From: Crossiella equi
GTDB taxonomy: Bacteria > Actinomycetota > Actinomycetes > Mycobacteriales > Pseudonocardiaceae
Direction: 5' to 3'
Assembly: GCF_017876755.1 (NCBI RefSeq)
Contig: NZ_JAGIOO010000001.1
Span: 7,301,786 to 7,365,785, forward strand
DNA length: 64,000 nucleotides
Shown here one piece after another: positions 1 through 64,000 of this stretch. The notes below the pieces were generated by a model that ran no database searches, was not told where the DNA came from, and saw only the letters and a list, made by a program, of their open reading frames with translations. Position 1 is the stretch's first letter, and every line of letters begins with the position of its first letter. The position numbers and the translations under genes were made by a program.

Positions 1-582
1 CGCGAGCTGCTGGCCGACCGGCTGCTGCTCGTGCTCGTCCTGCTGGTGCTGCTGCACTCCACCGTGCTGGTCCAGGTCGAGGTGCTGCTGCCGGTCGCGG
101 TGCGCGAGGCCGGACTGGGTGCCGGGGTCTACGGCATGATCGTCGCGGTCAACGGCGTGGTCATCGTGCTGCTCCAGCCCCTGGCCGGTTCCTGGGTGGC
201 CCGCTTCGACCGCATGCGGGTGCTCGCCCTGGCCTGGCTCGTCGTCGGCGTGGGCATGGCCGCGACCGGGCTGGCCGGCACACCGGTGGAGTACGGCGTC
301 ACGGTCCTGGTCTGGACGCTCGGCGAGATCCTGATGGCCGGGTTGCTCGGCTCGCTGGCCGCCGACCTCGCCCCGGTCACCGCGCGGGGCCGCTACCAGG
401 CCGCGATCGGCTGGGGCTTCAGCGCCGCCGCGTTCACCGGACCGCTGCTCGGCACCTGGGCCTACCAGCACGGCGGCCCGGCCGCGGCCTGGTCCGGCTG
501 CCTCGTGCTGGGTGTGCTCGGCGCGGTGGGCGCGCTCGCGATCGGCCCGGCCGTGCGGCGGCGGATTTATACGCGTTATTAA
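1..582 (+). CDS. MFS transporter, C-terminal half (5' end outside window)
   Basis: The reading frame is open from base 1, so the start lies upstream. The visible 193 residues are strongly hydrophobic, with about five to six membrane segments and the short basic loops (RFDRMR, ARGRYQ) typical of helices 7-12 of major facilitator drug/metabolite transporters. The substrate cannot be told. The final codons (ending IYTRY) are AT-rich, unlike the preceding GC-rich coding sequence, and the stop lies within an AT-rich block that also carries the dyad upstream of the P450. It is read in the same direction as the P450 cassette and could export its product, which is inference from position only. Confidence 0.8.
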   Translation, partial: RELLADRLLLVLVLLVLLHSTVLVQVEVLLPVAVREAGLGAGVYGMIVAVNGVVIVLLQPLAGSWVARFDRMRVLALAWLVVGVGMAATGLAGTPVEYGVTVLVWTLGEILMAGLLGSLAADLAPVTARGRYQAAIGWGFSAAAFTGPLLGTWAYQHGGPAAAWSGCLVLGVLGAVGALAIGPAVRRRIYTRY

Positions 583-583
583 C

Positions 584-599
584 TTCACGAGTTTGTGAA
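584..599. promoter_or_regulatory. Inverted repeat upstream of P450 cassette
   Basis: TTCAC-GAGTTT-GTGAA has perfect 5-bp arms around a 6-bp spacer. It lies in an AT-rich stretch (about 562-615) between the MFS stop and the P450 start, in otherwise roughly 73% GC DNA. Its position suits an operator or promoter element for the P450-ferredoxin-glycosyltransferase operon. No regulator gene lies next to it in the window. Confidence 0.4.
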
Positions 600-610
600 A
601 CTTCTGTAGT

Positions 611-1828
611 TTGGCGGGTATGACGATCTCGTTGCCGAACGCACTGCCCCTCACCCGCCCCACCGGCTGCCCGTTCGACCCGCCGAGCGAGCTGAAGGAC
701 CTGCGCGGGGCCGAGCCGATCGCGCGCATGCGCTACGCGGACGGCCACCTCGGCTGGGCGGTCACCAGCCATGCGCTGGCGCGGCAGATCCTGGCCGACC
801 GCCGGTTCAGCTCGCGCGGCGAGCTCCGGCACATCCCGTTCGAGAGCGAACGGTTCAAGGACAAACCCTTGCCGCCCGTGCCCCGGGGCATGTTCATCCA
901 GAACGACGACCCCGAGCACGGGCACTACCGCAAGCTGCTCACCGGCCAGTTCACCGTGCGCCGGATGAACGCGCTCATCCCCCGGATCGAGGCGATCGCC
1001 GACGAGCACCTGGAGGCCATGGCGCGCAAGGGCCCGCCCGCCGAACTGGTGCACGACTACGCGCTGGCCATCCCGTCCCTGGTCATCTGCGAGCTGCTCG
1101 GCGTGCCGTATGGGGAACGCGGCATCTTCCACGACCGCACGCGCCTGATGATGAACCTGGACAACGGCGACGACGTGGTCATGCAGGCAATGGGGGACAT
1201 GTACGCCTACCTGGGCGGGCTGGTGGCGCGCAAGCAGGAGCACCCGACCGACGACATCCTCGGCGGCCTGGTCGAGGGTGGCCAGCTGGACACCGAGGAG
1301 CTGGTCTCCTTCGCCCTGCTGCTGCTCACCGCGGGCCACGAGACCACCGCGAACATGCTCGGCCTCGGAGTTTTCGCGTTGCTCAGCAACCCGGAGCAGC
1401 TCAAGGCGCTCCAGGAGGACCCGGCGCTGGTCGAGCCCGCGGTGGAGGAGCTGCTGCGCTACCTCACCATCACCCACTTCGGACTGATGCGCGCCGCCCT
1501 GGAGGACGTCGAGATCGGCGGGGTCACCGTGCGCGCGGGGGAGTGCGTGCTCGTGCACACCCCGACCGCCAACCGCGACCCGGAGAAGTTCACCCACCCC
1601 GATCAGCTCGACCTGCGCCGGCACGCGGGCCAGCACCTCGCCTTCGGCCACGGCGTGCACCAGTGCCTCGGCCAGCAGCTGGCCCGGGTTGAGATGCGCA
1701 TCGGGTTCAGCAAGCTGTTCCGGCGCTTCCCGACGCTGCGCCTGGCCGTGCCCGCCGAGGAGGTCCCGATGCGCACCCGCATGGGCATCTACGGCGTGCA
1801 CAGCCTGCCCGTCACCTGGGAGTCCTGA
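611..1828 (+). CDS. Cytochrome P450 (CYP105-like)
   Basis: A soluble bacterial class I P450 monooxygenase of about 405 residues, normal length. Key motifs are intact: I-helix AGHETT near residue 240 (acid-alcohol pair present), ExxR (EELLR, about 279-283) and the haem loop FGHGVHQCLG with the cysteine ligand near residue 352. It probably hydroxylates a small lipophilic or natural-product substrate. TTG at 611 is the longest start, but ATG at 620 is equally plausible, and neither has a strong ribosome site. The ferredoxin gene starts 1 nt after its stop and a glycosyltransferase follows, an arrangement common for CYP105-type tailoring or xenobiotic enzymes. The substrate is not identifiable. 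Confidence 0.93.
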   Translation: MAGMTISLPNALPLTRPTGCPFDPPSELKDLRGAEPIARMRYADGHLGWAVTSHALARQILADRRFSSRGELRHIPFESERFKDKPLPPVPRGMFIQNDDPEHGHYRKLLTGQFTVRRMNALIPRIEAIADEHLEAMARKGPPAELVHDYALAIPSLVICELLGVPYGERGIFHDRTRLMMNLDNGDDVVMQAMGDMYAYLGGLVARKQEHPTDDILGGLVEGGQLDTEELVSFALLLLTAGHETTANMLGLGVFALLSNPEQLKALQEDPALVEPAVEELLRYLTITHFGLMRAALEDVEIGGVTVRAGECVLVHTPTANRDPEKFTHPDQLDLRRHAGQHLAFGHGVHQCLGQQLARVEMRIGFSKLFRRFPTLRLAVPAEEVPMRTRMGIYGVHSLPVTWES

Positions 1829-1829
1829 C

Positions 1830-2024
1830 ATGCGCGTGTTCGCCGACCGGGACCGGTGCTGCGGTGCGGGCATGTGCGCGCTCACCGCGCCCTCGGTCTT
1901 CGACCAGGACGAGGACGCGGGCCGGGTGGTCGTGCTGGCCGAGGTGCCCGGGCCGGACGCGGAAGGCCCGGTCCGGGAGGCCGTGCAGCTGTGCCCGGCC
2001 GGGGCGATCCGGGTGGAGGAGTAG
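1830..2024 (+). CDS. 3Fe-4S ferredoxin, P450 redox partner
   Basis: A 64-residue acidic ferredoxin. Cysteines at residues 10, 16 and 55 (the last in LCPAGAI) give the C-x5-C-xn-CP pattern of actinomycete 3Fe-4S ferredoxins. An extra cysteine at 11 sits at the position after the first ligand. Such proteins carry electrons from a reductase to P450s. The gene begins 1 nt after the P450 stop, so the two are almost certainly co-translated partners. No ferredoxin reductase is encoded in the window. Confidence 0.9.
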   Translation: MRVFADRDRCCGAGMCALTAPSVFDQDEDAGRVVVLAEVPGPDAEGPVREAVQLCPAGAIRVEE

Positions 2025-2027
2025 CCG

Positions 2028-3284
2028 GTGAGGATCGTGGTCATCACGGCGGGCACGCGCGGGGACACCGCGCCGTTCGTCGGACTGGGACACCGGCTGC
2101 GCCGCGAGGGGCACGAGGTCTCGGTGGCCGCGCAGAAGATCTACCAGCCGCTGGTCACCGAGGCCGGGCTGGGGTTCCGGGAGCTGCCGGGCGACATCCG
2201 CGAGGGACTCTCCGATGAGACCGGACAGGGCTTCCAGCGCAACGGCACCGGCCTGCGCTCGCTGTCCACCGGCCTGCGCTTCGCCGGACGGCTGATGTCG
2301 GAGCTGGCGCAGGGGGTGCGCGCGGCGGTGGCCGACGCCGAGCTCGTGCTCACCCACCGGCTCGGCTTCGCGCTGGCCTTCCCGCTCGCCCGGAGGCAGG
2401 GCATCCCGAGCGTGGGCCTGGAACTGTTCCCCAGCGGCGCCATCCCGTCGGGTGAGATCCCGCCGGTGGTCTACGGCGGGCGCTCGCTCGGCCGCCTCGG
2501 CAACCTCGCCGGGCACGCGGGCATGCGGCTGCTGGCCCGCGGTGCCGCGCTGCTGCCGGAGTACCGGGAGTTCATGCGGGAGGTCGGCATCAGCGGCCCC
2601 GGCGAGCTGTTCGCGATGATGGCACGCGAGCGCTGGCCGGTGCTGCACGGCTGGAGCCCGCACGTGCTGCCCCGCCCCGCCGACTGGCCCGAGCGGGCCC
2701 AGCTCACCGGGTACTGGTGGCCGTATGAGCCGCGGGACTACACCCCGCCCGAGGAGCTGGCCGCCTTCCTGGCCGCCGGGCCGCCGCCGGTGTTCCTGTC
2801 CTTCGGCAGCATGTCCGCGGGCAAGGCCGGGGAGCTGTCCGAGCTCGCGGTCGCCGCGCTGCGCGAGGCCGGGGTGCGCGGGGTGGTGCAGGCGGGCTGG
2901 CAGGGCCTGGCCGCCTCCGGACCCGACGTGCTCTCCATCGGCGAGGTCCCGCACGGCTGGCTGTTCCCGAGGATGGCCGCGGTGGTGCACCACGGCGGCG
3001 CGGGCACCACCGGTGCCGGGGTGCGGGCCGGGGTGCCCGCCGTGGTGGTCCCGGTGCTGGGCGACCAGCCGCTGTGGGCGGCCCGCCTGGCCGCGCTCGG
3101 CGTCAGCCCCGGCTCGGTGCCGATGAGGTCGGTCACCGCCACCCGGCTGGGCGCGCTCATCCGGGACGCGGTCACCGGGGCGGGGTACCGGCGGCGCGCG
3201 GCGGCGCTGGGCGAGCGGGTGCGCGCCGAGGACGGCGCGGGCGCCGTGGTGGCCCGGATCCGGCACCTCTGGGCAAGGTCCTGA
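2028..3284 (+). CDS. Glycosyltransferase, MGT/sterol-glucosyltransferase type (GT1)
   Basis: A 418-residue GT-B-fold glycosyltransferase. The N-terminus has the TAGTRGDTAPFVGLG motif of the acceptor domain. The C-terminal nucleotide-sugar domain has HHGGAGTTGAGVRAGVP near residue 320 followed by GDQPLWAARL, the signature of macrolide, glycopeptide and sterol UDP-sugar transferases. It starts (GTG) 3 nt after the ferredoxin stop. With the P450 and ferredoxin it forms an oxidise-then-glycosylate cassette, so the acceptor may be the P450 product (inference). Donor and acceptor are unknown. About 70 nt separate it from the next gene. Confidence 0.9.
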   Translation: MRIVVITAGTRGDTAPFVGLGHRLRREGHEVSVAAQKIYQPLVTEAGLGFRELPGDIREGLSDETGQGFQRNGTGLRSLSTGLRFAGRLMSELAQGVRAAVADAELVLTHRLGFALAFPLARRQGIPSVGLELFPSGAIPSGEIPPVVYGGRSLGRLGNLAGHAGMRLLARGAALLPEYREFMREVGISGPGELFAMMARERWPVLHGWSPHVLPRPADWPERAQLTGYWWPYEPRDYTPPEELAAFLAAGPPPVFLSFGSMSAGKAGELSELAVAALREAGVRGVVQAGWQGLAASGPDVLSIGEVPHGWLFPRMAAVVHHGGAGTTGAGVRAGVPAVVVPVLGDQPLWAARLAALGVSPGSVPMRSVTATRLGALIRDAVTGAGYRRRAAALGERVRAEDGAGAVVARIRHLWARS

Positions 3285-3356
3285 TCACACTCACCCCCTC
3301 GCGGTGGGAAACCGGGTCGTGATGTGACACGGTGGTAACGGATCATTGACGAGGGG

Positions 3357-4274
3357 GTGCGCGTGCCCAACGCAGCGGCGGTGTCCGGCCCCGGGTGGAC
3401 AACCGCCCGTGCCCTGCCGGGTGCGCCCCGGTACCCGCTGAACGTCGAGGCCCCCGTGCTGGCGGCCGTCGAGCGGCTGGTGCCGGGACTGGACACCGGT
3501 GGCGACGCCGAGTGGCTGACCCTGACCGGCCGACATACCTGGCCCGCCGAGCACCGGCCCCGGCGGCACACGCTGCGGGTGCTGGCCAGGGCCGCCCAGC
3601 TGCTGCCCGAGGCCGACGACTGGCAGGACGCGGTCGAGCAGGCCGTCGCCTACGACGCCTGGCTGGCCACCGACCCGGTGCTGCACGGCCTGGACGTCGC
3701 GCAGGCCTGGCGGGGGGTGCTCTTCCGCTGGCACGCGGTCAACGCCTGGCGGCGGCTGTGGGCCAGGGTCCGGGACCGGCCGGAGGACCCGTACGGCGCG
3801 ATCGAGGACCTGCCGGACACCACCGTCACCGCCTACCTCGACGGCCTGCCCCCGCTGACCGACCCCGCCGGACACCCGGCCCCGGCCGAACAGGCCGCAG
3901 CCCGAACTCACCCGATCGCGGGACTGCTGCTCAGCTCCCGCCGCGCGGACACCCTCCACGGCCGCGCCAGGATCACCTTCCTCGGTGAACCCGGGGTCTA
4001 CCTCTCCCCCTCCTGGGTGGCCTTCCGCGCCGAGTCCCACGACCGGCTGCCCGCCCTGGCCCGGCGCCTGGTCGACGACTTGTTCGCCCAGGAACGCCGC
4101 GTGCTCCTGGCCCACGGCCAGCTCACCCGGGGCCCGGCCGCGCCGGACCCGCTGCCCCTCCCGTTCCACCGGCTCGGCGCCCTCGCGGAGGAACACGGGC
4201 TGCTCGCCCGCTCCGACGAGGAGGGCCTGGCCGTCACCGCGTCCGGTCGCACCCTCCTGGAGGTCGGGCCGTGA
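3357..4274 (+). CDS. Uncharacterised protein, first gene of two-gene module
   Basis: A 305-residue protein I do not recognise. It is cytoplasmic by composition (no signal peptide or membrane segment), rich in Trp, Arg and Ala and mostly helical. The last ~45 residues (FHRLGALAEEHGLLARSDEEGLAV) look like a winged-helix or short regulatory end, but this is weak. A GTG start follows GAGGGG closely. Its stop overlaps the start of the 781-residue gene by 4 nt, so the two proteins are made together and probably act together. No function is assigned. Confidence 0.75.
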   Translation: MRVPNAAAVSGPGWTTARALPGAPRYPLNVEAPVLAAVERLVPGLDTGGDAEWLTLTGRHTWPAEHRPRRHTLRVLARAAQLLPEADDWQDAVEQAVAYDAWLATDPVLHGLDVAQAWRGVLFRWHAVNAWRRLWARVRDRPEDPYGAIEDLPDTTVTAYLDGLPPLTDPAGHPAPAEQAAARTHPIAGLLLSSRRADTLHGRARITFLGEPGVYLSPSWVAFRAESHDRLPALARRLVDDLFAQERRVLLAHGQLTRGPAAPDPLPLPFHRLGALAEEHGLLARSDEEGLAVTASGRTLLEVGP

Positions 4275-6616
4275 GCTCGCCGCTGGACCTGCTCGCCGAA
4301 TGGCAGTCCACTGTGGACACCGGCCCGCTGCGCGAGCTGCTCGTGCTCGGCGGTGCGGTGGACCTGCCGTTCCTGGAGCGGCACTGCCTGCCGCTGGCGC
4401 GGGACCTCGGCGCCCGCGTCACCGTGCTCACCGGCCACGGCGCGGCCGTGCACGACCCCGCCGACGTCCGGTACGCCGGACGCGCCTACCAGCACGGGCA
4501 CGCGGTCGCGGAGGGCGCTTTCCTGCCCCGGCTGGCCGTGCTGCTCGGCGAGGACCAGGTGTGGGTGACCGTCGGCTCCGGCGACCCCACACCCGAGGGC
4601 TGGCTCGGGGAGGGCCTGTGGCTGGCCGTGCGCAGCGGACTGGCCGACGGCCCGGCCGCGCTCGCCGACCTCGGCACCTGGCTGGCCGATCTCGGCCAGG
4701 CCCTGTCCCTGCCGTCCTGGCTCGGCGACACCCTGGACGAGATCGCCGTGGCCATGGTGCCCGCCGCCACCCGCGAGGGCGGCCTGCGTTTCCTCGGCAA
4801 CCTCACCACGCCGCTGCTGGAGCAGCTCCCGGCCGGACCGCACCGCGAGCTCGGGCTCACCGGCGAGGGCGCCGAACCCGACGCGGTGCGCGCGCTGACC
4901 GCGCACCTGGCCCCGCGCGAGGTGCGCACCGCGCCCGCGCCCGCCGCGCTGGTGGAGTGGCAGGAGACCAACGGCCGCAGGCACGCGCTGGCCGGGGCGG
5001 TGCTCACCGGGGCCGCGCTGCTGCGCCCGGTCACCGACGGTGGCGACTGCGTGCTGGCCGCGGTGCACCCGCGCGCGGAGTCCGTCTTGCCCTCGGCGGC
5101 AACGGATCCGCCGGTGCGCCAGGTCACAGCGGTACCCCGGACGCGCGGCGCGAGACTGCTCGGCGCACACTGGGACCGTGACAACACGGTCGTCGAGTTC
5201 CTCGTGCCCCGTGGCACACACGGAGTGATCGTGGAGACGCTGACGGACAACGGCTGGCTGGCCGCGCACCGCGTGCCCGCCGCCGAGCTGTACGTCGACG
5301 GTCCCGTCCGCGCCCGGGTACCCGCCGAGGCGCCGGGCACCGCGGTGCGGGTGAGCGCGCTCGTGGACGAACGACGGGTGGTCTCCGCGCCGGTGCACGT
5401 CACCGACCTGGACGCGGTCGCCGCGCGCCCCGAGCACACCCACCAGGCCGGTCTGGCCACCGGGAGCGCCGCCGAGCTGCTCGCCGACCCGGCCCGCCTG
5501 GCCGCCTTCACCGACGCCGTGCTCGCGCACGCCCCGGTGCCGCTGCCGCAGCCGCTGGACTGGGCCGGTTTCACCGCCCACACCCAGCACGTGCTCGGTG
5601 TCGCGCTGGCCCGCCGGGTGCTGCCCGGGGCGCCGGGCGTGCTGCCCGAGCCCTCGGCCGCCACCTGGTCGCTGGGCCCGCTGGCCGAGGCCGCCACCGA
5701 GCACGGCCTGGTCGTCCCGGAGCAGGGTCGGGAGCGCTGGCGCGCGTTGGCCCGGCGCTGGGCCGAGGGCAGCACCCCGGCCGCGGCGCTGCCGGTGCGC
5801 ATGGTGCTGGCCTGCCTGTACCTCGACCTGGTCGCGGCGGGCGTGTGGGGGCACGAGGAGGAGTGGCGGGCCGGGCTGGCCGCGCTGGCCGAGTCGCTGT
5901 GCCCGACCGAGGACGAGCAGCGGGCCCTGCCCGACGCCGCGCAGGCCCGGCTGAGCACCTTGCTCGCCGCCTGCCTGGCACTGCTCTTGCAGGATGCAGA
6001 TCTCCAGGGCGGCACCGCCGCCGACTGGACCGCGCGCCACGCGTGGGAGCGCTGTTACGAATGGGCCGCGTTCGGCAGGCCCGAGCTGGTGGAGCCGCTG
6101 TTGCCGGACTCGCGGCGGCTCGAAGGGAGAACGACCACGTTGAGCGAGGTCGAGCAGGTGTTGGAGCTGGCCGAGAGCTCGGTGGACGAGCCGACCGCGG
6201 CCATTCAGGAGGACCTGCGGGACCGCGGGTTCGAGATCGACAGGCTGGACGGCGCCTGGGTGATCACGGGCGAGTGCCGTCGGCCGCTGCGTGAGGCGGC
6301 CAAGATGATCACCGATTTCGCGGCGGTCAGCAAGCAGGGCGGCACCGCGGTGGTGGTGAGCAACCGCCGCACCATGGCACTGCTGCTGTGGAGCGGCCGG
6401 GCGTTCGCCTTCACCGAGGGCAAGCCTCCGACCTGGCGGCTGTACCAGCTCAGCGGCATGAGCACGCCGCAGAGCATCATCGGCGGCAGCGAGGGCGTCC
6501 CGGCCACCAAGGACATCCGCAAGCTGCTGCCGCTGCCGGACACGGTGACCGAGCTGGCCGAGCAGTGCGGCGTCGACCTGCCGTCCCTGATCAGCCGGGA
6601 CCTGGTCGGCCGCTGA
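4271..6616 (+). CDS. Large uncharacterised protein with degenerate PLD-like N-terminal domain
   Basis: A 781-residue cytoplasmic protein. Residues 20-120 resemble the phospholipase-D/HKD fold of restriction- and defence-associated nucleases. Where active members have F-H-P-K...GSANLT it reads FLPR (84-87) and GSGDPT (102-107), so His and Lys of HxK are replaced and catalysis is probably lost. A beta-rich stretch follows at about 290-400, a helical region at about 430-640, and a compact C-terminal domain from about 645 containing EDLRDRGFEIDRLDGAWVIT. It is translationally coupled to the preceding unknown gene. The PLD relationship is my reading of motif order, not a database match. Confidence 0.7.
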   Translation: MSSPLDLLAEWQSTVDTGPLRELLVLGGAVDLPFLERHCLPLARDLGARVTVLTGHGAAVHDPADVRYAGRAYQHGHAVAEGAFLPRLAVLLGEDQVWVTVGSGDPTPEGWLGEGLWLAVRSGLADGPAALADLGTWLADLGQALSLPSWLGDTLDEIAVAMVPAATREGGLRFLGNLTTPLLEQLPAGPHRELGLTGEGAEPDAVRALTAHLAPREVRTAPAPAALVEWQETNGRRHALAGAVLTGAALLRPVTDGGDCVLAAVHPRAESVLPSAATDPPVRQVTAVPRTRGARLLGAHWDRDNTVVEFLVPRGTHGVIVETLTDNGWLAAHRVPAAELYVDGPVRARVPAEAPGTAVRVSALVDERRVVSAPVHVTDLDAVAARPEHTHQAGLATGSAAELLADPARLAAFTDAVLAHAPVPLPQPLDWAGFTAHTQHVLGVALARRVLPGAPGVLPEPSAATWSLGPLAEAATEHGLVVPEQGRERWRALARRWAEGSTPAAALPVRMVLACLYLDLVAAGVWGHEEEWRAGLAALAESLCPTEDEQRALPDAAQARLSTLLAACLALLLQDADLQGGTAADWTARHAWERCYEWAAFGRPELVEPLLPDSRRLEGRTTTLSEVEQVLELAESSVDEPTAAIQEDLRDRGFEIDRLDGAWVITGECRRPLREAAKMITDFAAVSKQGGTAVVVSNRRTMALLLWSGRAFAFTEGKPPTWRLYQLSGMSTPQSIIGGSEGVPATKDIRKLLPLPDTVTELAEQCGVDLPSLISRDLVGR

Positions 6617-6681
6617 CCGACCGGGCGGGCCTGCTCGCCGCCGCGGGCCCGCTCCGGTGGTGAGCACCACCCGGCCACCGC

Positions 6682-6727
6682 CGACGACCACCGGCCTGGA
6701 CCGGCGGTGGGCCGTCGGTGGTCGTCG
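6682..6727 (+). terminator. Probable hairpin terminator after PLD-like module
   Basis: CGACGACCACCG (6682-6693) pairs perfectly with CGGTGGTCGTCG (6716-6727) around a 22-nt loop, 66 nt after the stop of the 781-residue gene. There is no T-run, as is usual for actinomycete hairpin terminators. Confidence 0.45.
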
Positions 6728-6867
6728 CGCGCGAACGCACCGCCCCGTGCGGTGAGTCAAGATCCCTGGCCGTTCCGGCCTGGGCGGAGAAGCCTCCGGC
6801 GTGCCCGACCCCGCCGTGACGGCCCCGCCCCCACCCCGATCGAGCCCCGCACTGCTCCATCGGTGTC

Positions 6868-6919
6868 CGGACAATTGGATGTCCGTCACTCGGCATCGAC
6901 ATAGTCGGACGTCCTACTA
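6868..6919. promoter_or_regulatory. Two dyads upstream of the valine operon
   Basis: The first dyad, 6868-6885, is CGGACAATTGGATGTCCG with perfect 6-bp arms. The second, 6902-6919, is TAGTCGGACGTCCTACTA, matching its reverse complement at 16 of 18 positions. Their centres are 34 bp apart, about three helical turns. Both share the core GGAYGTCC. Lying 67-118 nt before the mmsA start, they are likely operators for a dimeric repressor or activator, whose gene is not obvious nearby. Confidence 0.55.
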
Positions 6920-6985
6920 TACCGTCGCCCGGGGTGGCGCTGGTCACCTCCGTCCGGTCCGGCTGAGCACAGTGGGGTGCTGCAC

Positions 6986-8485
<1,500 letters not shown>

Positions 8486-8489
8486 GGCG

Positions 8490-9659
8490 ATGACGATCTC
8501 CGAGGCGCGGCCCGACGTGTTCGGGCTCAACGACGACCAGCGGGCCATCCGCGAGATGGCCGGTGAGTTCGCCGCCGAGCACCTCGCCCCGCACGCCGTG
8601 GACTGGGACGCGCGCAAGCACTTCCCGGTCGACGTGCTGCGCAAGGCGGCCCAGCTCGGCATGGGCGGCATCTACGTCGCCGAGGAGCACGGCGGCTCCG
8701 GCCTGACCCGGCTGGACGCGGTGCTCGTCTTCGAGGCCCTGGCCACCGGCTGCCCGTCCATCGCGGGCTACCTGTCCATCCACAACATGGTCGCGGGCAT
8801 GCTCGACCGCTTCGCCGACGAGGACCAGCGCGCCCGCTGGCTGCCCGGCCTGGTCTCCATGGAGAAGCTGGCCAGCTACTGCCTCACCGAACCCGACGCG
8901 GGCTCCGACGCCGCCGCGCTGCGCACCAGCGCGGTCCGCGACGGCGAGGACTACGTGCTCACCGGGGTCAAGCAGTTCATCTCCGGCGCGGGCAGCTCCG
9001 AGGTCTACCTCGTCATGGCCCGCACCGGCGGACCCGGCGCGGGCGGGGTCTCGGCGTTCGTGGTGGAGAAGGACACCCCGGGGCTGGGCTTCGGCCCCAA
9101 CGAGCAGAAGATGGGCTGGAACGCCCAGCCCACCCGCCAGGTCGTCCTGGACGGCGTCCGCGTGCCCGCCGCCAACCTCATCGGCGGCGAGGGCAACGGC
9201 TTCCGCATCGCCATGGCCGGGCTCGACGGCGGCCGCATCAACATCGCCGCCTGCTCCCTCGGCGGCGCCCAGGCCGCCCTGGACAAGGCCATCGCCCACC
9301 TCGGCTCGCGCACCGCCTTCGGCGCCACGCTGGACAAGCAGCAGGCCCTGCGGTTCACCATCGCCGACATGGGCACCGAGCTGGAGGCCGCCCGCCTGCT
9401 GCTCTGGCGCGCCGCCTCCGCCCTGGACGCCAAGCACCCGGACGCCACCCGGCTGTGCGCGATGGCCAAGCGGTTCACCACCGACACGGGCTTCGAGGTG
9501 GCGAACCGCGCGCTGCAACTGCACGGTGGGTACGGATACCTCGCCGAGTACGGAGTGGAGAAGATCGTGCGCGACCTCCGGGTGCACCAGATCCTCGAAG
9601 GGACCAACGAGATCATGCGGGTGATCGTCTCGCGCGGCCTGCTGGGCGGTGACCGGTGA
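8490..9659 (+). CDS. Acyl-CoA dehydrogenase, isobutyryl-CoA type
   Basis: A 389-residue FAD acyl-CoA dehydrogenase of standard length. It has the FAD-binding stretch YCLTEPDAGSDAAALRT near 130 and ends with GGYGYLAEYGVEKIVRD and LEGTNEIMR, the region holding the substrate-gate and FAD contacts of this family. In this operon it would convert isobutyryl-CoA to methacrylyl-CoA, the ACAD8-type step in valine breakdown. Substrate choice rests on neighbours, since 2-methylbutyryl-CoA would be hard to exclude from sequence. It starts 4 nt after mmsA, and its stop overlaps the next start by 4 nt. Confidence 0.9.
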   Translation: MTISEARPDVFGLNDDQRAIREMAGEFAAEHLAPHAVDWDARKHFPVDVLRKAAQLGMGGIYVAEEHGGSGLTRLDAVLVFEALATGCPSIAGYLSIHNMVAGMLDRFADEDQRARWLPGLVSMEKLASYCLTEPDAGSDAAALRTSAVRDGEDYVLTGVKQFISGAGSSEVYLVMARTGGPGAGGVSAFVVEKDTPGLGFGPNEQKMGWNAQPTRQVVLDGVRVPAANLIGGEGNGFRIAMAGLDGGRINIAACSLGGAQAALDKAIAHLGSRTAFGATLDKQQALRFTIADMGTELEAARLLLWRAASALDAKHPDATRLCAMAKRFTTDTGFEVANRALQLHGGYGYLAEYGVEKIVRDLRVHQILEGTNEIMRVIVSRGLLGGDR

Positions 9660-10693
9660 ACGACGTCCTGATCAGGGTCGAGGGCGGCGTCGGCCGCATC
9701 ACCCTCAACCGGCCCAAGGCCATCAACGCGCTCAGCGACGAGATGCTGCTGGAGATGGCCGCCGCTCTGCGCGGCTGGGCCACCGACGACAGCGTGCGGG
9801 TGGTGCTGCTCGACGGCGCGGGGGAGCGCGGCCTGTGCGCGGGCGGCGACATCCGCAGCATCCACGAGGCCACCCGGACCGGGGACACCGGACCGATCGA
9901 GTTCTGGCGCGAGGAGTACCGGCTCAACGCCGCGATCGCCCGCTACCCCAAGCCGTACGTGGCGTTCATGGACGGCCTGGTCATGGGCGGCGGTGTCGGG
10001 GTGTCCGCGCACGGCTCGGTCCGCGTGGTCACCGAACGCACCTCGATCGGCATGCCCGAGGTCTCCATCGGCTTCATCCCCGACGTCGGCGGCACCTGGC
10101 TGCTCGCCCACACCCCCGGCGAGCTGGGCACCCATCTCGCGCTCACCGGCACCCGCATCGGCGCCGCGGACGCGATCCTGTGCGGCCTGGCCGACCAGTA
10201 CGTGCCCAGCGCCGCCCTGCCCGAGCTGGCCGCGCTGCCCGCCGAGCGGCTCCTGGTCGAGATCGCGGGCCGGGCCGAGGCCGCCCCCGCCGGGCAGCTC
10301 GCCGCCGACCGCGAGTGGATCGACACCTGCTACGCCGCGGACACCGTCGAGCAGATCCTGGCCAACCTCTACGCGCACGGCCACCCCGGCGCGGAGGCCG
10401 CGGCCAAGGAGATCCAGGCCAAGGCGCCCACCGCGGTCAAGGTCACCCTGCGCGCCCTGCGCGAGGCCCGGCGGCTGGCCAGCCTGGAGGACGCGCTGAA
10501 CCTGGAGCACCGCCTGGTGTCGAAGTTCCTCACCGCCCCCGACCTCGCCGAGGGCATCCGCGCCGCGGTCATCGACAAGGACCGCAACCCACGCTGGAAC
10601 CCCGCCACGCTCGCCGAGGTCGACGCGGCGACCGTGGACTCCTACTTCGTCGAGCAGCCGGGCACCCGCCCGGTGTTCGGAGGTGCGGCATGA
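9656..10693 (+). CDS. 3-hydroxyisobutyryl-CoA hydrolase
   Basis: A 345-residue crotonase-superfamily protein. The length, a C-terminal extension of ~90 residues over ordinary hydratases, and GGDIRS / [17 protein letters not shown] / [18 protein letters not shown] (about residues 62-145) are those of the HIBYL-CoA hydrolase group. It releases free 3-hydroxyisobutyrate from its CoA ester, which mmsB then oxidises. It has a GTG start and a GTGA overlap with the dehydrogenase upstream, and an ATGA overlap with mmsB downstream, so all are translationally coupled. Confidence 0.9.
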
Positions 10694-11577
10694 CCGTCAT
10701 CGCCTTCCTGGGCCTGGGCAACATGGGCGGGCCGATGGCCGCCAACCTGGTCGGGGCCGGGCACACCGTGCACGGCTACGACCCGGTCCCGGCCGCGGTC
10801 GAGGCCGCGCAGGCCGCCGGGGTCCTGCCCGCGGGCAGCGCCGCACTCGCGGTCGCCGAGGCCGAGGTCGTGATCACCATGCTGCCCAGCGGCACGCACG
10901 TGCTGGACTGCTACCGCGAGGTGCTGCCGCACGCCAAGCCCGGCACGCTGTTCCTGGACTGCTCCACCATCGACGTCGCCTCCGCCCGGGAGGCCGCCAC
11001 CGCGGCCGGGACCGCCGGGCACAGCGCGGTGGACGCCCCCGTCTCCGGCGGTGTGGTCGGCGCGCGGGCCGCCACCCTGACCTTCATGGTCGGCGGTGCC
11101 GAGGAGGCCTTCACCCGCGCCGAGGCCGTGCTCGACCCGATGGGCCGCAAGGTCGTGCACTGCGGCACCTCCGGCGCGGGCCAGGCCGCCAAGATCTGCA
11201 ACAACATGATCCTGGGCATCTCCATGGTCGCGGTCAGCGAGGCGTTCGTGCTGGGCGAGAAGCTCGGCCTGTCCCACCAGGCGCTCTTCGACGTGGCCAG
11301 CACCGCCTCCGGCCAGTGCTGGGCGCTGACCACCAACTGCCCGGTGCCCGGCCCGGTCCCGGCCAGCCCGGCCAACCGCGACTACCAGCCCGGCTTCGCC
11401 ACCGCCCTGATGCTCAAGGACCTCGGCCTCGCGCAGGCCGCCGCGCAGGAGACCGGTACGGTCACCGCGCTCGGCAAGCACGTCGCCGAGCTGTACCAGG
11501 CCTACGCGGCCAACGGGGGAGCGGCCACCGACTTCTCCGGCATCATCAACGCGATCCGGTCGGGAGACTTCGCATGA
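10690..11577 (+). CDS. mmsB: 3-hydroxyisobutyrate dehydrogenase
   Basis: A 295-residue NAD-dependent beta-hydroxyacid dehydrogenase. The N-terminal Rossmann motif is [15 protein letters not shown] (GxGxMG at residues 7-12). The substrate motif [11 protein letters not shown] follows near residue 117. The catalytic lysine is in [11 protein letters not shown] near residue 167. It oxidises 3-hydroxyisobutyrate to methylmalonate semialdehyde, the substrate of mmsA in the same operon. The annotated start is ATG 10690, overlapping the hydrolase stop by 4 nt; longer readings of this frame are out-of-frame overlaps with that gene. Confidence 0.94.
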
Positions 11578-12347
11578 CCTACGAGACCATCCTGGTCGAG
11601 ACCAGGGACCGCGTCGGCGTGATCACGCTGAACCGGCCCAAGGCCCTCAACGCGCTCAACCTCCAGCTCATGCGCGAGGTCACCGCGGCGGCCACCGCCT
11701 TCGACCGGGACCCGGCCGTCGGCGCCATCGTGATCACCGGCTCGGCCAAGGCCTTCGCGGCCGGGGCCGACATCAAGGAGATGCAGCCCCAGGGCTACCC
11801 GCAGACCTACCTGGACGACCTGTTCGCCGACTGGGACGCCCTGGTCGCGGTGCGCAAGCCGGTCATCGCCGCGGTCGCGGGCTACGCGCTGGGCGGCGGC
11901 TGCGAGCTGGCCATGATCTGCGACATCCTCATCGCCGCGGACAACGCCAAGTTCGGCCAGCCCGAGATCAAGCTCGGCGTCATCCCCGGCATCGGCGGCT
12001 CGCAGCGCCTGACCCGCGCGGTCGGCAAGGCCAAGGCCATGGAGCTGTGCCTGACCGGCCGCATGATGGACGCCGAGGAGGCCGAACGCGCGGGCCTGGT
12101 CTCGCGCATCGTGCCCGCCGACTCGCTGCTGGAGGAGGCGTTCAAGACCGCCGACACCATCGCCGCGATGTCCACCTCGACCGCGATCATGGCCAAGGAG
12201 GCCGTGAACCGCGCCTTCGAGACCACCCTCAACGAGGGCATCCGGTTCGAGCGCCGCCTGTTCCAGGCCACCTTCGCCACGCAGGACCAGAAGGAGGGCA
12301 TGGCCGCCTTCATCGACAAGCGCGAGGCGAAGTTCACCAACAGCTGA
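11574..12347 (+). CDS. Enoyl-CoA hydratase (methacrylyl-CoA hydration)
   Basis: A 257-residue crotonase with the full EchA signature: AAGADIKEM oxyanion loop near 62, [19 protein letters not shown] near 97, and the two acid residues in the region [21 protein letters not shown]. It would hydrate methacrylyl-CoA to 3-hydroxyisobutyryl-CoA, completing the valine set. Such enzymes usually also hydrate crotonyl-CoA, so it may serve as a general hydratase. It overlaps mmsB by 4 nt and ends the operon, followed 10 nt later by a strong hairpin. Confidence 0.92.
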
Positions 12348-12357
12348 GCCGATCGTG

Positions 12358-12400
12358 CCGGTGCGTCGGGCCAGTCCCCCAGACTGGCCCGACGCACCGG
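12358..12400. terminator. Perfect 19-bp hairpin, bidirectional terminator
   Basis: Arms 12358-12376 and 12382-12400 are perfectly complementary (19 bp) with loop CCCCA. The hairpin sits 11 nt after the hydratase stop and 15 nt before the stop of the convergent minus-strand gene, so it can end transcripts from both sides. No T-run follows. Confidence 0.85.
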
Positions 12401-12415
12401 TTGCCCGCCCCCTGG

Positions 12416-12955
12416 TCAGCGCGCCGTGCCCGGAGCCCCAGTCCCCGGAGCCCCGGCCGCCCAGCCCCGCTCGACCACCGGCCACGGCCCGCCCGTGCCC
12501 GCGTCGCGGTGCCACCGGGCCCGCTCGCCCGCGGTGACCAGCAGTTCCTCCCGCCCGGCCACCGGGTGCACCACCAGGTCCCGGTCGTCCTCCCCGCAGA
12601 CCAGCGCGTGCTCGGTGAGCACCACGACCCCCTCGGCCTCCCGGATGCTGCCCACCCCGTGTACCTGCCCCCGCACGTGCCCGAACCACAGCCGCCCGTG
12701 TGAGAACGCCACGCTGTAGGGCGCCAGCGCCCCGGTGTCGTAGCTGGTGCGCACCGTCAGCGTCGGCACGTCCACCACCACGATCCGGTGCTCACCCCGC
12801 CGCGCCACGTACAGGGTGTCGCCGTCCGCGGTCACGGCCAGCGCCCGTGCGCCCGGCAGCGTCATGGCCACCGGCCTGGGCGGTGCCACCTGCGCCGGGG
12901 CGATCAGCCCGGCCGTCGCGGTCACGGCCTCCGCCCCCATCGCACCCCAGCGCAT
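12416..12955 (-). CDS. Short YVTN/beta-propeller-like protein
   Basis: A 179-residue product. The N-terminus (AEAVTATAGLIAPAQVAPP) is Ala-rich but not a convincing signal peptide. The body holds two or three blade-like repeats, clearest in ALAVTADGDTLYVARRGEHR, followed by VVDVPTLTVRTSYDTG, resembling YVTN/lactonase propellers. A full propeller needs six or seven blades, so this is a fragment, or a remnant of a longer gene. The ATG at 12955 is preceded by GAGGAGGGGAAC, an excellent ribosome site, so translation is likely. The reading frame upstream of this start is out-of-frame noise. The function is unknown. Confidence 0.65.
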   Translation of the reverse strand: MRWGAMGAEAVTATAGLIAPAQVAPPRPVAMTLPGARALAVTADGDTLYVARRGEHRIVVVDVPTLTVRTSYDTGALAPYSVAFSHGRLWFGHVRGQVHGVGSIREAEGVVVLTEHALVCGEDDRDLVVHPVAGREELLVTAGERARWHRDAGTGGPWPVVERGWAAGAPGTGAPGTAR

Positions 12956-13084
12956 GTTCCCCTCCTCGGCACCGGACCCCCTCCGGCTCACGGGGACCAG
13001 CGTGCCCACCGGACCTCGACCGCCGCTAACCGCGCGGAAAATCCAGATCCGGCGGGAGCCCGTGCGGCTCGGTACGCTGCTCGG

Positions 13085-13522
13085 GTGGCCGCACCCTCGA
13101 ACACCGTACGCACCGTGCTCGCGGTCCTCGGCGTGGTCGGTCTGGTCGCCGCCGCGTTCGCCACCTACCTGGTCACCGTCGTCTACCGGCCCATCGACAT
13201 CTACGCGGTGACCTACGAGGTCGCGGGCGACGGCACGATCGAGCTGGTGGAGTACCTGGCCGAGACCGAGGGCTCGCGTACCGCACCGCCCCGGGTGGCC
13301 AGCCTGAACAACACCGCCTCGCCCTGGCAGACCTCGGCGGCCATCCCGTCCGGCATGGCCGCCCGGGTCACCGCGCGCGGCCCCGGCACGCTCAGCTGCG
13401 TGCTCTACCTGGACAAGGGTCGCTCGAACGAGCGCGTGCTGGCCCGGGTCAGCGCCTCCGCGCCCGGGCAGTCCGTCACCTGCGAGGCCCGCACCCCCGA
13501 CGACGAGACGCTTCACGGCTGA
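13085..13522 (+). CDS. MmpS-like membrane-anchored protein
   Basis: A 145-residue protein with one N-terminal membrane helix (about 8-30) and a secreted beta-rich domain containing VTYEVAGDGTIELVEYL and a later PGTLSCVLYLD. This order resembles mycobacterial/actinobacterial MmpS proteins, which partner RND exporters of the MmpL family. No mmpL lies in the window, so it is an orphan. A GTG start is used, with no clear ribosome site, so the transcript could be leaderless. Its last 10 nt overlap the convergent TetR gene. Family assignment is moderate. Confidence 0.7.
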   Translation: MAAPSNTVRTVLAVLGVVGLVAAAFATYLVTVVYRPIDIYAVTYEVAGDGTIELVEYLAETEGSRTAPPRVASLNNTASPWQTSAAIPSGMAARVTARGPGTLSCVLYLDKGRSNERVLARVSASAPGQSVTCEARTPDDETLHG

Positions 13523-14178
13523 AGCGGCACACCCCACACCTCGGCGACCAGGCGGGCGTGCCGGTCCACCGAGGACGGCTCGGGAGCGGTGGCGTGCAGC
13601 GCGCCGAAGGCGATCTCGGTGTAGTGCGCGGCGAGCCCGGTCAGCGACAGCGCGCCGCGCGGGGAGTACCAGCGGGCCACGCCGCTGCACATCTCCAGCA
13701 GCGCCAGCCGGGTCACCGAGGGCGCGCCGGTGCGGAAGACGCCCCGGGTGCGGCCGTCCTCGATGGTGTCCTGCCACAGCGCCTCGTACTCATCGCGCTG
13801 GCGCACCACCCCGGCACGGGCCGGTTCGGACAGCGCGCGCAGCTCGTTGTCCACCACCGCGGTCTCCAGCGGGTGCAGGGCGTGGCTGAGCACGTGCACC
13901 TGCACCAGCCCGGCCAGCCGCCCGGCCGGGTCCGGCTGCTCGGCGGCCACCCGGTGCGCGGCGGTGAGCAGCCGGGCCATGCACTCGCGCATGATGCCCA
14001 GCAGCAGCTCCTCCTTGGTGCCCATGTAGTGGTACAGGCTGGCCGAGGACAGCCCCGCCGACTCCGCCAGGTCGCGGATGCCGGTTCCGTGGAAACCCTT
14101 GGCGGCGAACAAGGTCAGGGCGGCGTGCCGGATGCGTTCGACGGCGGGCACCGCCCGGTCGCCCTTGGCCACGGTCAC
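13513..14178 (-). CDS. TetR-family regulator
   Basis: A 221-residue regulator. N-terminal HTH: LFAAKGFHGTGIRDLAESAG followed by LSSASLYHYMGTKEELL (about 22-60), then an all-helical ligand domain. It is the last gene of a minus-strand operon with a thioesterase, an acyl-CoA ligase and a hydratase (4-nt overlap with the thioesterase), suggesting an acyl-CoA-responsive repressor of KstR2/FadR-like logic, controlling its own operon. The GATC-rich dyad at 16995-17022, between the operon head and the divergent amidohydrolase, is the obvious candidate operator. Confidence 0.9.
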   Translation of the reverse strand: MTVAKGDRAVPAVERIRHAALTLFAAKGFHGTGIRDLAESAGLSSASLYHYMGTKEELLLGIMRECMARLLTAAHRVAAEQPDPAGRLAGLVQVHVLSHALHPLETAVVDNELRALSEPARAGVVRQRDEYEALWQDTIEDGRTRGVFRTGAPSVTRLALLEMCSGVARWYSPRGALSLTGLAAHYTEIAFGALHATAPEPSSVDRHARLVAEVWGVPLQP

Positions 14179-14627
14179 CGGTGCTCCTCGTCGGCTGGGG
14201 AACCCCCGGCCTGGTGCAAGCCGCCGAGGATGTCACGCATGGTGGCAGACCACGGTTCGGGCCGTCCGCCGGGGCCGAGCTTGACCACCACCCGCTGCCC
14301 CCGCGCGAAGGTCGGCCGCCCGGACGGGTCGGTGCAGCGGAAGCCGTACACGCAGCTGGTGGTGCCGAGCTTGTCCACCCACAGCTCGGTGCGCAGCAGA
14401 CCGGGCGAGCCGAACGGGGCCAGGAACTCCATCCGCAGCTCGCGCACCGCGTACACCAGGTCCGGGTGCCGGTCGGCCGGGTCGGTCCAGCCGTAGCCGA
14501 GGGACTCGAACAGCGCGGAGGTGGCCCGTTCCACGTGCAGCCCGAACCGCGTGTTGTGCAGGTGCCCGTTGAGGTCGAGCTCGTCGAAGTACACGGGGGT
14601 GTCGTGCTGGAACCCGGTCACCGCCAC
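14175..14627 (-). CDS. Acyl-CoA thioesterase, 4HBT hot-dog fold
   Basis: A 150-residue hot-dog protein. The active-site helix region reads VYFDELDLNGHLHNTRFG (residues 12-29), with the Asp and the G-H-x-x-N pattern of 4-hydroxybenzoyl-CoA/YbgC thioesterases. It likely releases a carboxylate from an acyl- or aryl-CoA and may balance the CoA ligase encoded immediately upstream, whose 3' end it overlaps by 10 nt. Substrate length is not predictable. Confidence 0.85.
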   Translation of the reverse strand: MAVTGFQHDTPVYFDELDLNGHLHNTRFGLHVERATSALFESLGYGWTDPADRHPDLVYAVRELRMEFLAPFGSPGLLRTELWVDKLGTTSCVYGFRCTDPSGRPTFARGQRVVVKLGPGGRPEPWSATMRDILGGLHQAGGSPADEEHR

Positions 14628-16135
14628 GCCTCCGCCACCCGGTCGTAGGCCCCGGCGGGGTCGCGGGCCAGCTCGCCCTTGGCCACCCGTTCCGACGCCG
14701 TCAGCGGCAGCGCCTCCGGGAAGGCCCAGTAGCGCGGCACCTTGAAGTAGGCCAGCTGCCGCCCGCAGAACTCGGCCAGCTCGGCCGGGTCCAGGCCGTC
14801 ACCCACCACGTAGGCCAGCACCTCTTCCCCGCGCAGCTCGTCCGGTACCGCCACCACCGCGGCCACCGTCACCTCCGGGTGCAGCAGCAGCGCCTGCTCG
14901 ACCTCGGCGGCGGCGATGTTCTCCCCGCTGCGCCGGATCATGTCCTTGGTGCGCCCGACGTAGAACACCTGCCCGGCCTCGTCCATGCGCACCAGGTCAC
15001 CGGTGTGGAACCAGCCGCCCCGGAAGGCGTGCGCGGTGGCCTCCGGATCCCGGTAGTAGCCCCGCATCAGCCCGGTGCCGCGCAGCACCAGCTGCCCGAC
15101 CACCCCGCGTTCCACCGGGGTGTCGGTGTCGTCGACGACCATGGCCTCCCGTTGCGGCGTGGGCCGTCCGAGGCAGCCGGTACCCACCCGGGAGGCATGG
15201 CCCTCCGGGCTGTCGCGGATGTCCCCACCGGTCTCGGTCATGCCGAAGGCCTCGAACCACGGCACACCCCACCGCCGCTCGAGCTCGGCGTGCAGCTCCA
15301 CCGGGATGGCCGAGGCGTACACGCACCGCACGCGATGCTCCCGGTCCAGGGGCGACTCCGGCTGCCGCGCGAGCAACGTGGGCATCAGGCCGAGGCAGTA
15401 GAACCACGTGACGCCGTGGGACCGCACCCGCTCGGCGAACGTGGACGGGTGGAACCGGTCGAGCACCACCAGCCGGGCCCCGGCCACCAACCCGAGGACC
15501 ACGTTCCACTGCGGATCGATGTAGTGGAACGGCTGTGCCGTCAACAACACGTCCTCCGCGTTGACAGCAGGGTACTCCCGCACCAGCCCCCCGGCCAAAG
15601 TGAGCCAGTACCGATGGGTGAGCACACAGCCCTTGGGCTTGCCGGTGGTCCCGGAGGTGTACTGGATGTTGACCACCCGCTCGGCAACCGACCTGGGCGC
15701 GTGAAACCCAGTCCCCCCAACGAGTTCCCCGGGAGCGACCACGGTGGCGTCCTCGGCCACGGCGCGCACGAGCGGCAGGAACTCCTCGGCCGCGACCACC
15801 ACCCGGGCCCCGGAGTGCGAGAGCACGTGCCGGGCGTCGAGCTCGCGGTAGGCGGTGTTGACGGGCACCAGGACCGCGCCCAGCTTGGCCAAGGCCAGCC
15901 ACACCAAGGGGAACTCGGGCTGGTTGCGCACCATCACCGCGACCCGGTCACCGACCACCACCCCCAGGCCCGCCAGCGCCCCCGCGATCTCGTCGGTGCG
16001 CCGGTCGACGTCCCCGAAGGTCAGCTCCGCGCCGGTCTCGTCGAAGGTCCAGGCGACCCGGTCGGCCCACCGCCGCGCGGCCTCCCGCACCAGCGTCGCC
16101 AGATCCTCCACCGCAAGCATCCCCAGGTCCGCCAT
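14618..16135 (-). CDS. AMP-dependent acyl-CoA synthetase
   Basis: A 505-residue member of the ANL superfamily. The phosphate loop is YTSGTTGKPKGC (near 165), the A5 region is WFEAFGMTETGGDI, and the hinge region is FYVGRTKDMIRRSGENIAAAEVE (near 405); the C-terminal domain ends with the family's catalytic-lysine region LPLTASERVAKGEL. It activates a carboxylic acid to the acyl-CoA via acyl-AMP. It resembles crotonobetaine/carnitine or cyclohexanecarboxylate ligases, but the substrate is open. It is encoded with a thioesterase, a crotonase and a TetR regulator, so a small acid-degradation or activation pathway is likely. Confidence 0.9.
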   Translation of the reverse strand: MADLGMLAVEDLATLVREAARRWADRVAWTFDETGAELTFGDVDRRTDEIAGALAGLGVVVGDRVAVMVRNQPEFPLVWLALAKLGAVLVPVNTAYRELDARHVLSHSGARVVVAAEEFLPLVRAVAEDATVVAPGELVGGTGFHAPRSVAERVVNIQYTSGTTGKPKGCVLTHRYWLTLAGGLVREYPAVNAEDVLLTAQPFHYIDPQWNVVLGLVAGARLVVLDRFHPSTFAERVRSHGVTWFYCLGLMPTLLARQPESPLDREHRVRCVYASAIPVELHAELERRWGVPWFEAFGMTETGGDIRDSPEGHASRVGTGCLGRPTPQREAMVVDDTDTPVERGVVGQLVLRGTGLMRGYYRDPEATAHAFRGGWFHTGDLVRMDEAGQVFYVGRTKDMIRRSGENIAAAEVEQALLLHPEVTVAAVVAVPDELRGEEVLAYVVGDGLDPAELAEFCGRQLAYFKVPRYWAFPEALPLTASERVAKGELARDPAGAYDRVAEAWR

Positions 16136-16216
16136 CCAGCCCTCCAGCCCTAGATCCAGCCCAGCCGCTCGTCCCGCGGTCGTCTTCCCGCCGCCCGGCC
16201 CGGTTCGGCACCCGCC

Positions 16217-16963
16217 TCATGCCCGGCCGCGGAACTCCTCCGTCGCCGCCCGCACGTCCGCCGAGCCGTCGGTGACCAGCGCGTGCGCCACCTCCAGCTC
16301 CAGCGCGTCCTCCACGCTCGAGTCGATGCCCCGGTCCAGCGCGCGTTTGGCCAGCGCCATCGCCGGGGCGGGCTGCGCCGCGATGCGCCCGGCCCACTCC
16401 AGCGCCGTCGGCATCAGCTCCTCCGGCGCCACCACCCGGTTGACCAGGCCCAGCTCCAGGGCCCGCGCCGCGTCGAAGCGTTCGCCCAGGAACAGCAGCT
16501 CCTTCGCCTTCGCCGGACCCACCAGCAGGGGCAGCAGCCGGGAGGCCGCGCCCGTCACGCTCAGGCCCAGGCTGACCTCCGGGAAGGCGAAGGAGGCGTC
16601 CGCGGCCGCCAGCACCAGGTCGCAGCCCAGGGCGAACTCCGCGCCCGCGCCGATCGCGTAGCCGTGCACCGCGGCGATCACCGGCTGGCGCAGCGCGCGC
16701 AGCAGACGGGTGACCTCCTGGATCTGCTCCAGCCGCGCCCGCGCGTCACCCCGGGGGACCGGTTCCTTCAGGTCGTGGCCCGCGCAGAAGGCCCGGCCGT
16801 TGCCGGTCAGCACCACCGCGCGCACCGAGGAGTCCGCCACCGCCCGCAGGGCCGCCACCAGGTCGGTGACCAGCTCCGGGGCCACGGCGTTGAGCCGGTG
16901 CGGCCGGTTCAGCGCGAGCACCGCCACCCCGTCGGACTCGGTGTGCGCAACGGTGCTCTCCAC
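16217..16963 (-). CDS. Enoyl-CoA hydratase/isomerase family protein
   Basis: A 248-residue crotonase. Oxyanion-loop region AFCAGHDLKEPVPRG near 60, second loop AVHGYAIGAGAEFALGCDLVLAA near 100, and SFAFPEVSLGLSVTGAASRLLP after it. The Gly-rich second loop is intact. The residue at the hydratase Glu position lies in FPEVSLGL; the second Glu is replaced by Val-Thr, so activity could be isomerase or dehydratase rather than classic hydratase. It is the first gene of the minus-strand operon, separated by 81 nt from the CoA ligase, and divergent from the amidohydrolase. Confidence 0.88.
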   Translation of the reverse strand: MESTVAHTESDGVAVLALNRPHRLNAVAPELVTDLVAALRAVADSSVRAVVLTGNGRAFCAGHDLKEPVPRGDARARLEQIQEVTRLLRALRQPVIAAVHGYAIGAGAEFALGCDLVLAAADASFAFPEVSLGLSVTGAASRLLPLLVGPAKAKELLFLGERFDAARALELGLVNRVVAPEELMPTALEWAGRIAAQPAPAMALAKRALDRGIDSSVEDALELEVAHALVTDGSADVRAATEEFRGRA

Positions 16964-16994
16964 GTGGGCCCCTCCCGGTCGCGATCAGGGTCTC

Positions 16995-17022
16995 GACTCC
17001 CGATCGATCGATCGATAGAGTC
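16995..17022. promoter_or_regulatory. GATC-repeat dyad between divergent operons
   Basis: GACTC (16995-16999) and GAGTC (17018-17022) form arms around a run of four CGAT units (17001-17016), itself palindromic. The element lies in the 95-bp space between the hydratase start (16963) and amidohydrolase start (17059), where one repressor could control both directions. The TetR regulator at 13513-14178 is a natural candidate. Confidence 0.55.
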
Positions 17023-17058
17023 CCGGACGCAGGCCGGGAGGTCAAGGGAGGCAGCGAT

Positions 17059-18672
17059 ATGCGGGTGGACACGGTCTTCCACAACGCGCGGGTGCACACC
17101 GGTGCGGCAGCGGGCACGGTCGACTCCTTCGCCGTGTGGCACGGCCGGATCGTCGCGGTGGGCGAGGACACCCGCGACCTGCTGGCCCACCGCCGCGTCG
17201 ACCTGGACGGCGCGACCGTCACCCCCGGCTTCCACGACGCGCACAACCACCTCGCCTGGTACGGCATGACCCTGGACGAGGTGCCGCTGGGGGAGTGCCG
17301 CAGCCGGGACGAGGTCTACCGCGCCATCGCCGCCCGCGCGGCCACCCAGGCGCCTGGCACCTGGGTGATCGGCAGCGGCTACGACCAGAACCGCCTCGGC
17401 GGCGAGCACCCCGACCGCGCGGGCCTGGACCGTGCCGCGCCGGAGCACCAGGTCTGGCTCAAGCACACCTCCGGCCACATGTGCGTGGTCAACTCCGCGG
17501 TGCTGGCCCAGCTCGACCTGGCCACCGTGCCCGAGGGCGGTGACCTGGGCCTGGACCAGCACGGACAGCCCACCGGCCTGCTGCGCGAACAGGCCATGCT
17601 GCTGCTGCGCCCGCTGGTCTACCCGACCCCGCTGGACGTGGTGGAACGCGCCATCACCCGCGCCACCGCGCACTACCTCACCGAGGGCATCACCAGCGTG
17701 CAGGAAGCGGGCATCGGCGGCGGCTGGATCGGCCGCACCCCCATCGAGCTGGCCGCCTACCAGCGCGTGCGCGACGCGGGCGGCCTGCACGTGCGCACCA
17801 CCCTGATGGTCGTGCACGACGCCCTGCACAGCCTCGACCACCACGCCGAGGACCCGGTCACCCTGGGCCTGGACCTGGGCCTGCGCTCCGGGTTCGGCGA
17901 CGAGCACCTGCGCATCGGCCCGGTCAAGATCTTCGCCGACGGCTCGCTGATCGGCCGCACCGCCGCCGTGCACCGCTGCTTCCACGGCGAGCCGGACAAC
18001 CACGGCTATTTCCAGCTGCCCGTCGAGGAGCTGCGCGAACGCATCGACCGCCTGCACGCCGCGGGCTGGCAGATCGCCACGCACGCCATCGGCGATCGCG
18101 CGGTGGCCGAGGTGCTCGACGCCTACGAGGCCGCCCTGCGCCGCACCCCGCGTGCCGACCACCGCCACCGCATCGAGCACTGCGCGATCGCCGGGCCGGA
18201 GGAGCTGGCACGCCTGGCCGAGCTGGGCGTGATCCCGGTACCGCAGGGCCGGTTCATCAGCGAGATCGGCGACGCGATGGCCGGTGCCCTGGGCGATGAC
18301 CGCGTGGACTGGTGCTACCGCCAGGCCGGGTTCCTCAACGCGGGCCTGGTGCTGCCGGGCAGCTCGGACCGCCCGGTGGTCAACGGCGACCCGCTGCTGG
18401 GCATGGCCGACATGGTGCACCGCCACACCGGCAGCGGCCGCCCGTTCGGCCCGGCCGAGGAACGCCTCACCCCGGCCCAGGCCCTGCGCGCCTACACCTG
18501 GGGTTCGGCCTACGCCGCCTTCCGCGACCACGACCTGGGCACCCTGGAACCGGGCAAACTGGCCGATTTCACCGCCCTGTCCGCCGACCCGCTCACCGAG
18601 GGCTTCACCGGCCTGACCGTCCGCGCCACCGCCGTGGGCGGCGAGCTGACCCACAACCCGGAAGGTCTCTGA
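17059..18672 (+). CDS. Amidohydrolase, YtcJ-like (Amidohydro_3)
   Basis: A 537-residue metal-dependent hydrolase. The first metal motif is PGFHDAHNHLAWYG (HxH near 56-60 region); the body has VKIFADGSLIGRTAAVH, ATHAIGDRAV and RIEHCAIA, with the C-terminal GSSDRPVVNGDPLLGM. These are the ordered motifs of the YtcJ/exoenzyme-regulatory AepA group, whose substrates are mostly unknown amides or imides. The ATG start is preceded by GGGAGGCAGCGAT, a good ribosome site. It is divergent from the acyl-CoA operon through the GATC dyad, and a GNAT gene follows with a 1-nt overlap. Confidence 0.9.
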   Translation: MRVDTVFHNARVHTGAAAGTVDSFAVWHGRIVAVGEDTRDLLAHRRVDLDGATVTPGFHDAHNHLAWYGMTLDEVPLGECRSRDEVYRAIAARAATQAPGTWVIGSGYDQNRLGGEHPDRAGLDRAAPEHQVWLKHTSGHMCVVNSAVLAQLDLATVPEGGDLGLDQHGQPTGLLREQAMLLLRPLVYPTPLDVVERAITRATAHYLTEGITSVQEAGIGGGWIGRTPIELAAYQRVRDAGGLHVRTTLMVVHDALHSLDHHAEDPVTLGLDLGLRSGFGDEHLRIGPVKIFADGSLIGRTAAVHRCFHGEPDNHGYFQLPVEELRERIDRLHAAGWQIATHAIGDRAVAEVLDAYEAALRRTPRADHRHRIEHCAIAGPEELARLAELGVIPVPQGRFISEIGDAMAGALGDDRVDWCYRQAGFLNAGLVLPGSSDRPVVNGDPLLGMADMVHRHTGSGRPFGPAEERLTPAQALRAYTWGSAYAAFRDHDLGTLEPGKLADFTALSADPLTEGFTGLTVRATAVGGELTHNPEGL

Positions 18673-19118
18673 TGCCCGTCCGCGACGCCACCCCCGCCGA
18701 CCTGGACGACATCTGCGACCTCATCCAGGAACACGCCGCCTACGAAGGCCACCCGGGCCTGCTCCTGGACCGCCAGGACATGCGCGAGCACCTCTTCGGC
18801 CCCCACCCCTGGGCCAGGGTCCTGATCGCCACCCCACCGGAGGCCCCCACCCTCACCGCGGGCTTCGCCCTGTGGCACAACACCTTCTCCACCTGGGCGG
18901 CCCAGCCGGGCATCTGGTTGGACGACCTGTTCATCCGCGCCGAACACCGCAAGCACGGCTTGGGCCGCGAACTCCTGGCGGTGCTGCGCACCCGCACCAC
19001 GGGCCGGGTGGAGTGGGAGGTCCAGCAGGGCAACACCAGCGCCGAGGGCTTCTACCGCAGCCTGGGCGCCCACCCGGTCAACGGCTGGACCCGCTACCGC
19101 TGGAGCACCCCGGCCTGA
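18672..19118 (+). CDS. GNAT-family N-acetyltransferase
   Basis: A 148-residue single-domain GNAT. Motif A is DDLFIRAEHRKHGLGRELL (acetyl-CoA pyrophosphate loop R-x-x-G-x-G variant), followed by VQQGNTSAEGFYRSLGA. It is similar in layout to diamine/thialysine acetyltransferases (an N-terminal DLDDICDLIQEHAAYEG with acidic residues supports an amine acceptor), but the acceptor is not certain. It is coupled to the amidohydrolase (TGATG), so it may acetylate the amine product of that enzyme. A hairpin lies 100 nt downstream. Confidence 0.85.
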   Translation: MPVRDATPADLDDICDLIQEHAAYEGHPGLLLDRQDMREHLFGPHPWARVLIATPPEAPTLTAGFALWHNTFSTWAAQPGIWLDDLFIRAEHRKHGLGRELLAVLRTRTTGRVEWEVQQGNTSAEGFYRSLGAHPVNGWTRYRWSTPA

Positions 19119-19443
19119 GCCGGGGCCTGGCCGGGAACACCGGGGAGCCGCCCGCCAACCGGCACCGATGCCCGGCCCCGCCGGGCGGCCTGCCCGATCC
19201 CGCCCACTGGCCCCGAGCGGGGCGGCCTTGAGCCGCCCCAGTGCGTCCGTCGCCGGGGCCGCCATGATCATGTGCCGATAGTCGCAATACCCCGCGGGAC
19301 GGCCCATCATCCACGGACCAAGATTAGGATCCTGGGTTGATGTGGACGAAGGCGCAGCACGACCTCTCCCACCACCGCAGCCGCGTGGTCGCTGGCTCAC
19401 TCCCGCCTTCGTCGAGACCGGCGATGTTGGGGGAGGACCCACG
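19119..19443. other. Intergenic region before siderophore operon
   Basis: About 325 bp without a supported gene. It holds a hairpin (19219-19239) and, at 19260-19340, a less GC-rich stretch (ATGATCATGTGCCGATAGTC) likely to contain the promoter of the diaminobutyrate operon. I looked for an IdeR/DmdR iron box (TTAGGTTAGGCTAACCTAA type). Only a partial match, TTAGGATCCTGGG at 19325-19337, is present. A longer reading of the aminotransferase from 19342 is possible but rejected. Confidence 0.5.
19219..19239 (+). terminator. Hairpin terminator after GNAT gene
   Basis: GGGGCGGC, loop CTTGA, GCCGCCCC: a perfect 8-bp GC stem about 100 nt after the GNAT stop. Confidence 0.5.
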
Positions 19444-20823
19444 ATGACACCCTGGCCGCATGTCCTGGCCGCCCACGGTGAGGTCGACGTGGCGGCGGTG
19501 CTCGGGCGGCAGCGGGACCGGGAGTCCTCGGCCCGGACCTACGCCCGTGCGTTCCCCGTGGTGCCCGTGCACGCCGAAGGTCTGCGGGTGACCGGTGCCG
19601 ACGGGCGGCAGTACCTGGACTGCCTGGCGGGTGCGGGCACGCTCGCGCTCGGCCACAACCACCCCGTGGTGCTGGCCGCCATCCGCCGCGTGCTCGACTC
19701 CGGCGCGCCACTGCACGCGCTGGACATCAGCACACCGGAGAAGGACGACTTCACCACCGCGCTGCTCGACACGCTGCCACCGGAGCTGGCACGGGACTGC
19801 CGCGTGCACTTCTGCGGCCCGGCGGGCACGGACGCCGTGGAGGCCGCCCTCAAGCTGACCCGCACCGCAACGGGCCGCCAGAACGTTTTCGCCTTCACCG
19901 GAGCCTACCACGGCATGACCGCCGGGGCGCTGGCCGCCAGTGCTGGCCTCGCGGTGCGGGAACCGTTGGCGGACAACGGTTTCAATGTCACGCGTCTGCC
20001 GTTCCCCTACGACTACCGGTGCCCGTTCGCCCTGGGCGGAACGCTCGCGTGGCAGGTGGGCGTGAACCTGGTCGAGTCGCTGCTCACCGACGACCACTCC
20101 GGTGTCCTGCCGCCCGCCGCGATGATCCTGGAGGCCGTGCAGGGCGAGGGCGGGGTGGTGCCCGCGCCCGATCCCTGGCTGCGCGAGCTGCGCCGCGTCA
20201 CCGCCGAGCACGGCATCCCGCTCATCGTGGACGAGGTGCAGACCGGCGTCGGCCGCACCGGCGCCTACTGGGCCGTGCAGCACAGCGGTGTCACCCCGGA
20301 CGTCATGGTGCTGTCCAAGGCGATCGGCGGCAGCCTGCCCCTGGCCGCGATCGTCTACCGCGCCGACCTCGACCAGTGGGCGCCGGGCGCGCACACCGGC
20401 ACCTTCCGCGGCAACCAGCTGGCCATGGCCGCGGGCGCGGCCACCCTCCGGCACGTCACCGCCGAGGACCTGCCCGCCCGCGCGGCCGAGCTCGGCACCC
20501 GCCTGCTGCGCGAGCTCCGCTCCCTGCAAGCACGGACCCGCTGCATCGGCGAGGTCCGCGGCCGCGGCCTCATGCTGGGCCTGGAGATCGTCGACCCGGA
20601 CACCGCCCCCGACCGGCGCGGCACCCGACCCGCCGCCCCCGCGCTCGCCGCCGCGGTCCGCGAGCAGTGCCTGCGGCGCGGACTGATCCTGGAGCTCGGC
20701 GGCAGGCAGGACTCGGTGGTGCGGCTGCTGCCGCCGCTGGTCATCACCGACGCCGAGGCCGACACCGTGCTCAACCGCCTCGCCGAGGCCGTGGCCGCGG
20801 CCGAACAGGGGGCCCGCCGGTGA
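19444..20823 (+). CDS. Diaminobutyrate--2-oxoglutarate aminotransferase (siderophore)
   Basis: A 459-residue class III PLP aminotransferase. It makes L-2,4-diaminobutyrate from aspartate semialdehyde and glutamate, equivalent to RhbA. It has LDCLAGAGTLALGHNHP near 60, the PLP-phosphate region GAYHGMTAGAL, IVDEVQTGVGRTG, and the PLP lysine in VLSKAIGGSLP near residue 292. ATG 19444 is chosen because GGGAGGACCCACG precedes it; the frame extends to 19342 without support. It is the first gene of a four-gene operon with 4-nt overlaps throughout. The pairing with the next gene (decarboxylase) is diagnostic of 1,3-diaminopropane supply. Confidence 0.92.
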   Translation: MTPWPHVLAAHGEVDVAAVLGRQRDRESSARTYARAFPVVPVHAEGLRVTGADGRQYLDCLAGAGTLALGHNHPVVLAAIRRVLDSGAPLHALDISTPEKDDFTTALLDTLPPELARDCRVHFCGPAGTDAVEAALKLTRTATGRQNVFAFTGAYHGMTAGALAASAGLAVREPLADNGFNVTRLPFPYDYRCPFALGGTLAWQVGVNLVESLLTDDHSGVLPPAAMILEAVQGEGGVVPAPDPWLRELRRVTAEHGIPLIVDEVQTGVGRTGAYWAVQHSGVTPDVMVLSKAIGGSLPLAAIVYRADLDQWAPGAHTGTFRGNQLAMAAGAATLRHVTAEDLPARAAELGTRLLRELRSLQARTRCIGEVRGRGLMLGLEIVDPDTAPDRRGTRPAAPALAAAVREQCLRRGLILELGGRQDSVVRLLPPLVITDAEADTVLNRLAEAVAAAEQGARR

Positions 20824-22244
20824 ACCCCGACGCACTCGCCGGAGGTGTGACCGGCGCGGCCAACCTGGGCCCGCTGCTGGACCTGGCGCTGGACGCCCTG
20901 GCCAAGGGCACGGCCGAGCGCGGCGGGCCCCTGCCCGCCGGGCCACCCGCCGTGACCGCCGCCGCCACCGCCGCCGCGCTGGAGCACAACCCGCTGCCGC
21001 ACAACGGGATCGGTGCCGAACGTGCTCTCGCCGAGCTGGGCACGCTCATCGCCTCGGGCTCGGCCGACCCCGCCGACCCCCGCTGCGCGGGCCACCTGCA
21101 CTGCCCGCCCCTGGCCATCGCGGTGGCCGCCGAGGTCGTCGCGGCCGCCATGAACCAGTCCCTGGACTCCTGGGACCAGGCCCCGGCCGCGACCGAGCTC
21201 GAGCCCTGGGTGGTGCGCGCCCTGGCCGAGCTCGTCGGCTACCCGCCGGAGCAGGTGGGCGGCGTGCTCACCTCCGGCGGCACCGAGTCCAACCTCATGG
21301 GCCTGCTGCTGGCCCGCGAACACCGCCCCAGCGACCGGCCGCGCGTGTACTGCAGCGCCGCCGCCCACTTCTCCGTGCAGCGCAACGCGGGCGTGCTCGG
21401 ACTCGGCGAGGACGCCGTCGTCGCCGTGCCGGTGACCGGGGACCACCGCCTGGACCCGGCCGCCCTGATCGCCGCGATCATGGCCGACCGCGCCCAGGGC
21501 CACCGCCCCGTGGCCGTGGTGGCCACCGCGGGCACCACCGACTTCGGCGCGATCGACCCGCTGCCCGAGCTGGCCGCCATCGCCACCGCGCACGACGCGT
21601 GGCTGCACGTCGACGCGGCCTACGGCGGCGGCGCCCTGTTCTCCGACCGCCTGCGCCCGCTGTTCCACGGCCTGGCGCTCGCCGACTCCATCGCCGTGGA
21701 CCTGCACAAGCTGGGCTGGCAGCCCGTCGCGGCAGGCGGGTTCCTGACCCGGCACGAACGCGGCTTCGACCCGCTGACCCGCCGCGTGGCCTACCTCAAC
21801 CCGGCCGACGACGAGGACCTCGGCTACCGCAGCCTGCTCGGCTACTCGCTGCGCACCACCCGCCGCCTGGACGCCCTGAAGCTCGCCGTGACGTTCCGGG
21901 CGTTGGGCCGCAAGGGGTTGGGCACCCTGGTCGACACCTGCTGCGAACTGGCCCGCCACGCGGCCCGGGTGATCGAGGCCCACCCCCGCCTGGAGCTGGC
22001 CGCCACCCCCACCCTGACCACCGTGGTGTTCCACTTCCGCGCCCGGCACGGAAACTCCGATCGGGTGAACGCGGAGCTGCGGCGGAAACTGCTCGCCGAC
22101 GGCAGCGCGGTGGTCGGCCGCACCGAGGTGGCCGGGCACATCCGGCTCAAGCTCACCCTGCTGAACCCACACGCCACCACCGCCGACGTCGACGCGCTGC
22201 TCGCGCTCGTCGTGGCGGCAGGCGAGGAGGTGGACGCCGCATGA
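20820..22244 (+). CDS. L-2,4-diaminobutyrate decarboxylase
   Basis: A 474-residue group II PLP decarboxylase, equivalent to RhbB, giving 1,3-diaminopropane. It has LTSGGTESNLMGLLLAR near 155, the cofactor-stacking region, HVDAAYGGGALFS, and the PLP lysine in DLHKLGWQP near residue 297. Its length and order match family members. GTG start overlaps the aminotransferase stop (GTGA). Together with the following FAD hydroxylase it gives N-hydroxy-1,3-diaminopropane, the hydroxamate precursor of schizokinen-type siderophores. Confidence 0.92.
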   Translation: MNPDALAGGVTGAANLGPLLDLALDALAKGTAERGGPLPAGPPAVTAAATAAALEHNPLPHNGIGAERALAELGTLIASGSADPADPRCAGHLHCPPLAIAVAAEVVAAAMNQSLDSWDQAPAATELEPWVVRALAELVGYPPEQVGGVLTSGGTESNLMGLLLAREHRPSDRPRVYCSAAAHFSVQRNAGVLGLGEDAVVAVPVTGDHRLDPAALIAAIMADRAQGHRPVAVVATAGTTDFGAIDPLPELAAIATAHDAWLHVDAAYGGGALFSDRLRPLFHGLALADSIAVDLHKLGWQPVAAGGFLTRHERGFDPLTRRVAYLNPADDEDLGYRSLLGYSLRTTRRLDALKLAVTFRALGRKGLGTLVDTCCELARHAARVIEAHPRLELAATPTLTTVVFHFRARHGNSDRVNAELRRKLLADGSAVVGRTEVAGHIRLKLTLLNPHATTADVDALLALVVAAGEEVDAA

Positions 22245-23560
22245 CCAAGCGCGACAACGGTTCCGGATTCGGCAACGCACCCGGCCCGGACCCGGTGCGA
22301 GACCTGGCCGGGATCGGGCTCGGGCCGTTCAACCTCAGCCTGGCCGCGCTGGCCGACGCGGTGCCCGGCCTGGACGCGGTCTTCCTGGACCGCCAGCCGG
22401 AGTTCCGCTGGCACCCCGGGCTGCTGCTGGAGGGCGCGCGCCTGCAGGTGCCGTTCCTGGCCGACCTGGTCACCATGGTCGACCCGACCAGCCGGTGGTC
22501 CTTCCTGAACTACCTGCGCGAGCACGACCGGATGTTCCCGTTCTTCTTCGCCGAGCGCTTCCACGTGCCGCGCACGGAGTACGAGCACTACTGCCACTGG
22601 GTGGCGCACTCCCTGCCCTCCTGTCACTTCGACGCCGAGGTGCACGAGCTGTCCTGGGACGCCGAGCGCGAGGCGTTCCGGGTCAAGCACCGCGGCGGGG
22701 AGGTGCTGGCGCGCAACGTGGTGCTCGGCGTGGGCACCGAGCCGAGGGTGCCGGAGGCGTTCCGGCCGTTGCTGGGCAAGCGGATCCGCCACGCCGCCGA
22801 GTACCTCGACGCCGTGCCCGAGCTGACCGCCGCGGCCGACGTCACCGTGGTCGGGTCCGGGCAGTCCGGAGCCGAGGTCTTCCTCGACCTGCTGCGCCGC
22901 CAGCCGGAGACCGGCGGCCGGGTGCGCTGGCTGACGCGCAACCAGTTCGCGCCCATGGAGTACTCCAAGATCGGGCTGGAGCACTTCACGCCCGACTACA
23001 CGCGCTACTTCCGTGGCCTGGACCAGGCCACGCGGGACCGGCTGGTGCCCGCCCAGTGGCAGCTCTACAAGGCGGTCAGCGCCGAGACCCTGGCCGAGAT
23101 CCAGGACCTGCTGTACGAGCGCACCGTGGGTGGCCGGGAGGTGGCCGCGGAGCTGAGCCCGCACGTGGACGTGCGCGGGGTGGCGCGGGACGGACACCGC
23201 TTCCGCCTGACCTGCCACCAAGTCCAGCAGGACCGAACGTACACCCTGGCCACCGACGCCGTCATCCTGGCCACCGGCTACGCGGCACAGGTCCCCGGCT
23301 TCCTGGACCCGCTCCGCGAGCTGGTGCGCTGGGACGGGGCCGGGCGCTACCGCGTCGACGACGAGCTGCGCGTCGAGCTGGAACCGTTGGTGCGCGGCGG
23401 GTTGTACGTCCAGAACGCGGAGACGCACACCCACGGCGTCGGCACCCCCGACCTCACGCTCGGCGCTTGGCGCAGCGCCACGATCCTCAACTCGGTCACC
23501 GGTCGCCCGGTGCACCGGCTGCCCCCGCGCACGGCGTTCACCACCTTCGGTGCGCCGTGA
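22241..23560 (+). CDS. Diamine N-monooxygenase (lysine/ornithine N-hydroxylase family)
   Basis: A 439-residue class B flavin N-hydroxylase (IucD/SidA/RhbE family). FAD motif GIGLGPFNLSLAAL (about 26-39), substrate region FLADLVTMVDPTSRWSFLNYL, NADPH motif VVGSGQSGAEV, and the C-terminal ATGY motif (VILATGYAA). In context it N-hydroxylates 1,3-diaminopropane (or an ornithine-size amine) before acylation. It begins with an ATGA overlap with the decarboxylase and overlaps the next gene by 4 nt. Substrate assignment is from neighbours. Confidence 0.92.
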   Translation: MTKRDNGSGFGNAPGPDPVRDLAGIGLGPFNLSLAALADAVPGLDAVFLDRQPEFRWHPGLLLEGARLQVPFLADLVTMVDPTSRWSFLNYLREHDRMFPFFFAERFHVPRTEYEHYCHWVAHSLPSCHFDAEVHELSWDAEREAFRVKHRGGEVLARNVVLGVGTEPRVPEAFRPLLGKRIRHAAEYLDAVPELTAAADVTVVGSGQSGAEVFLDLLRRQPETGGRVRWLTRNQFAPMEYSKIGLEHFTPDYTRYFRGLDQATRDRLVPAQWQLYKAVSAETLAEIQDLLYERTVGGREVAAELSPHVDVRGVARDGHRFRLTCHQVQQDRTYTLATDAVILATGYAAQVPGFLDPLRELVRWDGAGRYRVDDELRVELEPLVRGGLYVQNAETHTHGVGTPDLTLGAWRSATILNSVTGRPVHRLPPRTAFTTFGAP

Positions 23561-24912
23561 CCGCGCGCGGGCCGCTGGACACGCGGCAGCTCCGGGCCGC
23601 GGTGCGCGACGGGGTGGTGGACAACGTGGTGGTGGCGCTGCCCGACCTCACCGGCAGGCTCGTCGGCAGCCGGGTCGACGCCGAGCACTACCTCGACACG
23701 GTGGTGGGTGAGGGCAGCGGCGCGTGCGCGTACCTGCTGGCCGTCGACGTCGACATGGCCACCGCGCCAGGCTACGGCATCGACGCCGCCGCGACGGGGT
23801 TCGCCGACTTCACGCTGCGCCCGGACCCCGCGACACAGCGGCTGCTGCCCTGGGACGAGGGCACCGCGCTGGTGCTCGCCGACGCGCACTGGCCGGACGG
23901 CACGCCGGTGCCGTTCGCGCCGAGGCAGGTGCTGCGCACGCAGCTGGACCGCCTGGCCGCGCTCGGGCTGACCGCGCGGGTGGGCATCGAACTGGAGTTC
24001 CTGGTTTTCCGCGAGGACTACCAGACCGCCTGGGAGCGCGGCTACCGCGACCTGCGCCCGGCCTCGCGGCACAACGCGGACTACGCGGTCGCCGGACTGT
24101 CCGATGTGGACCCACTGGTGAACCGCATCCGGCGCGACATGGTGCGGGCGGGCCTGCGCCTGGAGTCCGCGCGCGGCGAGTGCCACCCGGGCCAGTACGA
24201 GATCGTGTTCCGGCACGAGGACGCCTTGACCGCCTGCGACAACGCGGTGCTGTACAAGACCGGCGCCAAGCAGATCGCGGCCGGACAGGGCCGGGCGGTC
24301 ACGTTCATGGCCAAGTACGACGCGGGCGAGGGCAACTCGGGCCACGTGCACATCTCCCTCCGTGACACCGAGGACCGCCCGGTGTTCGCCGAGGGCGCGA
24401 CGATGTCGGCGCTGATGCGGCACTTCCTCGCCGGGCAGCTGGCCTGTGCCCGGGAGCTCGTGCTCCTCCAGGCCCCGAACGTGAACTCCTACAAGCGCTT
24501 CGCCCCGGAGGCCTTCGCGCCCACGGTGCTCGGCTGGGGCCGGGACAACCGGACCTGCCCGCTGCGCGTGGTGGGCACCGGCGGCTCACTGCGCCTGGAG
24601 CACCGCGTACCGGGCGGCGACGCCAACCCGTACCTGGCGGTGGCGGCGATCCTGGCCGCGGGCCTGCACGGCATCACCCACGAGCTGGCGCTGGAGGCAC
24701 CGTTCGAGGGCAACGCCTTCCTCGCGGACCGGCCGACCCTGCCCGCCGACCTGGGCGTGGCGCTGGGGCTGTGGCGGGGCAGCGCGGTCGCGCGGGAGGC
24801 TTTCGGCGCGGACGTGGTCGCGCACTACGCGCGGGCCGCCGAGGTGGAGCTGGCCGCCTTCGAGTCCGCGGTCACGGACTGGGAGCTACGCCGGGGCTTC
24901 GAGCGGCTGTGA
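23557..24912 (+). CDS. Glutamine-synthetase-family ligase (GlnT/PuuA-like)
   Basis: A 451-residue GlnA-fold ATP ligase, with the N-terminal beta-grasp (DNVVVALPDLTGRLVGSR) and the catalytic barrel: IELEFLVF metal motif near 145, GNSGHVHISL, NSYKRF, and RLEHRVPGGDANPYL. It is closer in layout to gamma-glutamylpolyamine/gamma-glutamylamide synthetases than to housekeeping GSI: it lacks the adenylylation-site region NLYDLPPEE-like motif. Such enzymes join glutamate to an amine with ATP. As the fourth gene of the diaminopropane operon (GTGA overlap), it may gamma-glutamylate a diamine or modify the siderophore. This is inference and unusual for NIS loci. Confidence 0.88.
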   Translation: MTARGPLDTRQLRAAVRDGVVDNVVVALPDLTGRLVGSRVDAEHYLDTVVGEGSGACAYLLAVDVDMATAPGYGIDAAATGFADFTLRPDPATQRLLPWDEGTALVLADAHWPDGTPVPFAPRQVLRTQLDRLAALGLTARVGIELEFLVFREDYQTAWERGYRDLRPASRHNADYAVAGLSDVDPLVNRIRRDMVRAGLRLESARGECHPGQYEIVFRHEDALTACDNAVLYKTGAKQIAAGQGRAVTFMAKYDAGEGNSGHVHISLRDTEDRPVFAEGATMSALMRHFLAGQLACARELVLLQAPNVNSYKRFAPEAFAPTVLGWGRDNRTCPLRVVGTGGSLRLEHRVPGGDANPYLAVAAILAAGLHGITHELALEAPFEGNAFLADRPTLPADLGVALGLWRGSAVAREAFGADVVAHYARAAEVELAAFESAVTDWELRRGFERL

Positions 24913-25663
24913 GGCCGTCCACCTCCGCGTAGCCGGGCAGGTCCCCGGCGACGGGCTGGCCGTCGCGCACCTGGCTGGCCACCTCGCGGACGGCGTGCAG
25001 CGCCGCGCGGAACAGCAGCGACCCGGTGCTCACCCGGCGCACGCCGAGCTCGTCGAGCTCGGCGACGCTGTGCCGCCCTGGCACGAACAGCAGGTTGACC
25101 GGCACCTCCACCGCGGCCACCACCCGACGGATGTCGTTGTCCTCGAACAGTCCCGGCACGAACACGCCGTGCGCCCCGGCCTCGGCGTAGCGCCGCACAC
25201 GCCGCACCGCCTCCGCGACGTCGCCCAGCCCCAGCCAGTGGGTGTCGGTGCGCGCGTTGACGAACAGGCCGGGCGCGGACTCGCGGACGGCGGTGACCAG
25301 GTCGGCGTGGTGCGCGGGATCGGCCAGCGCGGTACCCCGGCCGTCCTCGATGTTCACCCCGGCCACCCCGAGGGCGGCGAGCTCGGCCGCGAACGCGCCG
25401 ACCCGGTGCGGGTCCTCGCTGAAACCGCCCTCGATGTCCACCGTGACCGGGCAGGGCAGGCGCACCAGCAGCCGGGCCAGGTCCAGGGTCTGTGCCCGTG
25501 CGGCACCGGTGGCGTCCGGCAGCCCGGCCGCGACGGCCACCCCGAGGCTGGTGGTGCCGACGGCGGCGAACCCGGCCTGGGCGAGCACGGCCCCGGAGGC
25601 GAAGTCCCAGGCGTTGGGCAGCACCAGAGGCGCGGGGCCGGCGTGCAGCGCGGGGAAGTTCAC
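24872..25663 (-). CDS. Isocitrate lyase/PEP mutase superfamily protein
   Basis: A ~263-residue TIM-barrel protein. Motifs: PNAWDFASGAVLAQAGFAAV, the Mg-binding DIEGGF, GVNIEDG, and FVNARTDTHWL, as in the PEP mutase/oxaloacetate-decarboxylase-like group (methylisocitrate lyase relatives). It likely cleaves or forms a C-C or C-P bond in a 2-oxo/hydroxy acid; substrate unknown. GTG at 25663 is chosen because AAGGGGGA lies just upstream, though the frame opens earlier at 25705. Its 3' end overlaps the end of the convergent ligase gene by 41 bp. Confidence 0.85.
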   Translation of the reverse strand: MNFPALHAGPAPLVLPNAWDFASGAVLAQAGFAAVGTTSLGVAVAAGLPDATGAARAQTLDLARLLVRLPCPVTVDIEGGFSEDPHRVGAFAAELAALGVAGVNIEDGRGTALADPAHHADLVTAVRESAPGLFVNARTDTHWLGLGDVAEAVRRVRRYAEAGAHGVFVPGLFEDNDIRRVVAAVEVPVNLLFVPGRHSVAELDELGVRRVSTGSLLFRAALHAVREVASQVRDGQPVAGDLPGYAEVDGLTAARSPGVAPSP

Positions 25664-25912
25664 GACTTCCCCCTTGATGAGTGATGCTGTGCCGCCCTGG
25701 CACATGCTAGGAAGCGCCCCACCCCAGCGCTCCCGGTCGGAACAAGCCAGGAAACCGTGGGCTGACCAGGGAACACGCCGCCCGGGTCCAGTCCACCCAC
25801 TCGTGGCACGCGGTGTCGCCCTGTCACGGAATAGCGTGGCTTCATCAGCGCGACACCTGCCCGCTGACCTCGCGGAATCGGAGACATGCCATGCACGCTA
25901 GGCCCCTGACGG

Positions 25913-25928
25913 TTCGGTCCCGGCCGAA
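25913..25928. promoter_or_regulatory. Possible ArsR operator
   Basis: TTCGG-TCCCGG-CCGAA, perfect 5-bp arms, 23 nt before the ArsR start. It suits autoregulation, but the element is GC-rich and could be chance. Confidence 0.3.
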
Positions 25929-25951
25929 ACGTCGACCGGCACACTGGACCC

Positions 25952-26644
25952 ATGACCGCCCCCGACCTGGCCGCGTTCGCCGCCCTGCTGGCCGAGCCCA
26001 CCCGGGCCTCGTTCTGCCTGGCCCTGCTCGACGGCCGGGCCTGGACCGCGGGCGAGCTGGCGGCCCATGCCGGGGTGGCACCGTCCACGGCCACCGAACA
26101 CCTCAACCGCCTGCTGTCCGGCGGCCTGCTGGTCCAGCACCGCCAGGGCCGCCACCGCTACGTCCGGCTGGCCGACGCCCGCACGGCGGAGCTCCTGGAG
26201 TCCCTGGTCGCCCACCTGCGCCCGGCCGCCCCGCCCCGGGGCCTGCGCGCCGCCACCGCGGCCGCGGCCCTGGCCAGGGGACGCACCTGTTACGACCACC
26301 TGGCGGGCCGCCTGGGCGTGGCCATCACCGACGCCATGCTGGCCCGGGGCCTCCTGACCGGCCCCCACGACCTCGCGCTCACCGACTCCGGCCGCCGCTG
26401 GCTCACCGAGTCCCTGGGCGCGGACCTGTCCCGCCCCACCCCACGACCGCTCACCCGCACCTGCCTGGACTGGACCGAACGCCGCCCGCACCTGGCGGGC
26501 CTGGCCGGGGCCCAGGTGCGGGACCGCCTCCGCGCCCACGGCTGGACCACGCCGGTGGGCACCGGGCGGGCACTCCGCCTCACCGCCTCCGGCGCGGCCG
26601 CCCTGCACTCCCTGCTCGGCCTCGACCCGGCCGCCCTGTCCTGA
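25952..26644 (+). CDS. ArsR-family HTH regulator with long C-terminal domain
   Basis: A 230-residue protein. A winged helix lies at about 5-75 (AELAAHAGVAPSTATEHLNRLL as the recognition region, then LLVQHRQGRHRYVRLAD as wing). A helical C-terminal half has RTCYDHLAGRLGVAITDAML, the arrangement of the DUF-tailed ArsR regulators with R-x-CYDHLAG. The conserved Cys and His there could sense metal or redox state; this is inference. It is followed 10 nt later by the pyrophosphatase-like gene, and divergent from the PEP-mutase-like gene. Confidence 0.85.
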   Translation: MTAPDLAAFAALLAEPTRASFCLALLDGRAWTAGELAAHAGVAPSTATEHLNRLLSGGLLVQHRQGRHRYVRLADARTAELLESLVAHLRPAAPPRGLRAATAAAALARGRTCYDHLAGRLGVAITDAMLARGLLTGPHDLALTDSGRRWLTESLGADLSRPTPRPLTRTCLDWTERRPHLAGLAGAQVRDRLRAHGWTTPVGTGRALRLTASGAAALHSLLGLDPAALS

Positions 26645-26654
26645 AAGGTCCCCC

Positions 26655-27005
26655 ATGTCACCGGACTTCTTCGCCCTCCTCGACCGCCTGACCGCGGACG
26701 CCGCCCTGGTCATCGACCGCCCCCGGGGCACCTGCCACCCGAAGTGGCCCGAGGTGGTCTACCCCGTCGACTACGGCTACCTGCCCGCCACCCGCGGCGG
26801 CGACGGCGCCGCCCTGGACGTCTTCCGGGGCTCGGCCCGGGGCACCGGCGTCCGGGCCGTCCTGCTCACCGCCGACCTCGGCAAGCGCGACGTCGAGGTC
26901 AAGGTCCTGCTGGACTGCACGGACGAGGAGATCGCGTTGGCCCACGGCCTGCTGCGCGACCGGCTGGGCATCGGCGGCCACCTGGTGCCGCGGCCGACGG
27001 GCTGA
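26655..27005 (+). CDS. Short inorganic-pyrophosphatase-like protein
   Basis: A 116-residue protein, much shorter than family I pyrophosphatases (about 165-180). The core is present: IDRPRGTCHP, YPVDYGYLPAT, then GGDGAALDVF and a later TADLGKRDVEVKV. Against the canonical DGDPLDV, the first and third Asp stay but the middle Asp and Pro are lost (DGAALD); the second D-x4-D-x-K site appears intact. It may hydrolyse PPi, which NIS synthetases release, or another phosphoanhydride. It sits in an operon with the ArsR gene; convergent with the decarboxylase. Confidence 0.8.
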   Translation: MSPDFFALLDRLTADAALVIDRPRGTCHPKWPEVVYPVDYGYLPATRGGDGAALDVFRGSARGTGVRAVLLTADLGKRDVEVKVLLDCTDEEIALAHGLLRDRLGIGGHLVPRPTG

Positions 27006-27014
27006 CCCGCGCGG

Positions 27015-28244
27015 TCAGGCCACCACCCACCGCTCCGCCACCGGGTGGCCCAGGAAGTTCGGCATCGCGAACTCGTACCCGTACGAGCCCGCCATGGGGA
27101 ACACCACCAGGTCCCCGGCGCGCACCCGTGACACGTGGAAGTCCCGCGCCAGCGTGTCCTCCGGCGTGCACAGCTCGCCCACCACGGTCACCGGCACGTC
27201 CACCGCCTCCGGGCGCGGGCAGTCCCAGGGCCAGGTGTCCACCGGCAGCACCGCGAACGGGTGCCTGATGTCCCAGGAGGTCGGCAGCTGGAAGTGGTTG
27301 ATGCCGCCGCGCAGCACCGCGAACCACGTGCCGTAGGCGTGTTTGACGTCCACGACCTCGGCCGCGTACCAGCCCGCGTCGGTCACGCACCACCGGCCCG
27401 GCTCGAACACCACCCGCACGCCGGGTGGCGGGCTCCACTCGCCCAGGCACCTTGAGAACTCCACAGTGTCGAACTCCGGCCCGCCCTCGAAGGGCACCCC
27501 CAGGCCACCGCCCACGCCGACCACGCGCAGGTCGACCCCGTGCCCGTGGGCGGTGGCCACTGCCCACTCCAGGCACCAGCGCACGTAGGCGGCGTGCGCG
27601 CGGGCGTCCATGTTCTGGCACACCGCGTGCACGTGGAAGCCCACCAGGTCCAGGTTCGGCAGGTCCAGGGCCAGCCGCACCACCGAGGGCACGTCCTCCT
27701 CCGGCACCCCGAACACGGAGGCCGTGCCGCCCATGGTCAGCGAGCCGGTCACCTCCACCCACTTCGGGTTCACCCGCACCGTCACCGGAACCCGGCGGCC
27801 CAGCGCTCCCGCGGCCGCGGACAGCCGCGCCAGCTCCAGGGGGCTCTCCGCGTTCACCACGCCGACCTCGTTGCGCAGCAAGGCTTCCAGGGTCGGCACG
27901 GTCTTGCCCGGGCCCGAGGACACCAGCAGGGCTGAGGGGGCCACCGAACGCGCCAGGTCGGCCTCGCTGACCGAGGACACCTCGAAACCGTCCAGGTGCG
28001 GGGCCATCGCCGCCAGCAACGGGCGGAAGGTGTTGGCCTTGACCGCGTAGCAGACCGCCGCCCAGTCCGGCAGTGCCGCGCGCAGCTCCCGCACGCGCGC
28101 GGCCGCCACCGCCGGGTCGTAGAGGTAGCCGCTCACCGGGTGGTGCGGATCCCCGGCCCGGGCGAGCAGATCGGCGCGGACATGCGGTGGGACGGCCGTC
28201 GTGTCGAGCGCGGGACGGCCTTCGGCGGAGGGGGGCAGGTCCAC
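27015..28244 (-). CDS. PLP-dependent decarboxylase, alanine-racemase fold (SbnH/LysA-like)
   Basis: A 409-residue fold type III decarboxylase. The PLP lysine is in YAVKAN (residue 69), followed by the Gly loop VGVGGGLGVPF and GELCTPEDTLARD with the active-site Cys across the dimer. It resembles diaminopimelate/ornithine decarboxylases and the staphyloferrin enzyme SbnH, which removes CO2 from a citryl-diamino acid intermediate. A GTG start with TAGGAGG 6 nt upstream. It is the last gene of the NIS operon, 11 nt after the first synthetase. It is a second, structurally unrelated decarboxylase in one siderophore locus. Confidence 0.9.
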   Translation of the reverse strand: MDLPPSAEGRPALDTTAVPPHVRADLLARAGDPHHPVSGYLYDPAVAAARVRELRAALPDWAAVCYAVKANTFRPLLAAMAPHLDGFEVSSVSEADLARSVAPSALLVSSGPGKTVPTLEALLRNEVGVVNAESPLELARLSAAAGALGRRVPVTVRVNPKWVEVTGSLTMGGTASVFGVPEEDVPSVVRLALDLPNLDLVGFHVHAVCQNMDARAHAAYVRWCLEWAVATAHGHGVDLRVVGVGGGLGVPFEGGPEFDTVEFSRCLGEWSPPPGVRVVFEPGRWCVTDAGWYAAEVVDVKHAYGTWFAVLRGGINHFQLPTSWDIRHPFAVLPVDTWPWDCPRPEAVDVPVTVVGELCTPEDTLARDFHVSRVRAGDLVVFPMAGSYGYEFAMPNFLGHPVAERWVVA

Positions 28245-28254
28245 GGGCGGCCTC

Positions 28255-29970
28255 CTAGACGGCCAGCGGGTTGGGCACCGTGCGGTGGATGACGTCGAAG
28301 TTCTCGTCCTTCTCCGCGCGGTCGTGGAAACCGGCGCCGGTCAGCTGCTCGCGGTTCAGGCTCACCCGGTCGAAGACCGGCGCGGTGAGGCCGTACTCCT
28401 CGTGCTGTGCGGCCAGCCCGGGGAACTCCGCGCGGTAGGCCAGCAGTTCTTCCCGCACCAGGGCCCAGAACTCCGCCTCGGCCACCCCGAGGTGCTGTTC
28501 CAGCACCGGGGTGAGGAAGCGGAAGTGGCCGGTGAACATGGCGGACAGGATCGAGTGCGCGAGCTGGTCCGGCCTCCAGCGCAGCAGCACGGCCTTGGCC
28601 GGTTCGGCGAGGTCGGCGTAGCCCGGCAGCTCGTCCTGGCGCAGCTTCACGTCCTCGCAGAAGTCCTTGAGCATGATGCGGCGCGGCAGCTCGTCCGGGC
28701 CGGACACCAGCAGGGTGTTCTCGCCGTGCGGGCAGAAGGCGATGCCGTTGCCGTGCAAGGCGTGCAGCAGGCCTGGGAGCACCGCGTGCAGGAACGCGCG
28801 CAGCCAGGTCCCGGCGTCGGCGGGGGAACGGTCGACCAGCTCGGCGACCAGGGCCCGCCCGTCCGAGCCGGTGAGCAGCAGGCTGGCCAGCGACCGAGCG
28901 CGCTCCCCCTCGGCGAGGTAGCCCGTGGCGGGCTCGCGCCAGATCGCGCCCAGCAGCTCGTGGTAGCGGTACGGGGCGTCCGGCACCTCGGCGAACCCGG
29001 GGTGCCGCACCGCGACCGAGGCGACCTCGCCGAGCAGGTCCACCCGCCCGGCCAGGTACGGGTCGCGGGCGGGCAGCCCGTGCAGCCAGCGCGTCACCTC
29101 GGGGGCCCGCGCGGCGGACTCGGCGGGCAGCCCGCGCCACACCAGGGTGTTGCGGATCAGCAGGGCCAGCTTCACGTTGCGGCGGTGCGGGTGGTCCACG
29201 TTGACCAGCGTGCGCACCGAGGCCAGTGCCCGGTAGCGGTCCGGGGCCTCGCCCAGCTCCACGATCCGGCCCTCGGCCAGCTCCCGGGCGAACAGCGGGC
29301 GCACCGCGTTCTCCAGGTGGAACGGGTGCACGGGCAGCCACACGAAGTCCCCGGGCCGGTCCAGCCGGGCGGTGAACCGTTGGCGTGTCGCGGGATCCAG
29401 CTCCTCGGCCAGCAGGGTGTCCGCGTCCAGCCCGGGCAACCCGGCGTAGCCCGCCAGGTCCCGGTGCACGGCCAGCCAGGGCAGGCGGAAGGTCTGCCGG
29501 TGCTCGGGGGCGTAGCGGCGCACGTCCGCGGCGGAGAAGCCCAGGCGGCCCTTGTTGAGCAGGATGCAGGGGTGCCCGTTCTGGTGGGACTCCAGCTCGG
29601 CGTAGGGCAGCTCGGCCAGCCCGGCCGCGGTGGGGGAGATGGCCAGCAGGTGCGCGTCCGCGGCCCAGGTGGCGGTGAGGTCGCGCAGGGCCTCCACCAT
29701 CGTCGGGCCGTCCAGTTTCAGCACCGCCCGGGCATCGGTGAACCAGCGCAGCGGGTCGTCCGCCCGGCCCTCGGGCAGGCGGCGCACCGAGTCCGGGTCC
29801 ACCCGCCACGCCCCGAACGCGCCCCGGGTGGCGGTGAAGGTGTAGGCGGCCTCGCCGAGCTCCAGGCGGTAGCCGTCCCCGTCCTGGACGGGAACCAGCA
29901 GCTCCTCGTAGCAGAACTCGGCGATCGCCTTGGCCACCAAGGCCTTCCCGGCCTTGTGCCAGGCGGTCAC
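28255..29970 (-). CDS. NIS siderophore synthetase, IucA/IucC family
   Basis: A 571-residue ATP-dependent synthetase joining citrate (or a citryl amide) to an amine or hydroxylamine. It has the ATP region HPCILLNKGRLGFSAADVRRYAPEH near 180, the palm-domain WLPVHPFHLEN, and the C-terminal FhuF-like acidic region NPxAL-type end (RIMLKDFCEDVKLRQDE, LPGYADLAEPAKAVLLRW). GTG start at 29970 shares GTGA with the stop of the second synthetase, with GGAGGG upstream. The long frame on this strand beyond 29970 is the shadow of the neighbour. Likely the RhbC/RhbF-type partner, order of action unknown. Confidence 0.92.
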   Translation of the reverse strand: MTAWHKAGKALVAKAIAEFCYEELLVPVQDGDGYRLELGEAAYTFTATRGAFGAWRVDPDSVRRLPEGRADDPLRWFTDARAVLKLDGPTMVEALRDLTATWAADAHLLAISPTAAGLAELPYAELESHQNGHPCILLNKGRLGFSAADVRRYAPEHRQTFRLPWLAVHRDLAGYAGLPGLDADTLLAEELDPATRQRFTARLDRPGDFVWLPVHPFHLENAVRPLFARELAEGRIVELGEAPDRYRALASVRTLVNVDHPHRRNVKLALLIRNTLVWRGLPAESAARAPEVTRWLHGLPARDPYLAGRVDLLGEVASVAVRHPGFAEVPDAPYRYHELLGAIWREPATGYLAEGERARSLASLLLTGSDGRALVAELVDRSPADAGTWLRAFLHAVLPGLLHALHGNGIAFCPHGENTLLVSGPDELPRRIMLKDFCEDVKLRQDELPGYADLAEPAKAVLLRWRPDQLAHSILSAMFTGHFRFLTPVLEQHLGVAEAEFWALVREELLAYRAEFPGLAAQHEEYGLTAPVFDRVSLNREQLTGAGFHDRAEKDENFDVIHRTVPNPLAV

Positions 29971-31718
29971 CCCAGCCCTCCAGGCAGCACGGCCAGGGGG
30001 TTTGGTGCCTGCACGTACACCGACTGCGCCGACAGCGGGCCGACCAGCTCGTCCATGCCGTGGGCCTGGGTGAGCAGGTTGCCCTTGCAGGGCAGGGAGG
30101 GCGAGTCCAGCAGCAGCGCGGCCAGCAGCAGGTCCTCGCCGTGCTCGGCGTAGAGGCGGCCCAGGGTGCGGCGCGCGGTGCTCAGCAGGTCGCGTTCGTC
30201 GGCCAGGCCCTGCGAGCCCATCGCGCCGACCAGGCCCAGCACGTTGTTGATGCCCACGTAGTAGCCGAGGCGTTCGTCGATCAGCTCGTCCGGGCAGTAG
30301 GTGCCCAGGTCCTTGCCGACGTCCGGCAGCCACTCGTACAGCCGATGGCTGCGGGTCTGCGAGTAGTAGTAGCCCTGGTTGTCGCGGTAGCGGCCACCGG
30401 TGGGCCAGCCCTGCTCGTCCAGCACCAGCAACGTGTTCTGCTGGTGCGCCTCCAGGCCCAGGCCGTAGCTGGCGTACAGCCACAGCACCGGCACGACCAG
30501 GGACTCCAGGTAGCGGTCGAACCACTCGCCCGCGATCTCCGCGACCGGGCGGCCGGTGCGTTCGGCCAGGCCGTGCACCAGGGTCGCCAGGTGGGAGCGG
30601 CCGTCGGGCCGCTCCGGGCGCTCGGCGACGATGCCCGCCACCACGCCCACCCGGTCGCCGTCGCGGAACGGGTTGTCCCGCACCACGACCTCCAGCCCGC
30701 TCTCCCCGGTCTGCCCGGGGATGTTGACCGCCTGCCAGGCCGGGTCGCGCACGATGTCGAAGCCCGGGTGCGCCTTGGCGATCGCCTCGTCCAGCCCGGC
30801 CGCGAGCAGGCGGTGCACCTGCAGGCCCCTGGCCAGTTCCGGGCGCAGGTTCTCCCGCTTGGAGTTGGTGATGCGGATGCCCAGTGAGAGCTTCAGCATC
30901 ACCGGGCTGTCGTGCCGGAACAGCGTGCGCACCGAGGAGGTGGGGCTCCAGGCCGGGCCGACCGGGCCCAGGTCGTGCAGCAGGCCCGCCTCCAGCAGGG
31001 CGCGGATGCCCGGGCGGCTGACGATCTCCCTTGCCTGCCAGGGATGTGCGGGCACCGCGACGGTGCCCGGCGGCAGGCGCAGGTCCGGGCCCGCGAGCTC
31101 GGCGAACAGCTCGTGCGCGGTCCTCCCCAGCGCCGAGTCCTGCTCGACCACCGACGGGTCGGCGGCGAAGTAGTGCAGCGGGAAGCTGCCGCGCAGCTCG
31201 GGGGAGTAGGCGGCGGCCTCGGTCTCGCTCAGGCCCTCGCGGCTCTTCGGGGTCGGGTGCAGCGGGTGGCCGAGCACGGCGGCCTGTTCGGCCCGCAGGA
31301 ACGGGTTCGGCTCGGCCTCCTCGGCCATGGTGGCGCGCACGGCCAGGTGGCGGGCGGTGCGCTGCCGGGAGTCCACGACCCGGGCCAGGAACGAGGTGGT
31401 GTCGACCAGCGTCTCGCTGCTGCCCACGCGGCGGGCGGCGGCCTCGAAGGCCAGCAGCGCGGCCAGGGTGGTGGCGTCCAGGGACGCGCCGGTGCCCAGG
31501 CGGGGGCGCCCGAAGCGGTGCCAGCCCACCGCGGAGAAGTACTCCAGCGGCACGGTCACCGTCACACCGCTGCTGGGCAGCACCAGCACCAGCTCGCCAC
31601 CGGGCGGTTGCTCGTGGGGTTGGTCGGTGGGGAACTCGCGCAGCCAGCACCGCAGCAGGTTGTGCACCGCCGCCCGGTCCGCCAGCAGTTCCGCGGCCAC
31701 CAGTTCCGACTCAGCCAT
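29967..31718 (-). CDS. NIS siderophore synthetase, IucA/IucC family (second)
   Basis: A 583-residue paralogue. It has GHPLHPTPKSREGLSETEAA near 145 (ATP-binding H-P-x-H-P-x-x-K motif), VPAHPWQAREI, SSVRTLFRHDSPVMLKLSLGIRITNSKREN, and the C-terminal QQNTLLVLDEQGWPTGGRYRDNQG with the acidic catalytic residues. It presumably forms one of the two citrate amide bonds. Being distinct in sequence from its neighbour, it probably acts on the free citrate or on the half-product. Stop overlaps the next start by 4 nt; 29 nt separate it from the acetyltransferase upstream. Confidence 0.93.
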   Translation of the reverse strand: MAESELVAAELLADRAAVHNLLRCWLREFPTDQPHEQPPGGELVLVLPSSGVTVTVPLEYFSAVGWHRFGRPRLGTGASLDATTLAALLAFEAAARRVGSSETLVDTTSFLARVVDSRQRTARHLAVRATMAEEAEPNPFLRAEQAAVLGHPLHPTPKSREGLSETEAAAYSPELRGSFPLHYFAADPSVVEQDSALGRTAHELFAELAGPDLRLPPGTVAVPAHPWQAREIVSRPGIRALLEAGLLHDLGPVGPAWSPTSSVRTLFRHDSPVMLKLSLGIRITNSKRENLRPELARGLQVHRLLAAGLDEAIAKAHPGFDIVRDPAWQAVNIPGQTGESGLEVVVRDNPFRDGDRVGVVAGIVAERPERPDGRSHLATLVHGLAERTGRPVAEIAGEWFDRYLESLVVPVLWLYASYGLGLEAHQQNTLLVLDEQGWPTGGRYRDNQGYYYSQTRSHRLYEWLPDVGKDLGTYCPDELIDERLGYYVGINNVLGLVGAMGSQGLADERDLLSTARRTLGRLYAEHGEDLLLAALLLDSPSLPCKGNLLTQAHGMDELVGPLSAQSVYVQAPNPLAVLPGGLG

Positions 31719-31747
31719 CCGCGCCTCCGATCACTCAGGTTCGGAGC

Positions 31748-32320
31748 CTAATCCGTCCCCGGGGTCTCGCGGATCATGAAAGCGGCACGTTTCACCGGCA
31801 GATCGAGCTCGCCGTGCCGGACGTACCCAGCCCGCTCGAACACCCGGATGGAGGCCAGGTTGCGCACATCGGGTTCGGCCACCACCCGGTGCACCCGCTC
31901 GTCCTGGGCCAGCTGCCAGTCGGTGACCGTGCGCAGCAGCGGCGTGCCCAGGCCCCGGCCGCGGGCTGAGGACGGGCCGAGCAGCAGGTGCAGGCCGACA
32001 TCGCCGGGCCGGGCGGGGTAGTGGCGGGCCAGGCCCTCGCCGACGGGGTCGTAGAGCTCCCAGTAGCTCATCGGCTCGCCGTCGAGCAGGCCCAGGCAGG
32101 GAGAGCACCAGCCGTTCTCACACTGCTCGCGCAGGTACCCGGCCAGCCAGGGCTTCGGCTTGGCCATCTCCCAGAACTCGGCGACGGCCGGGTCGTGCAT
32201 CCAGGTGTGCAGCAGGTCCAGGTCGGCGACCGGGTCCAGCCGGCGTAGCGAGAAGCGTCCGCAGGGCAGCTCCCGGGCCAGACCACCCGGCTGGGACGGT
32301 CCACCCGGTTGCAGGAGCAC
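31748..32320 (-). CDS. Siderophore acyltransferase (IucB/RhbD-like GNAT)
   Basis: A ~190-residue GNAT of the siderophore Acetyltransf_8 group. It has HTWMHDPAVAEFWEMAKP, a YLREQC stretch, EPMSYWELYDPVGEGLARHY, and the acetyl-CoA loop SARGRGLGTPLL. Enzymes of this group acetylate the N-hydroxyl amine (hydroxylysine or hydroxydiaminopropane). It starts (GTG) 2 nt after the stop of the upstream small membrane gene, so that gene may be part of the operon. The start has no strong ribosome site and relies on coupling. Confidence 0.88.
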   Translation of the reverse strand: MLLQPGGPSQPGGLARELPCGRFSLRRLDPVADLDLLHTWMHDPAVAEFWEMAKPKPWLAGYLREQCENGWCSPCLGLLDGEPMSYWELYDPVGEGLARHYPARPGDVGLHLLLGPSSARGRGLGTPLLRTVTDWQLAQDERVHRVVAEPDVRNLASIRVFERAGYVRHGELDLPVKRAAFMIRETPGTD

Positions 32321-32322
32321 GG

Positions 32323-32736
32323 TTACTTGTCGTCTTCCTTCTTGTCCGGCTGCTCGCCCTGACCGGAGTTGTTCTGGCCGGGGTTGTTCCGCCGCGCGGC
32401 CCGGCGCTGCTCCTCCACGCGCTCGCGCAGGCTGCGCAGGAAGGCCTCGTCGTCGTCCGGGTTCTGCGCCACGTGGCGCCCCGGCCGGTCGTACTCCGGG
32501 TACCGCTTGGTCACGCTCGGGTGCGCGCCCTGGGCGCCCGGCTCGGCGAACAGCGAACGCGGGCGGCCGAGCACGAGCCACACGAGGGAGCCCACCGTGG
32601 GCAGGATGATCACGATGAGCAGCCACAGCATCTTGGGCAGGTGGTTGGTCTCACCCTCCGGCGTGCGGATCACGTCGATGATGCAGAAGACCCACAGGGC
32701 CAGCACCAACAGCCCGAACACGCCTACGAACGGCAT
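32323..32736 (-). CDS. PLDc_N-type small membrane protein
   Basis: A 137-residue protein with two membrane segments (about 3-22 and 38-58: MLWLLIVIILPTVGSLVWLV) followed by a polar, highly charged tail with coiled-coil-like SLRERVEEQRRAARR and a low-complexity Asn/Gln/Lys end. The core DVIRTPEGETNHLPKMLW...LGRPR is typical of actinobacterial PLDc_N (phospholipase D nuclease N-terminal) proteins; no catalytic domain follows. The stop is 2 nt before the siderophore acyltransferase start, and the upstream hairpin (32788-32827) closes the bkd operon. Whether it functions in siderophore export or membrane biology is unknown. Confidence 0.85.
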   Translation of the reverse strand: MPFVGVFGLLVLALWVFCIIDVIRTPEGETNHLPKMLWLLIVIILPTVGSLVWLVLGRPRSLFAEPGAQGAHPSVTKRYPEYDRPGRHVAQNPDDDEAFLRSLRERVEEQRRAARRNNPGQNNSGQGEQPDKKEDDK

Positions 32737-32787
32737 CCGCCCGTCCTTCCCCTGGAACCCCGGATGGAGCAGGGGCCAGTATCGCAC

Positions 32788-32827
32788 GACCGGGTGTGGT
32801 GGATCTCCCGATCCACCACACCCGGTC
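32788..32827 (-). terminator. Perfect 18-bp hairpin after bkd operon
   Basis: Arms 32788-32805 and 32810-32827 are perfectly complementary with loop TCCC. It starts 11 nt beyond the E2 stop (minus direction) and 50 nt before the next start, so it separates the bkd operon from the siderophore operon. Confidence 0.85.
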
Positions 32828-32837
32828 ACGCGGGGCG

Positions 32838-34205
32838 TCAGCTGAAGGCGATCAGGTTGCGGGTGTCGGACAGGATCGCCGCCAGGTCGGCCAGGAACCG
32901 CGAACCCTGCTCCCCGTCGACCAGGCGGTGGTCGAAGGACAGCGAGAACGTGGTGACCTGGCGGATCGCCAGCTCGTCGTTGTGCACCCACGGCTGCTTG
33001 CGGATCGCGCCCAGGCACAGGATCGCCGCCTCGCCCGGGTTGATGATCGGGGTGCCGGTGTCCACGCCGAAGACGCCGACGTTGGTGATCGTGATCGTGC
33101 CGCCGGTCATGTCGGCGGGCGGGGTCTTGCCCTCCTTGGCGGTCACGGTCAGCTCGCCCAGCGCGGAGGCCAGCTCCACCAGGCTCAGCCGGTCCGCGTC
33201 CTTGATGTTGGGCACGACCAGCCCGCGCGGGGTGGCCGCCGCGATGCCCAGGTTGACGTAGCGGGGCAGCACGATCTCCTGGTTCGCCTCGTCCCAGCGC
33301 GAGTTGAGCGTCGGGTTGCGGCGCAGCGCCAGCAGCAGCGCCTTGGCGATCAGGGCCAGCGGGGTGAGCTTGACCCCGGCGAAGGCCTTGCTCTCCTTCA
33401 GCTCGGCCAGCAGCTCCATGGTCGGCGTGACGTCGACGGTGATGAACTCGGTGACGTGCGGCGCGGTGAACGCGCTGCTGACCATGGCCTCCGCGGTGAG
33501 CTTGCGGACGCCCTTGATCGGGATCCGCTCCTCGCGGGTGGTGTCGTAGGCCGGGGCGGCCGCCGCCGGTGCGGGGGCGGTCGCGGCAGCCGGGGTGGCG
33601 CTGGTGGCGGCCAGCAGGTCCTGGCGGGTGATGGTGCCCTGCGGGCCGGTGCCGATCACCGTGCGCAGGTCGATGTCCAGGTCCTTGGCCAGCTTGCGCA
33701 CCGGCGGCTTGGCCGCCGGACGACCGGTGGCCACCGCGGCGGCCGGTGCCGCGGCGGGCGCCGGGCTGGCCGGGACCGGCGCGGGGGAGGCCGGTGCCGC
33801 CGTAGTCGGGGCCCCGGTGCGGGCCGGTGCGTCCTTGCGCGGGCGGCGGCGGTTGCTCGTGGTGGTCTTGGCGCCGTAGCCGACCAGCACGCTCTCCCGC
33901 TCCGGAACCGGCTCGGCCGCCGGTGCGGGGGCCTCGGCCGGGGCCGGGGCGCTGCCCTCGCCACCGCAGTCGACGGTGATGAAGGGCGCGCCGACCTCGA
34001 TGGTGGTGCCCGGCTCGTGGTGCAGGGTGACCACGGTGCCCGAGTACGGCGAGGGCATCTCCACGGCGGCCTTGGCGGTCTCCACCTCGGCGATGATCTG
34101 GTTCAGCGCGACGGTGTCACCCGGCCGCACGTGCCAGGTGATCAGCTCGGCCTCCGTGAGGCCCTCCCCGAGGTCGGGGAGGTTGAACTGCTTGAGGTCG
34201 GCCAC
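32838..34205 (-). CDS. Branched-chain 2-oxoacid dehydrogenase E2 (dihydrolipoyl acyltransferase)
   Basis: A 455-residue E2 with one lipoyl domain (1-75, lipoyl lysine K45 in ETAKAAVEM), an Ala/Pro linker, a peripheral subunit-binding domain (KLAKDLDIDLRTVIGTGPQG, about 180-215) and a C-terminal catalytic domain with HRLVDG (His 426, Asp 430). A single lipoyl domain and linkage to heterodimeric E1 genes fit branched-chain 2-oxoacid dehydrogenase better than pyruvate dehydrogenase. It moves the acyl group to CoA. The gap to E1-beta is 30 nt. No E3 (lpd) is encoded in the window. Confidence 0.92.
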   Translation of the reverse strand: MADLKQFNLPDLGEGLTEAELITWHVRPGDTVALNQIIAEVETAKAAVEMPSPYSGTVVTLHHEPGTTIEVGAPFITVDCGGEGSAPAPAEAPAPAAEPVPERESVLVGYGAKTTTSNRRRPRKDAPARTGAPTTAAPASPAPVPASPAPAAAPAAAVATGRPAAKPPVRKLAKDLDIDLRTVIGTGPQGTITRQDLLAATSATPAAATAPAPAAAAPAYDTTREERIPIKGVRKLTAEAMVSSAFTAPHVTEFITVDVTPTMELLAELKESKAFAGVKLTPLALIAKALLLALRRNPTLNSRWDEANQEIVLPRYVNLGIAAATPRGLVVPNIKDADRLSLVELASALGELTVTAKEGKTPPADMTGGTITITNVGVFGVDTGTPIINPGEAAILCLGAIRKQPWVHNDELAIRQVTTFSLSFDHRLVDGEQGSRFLADLAAILSDTRNLIAFS

Positions 34206-34235
34206 TTCACTGCTCCGGAGCTCTGGGGTGGGCGG

Positions 34236-35225
34236 TCAGTACGCGAGCGCGCGGTCGGCGGCGTGCAGCAGGCGGTCGAGGTCGGGCAGGTGGTGCTCCT
34301 CGAGCTTGCTCGCCGGGTAGGGCAGGTGGAAGCCGCCGACGCGCAGCACCGGGGCCTCCAGGTGGTAGAAGCAGCGCTCGGTGATGCGCGCCGCGATCTC
34401 CGCGCCGAGGCCGAGGAACACCGAGGCCTCGTGCGTCACGACCAGGCGGCCGGTGCGCATGACCGACTGCTCGACGGTGTCGAAGTCCAGGGGGGACAGG
34501 GTGCGCAGGTCGATCACCTCGATCGAGGTGCCCTCCGCGGCCGCGGCCTCGGCGGCGGCCAGCGCGGTGCCCACCACCGGGCCGTAGGCGGCGATGGTGA
34601 GGTCGGTGCCGCTGCGCGCGATGCGAGCCCGGTGCAGCGGGTCGCGGTCGGCGACCGAGCGGCCCAGGTCGACCTCGCCCTTGTGCTGGTAGAGGCGCTT
34701 GGGCTCGAAGAAGACCACCGGGTCGTCGCTGGCGATGGCCTGCTGGAGCATGCCGTAGGCGTCGTCGGAGTCCGAGCAGGTCACCACGCGCAGACCGGCG
34801 GTGTGCGCGAAGTAGGCCTCGGGGGACTCCGAGTGGTGCTCCACCGCGCCGATGCCGCCGCCGAACGGGATGCGGATGGTCAGCGGCATCTTGACCGTGC
34901 CCTGGGAGCGGTAGTGCAGCTTCGCCACCTGGGACACGATCTGGTCGAAGGCCGGGTAGACGAACCCGTCGAACTGGATCTCGCACACCGGGCGGTAGCC
35001 GCGGAAGGCCATGCCGATCGCGGTGCCGATGATGCCGGACTCGGCCAGCGGGGTGTCCATCACCCGCTCGTCGCCGAAGTCCTTCTGCAGGCCGTCCGTG
35101 ACGCGGAAGACACCGCCGAGCTTGCCGATGTCCTCGCCCATCAGCACGACCTTGGGGTCGTTCTCCAACGCCTTGCGCAGACCCGCGTTGATGGCCTTCG
35201 CCATGGACAGCTTCGTCGTGGCCAT
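34236..35225 (-). CDS. 2-oxoacid dehydrogenase E1 beta subunit
   Basis: A 329-residue transketolase-like E1-beta. It has MGEDIGKLGGVFRVTDGLQ near 29, TPLAESGIIGTAIGMAFRG, FDQIVSQVAKLHYRSQG, and GGGIGAVEHHSESPEAYFAHT. The latter motifs are those of BkdA2/PdhB-type. With E1-alpha it decarboxylates 3-methyl-2-oxobutanoate, 4-methyl-2-oxopentanoate and 3-methyl-2-oxopentanoate, if branched-chain specific. The stop of E1-alpha is 1 nt upstream of its ATG, so the two subunits are made together. Confidence 0.92.
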   Translation of the reverse strand: MATTKLSMAKAINAGLRKALENDPKVVLMGEDIGKLGGVFRVTDGLQKDFGDERVMDTPLAESGIIGTAIGMAFRGYRPVCEIQFDGFVYPAFDQIVSQVAKLHYRSQGTVKMPLTIRIPFGGGIGAVEHHSESPEAYFAHTAGLRVVTCSDSDDAYGMLQQAIASDDPVVFFEPKRLYQHKGEVDLGRSVADRDPLHRARIARSGTDLTIAAYGPVVGTALAAAEAAAAEGTSIEVIDLRTLSPLDFDTVEQSVMRTGRLVVTHEASVFLGLGAEIAARITERCFYHLEAPVLRVGGFHLPYPASKLEEHHLPDLDRLLHAADRALAY

Positions 35226-35226
35226 G

Positions 35227-36312
35227 TCAGTTGCTCCCTTCGAACCCGTCGAGGTAGGCCGCGTACTGCGCGCGCTCCTCCTCCACGAGGGGGTGCTCGG
35301 TGGCGTAGACGTTGTCGAACAGGGACATCGGGGCCGGGTCCTCCAGGGCCAGGCAGCCCGCGCGCAGGCCCGCGGCGACCTCGTCGGCCTTGACCCGCAC
35401 GCCCTCCAGGAAGGCCTCGTCGGCCAGGCCCTCGCGCTCCAGCAGGGCCAGCATGCGGGCCAGCGGGTCGCGGTCGCGCCACTCCTCCAGTTCGCCGGTC
35501 GGGCGGTAGCGGGTGGGGTCGTCGGCGGTGGTGTGCGGGCCCATGCGGTAGGTGACCGCCTCGATCAGGGCCGGGCCGCTGCCCTCGCGGGCGCGCTGCA
35601 GCGCCCAGCGGGTGACCGCGAGCACCGCGAGCACGTCGTTGCCGTCCACCTGGATGCCCGGCATGCCGTAGCCCGCCGCGCGCTGGTAGATCGGCACCTG
35701 GGTCTGCAGGCCGACCGGCTCGGAGATGGCCCACTGGTTGTTCTGGCAGAAGAAGATCGCGGGCGCCTGGTAGGCGGCGGAGAAGCCGAGCGCCTCGGCG
35801 ATGTCGCCCTGGCTGGTGGCGCCGTCGCCGAAGTAGGCCACCGCGGCCGCCTCGACGCCGTCGCGCTTGAGGCCCAGCGCGTAGCCGGTGGCGTGCAGGC
35901 CCTGGGCGCCGATGATGATCGCCGGGATGGCCATGTTGATGTCGTAGGGGTCCCAACAGCTCAGGCTGGTGCCGCGCCACATGCCGAACACGTCGGCGGG
36001 CTTGACGCCCCGGCAGTAGGCCACCGCGTGCTCGCGGTAGCTGGGGAAGACGAAGTCCTCGCGGTGCAGCGCTCGGGCGGAGCCGATCTGCGCGGCCTCC
36101 TGGCCCAGCAGCGGCGGCCACAGGCCCAGCTGGCCCTGCCGCTGCAGCGCGGTGCCCTCGGCGTCGATCCGCCGCACGACCACCAGGTCCTCGTACAGCC
36201 CGCGCAGCGCCTCGCCGTCGATGTCGGCGATCAGCGCGTCGTAGACGGGGTGCGGCACGCGCTCCCCGGTGGGGGTGAGCAACTGGACCATCTGGTCCGT
36301 GATGACGGTCAC
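35227..36312 (-). CDS. 2-oxoacid dehydrogenase E1 alpha subunit
   Basis: A ~361-residue E1-alpha. The thiamine-diphosphate motif is GDGATSQGDIAEALGFSA, extending to the NN of CQNNQWAIS; the phosphorylation-loop equivalent is YRMGPHTTADDPTRYR, which is typical of branched-chain enzymes. GTG 36312 is favoured, as GAGAGGAG lies 6 nt upstream; in-frame TTG 36342 is the longest alternative. It is divergent from the Lrp regulator across a region of TTGGC/GCCAA half-sites. Likely supplies isobutyryl-CoA for the valine operon at 6986-12347. Confidence 0.92.
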   Translation of the reverse strand: MTVITDQMVQLLTPTGERVPHPVYDALIADIDGEALRGLYEDLVVVRRIDAEGTALQRQGQLGLWPPLLGQEAAQIGSARALHREDFVFPSYREHAVAYCRGVKPADVFGMWRGTSLSCWDPYDINMAIPAIIIGAQGLHATGYALGLKRDGVEAAAVAYFGDGATSQGDIAEALGFSAAYQAPAIFFCQNNQWAISEPVGLQTQVPIYQRAAGYGMPGIQVDGNDVLAVLAVTRWALQRAREGSGPALIEAVTYRMGPHTTADDPTRYRPTGELEEWRDRDPLARMLALLEREGLADEAFLEGVRVKADEVAAGLRAGCLALEDPAPMSLFDNVYATEHPLVEEERAQYAAYLDGFEGSN

Positions 36313-36474
36313 CGCACGCTCCTCTCTCGGCTCCACTGCCAAGTTGTGGGTCTCACTGTCGATGATTGTGGCCGTTGGCTCAATAGCTGGCGCAAATTGT
36401 TTGCCAATGGCACAGTAGCGTGGCGCCGGTCACGTCTGCTGAACCGGTACCGAACCGCTTCCCGGAGGGTCCAG
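36313..36474. promoter_or_regulatory. bkd/Lrp divergent promoter with TTGGC/GCCAA half-sites
   Basis: Half-sites GCCAA (36338-36342), TTGGC (36375-36379) and GCCAA (36403-36407) occur in a 70-bp, relatively AT-rich stretch. TGGC-N11-GCCA (36388-36406) forms a 19-bp dyad. This spacing suits an Lrp/AsnC octamer controlling both genes. Confidence 0.55.
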
Positions 36475-37005
36475 GTGACCAGTTCGCCGTCTTCGACGTC
36501 CTTCGACAAACTCGACCTGGCCGTGCTCCGGCTGGTGATGGAACAGCCGCGGGCGGGGGTCCGCGAGTACGCCCGGCTGCTGGGCGTGGCCAGGGCGACG
36601 GTGCAGTCCCGGCTCGACCGGCTGGTCAAGGACGGTGCGATCGACGGCTGGGCGCCGCCGCTGTCCCCGGCCGCGCTGGGGTTCCCGGTGCTGGCCTTCG
36701 TGCACGTGGACGTCGCCCAGGAGCGGTTCGCGGACGTGCCGAAGCACCTGGCGGAGATCCCGGAGCTGATCGAGGCGTACTCGGTGGCCGGGGAGGGCGA
36801 CATCCTCTGCCGCGTGGTGGCCAGGGACAACGTGCACCTGGAGGCGGTGATCGAGCGGATGATCAACACGCCCGGGGTGGTGCGCACCCGCACCGAGATC
36901 GCGCTCAACCACCGGGTGGCGCACCGGGTGCTGCCGCTGGTGGGGCTGCTGGAGGCGCGGGCCGGGGGTACGTACCGGCCACCGGTCACCAGCGTCGAGG
37001 AGTGA
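36475..37005 (+). CDS. Lrp/AsnC-family regulator (BkdR-like)
   Basis: A 176-residue Lrp-type regulator. N-terminal HTH: LDLAVLRLVMEQPRAGVREY and ARLLGVARATVQSRLDRLV (about 12-55); C-terminal RAM ligand domain with FVHVDVAQERF, YSVAGEGDILCRVVA (ligand-binding loop), and INTPGVVRTRTEIALN. The GTG start has GGAGGG 7 nt upstream. It is divergent from the bkd genes, where Lrp-family proteins usually sense branched-chain amino or keto acids. Further GCCAA half-sites lie just 3' of it (37007-37050), possibly a distal site or remnant. Confidence 0.92.
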   Translation: MTSSPSSTSFDKLDLAVLRLVMEQPRAGVREYARLLGVARATVQSRLDRLVKDGAIDGWAPPLSPAALGFPVLAFVHVDVAQERFADVPKHLAEIPELIEAYSVAGEGDILCRVVARDNVHLEAVIERMINTPGVVRTRTEIALNHRVAHRVLPLVGLLEARAGGTYRPPVTSVEE

Positions 37006-37232
37006 GTTGGCCACTGGCCCGGTGCGGGCGACTGTTGGATGGCCAACTGTCTGGGGGCCGACGGTTCGGAGCCCGATGAGCGGCCACCCGACGTTCCAGC
37101 GGCGGATGATCGCGCCGCCGATGGTCTGGTGACCAAGGGCCTGCCGTTCAATGACGGAGCCCGTCGCGGCGGACGGGCCGGGGCGACGGGCTCAGGTGTT
37201 GGTGGCAGTGGCCAGTGTAGGCCAGGTCGGCC

Positions 37233-37400
37233 TCAGTCGAGGTCGAGAGTGAACTCCGCCGCGCACGCGGCGGTGCAGGGCCACGGCTGGTTGCACGCGC
37301 TGCACCGGTTGTCCGCGCAGTAGTGGCAGCTCAGGGTCTGCACGGCTGCCTGGCGGTAGGAGTCCAGCAAAGTTGACCAGGCGTCTGCTTGGGTCGCCAT
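37233..37400 (-). CDS. Small cysteine-rich protein (55 aa)
   Basis: A 55-residue ORF too short for usual cut-offs. Helical N-terminus (WSTLLDSYRQAAVQTL) then six cysteines: CHYC, CSAC and a later WPCTAAC (residues 25, 28, 33, 36, 42, 46), which suits a zinc-ribbon or redox knuckle. Start ATG at 37400 lies in a region with an 11-nt space to GGAAGG. Codon use (G/C at third positions) and the two-part design argue for a real gene. The function is unknown; such small Cys proteins often accompany regulators. A dyad GTCACA/TGTGAC (37437-37459) precedes it. Confidence 0.65.
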   Translation of the reverse strand: MATQADAWSTLLDSYRQAAVQTLSCHYCADNRCSACNQPWPCTAACAAEFTLDLD

Positions 37401-37738
37401 TGACGATCACACCTTCCCCACTGTGGTGATCCCTCCGTCACAGGATCGCAGGTTGTGACCTGTGTCTCAACAGAACGAGGCCAACAAACGGGTGATGTCG
37501 CTTTAACTTTCTTCACAGTTTGTCACTCTGGGTGGCGACCAGGCGTGACCAGCCCGGCAAACGCTGACAGCGGATGTCAGCGAACGGGTCATACCGAGCG
37601 GCTCCACCCCTGGACGGAGCCGTCGCCGGTACCGCTGCGTGACCGGGCCGGGGCCGAACAGCCCCCACCCAGGTCCTCGGCGCGACCTGATCGGGTTGTT
37701 CACGGGAACCGCGTGCCGTCCGGGCGCGTTCTCCTGGT
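37401..37738. other. Intergenic region between small Cys protein and YidC pair
   Basis: About 338 bp, without a supported gene. It contains the dyad GTCACA-N11-TGTGAC (37437-37459) and an AT-rich stretch at 37490-37535 (CGCTTTAACTTTCTTCACAG), which likely forms a promoter for the leftward small gene or for the rightward pair. Overlapping long frames here show no family-like sequence. Confidence 0.5.
37437..37459. promoter_or_regulatory. Dyad GTCACA-N11-TGTGAC
   Basis: Perfect 6-bp arms around 11 nt, 37 nt before the small Cys-protein start on the minus strand. The TCACA/TGTGA polarity is opposite to a Crp site, so the regulator is unclear. Confidence 0.35.
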
Positions 37739-37999
37739 GTGCAGGGGCTGTGGCTGGTGTTCGCGGGGTCGCCGGAGGCGATGCTGCTGACCACGTTCGT
37801 CGTGGTCGCGCTGGTCGGTGCCCTGCTCGCCGCCGTCGTGGCCGCCGGGCTGCGGGTGGCCGACCTCGCGTCCGGGCGGCCCTGGGTGCCCGACCTGCTG
37901 GGCCGGATCGCCGACAACCGCTACCTGCGGGCGGTTGATCCCGACGCACCCGGCCGGAGGCGCCCGAGGGCACCCGGCCTGATCCACGTTTTCGCCTGA
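37739..37999 (+). CDS. Small membrane protein, DUF6412-like
   Basis: An 86-residue protein with one strong membrane segment (about 15-40, MLLTTFVVVALVGALLAAVV) and a polar C-terminus ending LIHVFA. The pairing of a small one-helix protein with a YidC-type insertase on its 3' side is seen in actinomycetes (I recall the DUF6412 label; not certain). GTG 37739 is used; an ATG at 37781 is an alternative, neither with a convincing ribosome site. 34 nt to the next gene. Confidence 0.7.
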   Translation: MQGLWLVFAGSPEAMLLTTFVVVALVGALLAAVVAAGLRVADLASGRPWVPDLLGRIADNRYLRAVDPDAPGRRRPRAPGLIHVFA

Positions 38000-38033
38000 A
38001 TTTCCTTTCATCCCAGCGAAATGTGGGTCAACC

Positions 38034-38708
38034 ATGTCGTTCTTCGACGCGCCGGTGCACGGCGCGTACCTCGTCGTGTCCTCGTTGGGGGACCTCCTCG
38101 CGCCGGTGGCCGGGTCGCTCGCCACCGCCGGGGCCATCGTGTTGTTCACCCTCGCCGTCCGCACCCTGCTGCTGCCGTTGAGCATCGCCCAGCTCCGGGG
38201 TGAGCGGCGGCGCACCGCCTTCCTGGCCAAGGTCGGGGAGCTCAACACCCGTTACCGCGAGCGGCCCAGGGCCCTGGAGCGGGAGCTGGCCAGGGTCCAG
38301 GCCGAGGGCGGGGGCTCGCTGTTCGCCGGGCTGCTGCCGAGCCTGTCGCAGGTGCCGTTCTTCCTGGTGATGTACCGGCTGTTCCAGTCCAGCACCGTCG
38401 ACGGGGCGCCCAACGGGCTGCTCTGGCACGACCTGCTCGGCGCGCCCCTCGGGGAGCGGCTGCTCGGCCTGCTCGGCACGCACCCGCTGGTCGCGGCGGG
38501 CCTGGTGGTGCTGCTCGGGCTCACCGCGTTCTGGTCCGGGCAGCTGGCCGCCCGGCGCGGGCAGGACGGCTGGCTGGTGCGCGCCCTGCCCTGCGCCGTG
38601 GTGGTCCTCGCGCTGTTCCTGCCCCTGGCCGCCGGGATCTACCTGCTGGTCAGCACCGCCTGGACCATCGCGCAGCGCCAGGTCTACGACCGGCTCGTGC
38701 CCGCCTGA
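38034..38708 (+). CDS. YidC/Oxa1-family membrane insertase paralogue
   Basis: A 224-residue YidC-type protein, far shorter than housekeeping YidC, with five hydrophobic segments. The cytoplasmic hairpin follows TM1 (LRGERRRTAFLAKVGELNTRYRE, acidic/basic), with LLPSLSQVPFFLVMYRLF as the conserved core. The intramembrane Arg of YidC may be the R in AVRTLLLPL. It is likely a secondary insertase rather than the essential copy. Its 3' end overlaps the permease gene on the minus strand by 25 bp. Confidence 0.88.
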   Translation: MSFFDAPVHGAYLVVSSLGDLLAPVAGSLATAGAIVLFTLAVRTLLLPLSIAQLRGERRRTAFLAKVGELNTRYRERPRALERELARVQAEGGGSLFAGLLPSLSQVPFFLVMYRLFQSSTVDGAPNGLLWHDLLGAPLGERLLGLLGTHPLVAAGLVVLLGLTAFWSGQLAARRGQDGWLVRALPCAVVVLALFLPLAAGIYLLVSTAWTIAQRQVYDRLVPA

Positions 38709-40324
38709 GCCGGGAGCACGTGCACGCCGGTGCGGTCGGTGCTCAGGCACAGCGAGCAGACCACGCCCCCGGCCGCGCTGGCGAGCACGTCCGGGCGCTC
38801 GTAGGACTGGGCGCACACCTGGCAGTCGTAGCGGGTGGAACTGGGGTTGCCTTCGGTGTCCAGCAGCGGTTCCGGGATGCCGTCGTCGGTGCGGCGCAGG
38901 TAGTAGCGGCCCCTGGTCAGCACCGCCACCAGCGGGGTGCAGACCAGGGCCAGCACCACCGCCACCGGCGGCGAGTACGGCTGCACCGCGCTGCCCAGGA
39001 GCCCGAAGTAGACGGCGATGGACACCCCGGAGGAGAGCAGGAAGGAGACCACGCCCACCGGGTTCACCGCGTACAGCATGCCCCGGCGGAACTCCGGCAC
39101 CTTCGGCGAGAGGCCCAGCAGGTGCTTGTTCACCACGATGTCGGTGGCCACCGTGACCACCCAGGCGATCGCGCAGTTGGAGTAGAAGCTCAGCAGGCCG
39201 TTGAGGAAGCTGAACATGTCCGCCTCCATCAGCACCAGCGCGATGGCCAGGTTCACCACCACGAACACCAGGCGGCCCGGGTAGCGGCGGGTCAGGCGGG
39301 TCACCGAGTTGGTCCAGGCCAGGGAGCCCGAGTAGGCGTTGGTGACGTTGATCTTGACCTGGCTCAGCACGACCAGCAGCAGCGCCAGCGGCACCACCAG
39401 CCAGGCGGGCAGCAGCTCGCGGAAGGCGGCGGTGAACTGCTCGATGGGCTCCACGGCGCGGGTCGCGCCCACCGCGTCCAGGATGTGCACGGCCAGGAAC
39501 ACGCCGATCACCTGCTTGGCGGCGCCGAAGAACACCCAGCCCGGCCCGGCCAGCACCACCGAGGCCCACCAGGACCGGCGGTTGGCGGCGGTGCGCGGCG
39601 GCATGAAGCGCAGGTAGTCGATCTGCTCGCCGATCTGGGCCATCAGGGACAGGCACACCCCGGCGCCCAGCATCACCGCGGCCGCGCTCACCGCGCCGCC
39701 GGAGGTGCCCGGGTGGTCCAGGAACCGTCGCACCGACGAGGGGTCGGCCGCCACCAGGTACACCAGCGGGGCCACGATCAGCACCAGCCACAGCGGGTTG
39801 GTCCAGGTCTGGAGGCGGGCCAGGGCGCGCATGCCGTAGACCACGAGCGGGATGACCACCAGCGTGGACACCAGGTAGCCCAGCCACAGCGGCAGCCCGA
39901 GGCCGTACCGCAGGCCCTGGGCCATGATCGAGCCTTCCAGGGCGAAGAAGATGAAGGTGAAGCTGGCGAAGATGACGCTGGTCAGCACCGAGCCGTAGTA
40001 GCCGAACCCGGAGCCGCGGGTGATCAGGTCCAGGTCGAGGTTGTAGCGCGCGGCGTAGTAGGCCAGCGGGAAACCGGTCGTGAAGATCACCACGGCTGCC
40101 ACCAGGATGGAGAGCAGGGCGTTGAGCGTGCCGTGGTTGAGGCCGATGCCCGCGCCGATGGAGAAGTCGGCCATGTAGGCCATGCCGCCCAGCGCGGAGC
40201 CGCCGACCACCGTGGGGGTCCAGCGGCGGTAGCCGCGCGGGGCGAACCGCAGCGTGTAGTCCTCCAGCGTCTCCCGCGTGGCCGTGGCCACCCGGGCGGG
40301 CGCGGTCTGCTCGTCCAGCGTCAT
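38684..40324 (-). CDS. NCS1-family (purine-cytosine type) permease with C-terminal four-cysteine tail
   Basis: A 546-residue transporter with about 12 membrane segments. Family motifs occur in TM1 (GGMAYMADFSIGAGIGLNHGT), then RGSGFGYYGS, and a cation-site region TNAYSGSLAWTNS. It likely moves a nucleobase, allantoin or related heterocycle with Na+ or H+. Unusually, the C-terminus carries CxxC (501, 504) and CxxC (523, 526) 18 residues apart, a zinc-ribbon-like tail after the last membrane helix. ATG 40324 chosen; the frame is open further upstream, but only over the next gene. Confidence 0.85.
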   Translation of the reverse strand: MTLDEQTAPARVATATRETLEDYTLRFAPRGYRRWTPTVVGGSALGGMAYMADFSIGAGIGLNHGTLNALLSILVAAVVIFTTGFPLAYYAARYNLDLDLITRGSGFGYYGSVLTSVIFASFTFIFFALEGSIMAQGLRYGLGLPLWLGYLVSTLVVIPLVVYGMRALARLQTWTNPLWLVLIVAPLVYLVAADPSSVRRFLDHPGTSGGAVSAAAVMLGAGVCLSLMAQIGEQIDYLRFMPPRTAANRRSWWASVVLAGPGWVFFGAAKQVIGVFLAVHILDAVGATRAVEPIEQFTAAFRELLPAWLVVPLALLLVVLSQVKINVTNAYSGSLAWTNSVTRLTRRYPGRLVFVVVNLAIALVLMEADMFSFLNGLLSFYSNCAIAWVVTVATDIVVNKHLLGLSPKVPEFRRGMLYAVNPVGVVSFLLSSGVSIAVYFGLLGSAVQPYSPPVAVVLALVCTPLVAVLTRGRYYLRRTDDGIPEPLLDTEGNPSSTRYDCQVCAQSYERPDVLASAAGGVVCSLCLSTDRTGVHVLPAQAGTSRS

Positions 40325-40384
40325 GGTGGCCGACGCTAGGAAGCCCCTGTTTCCGGCGCGGGGCGCGGAGGTGACGAACGCGCA

Positions 40385-40419
40385 ACCGCCCAGCCGGGTC
40401 GCGGGACCGGCCGGGCGGT
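40385..40419 (-). terminator. Hairpin terminator after alpha/beta hydrolase
   Basis: Arms 40385-40397 and 40407-40419 pair at 12 of 13 positions around a 9-nt loop, 22-56 nt beyond the hydrolase stop on the minus strand. Confidence 0.5.
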
Positions 40420-40440
40420 GCGGGGAGGTGCGGGGGAGCG

Positions 40441-41253
40441 TCAGCGGGTGGCGCGGGCCGCCGCGACGATGGTGCTGGCGGTGGCGTCCGGGCGGGAGAC
40501 CGCGACCGAGTGCGAGGCGTTCACCTCGGTGGTGTGGGCGTGCGCGCGCTCGGCCATGAATCGCTGCGCGGCGGCCGGGATCGCGTTGTCCTGGCGGGCG
40601 ACCAGGTACCAGGACGGGATCTCCTTCCACGCCGCGGCGGTGGAGGCCTCGCCCAGGGCCGAGCCCGCGATCGGGCGCTGGCTCGCGGCGCCCACGGCGA
40701 TCTGGGTGCGGGTCAGGTCGGCGGCGAAGACCTCGCGGTAGGCCTCCGGCTTGATGTAGGTGTCGGTGCCGCCGGGGGTGGTGACCACGGTGGTGGTGTC
40801 CGGGCCGAGCTTGCCGCCGGGGAACTTCCCGGCCAGCTGGCCGGAGGACTCGCCCACCTCGGGGGCGAACGCGGCGATGTAGACCAGGGCCTTCACGTCC
40901 TTGTCCCCGGCCGCGGCCTCGCTGATCACGGTGCCGCCGTAGGAGTGGCCGACCAGCACGACCGGACCCTTGACACTGTCCAGCAGGCCGCGGACGACCT
41001 CGGCGTCGTGGTGCGTGCCGCGCAGCTCGTTCGGGGCGGCGATCACCGGGAAACCGTTGCGCTGCAGGCGCTCCACCACGTCGGTCCAGCTGCTCGCGTC
41101 GGCGAAGGCGCCGTGCACCAGGACCACGGTGGGCTTGGGGCCCCGGAAGGACTCCTCGGCGCCGGTGGCGGCCGGGACCAGCGTGGCGAGCAGGGCGAGG
41201 GTGCCCGCGGCGGCGGCGAAGACCTTGGTGCGCAGGGAGAACTTGCGGGACAT
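40441..41253 (-). CDS. Secreted alpha/beta hydrolase
   Basis: A 270-residue protein. Signal peptide 1-32 (SRKFSLRTKVFAAAAGTLAL, then LVPAATGAEE cut site). The core has the oxyanion-type VLVHGAFADASSW, nucleophile elbow GHSYGG (Ser in the middle), the acid residue in the ARQDNAIPAAAQRF loop and the terminal His in NASHSVAVSRPD. It resembles the small esterase/haloalkane-type hydrolases of actinomycetes. ATG 41253 is preceded by GGAGGAAGTC. A perfect TetR-type operator lies 41-66 nt upstream, so it is probably inducible. Confidence 0.88.
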   Translation of the reverse strand: MSRKFSLRTKVFAAAAGTLALLATLVPAATGAEESFRGPKPTVVLVHGAFADASSWTDVVERLQRNGFPVIAAPNELRGTHHDAEVVRGLLDSVKGPVVLVGHSYGGTVISEAAAGDKDVKALVYIAAFAPEVGESSGQLAGKFPGGKLGPDTTTVVTTPGGTDTYIKPEAYREVFAADLTRTQIAVGAASQRPIAGSALGEASTAAAWKEIPSWYLVARQDNAIPAAAQRFMAERAHAHTTEVNASHSVAVSRPDATASTIVAAARATR

Positions 41254-41576
41254 GACTTCCTCCGTGGGGGTCGGGGTGGTGCTTCGAGGTCTGCCAGAAA
41301 GAACGTTCGTTCTGTCTGGGGAGGACACTACGCACGGCCTGGCCGGGGTGTCAACACCCTCTTGGCCGCGTGCGGTTCACCTGCCGGGACGCGCGGCACC
41401 GGCGGGTTTTTCCGGGTGTTGCCACAGAATGCTGGTAAAACCGCTGCTCAGGCCGTTGATGGCGGTAAGTCGGGGTGGCGGGGTCGCGCCACTGGCGCCA
41501 AAACGCTCTACCGGCGCGGCTGTGGTCCGCATTACGTTCCGCCCCGGTCGTAGCCCCTGCTGAAAGGACCCCCGAC
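41254..41576. other. Intergenic region between alpha/beta hydrolase and subtilisin
   Basis: About 323 bp separating divergent genes. The left part has the TetR-type operator at 41294-41319. The right part (41400-41560) is mixed and holds poly-T/poly-A patches (GGGTTTTTCCGG, GGTAAAACC), a likely promoter for the protease. No supported gene. Confidence 0.55.
41294..41319. promoter_or_regulatory. TetR-type operator upstream of alpha/beta hydrolase
   Basis: Core AGAACG-TT-CGTTCT (41300-41313) is a perfect inverted repeat, flanked by CCAGA (41294-41298) and TCTGG (41315-41319), also perfect, making a 26-bp dyad with one mismatched pair. This is the classic layout of a TetR-family operator (GAACGTTCGTTC core). 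No TetR gene is adjacent; the regulator must be elsewhere. Confidence 0.65.
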
Positions 41577-43550
41577 GTGAAACGGATCCCGCTGCGGCGG
41601 ACGGCGTTAGCCCTGGCGTTTGGTGTCAGCGCGGCCGTCCTGAGCCCCGCCCTGGCGGTCGGCGCCCCCGTCCCCACCCCGGCGCCCACGCCGGTGGAGA
41701 TCGCCGGGAAGAAGCCCGCGACCCCGATGAAGGTCGACGCGATCGCCGGGCTGCGCGCCTACTTCGTGATCACCGACCCGGCCCAGGTGGCGGCGGGCAA
41801 GTCCGCGGTGACGGCCAACGGCGGCACGGTCCACGCCTCCTACGACGCGATCGGCGTCATCGTCGCGCACTCCACCGACACCGGGTTCGCCGCGAAGGTC
41901 CGGCAGGCGCAGGGCGTGCAGAAGGTCGGCGCGACCCGCACCTCGGACGTGCCCGCCGCGGCGGCGGACCCGGCCATCCCGCCGTCCCCGTCCCAGGAGG
42001 AGCCCACCGCGGCCGAGACCAGCCGCTCGGACATGACCCAGATCGGCGCGGACAAGGCCTGGGAGATCAACCAGGGCTCGGCCTCGGTCACGGTCGGCGT
42101 CCTGGACACCGGTGTGGACGACCAGCACTACGACCTGAAGCCGAACTTCGACGCGGGCAAGTCCGCCTCCTGCGCCTACGGCAAGCTCGACACCCGCGAG
42201 GGCTCCTGGCGCCCGGTCGGGGACCACGGCACGCACGTCGCGGGCACCATCGCGGCGGCCAAGAACGGCAAGGGCATGGTCGGCGTGGCGCCGGGCGTGA
42301 AGATCTCCTCGGTGCGCGTGGCCGAGGCGGGGACCCAGCTGTTCTTCCCGGAGAACACCGTGTGCGCCTTCGTCTTCGCCGGGGACAAGGGCATCCAGGT
42401 CACCAACAACAGCTACTACACCGACCCGTGGCTGTTCGCCTGCCCGTCCGACGCCGACCAGGCCGCGATCCTGGAGGGCGTCAAGCGCGCCGTCGCCTAC
42501 GCCGAGCGCAAGAACTCGCTCACTGTGGCCGCCGCGGGCAACGAGAACTACAACCTGGCCAAGAAGACCACCGACGCCACGAGCCCGAACGACTCGACGC
42601 CGGTCAACCGGAACATCACCGACGACTGCCAGAGCCTGCCGACCGAGCTGCCCGGTGTGGTCGTGGTGTCCTCGGTGAACTCCAGCAACGTGAAGTCCTC
42701 GTTCTCCAACTTCGGCACCGACAAGATCAACGTCGCCGCGCCGGGTGACAACGTGTACTCCACCGTGCTGGGCGGCCGCTACGGCGCCAAGTCCGGCACC
42801 TCGATGGCCTCCCCGCACGTGGCCGGGGTGGCCGCGCTGCTGGCCAGCGTGACCCCGGGCATCTCCACCGCCGACCTGCGCGCCAAGCTCGCCGCGCAGG
42901 CCAACGACCTGGCCTGCCCGACCAGCGACACCCGCTGCACCGGCGGCACCCCGAAGAACTCCTTCTACGGCGAGGGCCTCATCGACGCGAAGGAGGCCGT
43001 GGAGGGCGCCACCGCCAGCCCGGTCTCGGTGACCAGCCCCGGTGACCAGGCCGGCAAGGTCGGCCAGGCGGTCTCCGTGCAGGTCAAGGCCACCGACTCC
43101 GGCGGCAAGAGCCTCACCTACTCGGCCACCGGGCTGCCGGCCGGGCTGGCCATCAACGCGAGCACCGGCGTGATCTCCGGTACCCCGACCACCGCGGGCA
43201 CCAGCGAGGTCACCGTCACCGCGACCAACGCCGACGGCAAGACCGGCAGCGCGGGCTTCCGCTGGACGGTCACCGGCGCCACCGGCGGCACGGTCACCGT
43301 GACCAAGCCCGCCGACCAGTGGGCGTTCGTGAACTGGGCGATCAGCCCGCTGCAGGTCAACGGTTCCAGCACCGCCGGTGGCGCCCTGACCTACTCGGCG
43401 AGCGGGCTGCCCGCCGGGCTCGCCATCAGCGCCTCCGGGCGCATCACCGGCACGCCCACCAAGGGCGGCACCTACACGGTGACCGTCACGGCCACCGACG
43501 CCGGTGGCGCGAAGGGCACCACCACGTTCGGCTGGCGGGTCTTCGGCTGA
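41577..43550 (+). CDS. Secreted subtilisin-like protease (S8) with two C-terminal Ig-like repeats
   Basis: A 657-residue secreted serine protease. Signal peptide 1-30 (RRTALALAFGVSAAVLSPAL), propeptide to about 150, catalytic Asp 177 (GVLDTGVDD), His 217 (GDHGTHVAG), oxyanion Asn in AAAGNENYN, and Ser 409 (GTSMASPHVAG). Two putative-Ig (He_PIG type) repeats follow, each carrying LTYSA..GLPAGLAI.....G.I.GTPT, separated by about 95 residues. Cysteines in the catalytic domain suggest disulfides. GTG start has GAAAGGAC upstream. Confidence 0.93.
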   Translation: MKRIPLRRTALALAFGVSAAVLSPALAVGAPVPTPAPTPVEIAGKKPATPMKVDAIAGLRAYFVITDPAQVAAGKSAVTANGGTVHASYDAIGVIVAHSTDTGFAAKVRQAQGVQKVGATRTSDVPAAAADPAIPPSPSQEEPTAAETSRSDMTQIGADKAWEINQGSASVTVGVLDTGVDDQHYDLKPNFDAGKSASCAYGKLDTREGSWRPVGDHGTHVAGTIAAAKNGKGMVGVAPGVKISSVRVAEAGTQLFFPENTVCAFVFAGDKGIQVTNNSYYTDPWLFACPSDADQAAILEGVKRAVAYAERKNSLTVAAAGNENYNLAKKTTDATSPNDSTPVNRNITDDCQSLPTELPGVVVVSSVNSSNVKSSFSNFGTDKINVAAPGDNVYSTVLGGRYGAKSGTSMASPHVAGVAALLASVTPGISTADLRAKLAAQANDLACPTSDTRCTGGTPKNSFYGEGLIDAKEAVEGATASPVSVTSPGDQAGKVGQAVSVQVKATDSGGKSLTYSATGLPAGLAINASTGVISGTPTTAGTSEVTVTATNADGKTGSAGFRWTVTGATGGTVTVTKPADQWAFVNWAISPLQVNGSSTAGGALTYSASGLPAGLAISASGRITGTPTKGGTYTVTVTATDAGGAKGTTTFGWRVFG

Positions 43551-43577
43551 TCCCCGGCCTCCGCTGAGCAGTGCGCG

Positions 43578-43606
43578 CCGCCCGTCCGGGACACCCGGGC
43601 GGGCGG
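43578..43606 (+). terminator. Hairpin terminator after subtilisin
   Basis: CCGCCCGTCCGGG (43578-43590), loop ACA, CCCGGGCGGGCGG (43594-43606): 13 pairs with one T-G wobble, 28 nt after the protease stop. Confidence 0.75.
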
Positions 43607-43883
43607 TGTCGTGTTCTGGGGCCAGTCCACTTCGGACCGCGCGGTTCGGTCAATGCGTAATCCCCGTCACATCGGCGATCGCCAACGTCCGCGCAATGCG
43701 CCGAGTTCGCGCAGCGCCGCGAGTCAAGGTGGCCTGGCAAAGGTTTTCCTGACGCCGCAGGGGTATTTGTCGGGCAATCCTTTGCGTGTTCATTGGGGTC
43801 GAAACGACTGGAGGCTTAATGTAGGCTCTGAAATAAGCCCGGCGAGCAGGCCAAAGCCGATCTTGCCCAGGGTTTTCCCAACG

Positions 43884-43926
43884 CGGATGGGACCGGTGGA
43901 CCCGCCGTCCCCACCGGTCCCATCCG
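43884..43926 (-). terminator. Hairpin terminator after pirin
   Basis: Perfect 16-bp arms 43884-43899 and 43911-43926 with an 11-nt loop, extendable by three further pairs (with one G-T). It lies 54 nt beyond the pirin stop in the minus direction. Confidence 0.75.
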
Positions 43927-43979
43927 TGTATGTGAACCGCATTCCCGTGCTGTCGGGTTCGCATTCCTGAAATGCGTGC

Positions 43980-44741
43980 TCAGGCAATCCGCGCGTGCAT
44001 CTCCCAGGCCAGGATCTCCGCGTCCTCGGTCGCGGTCACCCGCTGTCCGCCGGTCGCGGTGAACCGCGCCGCGTCCCCTGTGGACAGCGCGCCCGAGCCC
44101 TCCAGCGTGACCGCCCCACGCGGTACGAAGAGGTGCAGGAACGGCGCCTCCGGCAGCGTCACGCTCTGCCCGGCGCCCAGCCGGGCCGCGTGCAGCGCCG
44201 CGTACCTGTTCCGGATCCTGATGGCCGACTCGCCCGCGTGCCGGTCCATTCCGGACGCCACCGGGACGAGGCCGCCGGACAGCAACGCCTCGTCGATCTC
44301 CAGCTGCTCGTAGCCCGGGGTGATCCCGGCCTCGTCCGGCACCACCCACATCTGCACGAAGTGCACCGGCTCCACGTGCGCGTCCCCGCCCGCCAGACGC
44401 CACGAGTCGTTCTTCTCCGAGTGCAGGATGCCGCTGCCCGCGCTCATCCGCTGGGCCAGCCCGGGGTAGATCACGCCCGAGTGGCCGGTGGAGTCCTGGT
44501 GCACGAGCGAGCCGCGCAGCACCCAGGTCACGATCTCCATGTCCTGGTGCGGGTGGGTGTCGAACCCCGTCCCCGGGCTGACCACGTCGTCGTTGTTGAC
44601 CAGCAGCAGCCCGTGGTGGGTGTTGGCCGGGTCGTAGCGGCCGCCGAAGGAGAAGGAGTGCTTGGAGTCCAGCCAGGAGATCTTCGTCGAGGCCCGGTCG
44701 GCTGCCCGTCGGACCTCGACCAGCGGCTGCGCGGCGCTCAT
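43980..44741 (-). CDS. Pirin-family protein
   Basis: A 253-residue bicupin. N-terminal metal site is in FDTHPHQDMEIVTWVLRGSL (His, His, Glu-type) and GSGILHSEKND (His), as in YhhW-like quercetinases. A second cupin follows without a clear metal set. Pirins act as redox sensors or dioxygenases; function open. It lies 1 nt after yceI in an operon opposite the MarR gene, which suggests a redox/organic-stress theme. Confidence 0.9.
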   Translation of the reverse strand: MSAAQPLVEVRRAADRASTKISWLDSKHSFSFGGRYDPANTHHGLLLVNNDDVVSPGTGFDTHPHQDMEIVTWVLRGSLVHQDSTGHSGVIYPGLAQRMSAGSGILHSEKNDSWRLAGGDAHVEPVHFVQMWVVPDEAGITPGYEQLEIDEALLSGGLVPVASGMDRHAGESAIRIRNRYAALHAARLGAGQSVTLPEAPFLHLFVPRGAVTLEGSGALSTGDAARFTATGGQRVTATEDAEILAWEMHARIA

Positions 44742-44742
44742 G

Positions 44743-45294
44743 TCAGGAACGCACCGCGGAGACCTCGAACTCCAGCACGATCTTGTCGCTCACCAGCACG
44801 CCGCCGGTCTCCAGTGCCGCGTTCCAGGTGATGCCGAAATCCTTGCGGGAGATGGTGGTGGTGCCCTCGAAGCCCACGCGGGTGTTGCCGAACGGGTCCT
44901 TGGCGGTGCCCTCGAAGGTGAAGTCGATGGTGACCTCGCGGGTGACGTCCTTGATGGTCAGGTCGCCGGTCAGCGAGAAGGTGTCGCCGTCCTGGACCAC
45001 CGAGGTGGAGACGAACTGGATCCGCGGGAACTTCTCCAGCTCCAGGAAGTCGCTGCCGCGCAGGTGCTCGTCGCGCTGGGCGTTGCGGGTGTCGATGGAG
45101 GCCGCGTTGATGGTGACGACGGCGGAGGAGTTCGCCGGGTTGTCGCCGTCGACCTTGATGCGGCCGTCGAACTCGTTGAACGCGCCGCGGACCTTGGTCA
45201 CCATCGCGTGCCGGGCGACGAACCCGACGCGGGAGTGGCTGACGTCGATCGCGTAGTCGCCGGTGAGCTCGGTGAAGGTGAGGGCGGTGGTCAT
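44743..45294 (-). CDS. YceI-family lipid-binding protein
   Basis: A 183-residue YceI protein (lipocalin-like barrel binding polyprenyl chains). Motifs: GDYAIDVSHSRVGFVARH, INAASIDTRNAQRDEHLRGSD, FPRIQF, GFEGTTTISRKDFGI. There is no signal peptide, so unlike E. coli YceI it stays in the cytoplasm. Divergent from a MarR regulator; the spacer carries the paired sites. Likely co-transcribed with pirin. Confidence 0.92.
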   Translation of the reverse strand: MTTALTFTELTGDYAIDVSHSRVGFVARHAMVTKVRGAFNEFDGRIKVDGDNPANSSAVVTINAASIDTRNAQRDEHLRGSDFLELEKFPRIQFVSTSVVQDGDTFSLTGDLTIKDVTREVTIDFTFEGTAKDPFGNTRVGFEGTTTISRKDFGITWNAALETGGVLVSDKIVLEFEVSAVRS

Positions 45295-45313
45295 CGGGTG
45301 CTCCTTGGAAGTT

Positions 45314-45375
45314 GTTGACGCGTCCCTGGTTGACGTGTCATCTACATAGAACACAAACCCTGTTGATATGTCAAC
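45314..45375. promoter_or_regulatory. MarR operator repeats between yceI and marR-type gene
   Basis: GTTGATATGTCAAC (45362-45375) is a perfect dyad (GTTGA-N4-TCAAC). GTTGACGTGTCATC (45329-45342) is a near copy, and GTTGACGCGTCCC at 45314 is a degenerate third. The first and second are 33 bp apart, about three helical turns. This block covers the divergent promoters of yceI-pirin and the MarR gene. Confidence 0.65.
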
Positions 45376-45396
45376 CATTCCCGTAGGATGGGCGCC

Positions 45397-45867
45397 ATGA
45401 CCGAGACCCAGTGGCTGGACGAGACCGAACAGCAGGCGTGGCGGGCGTTCCTGCGCGCGCACGCCGAGCTGACCGCCCGACTCTCCCGCCAGCTGCTGGA
45501 GTCCGACCTGAGCTACGCCGACTTCCAGGTGCTGGTGAACCTGAGCGAGCTCGACGAGCCCAGGATCCGCGTGCTGGAGCTGGCCAAGTCCCTGAACTGG
45601 GAGAAGAGCCGCATGTCGCACCAGCTGGGCCGCATGGAGAAGCGCGGCCTGGTCACCCGGGCGGGCTGTCCGGAGGACCGGCGGGGTGCCTTCGTCGAGC
45701 TCACCCCGGCCGGTCGGACCGCCATCGAGCGGGCCGCCCCGGGGCACGTCGCGGTGGTGCGGAAGCTGATGTTCGACGCCCTGGACCCCGAGCAGGTGCG
45801 GGTGCTGGGCGAGCTGTGCCAGCAGGTGCTGGTCAACATCGAGGCGTCGGGCTGCCCGAAGGAGTGA
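45397..45867 (+). CDS. MarR-family regulator
   Basis: A 156-residue MarR regulator. HTH and wing: IRVLELAKSLNWEKSRMSHQ and LGRMEKRGLVTRAGCPEDRRGAFVEL (about 57-105). The Cys in the wing and one near the C-terminus (KEGCPKE-like end) might be redox-sensitive. ATG 45397 is chosen with AGGA 8 nt upstream over ATG 45388. It is divergent from yceI-pirin and most likely represses both through the repeats. Its 3' end overlaps the SARP fragment by 35 bp. Confidence 0.92.
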   Translation: MTETQWLDETEQQAWRAFLRAHAELTARLSRQLLESDLSYADFQVLVNLSELDEPRIRVLELAKSLNWEKSRMSHQLGRMEKRGLVTRAGCPEDRRGAFVELTPAGRTAIERAAPGHVAVVRKLMFDALDPEQVRVLGELCQQVLVNIEASGCPKE

Positions 45868-47467
45868 GTTCGGCGGTCAGGTCTCGCACGAGCGGGTGGT
45901 TCCGGCGGGCGGTCGCCACCGCCAGCGCCTCCCGCAGTAGGCTGTCCGCCACGTCCGGGTGACCTTCGGTGCGAGCGAGCCGGGCCAGGGTGAGCTGGGC
46001 GCGGCAGCGCAGCTCCTCGGTCGGGAAAACACCCGGCCAGGTGACGGCCAGGGCCTGCTCGGCGAGGGCCCGGGCGGCGGGCAGGTCGCCGGTGTGCCGG
46101 GCCAGCTCGGCCTGGCCGAGCCGGGCGATGCCCACCCAGTCCGGGGCCCCGGCGCGCCGGCCAAGCTCGGCGACGCGGGCCAGGTCGACACGGGCGGCGT
46201 CGAGCTCGCCGCGGTCCAGGTGTCCGCAGGCGCGGCGGTTGACCAGGTCGGCGGCCTCCTCGGTGGCGCCCAGCTCCTCGGCCAGGCGCAGGCCCTCGGC
46301 GTAGAGGGACAGGGCGCGCGGCCAGTCGGCGAGCGGGGCGAGGTCGGCCAGGGCCTGGAGCATGCCCCAGCGTTCGCCGAGTGCGCGGAAGGCGGCCAGG
46401 GCGGCGGTGAGGTGTGGTTCGGCGTCCGCGCCGCGGAAGGCCGCGAGCACGCCCTCGCTGAGCCGGGCCAGGGCCGCGCTCCACGGGTCGGCCTCGAACA
46501 GCCGCCGGTACCGGTTGGTGGCGGTGTGGTCGGCGGGCGGGCCGTCCACCATGGCCAGCAGCACCCAGAGCAGTGGCTGGCGCGGTGCGGTGGTGCGGGC
46601 GTGGTGGTCGCGGCGCACCGCGTCCAGGTGCGGGTGCCAGGGGGTGGGGTCGGGGCTGCCGAAGGCGGTGGTGAGCACACACAGCGCGTACTCCTCGGCC
46701 AGCCCCGGCGGCGGGGTGGTGCCGAGGGCCCGGGTGAGGGGGCCGGTGAGCCGGGCGCCCTCGGTGCGGCGGCCGCGCAGCCACCAGTACGGGGCGAGCG
46801 CGCCCGCCAGGCGCAGCGCGGTGGGGTGGTCGTGCGCGGTGGCCCAGCGCAGGGCGCCGACCAGGTTGTCGTGCTCGGCGTCCAGGCGGGCCAGCCAGGT
46901 GAGCTGGTCGGCGCGCAGCAGCTCGGGTGAGGCGGTGCGGGCCAGGGCCAGGAAGTGCGCGGCGTGCGCGCGGCGCGGCGCCTCGGCCAGGTCGGGCGCC
47001 TGGCGGGCGCAGAAGGCGCGGATGGTCTCCGGCATGCGGTAGCGCTGCCCGGTCAGCTCGACCAGGGACTTGTCCACCAGCCCGTCCAGGTCGGCCGCGC
47101 ACACCGCGGTGACCGCCGCGAGGTCGGCACTGCCCGCGAACACGGTGAACCGGGCGGCCAGGTCGCGCTCGGCCGGGGTGAGCAGGTCCCAGCTCCAGGC
47201 GACCACCTCGGTGAGCCCGCGGTGCCGGGGCGCGGCGGTGCGCTCACCCTTGGCCAGCAGGGCGAACCGGTCGTCGAGGCGGCGGAGGACCTCGGCCAGG
47301 GGCAGGTGCCGCAGCCGGGCGGCGGCCAGTTCGAGGGCCAGGGGCAGCCCGTCCAGGGCCTGGCACAGCTGGCCGACGAGGTCCGGGTCCAGCTCGGCGG
47401 TGGGGTGGGCGGCGCGGGCGCGCTGGGTGAACAGCCGGTGCGCGGCCTGCCCGGCCAGACCGCGCAC
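45833..47467 (-). pseudogene. SARP regulator, C-terminal portion (frame broken)
   Basis: The minus-strand frame from 47467 down to 45833 carries the tail of an AfsR/SARP-type regulator: the end of the NB-ARC region (FTQRARAAHPTAELDPDLV, then LPLALELAAARLRHLPL) and a helical TPR-like domain. Sequence in the same frame continues upstream to about 47760 without a start codon and encodes ACFVGLSPITNPAVLPQ and LLILDNCEHLIEAVATLAAR. That is the missing NB-ARC core, out of frame with the N-terminal part. So one ancestral gene is split by a single-base frameshift. Confidence 0.75.
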
Positions 47468-48641
47468 CGGCAGCCGGGCCTCGCCGGTGAGGCCGAGGGG
47501 CTCGCGGCTGGTGGCCAGGATCCGCAGCTCCGGGAGCGCGGTGAGGAGCCGGGCGGCCAGGGTGGCGACGGCCTCGATGAGGTGCTCGCAGTTGTCGAGG
47601 ATCAGCAGGGGTGGATGGCCGCCGAGGGTGACCAGGAGGCGGTCGGCCGGATCGAGTGCGCCTTCGCGGGCGCCGAGGGCGGCCAGCAGGGCTTGGGGGA
47701 GGACGGCCGGGTTGGTGATGGGGGAGAGGCCGACGAAGCAGGCGGGGCGGGGGCCCGCCGGTCGGGGTGGCGGCCACGGTGCTGGCCGGGGCGGCGCTCG
47801 CGGCGGCCAGGGCCAGGCGGGTTTTGCCCACCCCGCCCGGGCCGGTCAGGGTGACCAGGCGGTGCTGGGACAGCAGGTCGTGCAGGTGGGCCAGCTCCGG
47901 CTCGCGGCCCAGGAAGGTGGTCAAGGGGGCCGGGAGTGGGGGTGGGCGGTCGGCGTGCAGGGCGGCGGTGTGGGCCTGGGCCAGTTCCGGTGACGGGTCC
48001 GTGCCCAGTTCCTCGGCCAGCAGGGTGCGCACTCTGGCGAAGGTCGCCAGGGCCTCGGCGGGGCGGCCGTCGGCGGTGAGGGCGCGGAGCAACAGGGCCC
48101 AGGCGTGTTCGCGGAGGGGATGGGACTCGGTGAGGGCGCGCAGTGTGGGCAGGGCCGTGGCCGCCCGGCCCAGGGCGATCGTGGCCTCGGCGTGGGCTTC
48201 CGTCGTGGCCAGGCGGAGCTCGGCCCAGTGGGGGCCCAGTTCGGGGGGCGGGTCGCCTCGCCACAGGGTCAGGGCCTCGGTCAGCAAGGGGTGGGCTTGG
48301 GCCGGGTCGGGGGTGTCTCGGGCCGTGGTCAGGAGGGCCGCCGCTCGGTGGGCGTCGATCCGGTCCGCGGGCAGGGTCAGGCAGTAGCCGGGTGGGTCGT
48401 GGGTCACCAGGTCTGGGCCCAGGGCTCGGCGCAGGCGGGAGATGAGGGACTGGAGGGCGTTCGGCGCGCCGTCCGGTGGGCGGGTGCCGTACAGGCCTTC
48501 GAGGAGCCGGGGCGTGGGGACCGTTGCGCCCGGGGTGGTGGCCAGGAGGGCCAGCAGGGTGCGGGCCTTCGGGCCGCCCAGGTCGGCCTCGGTGCCGTTG
48601 TCGTGCCAGGCCACCACGGGGCCCAGTACGCCGATGCGCAC
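47244..48641 (-). pseudogene. SARP regulator, N-terminal portion (frame broken)
   Basis: A 465-residue frame beginning as a standard SARP: OmpR-type winged helix (LGGPKARTLLALLATTPGAT, about 22-95), BTAD domain to about 245, and the P-loop GPGGVGKTRLALAAA near 277. After about residue 297 (near 47755) the sequence becomes Pro/Arg-rich nonsense, while the correct continuation lies in the +1 frame. The break falls in a G/C-run (47745-47765). It may be a real inactivation, a sequencing error, or programmed slippage. The gene follows HxlR by 3 nt and would regulate a pathway in trans. Confidence 0.75.
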
Positions 48642-48644
48642 CGG

Positions 48645-48992
48645 TCAGGTCCCCGTGGGCAGGTGTTCGTTCGCCCACGCCGCCAGCAGTTCCAGGGCCG
48701 GGAGCAGGGCCTCGCCCCGGGCGGTGAGGCGGTAGGAGACCGACAGCGGCGGGCCGTCGCGGACGTCGCGGTGCACCAGGCCGTGCGCGGTGAGCTCGGT
48801 CAGGCGGTCGGCGAGCATCGAGTCACTGATGCCGCCGACCGCCCGCCGCAGCTCCGCGTACCCGGCCGGGCCCTGGGCCAGGGTGCCGACCAGCAGGCCG
48901 TTCCAGCGCTTGCCGAGCAGCTGGAACACCCGCACCAGTGCGGTGTCGCACGTGCGGTGGTCCGCGCACCCCTCGGCCATGCGGTCCAGCAT
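48645..48992 (-). CDS. HxlR-family regulator
   Basis: A ~115-residue winged-helix HxlR protein. C-T-x-x-C-like start (CADHRTCDTALVRVFQLLGK), then RWNGLLVGTLAQGPAGYAELRRA and ISDSMLADRLTELTAHGLV as HTH, wing VHRDVRDGPPLSVSYRLTARG. Three N-terminal Cys positions could sense redox or electrophiles. The ATG at 48992 has AGGGGC upstream; a TTG at 48998 is possible. It lies directly upstream of the SARP gene on the same strand. Confidence 0.9.
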   Translation of the reverse strand: MLDRMAEGCADHRTCDTALVRVFQLLGKRWNGLLVGTLAQGPAGYAELRRAVGGISDSMLADRLTELTAHGLVHRDVRDGPPLSVSYRLTARGEALLPALELLAAWANEHLPTGT

Positions 48993-49031
48993 ACCCAAGC
49001 CCCTGGCCCGGTTTTGGCTGGTCAGAACGCC

Positions 49032-49529
49032 TCAGGCGTCCAGCACCTCGCCGGTGCGGCGCACCACCGGCGGCTCCACCGACCACGGGAAGTTGATCCA
49101 CCGGTCGGTGTGCCGCCACACGTACTCGCACTTCACCAGCGACTGCGGCTTCTCGTAGATCACCGCGCACCGCACGTCCGCCACGTGGTCGGCGCAGAAG
49201 TCGTGTACCAGCTTGAGCGTTTTGCCCGTGTCCGCGACGTCGTCGGCCACCAGCACCCGCGCCCCGGACAGGTCGATCACGTTCGGCACCGGCGGCAGCA
49301 CGACCGGCATGTCCAGGGTGGTGCCCACCCCGGTGTAGAACTCCACGTTCATCACGTGCAGGTTCTTGACGTTCAGCGCGTACCCCAGGCCGCCCGCCAC
49401 GAACAGCCCGCCCCGGGCGATGGACAGGATGATGTCCGGCTCGTAGCCGTCGTCGGCGATGGTCTGCGCCAGCTCACGCACCGCCTGCCCGAACAGGCCG
49501 TAGGTGAGGTTCTCGCGGTCGTCGTTCAT
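49032..49529 (-). CDS. Phosphoribosyltransferase (PRTase type I)
   Basis: A 165-residue PRTase. The PRPP-binding motif is VLVADDVADTGKTL (about 91-104), preceded by IARGGLFVAGGLG as the flexible-loop/ PPi region. It resembles the xanthine/hypoxanthine salvage-type or XGPRT-like group common in actinomycetes. It moves a phosphoribosyl group to a purine-like base; the base is not determined by what I can see. Single-gene unit; 354 bp precede the chitinase. Confidence 0.9.
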   Translation of the reverse strand: MNDDRENLTYGLFGQAVRELAQTIADDGYEPDIILSIARGGLFVAGGLGYALNVKNLHVMNVEFYTGVGTTLDMPVVLPPVPNVIDLSGARVLVADDVADTGKTLKLVHDFCADHVADVRCAVIYEKPQSLVKCEYVWRHTDRWINFPWSVEPPVVRRTGEVLDA

Positions 49530-49883
49530 ACCGGCAGTGTCGCACCCGGCCCCGTGCGCCGGGTCCCCGTATCCACTGTGGAGTGATCGTCGCGCGGTTC
49601 AGGTACGGGAACGACGGGTGGCGATCACCCTTCGATGGTCTGGACCTTTCGGCGGGATCGTGACTTGGTACACACCATGCAGTACCGTCGGCCTTGCCCG
49701 CCGCCAGAAGGGAAGTGTCCGTGAGGACGCGAACGGAACTGGTGTGCGCTTTGGCCCTGTCAACGTAGAAAACCCTTGTGCGACAAGCGTTCGGTGTCGG
49801 CCCCCTGCCGCCCTGGCCCGGCGCTGTTCAGAGGTGTGAACCCGGAACCCGATCAGCCCCTGCCCTGAAAGGGATACTTCACC
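49530..49883. other. Intergenic region upstream of chitinase
   Basis: About 354 bp without a supported gene, divergent promoter for the PRTase (minus) and chitinase (plus). It contains a DasR-like dyad at 49636-49646 and mixed-GC patches at 49664-49690 and 49757-49795. Overlapping frames across it are not gene-like. Confidence 0.6.
49636..49646. promoter_or_regulatory. DasR-responsive-element-like dyad
   Basis: TGGTCTGGACC (GGTC-TG-GACC dyad) resembles the core of the Streptomyces dre consensus ACTGGTCTAGACCACT, where DasR represses chitin/GlcNAc genes. It lies 238 bp before the chitinase start, farther than usual, and the outer bases match poorly. Confidence 0.5.
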
Positions 49884-50900
49884 ATGCAAACGATTGGTGC
49901 TCGCCGTACGTCCCGATCCCGTTGGGCCACAACGGGAATCGCGCTGGCCTCGGCGGTGGCCGCGGTCACCGTCGGCCTCGCCGTGCCGAGCAGCGCCGCC
50001 CCGGCGGCCTCGGCCGAACCGTTCGCCGCGGCCGCCCTGCCCGCCGGCTTCCGCAGCGTCGGCTACCAGCCGAGCTGGTCGGGCAACGTCAACAGCATCC
50101 AGTACCGCAAGCTCACCCACATCAACTACGCCTTCGCCCTGCCCAACGCCAACGGCACCCTGCAGGCGATCCCGGACCCGAACAAGCTGCGGTCCCTGGT
50201 CTCCCAGGGCCACGCCAACGGGGTGAAGGTGTCGCTGGCGATCGGGGGCTGGAACGACGGCAACGACTCGGCCTTCGAGGCCCTGGCGCGCAGCGCGAAC
50301 ACCCGTGCCACCTTCGTCAACGCGGTGGTGAACACGATCAACCAGTACAGCCTCGACGGCGTGGACATCGACTGGGAGTACCCGGACCCGGGTGCCTCCG
50401 GCACCAACTTCACCGCGCTGATGCGGGAGCTGAGCGCGGCGCTCAAGCCCAAGGGCAAGCTGCTGACCGCGGCCGTGGTCTCCGGCGGGAACACCGCCAA
50501 CGGCGTGCAGCCCGCGGTGTTCGGCGTGGTCGACTTCCTCAACATCATGGCCTACGACGGCGGCAGCCCGCACGCCGGCTACCAGTGGTCGATCGACTCG
50601 CTCAACGGCTGGAAGGCCCGCGGCCTGCCGAAGGAGAAGGCGGTGCTGGGCGTGCCGTTCTACAGCCGCCCGAACTACCTGACCTACAGCCAGATCGTGG
50701 CGATGGACCCGGCCAACGCGCAGAAGGACTGTATCCAGGCCAGCGGTGCGCAGCAGTGCTACAACGGCATCCCGACGATCAAGCGCAAGACCCAGTGGGC
50801 CAAGGCGAACGCGGGCGGCATCATGAACTGGGAGCTCTCCCAGGACACCACCGGGGCGACCTCCCTGGTGAGCGCCATCTTCGACGCCGCGGGCAGCTGA
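49884..50900 (+). CDS. Secreted GH18 chitinase
   Basis: A 338-residue single-domain GH18 chitinase. Signal peptide about 1-39 (RRTSRSRWATTGIALASAVA, cut after SSAAP-like). The active-site motif DGVDIDWEYP has the proton donor Glu 165. GYQPSW at the start and MAYDGG near 220 complete the barrel. No chitin-binding domain, so probably a small-substrate chitinase. GAAAGGGA precedes ATG at 9 nt. Context: a DasR-like site upstream. Confidence 0.94.
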   Translation: MQTIGARRTSRSRWATTGIALASAVAAVTVGLAVPSSAAPAASAEPFAAAALPAGFRSVGYQPSWSGNVNSIQYRKLTHINYAFALPNANGTLQAIPDPNKLRSLVSQGHANGVKVSLAIGGWNDGNDSAFEALARSANTRATFVNAVVNTINQYSLDGVDIDWEYPDPGASGTNFTALMRELSAALKPKGKLLTAAVVSGGNTANGVQPAVFGVVDFLNIMAYDGGSPHAGYQWSIDSLNGWKARGLPKEKAVLGVPFYSRPNYLTYSQIVAMDPANAQKDCIQASGAQQCYNGIPTIKRKTQWAKANAGGIMNWELSQDTTGATSLVSAIFDAAGS

Positions 50901-50913
50901 GCCGCTCCCCCTC

Positions 50914-50954
50914 CGGTCCCGCCGGGCGGCCCACGCGGTCGCCCGGCGGGACCG
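50914..50954. terminator. Hairpin terminator between chitinase and GGDEF gene
   Basis: Perfect 15-bp arms 50914-50928 and 50940-50954 with an 11-nt loop, 14 nt beyond the chitinase stop and 29 nt from the GGDEF stop; TTCTTCC follows on plus. Confidence 0.8.
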
Positions 50955-50983
50955 TTCTTCCGCGGTAGCCGGGCCGCGCCCGC

Positions 50984-51619
50984 TCACGCACCGCCCGACC
51001 GGACGGGCCGCAGGTGCGGTTCACGCGGCCGTCGCTCCTCCCGGTGGTCCCGGACCTGGTCCCGGCCACCGCGTTTGGCCAGCAGCAGGGCCGAGTCCGC
51101 GGCCAGCACCAGGTCGGTCAGGTCCGCCCGGTCCCCGGCGCGGCGGCTGGCCAGCCCGATCGAGACGGTCAGGCCGGTGACCGTGCGCGGGCCGAGCACC
51201 GTGCGCGCCGGGATCCGCAGCGCGGGTACCGCCGCCCGCACCCTGGCCGCCAGCGCGCGGGCGGCCTCCGGGCCGTGGCCGGGCAGCAGCGCCAGGAACT
51301 CGTCGCCGCCGTGCCCGCCGTAGCGGCCCAGCACCGCGGCCGGTCCGGTGACCGTGCGCAGCAGCCCGGCCACCCCGTGCAGCACGGCGTCCCCCGCGGG
51401 GTGGCCGAGTGTGTCGTTGACGCCCTTGAAGTGGTCCAGGTCGAGCAGCAGCAGGGCCGCGGGCTCGTCCCGGCGGCCCGTCGCGGCCAGGGCGCGGGCG
51501 GCCTCGGCGTCCCAGCCCCAGCGGTCGAGCAGGCCGGTCAGCTTGTCGGTGGCCCACGGCCGGGGCGGCTGCCCGCAGGCGTGGCACCGGTCGGGTTCGG
51601 CTGTGCTTCGGTGGTTCAT
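50984..51619 (-). CDS. GGDEF-domain protein (diguanylate cyclase type)
   Basis: A 211-residue soluble protein made of one GGDEF domain. The metal motif is LLLLDLDHFKGVND (about 57-69). The active loop reads RYGGHGGDEFLALL: GGDEF is intact (104-108) but has a three-residue GGH insertion before it, absent from standard enzymes (RYGGDEF). No RxxD inhibitory site. A short N-terminal CHAC (12-15) may bind metal. It may make c-di-GMP if the insertion is tolerated, otherwise act as a receptor. No sensory domain is visible. Confidence 0.85.
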   Translation of the reverse strand: MNHRSTAEPDRCHACGQPPRPWATDKLTGLLDRWGWDAEAARALAATGRRDEPAALLLLDLDHFKGVNDTLGHPAGDAVLHGVAGLLRTVTGPAAVLGRYGGHGGDEFLALLPGHGPEAARALAARVRAAVPALRIPARTVLGPRTVTGLTVSIGLASRRAGDRADLTDLVLAADSALLLAKRGGRDQVRDHREERRPREPHLRPVRSGGA

Positions 51620-51700
51620 CCCGGTGGCACCTCGGGGAGTTGGGAACGGCGGGTGGCGGCTCGCGGTGGGGTGGCGTCCCGCCGCCGCCCGCCGTGGCTT

Positions 51701-52300
51701 TCAGCAGGCCAGGGTGGACAGACCGTGCACGGTGTGGCCGAGCACCCGGCTCAGCTGGTCCACCAGCGCCGTGCGGTCGGGGCGGCGGTGGACCAGCCAC
51801 CAGTGGCACACCGACTGCACCATGCCCGCCAGCGCGTAGCGCACCGGCGCCGGAGGCGGGGTGGGCCCGGGCAGCTCGGCGAGCACCTCGGCCAGGGCCG
51901 TCAGGATCGGGTCGGCGGAGGGCCGCCCGAGCCGGTCCGGGGCCGGGTGCGCCAGGTGGAACCGGTACAGGCCCTGGTGCTCCAGCAGCACGGCCAGGTA
52001 GGCCGACACCGCGCCGTGCAGCCAGCGCTCGGGGGTGGCCACCTCGCGCAGCCCGGCCAGCGCGGGCCGCAGCCGGGCCAGCATCAGCTCGGCGGCCCGG
52101 TCGCCCGCCGCCTTGAGCAGCCCGGCCTTGTCGTAGAAGTAGTGGTACAGCAGGGGTTTGCTCACCCCGGCGGCCGCGGCCAGCTGGTCCATGCTGATGC
52201 CCGCGCCGTGCGTGCTGAGCACCCGGATCGCGCAGTCGACGAGCTCCGCCCGGCGCGCGGCCGGGGCCAGCCGCCGACGGGGTCGCAGTGGTGTGTCCAT
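51701..52300 (-). CDS. TetR-family regulator, divergent from biosynthetic cluster
   Basis: A 199-residue TetR. HTH: GISMDQLAAAAGVSKPLLYH followed by YFYDKAGLLKAAGD (about 34-68), then a helical ligand domain. It is divergent from the FAD-dependent gene at 52400; the 100-bp spacer carries a perfect 16-bp dyad, so it most likely represses itself and the cluster. The start ATG at 52300 is the only sensible one; the frame beyond is out-of-frame noise. Confidence 0.92.
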   Translation of the reverse strand: MDTPLRPRRRLAPAARRAELVDCAIRVLSTHGAGISMDQLAAAAGVSKPLLYHYFYDKAGLLKAAGDRAAELMLARLRPALAGLREVATPERWLHGAVSAYLAVLLEHQGLYRFHLAHPAPDRLGRPSADPILTALAEVLAELPGPTPPPAPVRYALAGMVQSVCHWWLVHRRPDRTALVDQLSRVLGHTVHGLSTLAC

Positions 52301-52340
52301 CCCGTCCTCCTCGACCGAACAGACCGGCCGGTGCCGCCAC

Positions 52341-52356
52341 CGGATACACGTATCCG
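52341..52356. promoter_or_regulatory. TetR operator in front of the biosynthetic cluster
   Basis: CGGATACACGTATCCG, a perfect 16-bp inverted repeat (7-bp arms, AC centre), 44 nt before the FAD-enzyme start and 41 nt before the tetR start. Ideal place for the adjacent TetR protein to control both. Confidence 0.7.
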
Positions 52357-52399
52357 CCGGCTGGGGCGCCGGTGTCTGTCGCGGTGAGGCAGAGAGGAC

Positions 52400-53752
52400 G
52401 TGGTGCTGGTGCCCCAGGAGAAGGTGGACGTCGCGGTGGTCGGCGCCCGGGTGGCCGGTTCGGCCCTGGCGGTGCGGCTGGCCAGGGCCGGGATGCGGGT
52501 CGCGGTGTTCGAGCGGGCGCCGGTGCTCGGGCGCACGCTGTCCACGCACATCTTCCACAGCACGCAGGCCCTGCGCGCGGAGGGTGTGTACGAGGACCTG
52601 GTGGCCGCCGGGGTGCCCCCGCTGCCGGAGGTGCGGGTGCGCATCGACGACGTGCGGCTGGACTTCCACCACCCCGAGGACCCCGGCCTGTGCCCGCCCC
52701 GGGAGCTGCTGGACAACCTGCTGCTGGAGCGCGCCCGCGCGGCCGGGGCCGACGTGCGGCTGGGCAGCCCGGTGCTCGGCCTGCTGCGCGCGGAGGACGG
52801 CCGGGTGCACGGTCTGGAGCACGGCACCCCGGAGGGCCGCGTCCGCCAGGTGCGGGCGCGGCTGGTCGTCGGCGCGGACGGGCGCAGCTCGCCGCTGGCC
52901 CGCTGGGTGGGCGCGCGGCAGTACCTGACCTTCCGCAGCGGCCGGGGCCAGGTGTGGCGGTACTTCCGGGGAAAGCGCCTGCCGAGCAGGCTGCTGTGGC
53001 ACCGGAGCGGTGCCCGGCTCGCGCACATCCTGCCCACCGGTGCGGAGGAGTTCTACCTCTGCGCCCAGCCGCCCGCCGGGGACGCGGTGGACTTCCGCGG
53101 CGAGGGCGCCGACGCGCTGCTGCCGTGGGTGCGGGAGGTCAGCCCGGAGATCGCGGAGCTGGCCGAGGGCGCGCAGGCCGTGGGCGGGCTGCACCGGATG
53201 AGCGGCTATCCGTGCTTCTTCCGGCAGCCCTGCGGGCCCGGCTGGGTGCTGGCCGGGGACGCCGGGCACGCCAAGGACGCCACCATCGGCCACGGCATGA
53301 CCGACGCGCTGCGCAACGTCTCCGCGCTGTCCTCGGCACTGCTGGCCGGGTGGGAGCGGCCCGACCTGCGGGACCGGCTGCACGCCTGGGCCCGGCGGCG
53401 GGATGAGGAGGAGCTCGCCAACTTCTGGTACAGCCAGGACCTGGGCGGCGCCGCGCCGGTGACCGGGGTGCGGCTGGCGATGTTCCGCGACCTGGGCCCG
53501 GCCGGGGTGGCGCGGCTGGACGAGGTCATGGCCGACAAGCTCGACGCGGACGAGCTGTTCACCGCCACCCGGCTGGCCCGGGCCGCGCTGGCGCAGGTGC
53601 GGGGCGGGGCGCCGGTGCCGCGCGTGCTGCGCGAGGCCGCGGACGTGCTGCGCCTGGCCCGGCAGCGGCGGCGCGCGGTGCGCACCGGCGCCGCGCAGGC
53701 CCCCGGCGTGGCCGGAGGGGCCGCGCGCGAGCTCGCGGTGGTGGGCCGGTGA
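52400..53752 (+). CDS. FAD-dependent oxidoreductase, geranylgeranyl-reductase/halogenase-like
   Basis: A 450-residue FAD enzyme. Rossmann motif DVAVVGARVAGSALAVRLA (about 9-27), central GADGRSS motif (RLVVGADGRSSPLAR), and GD motif GWVLAGDAGHAKDATIGHGM near 287, typical of flavin monooxygenases and reductases of the p-hydroxybenzoate/geranylgeranyl-reductase group. No halogenase WxWxIP motif seen. GTG starts at 52400, 52403 and 52409 are all possible. It is the first gene of the cluster, behind the TetR operator; it overlaps the next gene by 4 nt. Probably oxidises or saturates a polyketide/lipid intermediate. Confidence 0.85.
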   Translation: MVLVPQEKVDVAVVGARVAGSALAVRLARAGMRVAVFERAPVLGRTLSTHIFHSTQALRAEGVYEDLVAAGVPPLPEVRVRIDDVRLDFHHPEDPGLCPPRELLDNLLLERARAAGADVRLGSPVLGLLRAEDGRVHGLEHGTPEGRVRQVRARLVVGADGRSSPLARWVGARQYLTFRSGRGQVWRYFRGKRLPSRLLWHRSGARLAHILPTGAEEFYLCAQPPAGDAVDFRGEGADALLPWVREVSPEIAELAEGAQAVGGLHRMSGYPCFFRQPCGPGWVLAGDAGHAKDATIGHGMTDALRNVSALSSALLAGWERPDLRDRLHAWARRRDEEELANFWYSQDLGGAAPVTGVRLAMFRDLGPAGVARLDEVMADKLDADELFTATRLARAALAQVRGGAPVPRVLREAADVLRLARQRRRAVRTGAAQAPGVAGGAARELAVVGR

Positions 53753-55011
53753 GCACCCCGCGATCGCCCTGGGGCCGCGGCACCCCGGCCACCGAACCGC
53801 TGTTGGGCAGGCACACCGCCGACGTCGTCGTGGTCGGCGGCGGGGTGGCCGGGCTGACCCTGGCCCACCGCCTGCGCCGGGACCTGCCCGAGGCGAAGCT
53901 GGTCCTGCTGGAGGCGGTCAGCGTCGGCGGCGGTGCCACCGGGCACAGCACCGGGCTGGCCCGGCCCGGGGTGTGGGGCTCGATGCGGTTGCTGCGCCGC
54001 CGCGCCGGTCCGGCGGCCGCCGACGCGATGACCCGCGCCTCGCTGGCGGGCATGGCGGCGCTGCGCGAGCTCGTCACCACCGAGGGGATCGACTGCGACC
54101 TGGTGTCCGGGCGCATGTTCCAGGTCCCGGTCACCGCCGCGCACGTCGACCGGTACACCGCCGACCTGCCCGAGCTGAACCGGCTCGGCATGCGGGCGGA
54201 GTGGCTGGACCGGCACCCGCACGGCGCGCTGCGGGTCGAACCGCTGTACCAGCTCGACCCGCTGCGGCTGTGCCTCGGGCTGCGCGAGCTGCTGCTGGCC
54301 CGCGGGGTCGCGGTGCACGAGGGCAGCGCCGTGCGGCAGGTGGTCCCGGGCGAGCCGGTGCTGGTGCGCACCGACCACGCCGAGGTGCGCGCCAGCCAGG
54401 TGGTACTGGCCGTGGACGGCTACGCGGGCGCCTTCGGCCTGCCGGTGGTACCGCTGCGCTCGCAGGCCCTGTGCACCGAACCGATCCCCGGCCCGGCGCC
54501 CCTGGCCCCCGGTGACCTGCTCATCGACTCGCGGGCCTTCTTCAACTACGCCCGCCTCGGCCCGGACAACCGGCTCATCCTCGGCGGCGGCCGGGCCGCC
54601 AACCCCCGGGCCGTGCCCGGGCGGATGCCGCACGTGGAGGCGGCGACCTGGCGGCGGCTGGAACGCGAGCTGCACGCCCTGTTCCCCACCCTCGCCGGGA
54701 TCCGCGTGGAACGGCACTGGGCGGGCGTCAGCGGCGCCACCCCGGACTGGATGCCGGTCGTGGGCCGGGTGGACCGGGGCGTGTGGTTCGAGGGCGGCTG
54801 GAACGGCCGCGGCTTCGCCCCCGCCCTGCACTCCGCGGGCTGGCTCGCCGGACAGCTGGCCGCCGCCCTGCACGGCCGTCCCGCCCCGCCGCCCGAGCTG
54901 CCCTGGCACCGGGGCCGGGTGCGCACCCTGCCCGTGCTCAACCGCCTGCGCTACCCGCTGCGCCAGGCCTTCCTCGACCTCTCCGACCGACGATCCCTTG
55001 CCCGGAAGTGA
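53749..55011 (+). CDS. FAD-dependent amine oxidoreductase (DAO family)
   Basis: A 420-residue DAO-type flavoenzyme (glycine/sarcosine oxidase fold). FAD motif DVVVVGGGVAGLTLAHRL near residue 24, substrate-domain region GHSTGLARPG, and a C-terminal GVSGATPDWMPVVGRV....GWNGRGFAPALHSAGWLAG loop typical of gamma-glutamylputrescine/FAD oxidases. It should oxidise an amine or amino acid, or reduce an imine. GTGA overlap with the previous gene. In a cluster with an aminotransferase, it suggests nitrogen handling in the product. Confidence 0.88.
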   Translation: MSTPRSPWGRGTPATEPLLGRHTADVVVVGGGVAGLTLAHRLRRDLPEAKLVLLEAVSVGGGATGHSTGLARPGVWGSMRLLRRRAGPAAADAMTRASLAGMAALRELVTTEGIDCDLVSGRMFQVPVTAAHVDRYTADLPELNRLGMRAEWLDRHPHGALRVEPLYQLDPLRLCLGLRELLLARGVAVHEGSAVRQVVPGEPVLVRTDHAEVRASQVVLAVDGYAGAFGLPVVPLRSQALCTEPIPGPAPLAPGDLLIDSRAFFNYARLGPDNRLILGGGRAANPRAVPGRMPHVEAATWRRLERELHALFPTLAGIRVERHWAGVSGATPDWMPVVGRVDRGVWFEGGWNGRGFAPALHSAGWLAGQLAAALHGRPAPPPELPWHRGRVRTLPVLNRLRYPLRQAFLDLSDRRSLARK

Positions 55012-56235
55012 GTGCCCACGATGCCCCGTCAGCCCGACCCCGCCGACGCCGACCTGTTCGACGCGGACTTCGCCCGTGACCCCTACCCCTCCTACGCCCG
55101 GGTGCGCGCGGTCAGCCCGGTGCGCTACCTGACCCTGCCGACCGGCCTGACCGCCTGGCTGGTCACCGGGTACGCGGAGGTGCGCCAGGCCCTCACCGAC
55201 CCCGCGCTCAGCAAGGAGAGCCGCCACGACGCCGAGGCCGGTGCCAACCTGTCGCCGACCATGGGCCCCAGCATGCTCTTCCTCGACCCGCCCGACCACG
55301 AGCGGCTGCGCAAGCTGGTCAGCGGCGCGTTCACCCGGCGCCGCGTGGAGGCCCTGCACGAGAAGCTGCACGACTCCGCCGACCGGCTCATCGACACCTT
55401 CGCCGCCCGCGGCCACGCCGACCTGATGCGCGAGTTCGCGCTGCGGCTGCCCGTCGGCATGATCGGCGAGCTGCTCGGCGTGCCCGAGCACGACCGGGAC
55501 ACCTTCTTCGACCTCGCCCACGACTACGTCGGCTTTACCCCGGAGACCCGGGACCGGGCGGTGGCCGCGCTCGGCGGGCTCACCGCCTACATGGGCGAGC
55601 TGGTCGAGGCCAAGAAGGCCGACCCGGGCGAGGACCTGGTCAGCGCGCTGGTGCGGGCCCGGGACGGGCAGGGCGCGCTCACCGACGAGGAGCTGCGGGC
55701 CAACACCCTGCTGCTGTTCCTGGCCGGGCACGTCACCACCGCCGGGCTGATCAGCAACGCCACCCTGGCCCTGCTGCGCAACCCCGAGCAGCGCAAGGCG
55801 TTCCTGGCCGACCCGGGGCTGGCGGACAACCTGGTCGAGGAGGCGCTGCGCTACGAGGGACCGGCCGAGCTGTCCACCATGCGCTGGGCCAAGCAGGACA
55901 CCGAGATCGGCGGGGTGGCCGTGGCCAGGGGCGAGCGGGTGCTGGTGTCGCTGGGCGCGGCCAACCGCGACCCGCGCCGCTTCACCGACCCGGACGTCTT
56001 CGACCTGGCCCGCCCGGACGCGGCCCAGCACCTCGGGCTGGGCCACGGCATCCACTACTGCCTCGGCGCGCAGCTGGCCCGCGTCGAGGTCCGCCTGGCC
56101 CTGGTGCGGCTGTTCGACCGGCTGCCCGACCTGGGCCTGGCCGTGCCCTACGAGGACCTGGAGTGGATGCCCGGCATCGGGCGCTCGCCGATGGCGCTGC
56201 CGGTGGCCTTCACCCCAGCGGAGGTGGCCGCGTGA
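55012..56235 (+). CDS. Cytochrome P450, atypical I-helix
   Basis: A 407-residue P450 of normal length. ExxR is in EEALRYEGPAELSTMRWA; the haem loop reads LGLGHGIHYCLGAQLARVE with Cys 350, but the usual Phe is Leu (LGLG, not FGxG). The I-helix has AGHVTT (Val 241) where AGHETT/AGxDT is standard, so the acid of the acid-alcohol pair is missing and O2 activation may be changed. GTG 55012 abuts the preceding stop; ATG 55021 is an alternative. 4-nt overlap with next gene. Confidence 0.9.
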   Translation: MPTMPRQPDPADADLFDADFARDPYPSYARVRAVSPVRYLTLPTGLTAWLVTGYAEVRQALTDPALSKESRHDAEAGANLSPTMGPSMLFLDPPDHERLRKLVSGAFTRRRVEALHEKLHDSADRLIDTFAARGHADLMREFALRLPVGMIGELLGVPEHDRDTFFDLAHDYVGFTPETRDRAVAALGGLTAYMGELVEAKKADPGEDLVSALVRARDGQGALTDEELRANTLLLFLAGHVTTAGLISNATLALLRNPEQRKAFLADPGLADNLVEEALRYEGPAELSTMRWAKQDTEIGGVAVARGERVLVSLGAANRDPRRFTDPDVFDLARPDAAQHLGLGHGIHYCLGAQLARVEVRLALVRLFDRLPDLGLAVPYEDLEWMPGIGRSPMALPVAFTPAEVAA

Positions 56236-56597
56236 CCAGGGCACTGCTGCGCCTGGAGCACGTCGCCGCCTTCGCGCTCTGCCTGTGGCTGCTCCTTGAG
56301 CACTGGGCGGAGGTGCGGCTGTGGCCCGCACTGCTGCTCTTCGCCTACATCGACCTCATCGGCTACCTGCCCGGCCTCCTCGCCTCGCGTGGCGGGCGGC
56401 CGGTGCACCGCGGCTTCCACGTGGCCTACAACGCCACGCACAGCCTGCTCGGCGGTGCCGCGGTGGCCCTGCTGTGGTGCGCGCTCGTGCGCCCGGAGTG
56501 GGCGCTGCTGGCCATCCCGCTGCACCTGTGCGGCGACCGGGGCCTGCTCGGCAACTCGCTGAAGCCCTTCGCCGAACCGTTCGGGGGCAAGGGGTGA
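56232..56597 (+). CDS. Membrane protein, DUF4260-like
   Basis: A 121-residue membrane protein with three or four helices. The order LRLEHVAAFALCLWLL, GYLPGLL, YNATHSLLGG and HLCGDRGLLGNSLKPF resembles DUF4260 proteins (GYLxG, YNxxH, HxxxDRxLGxxLK). Function of the family is unknown. Starts and ends with GTGA overlaps, so it is an integral part of the operon; a helper in lipid handling is possible. Confidence 0.8.
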   Translation: MTRALLRLEHVAAFALCLWLLLEHWAEVRLWPALLLFAYIDLIGYLPGLLASRGGRPVHRGFHVAYNATHSLLGGAAVALLWCALVRPEWALLAIPLHLCGDRGLLGNSLKPFAEPFGGKG

Positions 56598-57592
56598 ACG
56601 CGCTGGCGGTGCTGCGCGCGCACAGCCGCAGCTCCAGCGCCTTCCTGGCCTACAACGACGGCACCCAGCACTTCCACACCCCCGGCGTGGACGGCCTCAT
56701 CGCCTACCGCGCCGCCGGGCGCAGGCACCTCGTGCAGCTGACCGGCCCGTGCGCGGCCGAGCCCGACCGGGCCGGGCTGACCGCCGCGTTCCAGCACTTC
56801 GCGGCCGGGCAGGGCAGACGGGTCACCGCCGTGCAGCTGCTGCGCGACGAGGCCCAGGCCTGCGCCGAGCTGGGCTACGAGGTCAACCAGTTCGGCGCCT
56901 CCTTCAGCATCGACCTGGACCGCTTCACCCTCTCCGGCGGCAAGCTCGCCGAGACCCGCAACCGGCTCAACCAGGCCCGGCGCGCCGGGGTCGTGGTCAC
57001 CGAGGAGTCCACACTGGACGCCCGACTGGCCCTGGAGCTGACCGCGGTGGACCAGGAGTGGTTGCGTGCCAAAGGAAGAGCGGTACGCGAGCTGGGCTTC
57101 ATGGTCGGCGAGCGCGGCGGCCGGGGCGCGTCCGAGCGCAGGCTGTTCGTGGCCCGCGCCGGGGACGGCGTGGCCGCCTACGTCAGCTTCTCCCCGGCCT
57201 ACGGGCCCCGCCCCGGCTGGCTGTACGACCTGACCCGGCGGCACCCCAAGGCCCCGACTGGCGCGGTCGAGGCGATCATCGCGCACGCCGCCGAGGTGTT
57301 CCGGGACGAGGGCGCCGGCGGGGACCGGGGCGCGGGCTGGCTGCACCTGGGCTTCACCCCGTTCGTGCGCCTGGCCGCCGAGTACCGCGTGCCCGGGGCC
57401 GCCAACGGCCTGCTGGACCGGCTGCTGCGGCAGATCGCGGGCAAGGAGCGCTGGCTGTACTCCGCGCGCACCCAGGAGCGGTTCAAGGCCAAGTGGGCCC
57501 CGCACCACGTCGAACCCGAGTACCTGGCCTTCGAGCGCGGCGTGAGCCTGGGCGCGGCCTGGCGGCTGCTGAAGCTGGTCGGTGCGCTGTGA
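56594..57592 (+). CDS. DUF2156-like protein (phosphatidylglycerol lysyltransferase C-terminal type)
   Basis: A 332-residue cytoplasmic double-GNAT protein similar in order to the catalytic half of MprF (DUF2156): FLAYNDGTQHFHTPGVDGLIAYR near 20, IDLDRFTLSGGKLAETRNRLNQARRAG near 130, GWLYDLTRRHPKAPTGAVEAI near 220, LHLGFTPF near 260. No membrane flippase part, so it may transfer an aminoacyl or acyl group to a small molecule. Ends 64 nt before the aldehyde dehydrogenase. Confidence 0.82.
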   Translation: MNALAVLRAHSRSSSAFLAYNDGTQHFHTPGVDGLIAYRAAGRRHLVQLTGPCAAEPDRAGLTAAFQHFAAGQGRRVTAVQLLRDEAQACAELGYEVNQFGASFSIDLDRFTLSGGKLAETRNRLNQARRAGVVVTEESTLDARLALELTAVDQEWLRAKGRAVRELGFMVGERGGRGASERRLFVARAGDGVAAYVSFSPAYGPRPGWLYDLTRRHPKAPTGAVEAIIAHAAEVFRDEGAGGDRGAGWLHLGFTPFVRLAAEYRVPGAANGLLDRLLRQIAGKERWLYSARTQERFKAKWAPHHVEPEYLAFERGVSLGAAWRLLKLVGAL

Positions 57593-57656
57593 GAGGTATC
57601 CGGCCCCCCGCCCGGACGTTCTGTGCCGGTGAGAACACTCGCTGAGAGGAAGTCCG

Positions 57657-59285
57657 ATGAGCCCAACGGATCCGGTGCCCACCTACCTGTCCTCCGTGGC
57701 GGGCAGGGACGTCGGCTCGGACCGCTACGTCTACACCGTCGCCGCGCGGTCGGTGCTGACCGACCTGTTCGGCAGCCTCACCCTCAAGCGCCGCCTGGAA
57801 CAGGGCCAGCTCGACCCGGCCGACGTGGCCGAGCAGGTCGTGGGCCGGTGCGCGCTGGCCGACGAGGACACCATGGCCGCCGCCGTCACCGCGGCCGCGG
57901 CCGCCGCCCCCGAGTGGGGCGCCGCCCCGCTGCGCGTGCGGGTGGCACTGGCCCGGGCGCTGCGCGAGCGGATCCTCGCCGGGCACAAGGAGATCGTGGA
58001 CGTGCTCATCGCCGAGGGCATCCCGCGCGCCCTGGCCGAGTGGCAGGTGGCTGGCATGCTGTCGCTGTCCAGCCAGGAGACCGTGGACTGGCTGTCCGCC
58101 CAGCTGGAACAGGAGTTCCGGCACGGCGACCGGCGGCTGCTGCTGCGCCGACGCGCGGACGGCGTGGTCTGTGTCAACCCGCCGCAGAACGCGCCCGCCG
58201 CCTCCGCCCTGTTCGGCGTCACCGCCCTCATGGGCGGCAACACCGTCGTGGTGCGCGCCCCGCGCAGCGCGCCCTACGGCGTGATGTACCTGCTGCGCGA
58301 GTTCGTCGCCCCGGCCCTGGCCGAGGTCGGCGCCCCGCCCGGCGCGCTCAACGTGTACTGCGGCCGCCCGGGTCCGGCGCTGCGGGGCTGGCTGGCCAGC
58401 CCCGAGGTGAACGACATCTTCTACACCGGCGGCGTGGACCGGGGCCTGGCGCTGGAACGCGACTGCGTGGCCGCGGGCAAGAAGCCCATCCTGGAGCTCG
58501 CGGGCAACGACTGCGTGGTGGTGTGGCGCGACGCCGACCTGGACCTGGCGGTGGAGGCGCTCACCGAGTGCTTCTTCGGCTCCGGCCAGATCTGCATGGT
58601 GCCCAACCAGGCCGTGGTGCACCCCGCCGTGGCCGACGAGCTGCTGGTCCGCCTGCACCGCGCGGTCACCGCGCTGCGCCCCGGCTACCCCGACGAGCCC
58701 GGCGTGCTGCTGTCCCCGGTGCTGCGCGCCGAACGGTTCGCCGCGGTGGTCGAGGACGCGCTTGACCGCGGCGCGGAGCTGGTCTGCGGCGGCGGCCGCC
58801 TGGAGGTCGACGGTGAGGAGACCGACACCGGGCCGTTCCTGGCCCCGACCGTGCTGCGCGTGGACGGGCTGGCCCGCAGCCGCGAGCTCACCGCCGTGCG
58901 GGAGGAGACCTTCTTCCCGCTGCTGCCCGTCGTGGTACCCCGGCCCGCCGCCGACGACGAGCTGCTCGCCGAGATCCTGGCCTTCGTCGACGGCAACCGG
59001 TACGGGCTGCGGAACTCGTTGTGGGCCAAGGACCCCGCCGTGGTCGAGGAGTTCCTGGCCCGGGTCGGCAACGGCGGCCTGCTCAAGGTCAACGACTCGC
59101 ACATCGGCTTCCTGCCGTACCTGCCGACCCACGGCGGCACCGGCCTCACCGGCGGCGTGTTCGGCGAGGCCAACTACCTGGTGCTGCGCACCACCCACCT
59201 ACAGGGCGTCTCCGTCGCGAGGGACGTGCGGCCCAGTGCCGCGGTCTTCGAGGCGTACACCCGTGTCACGAATCCTGGAGCGTGA
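57657..59285 (+). CDS. Aldehyde dehydrogenase family protein
   Basis: A 542-residue ALDH, longer than the usual ~480-500. Conserved NPPQNAPAAS near 185, catalytic Glu 280 (ILELAGND) and nucleophile Cys 313 (GSGQICMVPN). The C-terminal loop is NGGLLKVNDSHIGFLPYLPT. It oxidises an aldehyde, or reduces an acyl thioester. Upstream SD GAGAGGAAG fits ATG 57657. ACAD follows at TGA-ATG, zero spacing. It might supply an aldehyde to the aminotransferase (inference). Confidence 0.88.
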   Translation: MSPTDPVPTYLSSVAGRDVGSDRYVYTVAARSVLTDLFGSLTLKRRLEQGQLDPADVAEQVVGRCALADEDTMAAAVTAAAAAAPEWGAAPLRVRVALARALRERILAGHKEIVDVLIAEGIPRALAEWQVAGMLSLSSQETVDWLSAQLEQEFRHGDRRLLLRRRADGVVCVNPPQNAPAASALFGVTALMGGNTVVVRAPRSAPYGVMYLLREFVAPALAEVGAPPGALNVYCGRPGPALRGWLASPEVNDIFYTGGVDRGLALERDCVAAGKKPILELAGNDCVVVWRDADLDLAVEALTECFFGSGQICMVPNQAVVHPAVADELLVRLHRAVTALRPGYPDEPGVLLSPVLRAERFAAVVEDALDRGAELVCGGGRLEVDGEETDTGPFLAPTVLRVDGLARSRELTAVREETFFPLLPVVVPRPAADDELLAEILAFVDGNRYGLRNSLWAKDPAVVEEFLARVGNGGLLKVNDSHIGFLPYLPTHGGTGLTGGVFGEANYLVLRTTHLQGVSVARDVRPSAAVFEAYTRVTNPGA

Positions 59286-60413
59286 ATGGACCTGCGGTTC
59301 ACAGCCGCCGACCGGGCGGTCTGCGACGAGCTGCTGCCCGGGTTGCGGGAACGGTTGGCCGCGCTGACCCTGGCCGAGCGCGAGGCCCCCGACGGCAAGG
59401 CGATCCAGCTCTTCCGCGAGCACGGCGGCGCCCGGCTCGTGGTGCCCTCGGCCTACGGCGGCACCGGCGGCAGCGCGGTGCAGGCCGTGCACGTGCAGCG
59501 GGCCCTGGGCGCCCTCGCGCCCTCGCTGGCGGTGGCCACGATGATGCACCACTTCTCGGTCGGCTCCCTGTACGGCATGGCCCGGGTCCTGGGCGCGGGC
59601 ACGGACACCGAGGTGCTGCACCGCATCCCGGCGCAGGACCTGCTGCTGGCCTCCGGGTTCGCCGAGGGCATCAGCAACCAGGACATCCTCCGGCCCACGC
59701 TGCGCGCCGAGTCCGACGGCGCGGGCGGCCACCTGCTCAACGGCAGCAAGAAGCCGTGCAGCCTGTCCCGGTCGATGGACCTGCTCTCGGCCAGCGTCGC
59801 GGTGCCCGGCCCGGACGGCCAGACCGACTTCGGCCTGGTGCTCGTGCCCGCCGACAGCCCCGGCCTGTCCGTGCACCCGTTCTGGTCCACCTTCGCCCTG
59901 GCCGGGGCGGAGAGCCACGAGGTGCGCCTGACCGACGTGCCCGTGCCCGAGGGCCGCCTGGTGCGCGCCACCCCGGAGCTGGCCGGGCGCGTGCTCGAGC
60001 TCCAGGTGCTCGGCATGATCTGGTTCCAGCTCAGCGTCTGCTCGGTCTACGCCGGGCTGGCCGGGGCCCTGGTGGACCGCGTGCTGCACCGCGCCCGGGG
60101 CAGCGCCGCCGACCGCGCCGACCTGCTGGTGCGCCACCAGGCCGCCGCGCTGCTCACCGAGGGCCTGGCCCGCCGGGTGGACGCGGGCGGCACCGGCGCG
60201 GACACCCTGGCCGACGCCCTGGTCACCCGGCAGACCGTGCAGCGCGTGGTGGTGCGCACCGCGTCGCTGGCCGCCGAGCTGCTGGGCGGCATGGCCTTCC
60301 TCGCCGGGGACGAGCTCGCCTACCTGGTGGCCGCCGCGCACGCGGTCACCTTCCACCCGCCCGGCCGCACCGGTTCCGAGCTGGTGCTCGCCCACCTGGG
60401 GGAGGCCGCGTGA
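59286..60413 (+). CDS. Acyl-CoA dehydrogenase-like flavoenzyme
   Basis: A 375-residue acyl-CoA dehydrogenase-fold protein. FAD/substrate regions: PSAYGGTGGSAVQAVHVQRA, ASGFAEGISNQDILRPT, LLNGSKKPCSLSRSMDLLSA. The C-terminal segment GGMAFLAGDELAYLVAAAHAVTFHPPGRTGSEL replaces the usual GGxGY...EGTxEI, and no obvious catalytic Glu is seen there. It may act on an acyl-ACP, or be a non-dehydrogenating flavoenzyme. Fused by zero spacing to ALDH upstream and GTGA to the aminotransferase. Confidence 0.85.
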   Translation: MDLRFTAADRAVCDELLPGLRERLAALTLAEREAPDGKAIQLFREHGGARLVVPSAYGGTGGSAVQAVHVQRALGALAPSLAVATMMHHFSVGSLYGMARVLGAGTDTEVLHRIPAQDLLLASGFAEGISNQDILRPTLRAESDGAGGHLLNGSKKPCSLSRSMDLLSASVAVPGPDGQTDFGLVLVPADSPGLSVHPFWSTFALAGAESHEVRLTDVPVPEGRLVRATPELAGRVLELQVLGMIWFQLSVCSVYAGLAGALVDRVLHRARGSAADRADLLVRHQAAALLTEGLARRVDAGGTGADTLADALVTRQTVQRVVVRTASLAAELLGGMAFLAGDELAYLVAAAHAVTFHPPGRTGSELVLAHLGEAA

Positions 60414-61642
60414 GCGCCGACTTCCAGCACACCGCGACCCTGTACCGCACCCACCTCAGCAAGGGCCGCGCCGCGCTCGGCGAGCTGTTCGGCGGCGAGC
60501 TGGAGACCTCGGCGGGCGGTGCCTGGGTGCGCACCAGCAGCGGCCGCGAGCTGCTCAACTGCGGCGGCTACGGCGTGCTGCTGATGGGCTCGCGGCACCC
60601 CAGGGTGGTCGCGGAGGTGCGCACCCAGCTGCACACCCTGCCGGTGGGCACCCGGCTGCTGCTGGAACCGGCCGCGGGCCGCGCCGCCGCCGCGCTGGCC
60701 GCCGTCGCCCCGACCGGGATGACCAAGGTGCACTTCGCCTGCTCCGGCTCGGAGGCGGTGGAGACCGCGATCAAGCTGGCCCGCACGCACGGCCGCACGC
60801 ACCTGGTCTCCGCGGTCAACGGCTACCACGGCAAGACCCTGGGCGCGCTGTCGGTGACCGCGCGGCGCGTCTACCAGGACCCGTTCCGGCCGCTGCTGCC
60901 GAGCGTGAGCCACGTGCGCTACGGCGACACCGAGGCGCTGCGCCAGGAGCTGGCCGCGCACGAGGGCCGGGCCGCGGTGCTGCTGGAGCCCGTGCAGGGC
61001 GAGGCGGGCGTCATCGTGCCGCCCCAGGGCTACCTGCGCGAGGTGGCGCGGCTGTGCCGGGAGTACGGGGCCTTCTTCATCCTGGACGAGGTGCAGACCG
61101 GCCTGGGCCGCCTCGGGCACTGGTGGGGCGCCGACCGCGACCAGGTCGTCCCGGACGCCCTGGTGGTCGGCAAGGCCCTGGGCGGCGGTGTGCTGCCGGT
61201 CTCGGCGGTGCTGGCCACGCCCGCCGCGTTCGCCCCGTTCGACCGGGACCCGTTCCTGCACACCTCCACCTTCTCCGCCAACCCCCTGGCCATGGCCGCG
61301 GTGTGCGGGGCGCTGACCGCGATCATCGAGGACGGCCTGGTCGGCGCGGCCGGGCGCATCGGCCCCCAGCTGCGCCGGGGACTGGCCGACCTGTGCCGGG
61401 AGGTCCTGGGCGAACGGGTGCGCGAGGTGCGCGGGGCGGGCCTGCTGATCGGCATCGAGTGCGCCGACGCCGAGCTGGCCGCGAACCTGCTCGCCGAGCT
61501 GGCCACCGCCGGGGTGATCGCCAACCACTCGCTCAACTCCGGCCGGGTGCTGCGCCTGACCCCACCGGCCGTGCTCAGCGAGACCGAGTCCGACTTCCTG
61601 CTGTGCGCCTTCGCCATCGCGGCCCGGGCGGTGGCGGCATGA
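60410..61642 (+). CDS. Class III aminotransferase
   Basis: A 410-residue PLP enzyme of the acetylornithine/ornithine aminotransferase group. NCGGYGVLLMGSRHP near 50, SGSEAVETAIKLAR, NGYHGKTLGALSV, ILDEVQTGLGRLG, and PLP lysine K255 (VVGKALGGGVLP). It likely aminates an aldehyde or beta-keto intermediate of the acyl chain, making an amine. Coupled both sides by 4-nt overlaps. Confidence 0.9.
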   Translation: MSADFQHTATLYRTHLSKGRAALGELFGGELETSAGGAWVRTSSGRELLNCGGYGVLLMGSRHPRVVAEVRTQLHTLPVGTRLLLEPAAGRAAAALAAVAPTGMTKVHFACSGSEAVETAIKLARTHGRTHLVSAVNGYHGKTLGALSVTARRVYQDPFRPLLPSVSHVRYGDTEALRQELAAHEGRAAVLLEPVQGEAGVIVPPQGYLREVARLCREYGAFFILDEVQTGLGRLGHWWGADRDQVVPDALVVGKALGGGVLPVSAVLATPAAFAPFDRDPFLHTSTFSANPLAMAAVCGALTAIIEDGLVGAAGRIGPQLRRGLADLCREVLGERVREVRGAGLLIGIECADAELAANLLAELATAGVIANHSLNSGRVLRLTPPAVLSETESDFLLCAFAIAARAVAA

Positions 61643-62118
61643 GGCGCGTGCGACTGCTGGCCACCGTGCCCGGCATCAGCCCCGGCACCCTGTTCCAGCT
61701 GCTCACCGACTTCGGCCGCTTCCCCGGCGTGGCCCCGGAGATCCGCTCGGTGCTGGTGCACCCGCCGGAACACCCGGGTGGGCCCCGGCACTCCGACTGG
61801 GAGGTCAACTTCCGGCGCGGGGTGCTGCGCTGGCGGGAGTGGGAGCACCTGGACCCGGTCACCGCCAGCGTCGAGTTCGGCCAGACCGAGGGCGACTTCG
61901 AGCACTTCCGGGGCACCTGGCGGGTCACCCCCGACGGCTCGGACTGCGTGGTCCGCTTCCAGGTCGAGTTCGACTTCGGCATCGCCAGTCTCGCCGAGGC
62001 CATGGAACCCGTCGCGGACCGCCTGCTCCGCACGGCCATGGGCTCGGTGCTGTCCGGCCTGTTCGGCCCGGACACCCAGCTGCACGACTATCCCCTGGTA
62101 GAGAGGAAAACCCTGTGA
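61639..62118 (+). CDS. SRPBCC (polyketide cyclase-like) protein
   Basis: A 159-residue START/SRPBCC protein. N-terminal VPGISPGTLFQLLTDFGRFP and central WEVNFRRGVLRWREWEHLDP, GDFEHFRGTWRV, ending in an amphipathic helix (EAMEPVADRLLRTAMGSVL), as in polyketide aromatase/cyclase and CoQ10-like binding proteins. It likely holds or cyclises the ACP-bound chain. ATGA overlap with aminotransferase, GTGA with ACP. Confidence 0.86.
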   Translation: MRRVRLLATVPGISPGTLFQLLTDFGRFPGVAPEIRSVLVHPPEHPGGPRHSDWEVNFRRGVLRWREWEHLDPVTASVEFGQTEGDFEHFRGTWRVTPDGSDCVVRFQVEFDFGIASLAEAMEPVADRLLRTAMGSVLSGLFGPDTQLHDYPLVERKTL

Positions 62119-62354
62119 ACGCCCTGCACGAGCAGCTCACCGCCGTCCTGACCAGCCGCTTCGGCGTGCCCGCCGCCGAGGTCCGCCCGGAGGCCACCTT
62201 CGCCGAGCTCGACCTGGACTCCCTCGCCCTGGTCGAGCTCGGTCTGGTGGCGGAGAAGGAGTTCGGGGTCCGCATCAAGGACGACGAGGTGTCCACCTCG
62301 GACAGCCTCGAGGTGATCGTGAAGCTGATCGAGACCAAGCGCGAGGCCCTCTGA
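62115..62354 (+). CDS. Acyl carrier protein
   Basis: A 79-residue acidic ACP. Phosphopantetheine Ser 36 lies in ELDLDSLALVELGL. The chain would be tethered here for elongation by the KAS that follows (TGATG overlap). Short linker-free, type II architecture. Not the housekeeping ACP as it sits within the cluster. Confidence 0.92.
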   Translation: MNALHEQLTAVLTSRFGVPAAEVRPEATFAELDLDSLALVELGLVAEKEFGVRIKDDEVSTSDSLEVIVKLIETKREAL

Positions 62355-63571
62355 TGGCCGGGCTCGCCGTGACCGGCCTCGGCCTGGTCACCACCGCGGG
62401 CATCGGTGTCGAGGCGAGCTGGGAGGGGGTGCTGCGCGGGGAGTCCACCGCCACCCCCGACCCCGGCCTGGCGGGCATGGCCACCGACTTCTCCTGCCGC
62501 GTCCCCGGGTTCGACGCCGACGCCCTGCTCGGCCGCCGCACCGCCTGGCGCCAGGACCGCTGCACCCACCTGGCCCGGGTGGCCGCGCGCGAGGCGGTCG
62601 CCGACAGCGGCCTGGACCCGGCGTCCTGGGACGGTGCCCGGGTCGGTGTGGTCGTGGGCAACTCCCTCGGCGGCAGCGGCACCTTCGAGGCCCAGCACGA
62701 CGTGCTCACCCGCGAGGGCGAGCAGCAGGTCACCCCGCTGCTCATCCCCATGGCGGGCACCGGGTCGCCGACCGCGTGGCTGACGCTGGACCTGCACGCG
62801 CTCGGCCCGAGCCTGGCCCCGGCCACCGCCTGCGCCTCCGGGGCCACCGCGCTCGGCGTGGCCAGGGACTGGCTCACCACCGGGCTCTGCGACGTGGTCA
62901 TCGCCGGGGGCGCGGAGTCCGCGCTGTCCCGGCTGATCATGGCCGGGTTCGGGCAGCTCGGCGCGCTCTCCCGCCGCGGCGCCACCCCGGGCGAGGCCTG
63001 CCGCCCCTTCGACGCCGACCGCGACGGGTTCGTCGCCGGTGAGGGCGCCGGGATCCTGGTGCTGGAACGGCTGGCGGACGCCCGCGCCCGCGGGGCCCGC
63101 GTGCACGCCGTGCTCGCCGGGTACGGCGGCAGCTCCGACGCCCACCACATCACCGCGCCGCACCCCGGCGGCACGGGCGTGGAACGCGCCACCCGCACCG
63201 CGCTCGCCGAGGCCGGACTGTCCACATCGGACATCGACCACGTGAACGCGCACGGCACCTCCACCCCGCTCAACGACGCCGTCGAGGGCGCGCTCGTCCA
63301 GCGCCTGTACGGCGACCGGGCGTGCGTCACCTCGGTCAAGGGCGTGCTCGGCCACTCCCTCGGCGCGGCCGGTGCGATCGAGGCGGTGCTGACCGTGCTG
63401 ACCGTGCGTGAGGGCCTGGTGCCGCCGACCGCCAACCTGGACCGCCTCGACCCGCGCCTGGACCTGGACGTGGTGACCAAGGTGCCGCGGCGGACCGAGG
63501 TCCGGGCCGCGGTGAGCAACTCCTTCGGCTTCGGCGGCTCCAACGGCGTGATCGTGGTGACGCGTGACTGA
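62354..63571 (+). CDS. Beta-ketoacyl-ACP synthase II (KAS II)
   Basis: A 405-residue KAS with a full Cys-His-His triad: Cys 160 (ATACASGAT), His 300 (NAHGTSTPLND), His 334 (GVLGHSLGAAGA), so it is a condensing enzyme and not a chain-length factor. Gly-rich ending SNSFGFGGSNGVI. It likely elongates with malonyl-ACP. No KAS III or acyltransferase is seen before the window edge. It overlaps the next start by 8 nt. Confidence 0.92.
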   Translation: MAGLAVTGLGLVTTAGIGVEASWEGVLRGESTATPDPGLAGMATDFSCRVPGFDADALLGRRTAWRQDRCTHLARVAAREAVADSGLDPASWDGARVGVVVGNSLGGSGTFEAQHDVLTREGEQQVTPLLIPMAGTGSPTAWLTLDLHALGPSLAPATACASGATALGVARDWLTTGLCDVVIAGGAESALSRLIMAGFGQLGALSRRGATPGEACRPFDADRDGFVAGEGAGILVLERLADARARGARVHAVLAGYGGSSDAHHITAPHPGGTGVERATRTALAEAGLSTSDIDHVNAHGTSTPLNDAVEGALVQRLYGDRACVTSVKGVLGHSLGAAGAIEAVLTVLTVREGLVPPTANLDRLDPRLDLDVVTKVPRRTEVRAAVSNSFGFGGSNGVIVVTRD

Positions 63572-64000
63572 CGGAGGGAACCTGCTGGCGGGCAAGAAGA
63601 TCCTCGTCACCGGCGTGCTCACGGAGAGCTCGATCGCCTTCGCCGCGGCCCGGCTGGCCCAGCGGCAGGGCGCGGAGGTGCTGCTCACCGGGTTCGGCCG
63701 CGGTCTGCGCCTGACCACCGCGATGGCCGAGCGGCTGCCCCGGCCGTGCGAGGTGCTGGAGCTGGACGTCACCCGGCCCGAGCAGCTGGCGGCCGTGGCC
63801 GCCGAGGTGGACCACCGCTGGGGCGTGCTGGACGGCGTGCTGCACTCGGTGGCCTTCGCCCCCGCCGGTGCCCTCGGCGGCGGGTTCCTCACCGCGGACT
63901 GGGCGGAGGTGGGCACCGCGCTGCACATCTCCACCTACTCCTTCGCCGCCTTCGGCCGCGTGTTCGGGCCGCTGCTCGCCCGCTCCGCCACCGGCAGCCT
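63564..64000 (+). CDS. Enoyl-ACP reductase, InhA/FabI-like (3' end outside window)
   Basis: The visible 145 residues are a divergent SDR of the InhA type: GKKILVTGVLTESSIAFAAA (modified Rossmann motif), RLAQRQGAEVLLTGFGR, ELDVTRPEQL, and LDGVLHSVAFAP, closely following the order of mycobacterial InhA. It reduces enoyl-ACP with NADH. The catalytic Tyr region STYSFAAF (ISAYS-like) is visible at the end. GTG 63564 is assumed, overlapping the KAS stop by 8 nt. The C-terminus lies beyond base 64000. Confidence 0.88.
   Translation, partial: MTDGGNLLAGKKILVTGVLTESSIAFAAARLAQRQGAEVLLTGFGRGLRLTTAMAERLPRPCEVLELDVTRPEQLAAVAAEVDHRWGVLDGVLHSVAFAPAGALGGGFLTADWAEVGTALHISTYSFAAFGRVFGPLLARSATGS

Follow-up and report, generated by a model that had tools for sequence, protein, structure and literature searches.

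A same-strand run of biosynthetic genes in Crossiella equi probably encodes a variant of the valanimycin-type aliphatic N–N pathway that lacks the diiron oxygenase VlmB and carries instead a DAO-family FAD enzyme, which would oxidize the hydrazine. As judged from gene content, the cluster probably links a fatty amine with an amino acid by way of an N–N bond, a rare type of linkage. The run lies at the right end of the window (the whole stretch of 64,000 nucleotides analysed), with 12 genes inside it, the last one cut by the edge, and 14 in all, flanked by TetR-type and SARP-type regulator genes. The features within the window are as follows.

51701–52300, minus strand: TetR-family regulator, divergent from the operon (Pfam TetR_N, E 1.5e-11), in the same place in the other four Crossiella genomes.
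52341–52356, strand not applicable: inverted repeat in the gap between tetR and the operon, a possible TetR operator (matched once in the window and in 0 of 100 shuffled versions).
52400–53752, plus strand: FAD monooxygenase-like protein, FMO1 (Pfam FAD_binding_3, E 5.4e-18).
53749–55011, plus strand: DAO-family FAD oxidoreductase, the proposed stand-in for VlmB (Pfam DAO, E 1e-50), found only in VlmB-less loci.
55012–56235, plus strand, start at 55012 or 55021: cytochrome P450 (Pfam p450, E 7e-32).
56232–56597, plus strand: DUF4260 protein, predicted VlmO-like hydrazine-forming membrane enzyme (Pfam DUF4260, E 3.2e-5; VlmO residues).
56594–57592, plus strand: DUF2156/LPG_synthase_C protein, predicted VlmA-like aminoacyl-tRNA-dependent transferase (Pfam, E 4.7e-54).
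57657–59285, plus strand, start at 57657 or 57675: aldehyde dehydrogenase (ALDH) family protein, proposed acyl reductase (Pfam Aldedh, E 1.3e-57).
59286–60413, plus strand: acyl-CoA-dehydrogenase-fold flavoprotein, predicted VlmH-like amine N-hydroxylase (matches DszC and nitrososynthase chains).
60410–61642, plus strand: class III aminotransferase (Pfam, E 2.4e-81).
61639–62118, plus strand, start at 61639 or 61648: SRPBCC protein (Pfam Polyketide_cyc, E 2.4e-17).
62115–62354, plus strand: acyl carrier protein, ACP (Pfam PP-binding, E 8.9e-11).
62354–63571, plus strand: KAS II (Pfam ketoacyl-synt, E 2.9e-41).
63564–64000, plus strand, cut by the edge and ending at 64367: InhA-like enoyl reductase (Pfam adh_short_C2, E 7.5e-67 for the whole gene).

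Reading on to the right, as a preliminary description of this DNA had advised, completed the enoyl reductase and revealed a MaoC dehydratase (64364–64849), an SDR (64846–65589) and a SARP/AfsR-type regulator (65739–68954; coordinates continued past the window edge). That description had named the gene families correctly, each in its place on the plus strand and with Pfam support, albeit weak for DUF4260; it was also right about the shared strand, but its count of thirteen genes gives way to the numbers above. The 1–8 nt overlaps it reported nearly throughout likewise hold, junctions being overlapping or nearly abutting, with one exception, the DUF2156 and ALDH genes, which stand 64 nt apart (82 nt if the latter starts at 57675). 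The cluster is present in all five Crossiella genomes examined, the DUF4260 gene included, and its order is conserved in the other four at 67–86% protein identity, which marks the run as a real cluster rather than a chance assembly. Those four genomes lack the SDR gene, and two of them have an extra opposite-strand gene between the DUF2156 and ALDH genes. The inverted repeat at 52341–52356 was not seen whole in any of the four, and inspection by eye of the Crossiella tetR–operon gaps found no TetR operator shared across the genus. The PDB matches of FMO1 include halogenases, and a flavin-dependent halogenase was considered for this gene; WxWxIP is the motif of flavin-dependent halogenases, and since it was not seen in the translation, the product was read as a monooxygenase.

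The N–N assignment centres on three proteins. VlmO is the N–N bond-forming enzyme of valanimycin, with four residues reported as essential in a review (PMC11705231); in an alignment against the residues listed there, D41, H70, H98 and D102 of the DUF4260 protein match them. These four residues are conserved in 114 of 114 VlmO loci aligned, at positions 51, 82, 110 and 114 in 98 of the 108 gene calls of at least 140 aa; the copy in the window is shorter than its relatives by about 10 N-terminal residues. The VlmA-like LPG_synthase_C transferase shares 38–78% identity with VlmA-like proteins of related loci, and the VlmH-like protein 41–59% with its counterparts in related loci outside the genus. 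This acyl-CoA-dehydrogenase-like protein is a putative VlmH-like flavin N-hydroxylase, as judged by its fold family and its position in the cluster. Across the related loci compared, the ALDH, VlmH-like, aminotransferase, SRPBCC, VlmO-like and VlmA-like genes recur together, with an NAD_binding_4 reductase in place of ALDH in others. AlphaFold models were poor (mean pLDDT 56.1 for the DUF4260 protein and 38.0 for the DAO), and the links to VlmO, VlmA, VlmH, VlmB, Spb39 and Apy10 rest on Pfam matches, the positions of residues and the surrounding genes. The VlmO residues, together with the VlmA-like and VlmH-like proteins, point to a valanimycin/azodyrecin-type aliphatic N–N cluster, and the resemblance of the DUF4260 and DUF2156 proteins to the VlmO/VlmA pair makes it very probable that N-hydroxylation of the amine is followed by ester formation with an amino acid taken from aminoacyl-tRNA and by a rearrangement that yields a hydrazine.

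It is quite improbable that this pair performs other chemistry, stopping at an aminoacyl hydroxylamine or an aminoacylated lipid with no N–N bond. The DUF4260 match falls below the Pfam gathering score and MprF-type aminoacyl-phospholipid synthases are among the matches of the VlmA-like proteins, as such chemistry would allow, but the invariance of the four residues speaks against it, as does the presence of VlmO-like genes beside VlmA- and VlmH-like genes in VlmB-type loci too. Still more remote is a plain fatty-amine or amino-lipid cluster, the view of the preliminary description, which envisaged acyl chain elongation followed by amination and oxidation. The ALDH, aminotransferase, ACP, KAS II and enoyl reductase genes do fit that scheme, but it accounts for no more than the first half of the proposed pathway, misses the probable N–N core and leaves unexplained the VlmO-, VlmA- and VlmH-like genes conserved together in all five Crossiella genomes. 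A prodigiosin/tambjamine-type amine pathway was rejected, the aminotransferase resembling PigE at the family level only (300.7 bits, where the cut-off is 850).

Comparison with characterized systems places the cluster in a known class (valanimycin, azodyrecin, KA57-A and elaiomycin), here as a VlmB-less variant, so that the earlier failure to match it to any known amine or lipid pathway no longer stands. Its enzyme types are those of the published azodyrecin pathway, in which Ady6 is weakly DUF4260-like and PF09924 is the model for VlmA (PMC9379638). The azodyrecin clusters (ady/azd of Streptomyces sp. RM72, A1C6 and P8-A2) share with this one the conversion of acyl to aldehyde to amine by a dehydrogenase and a PLP transaminase, a VlmH-type N-hydroxylase, a VlmA-type transferase and a DUF4260/VlmO-type protein, and both lack an aminoacyl-tRNA synthetase gene. 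They differ in that azodyrecin clusters encode the VlmB-type Ady8, a flavin reductase, a methyltransferase and a desaturase, none of which occurs here, whereas this cluster has the DAO, P450, FAD monooxygenase, ACP, KAS II, enoyl reductase and MaoC instead. The valanimycin (vlm) cluster has VlmH-, VlmA- and VlmO-type enzymes in common with it, but draws its amine from valine and has its own seryl-tRNA synthetase, VlmB, VlmR and exo-olefin enzymes, none of them found here.

In known pathways, the azo and azoxy groups are made by VlmB. The cluster has no VlmB, and a profile search of the genome returned two weak matches only, both to R2-like ligand-binding oxidases, so that supply from elsewhere in the genome was rejected. 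Among 20 genomes of the family checked in full, 11 gave a strong VlmB match, and none was found in the five Crossiella genomes, G059, G157, G273 or G295. The 20-kb stretch read for this cluster (L010) also held no match of at least 60 bits to the flavin-reductase profile, that is, no VlmR-type enzyme; a flavin reductase encoded elsewhere in the genome could serve the cluster.

What stands beside the VlmO-like gene is a DAO-superfamily FAD enzyme, and a survey of 114 distinct VlmO loci indicates that this is a recurrent arrangement. VlmB alone occurs in 76 loci, DAO alone in 32, both in none and neither in six, three of which lie near contig ends (L112, L116 and L148) and three of which are not so explained (L057, L081 and L136). 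Loci were read as stretches of up to 20 kb, so genes more than ~10 kb away are missed. In the Streptomyces-like genus, 83 of 86 VlmO places were read, the other three being one at a contig start and two that matched in part. L054 duplicates L091 and was left out, L106 was assigned to the DAO type once the adjoining stretch L176 had been read, and L052, L061 and L085, VlmA-like but with no visible VlmO-like gene, were excluded. Profile seeds came partly from counted loci (six for VlmB; 11 for DAO, the window included). Passing the 200-bit DAO cut-off is not enough to mark an enzyme as a pathway DAO: these score at least 392 apart from an edge-cut copy at 230 (L126), and others reach 229. Of the 85 loci read in the Streptomyces-like genus, 23 are of the DAO type, as are those of all five Crossiella genomes.

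Mutual exclusion of VlmB and DAO gave a Fisher p of 5.7e-21, computed before the final count corrections and ignoring kinship, for which reason trees are the better test. On quick trees, the fewest VlmB/DAO state changes numbered five for VlmH (109 loci) and six for the aminotransferase (102 loci), and a single DAO clade was rejected; among related bacteria, the exchange has apparently taken place repeatedly. The Crossiella DAOs group with other pathway DAOs with moderate support (82/66) and on long branches.

Under the proposed pathway, the ALDH would reduce an acyl thioester to the aldehyde, the class III aminotransferase would convert this to the amine and the VlmH-like flavoprotein would yield the hydroxylamine, to which the VlmA-like protein would add an amino acid from aminoacyl-tRNA; the VlmO-like protein would then rearrange the ester to an alkyl-hydrazino acid. 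In place of VlmB, the DAO-family flavoenzyme would oxidize this hydrazine, most likely at a C–N bond. This would give a hydrazone or, if hydrolysis follows, a terminal alkylhydrazine, and the P450 and FAD monooxygenase may then tailor it. ACP, KAS II, enoyl reductase and MaoC, with the SDR in this strain, would build or extend the chain on the amine or the amino-acid side. We infer each of these reactions, as well as the identity of the amino acid, the length of the chain and the final product, from sequence, and the DAO could act on another substrate. Spb39 and Apy10, DAO-family enzymes of other N–N pathways, reportedly carry out oxidative cleavage of hydrazino acids, and by analogy we propose that DAO-type clusters give hydrazone-, hydrazine- or hydrazide-type products rather than azoxides. 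Likened by description, Spb39, Tri27 and Apy10 are, as here, DAO-superfamily FAD enzymes beside N–N bond-forming genes, with a hydrazino acid as the expected substrate, although their hydrazines come from cupin/MetRS-type synthetases, unlike the VlmO-type route.

The P450 or FAD monooxygenase could nonetheless still yield an azoxide, with the DAO, FAD monooxygenase and P450 together replacing VlmB (hydrazine to azo to azoxy). We consider this unlikely, though worth weighing: the DAO sits in VlmB's place within otherwise similar clusters, and FAD monooxygenases, in two types, were counted in 10 of the 32 DAO loci, against 0 of the 76 VlmB loci. Against it, 17 of the 32 DAO loci encode a WS/DGAT-type acyltransferase and neither a P450 nor a FAD monooxygenase of the profiled types, and a VlmB-type and a DAO-type cluster can occur together within a single genome (as in G022 and in G429), which suggests different products. 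The profiles for FAD monooxygenase, P450, acyltransferase and KAS III each had between one and four members as seeds and would not have counted enzymes of other types. KAS III, whose absence the preliminary description had noted, is indeed missing from all 14 genes of the run by Pfam search; this is not peculiar to the window, as within the stretches read it occurs in 0 of 32 DAO-type loci compared with 46 of 76 VlmB-type loci.

Alkylhydrazides (hydrazidomycins, geralcins and elaiomycins B and C) are N-acylated alkyl- or alkenylhydrazines and may be a product class of the DAO-type clusters; no published gene cluster for them was found in the open-access literature searched. We tentatively suggest that VlmO-made hydrazino acids meet two fates set by the oxidase, VlmB leading to azoxides and DAO to hydrazones or terminal alkylhydrazines, with acylation or other tailoring to follow, and that the DAO-type clusters may include the missing genetic origin of alkylhydrazides such as hydrazidomycins and geralcins, for which they supply testable genes. 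N–N bond-making enzymes are few and are wanted in biocatalysis and drug discovery, and a recurrent, mutually exclusive enzyme swap after N–N bond formation would, if true, constitute a readable rule for predicting the N–N group made by unstudied clusters.

The cluster starts at position 52400 of the window, which spans 7301786–7365785 of a 9.44-Mb genome assembled as one contig, and runs on the + strand in the following order:

Left of the cluster, divergent: TetR gene
52400 (cluster start), +: FAD monooxygenase-like
53749–55011, +: DAO-family FAD oxidoreductase (DAO)
Rest of first half, +: P450, DUF4260 (VlmO-like), DUF2156/LPG_synthase_C (VlmA-like)
Second half, +: ALDH, acyl-CoA-dehydrogenase-fold, class III aminotransferase, SRPBCC, ACP, KAS II, InhA-like reductase

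Rightward extension of the sequence, as called for by the preliminary description, added a MaoC dehydratase and an SDR beyond the window edge, followed by a large SARP/AfsR-type regulator. The DUF4260 gene occurs in all five Crossiella genomes examined, and the four besides the window's own show the same gene order, except that there the SDR at the operon end (64846–65589 in coordinates continued past the edge; L009:2631–3374, L-numbers denoting the stretches of sequence read) is absent and the regulator directly follows MaoC. Two Crossiella genomes carry an opposite-strand gene between the VlmA-like and ALDH genes (L043:10927–11613, a trypsin-like protease by eye; L045:9327–10013, same place and length), and because of this interruption the second half there probably has its own promoter.

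In valanimycin biosynthesis, as outlined in a review (PMC11705231), VlmH and VlmR N-hydroxylate the amine, VlmA catalyses esterification with serine from seryl-tRNA, VlmO, requiring D51, H82, H110 and D114, rearranges the ester to a hydrazine, and VlmB oxidises the hydrazine to an azoxy group. VlmA is described in PMC12945691 as a GNAT-fold aminoacyl-tRNA-dependent transferase; PF09924 (LPG_synthase_C) has served as its model, and azodyrecin clusters combine an acyl-derived amine with the valanimycin-type core, Ady6 being weakly DUF4260-like (PMC9379638). As in azodyrecin clusters, DUF4260-type and LPG_synthase_C proteins occur together here. In the window DUF4260 protein the four VlmO residues have their counterparts in D41, H70, H98 and D102, none of which varies among 18 aligned relatives. 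All four are present in 114/114 loci, at exactly 51, 82, 110 and 114 in 98 of the 108 gene calls of at least 140 aa. Among solved structures, the window VlmH candidate matched DszC and nitrososynthase chains. Given these VlmO residues and the VlmA- and VlmH-like proteins, we read the operon, at the sequence level, as an aliphatic N–N cluster; the preliminary description had left it unmatched to known amine or lipid pathways.

VlmA-like matches at 1e-20 were found in 31/297 genomes sampled from the family Pseudonocardiaceae (the weakest probably ordinary MprF proteins), and VlmO-like matches in 8/394 genomes of the class sample, the window's own included, and in 82/392 genomes of a heavily sampled Streptomyces-like genus. 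Six-frame profile scans of the neighbourhoods placed a VlmB-like ferritin-type protein in 76 and a DAO in 32 of the 114 distinct VlmO loci, and the two together in none; six loci, three near contig ends, had neither. Whole-genome searches recovered a strong VlmB match in 11/20 family genomes and 0/5 Crossiella genomes. In the window genome the VlmB profile had weak hits to R2-like oxidases, and these were rejected; a search at 1e-10 returned no second DAO there.

Several loci depart from these patterns. L057, L081 and L052 hold a further VlmA-type locus among large PKS genes, with neither VlmB nor DAO visible and a Baeyer–Villiger-like FAD monooxygenase (named by eye) close to VlmA. The DAO-type loci L160 and L162 encode VlmO, VlmA, SRPBCC and flavin reductase, with no VlmH, aminotransferase or acyl reductase within the 20 kb read, and may obtain their amine in a different way. 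In L136 and the adjoining L178 on its left, perhaps a split cluster, VlmO, ALDH, aminotransferase and SRPBCC are seen, with no VlmA, VlmH, VlmB or DAO within the stretches read.

Accessory genes, counted within the stretches read, differ between locus types. KAS III occurs in 46/76 VlmB and 0/32 DAO loci, FAD monooxygenase (two types profiled) in 10/32 DAO and 0/76 VlmB loci, and a WS/DGAT-type acyltransferase in 17/32 and 0/76, respectively. As acyl reductases, ALDH (75/114) and the male-sterility-type NAD_binding_4 reductase (27/114) never co-occur, which supports a reductive role for ALDH. SRPBCC tracks the aminotransferase (102/103 loci with it, 2/11 without) and is therefore probably a component of the acyl-to-amine module. 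Several loci with that module lack KAS/ACP genes, which are thus optional.

The VlmB/DAO exchange happened more than once on the trees obtained, with minimum changes of five (VlmH-like proteins, 109 loci) and six (aminotransferases, 102 loci), and a single DAO clade was rejected (p-AU 3e-42; 30 versus 74 rows). In the VlmH-like tree the sister group of the Crossiella clusters consists of VlmB-type clusters, with which they share KAS and ACP genes. When 11 other DAO proteins are included in a tree, the 32 pathway DAOs form a group of their own; its support is moderate (82/66; found in 81% of bootstrap trees), and long branches call for caution. Their nearest models, far below cut-off, are aminophosphonate oxidoreductase and L-pipecolate oxidase.

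DAO-family enzymes of cupin/MetRS-type N–N pathways act on hydrazino acids, according to the review (PMC11705231): the product of Spb39 is hydrazinoacetic acid; Apy10, which shares its family with Spb39 and Tri27, breaks the Cα–N bond, leaving pyruvate and a terminal hydrazine. If the Crossiella DAO works analogously, it would convert the VlmO product to a hydrazone or terminal alkylhydrazine; an azoxide end product, formed by the DAO together with helper enzymes, seems less likely. In the Streptomyces-like genus, the WS/DGAT-type enzyme of DAO-type loci could then acylate such a hydrazone or hydrazine; one natural product of this kind, hydrazidomycin D, is described as an N-acylated alkenyl acetylhydrazide (PMC6344404). 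The Crossiella cluster has P450 and FAD monooxygenase instead of this acyltransferase, and its product therefore probably undergoes other tailoring.

A survey of VlmA/VlmH pairs found VlmB/O/R highly conserved around VlmA, and its main text makes no mention of a DAO-type subset (PMC9379638), for which the open-access literature searched yielded no published description. Because single genomes carry both cluster types (L048 and L056 in genome G022; L077 and L082 in G429), VlmB-type and DAO-type clusters are suggested to make different products.
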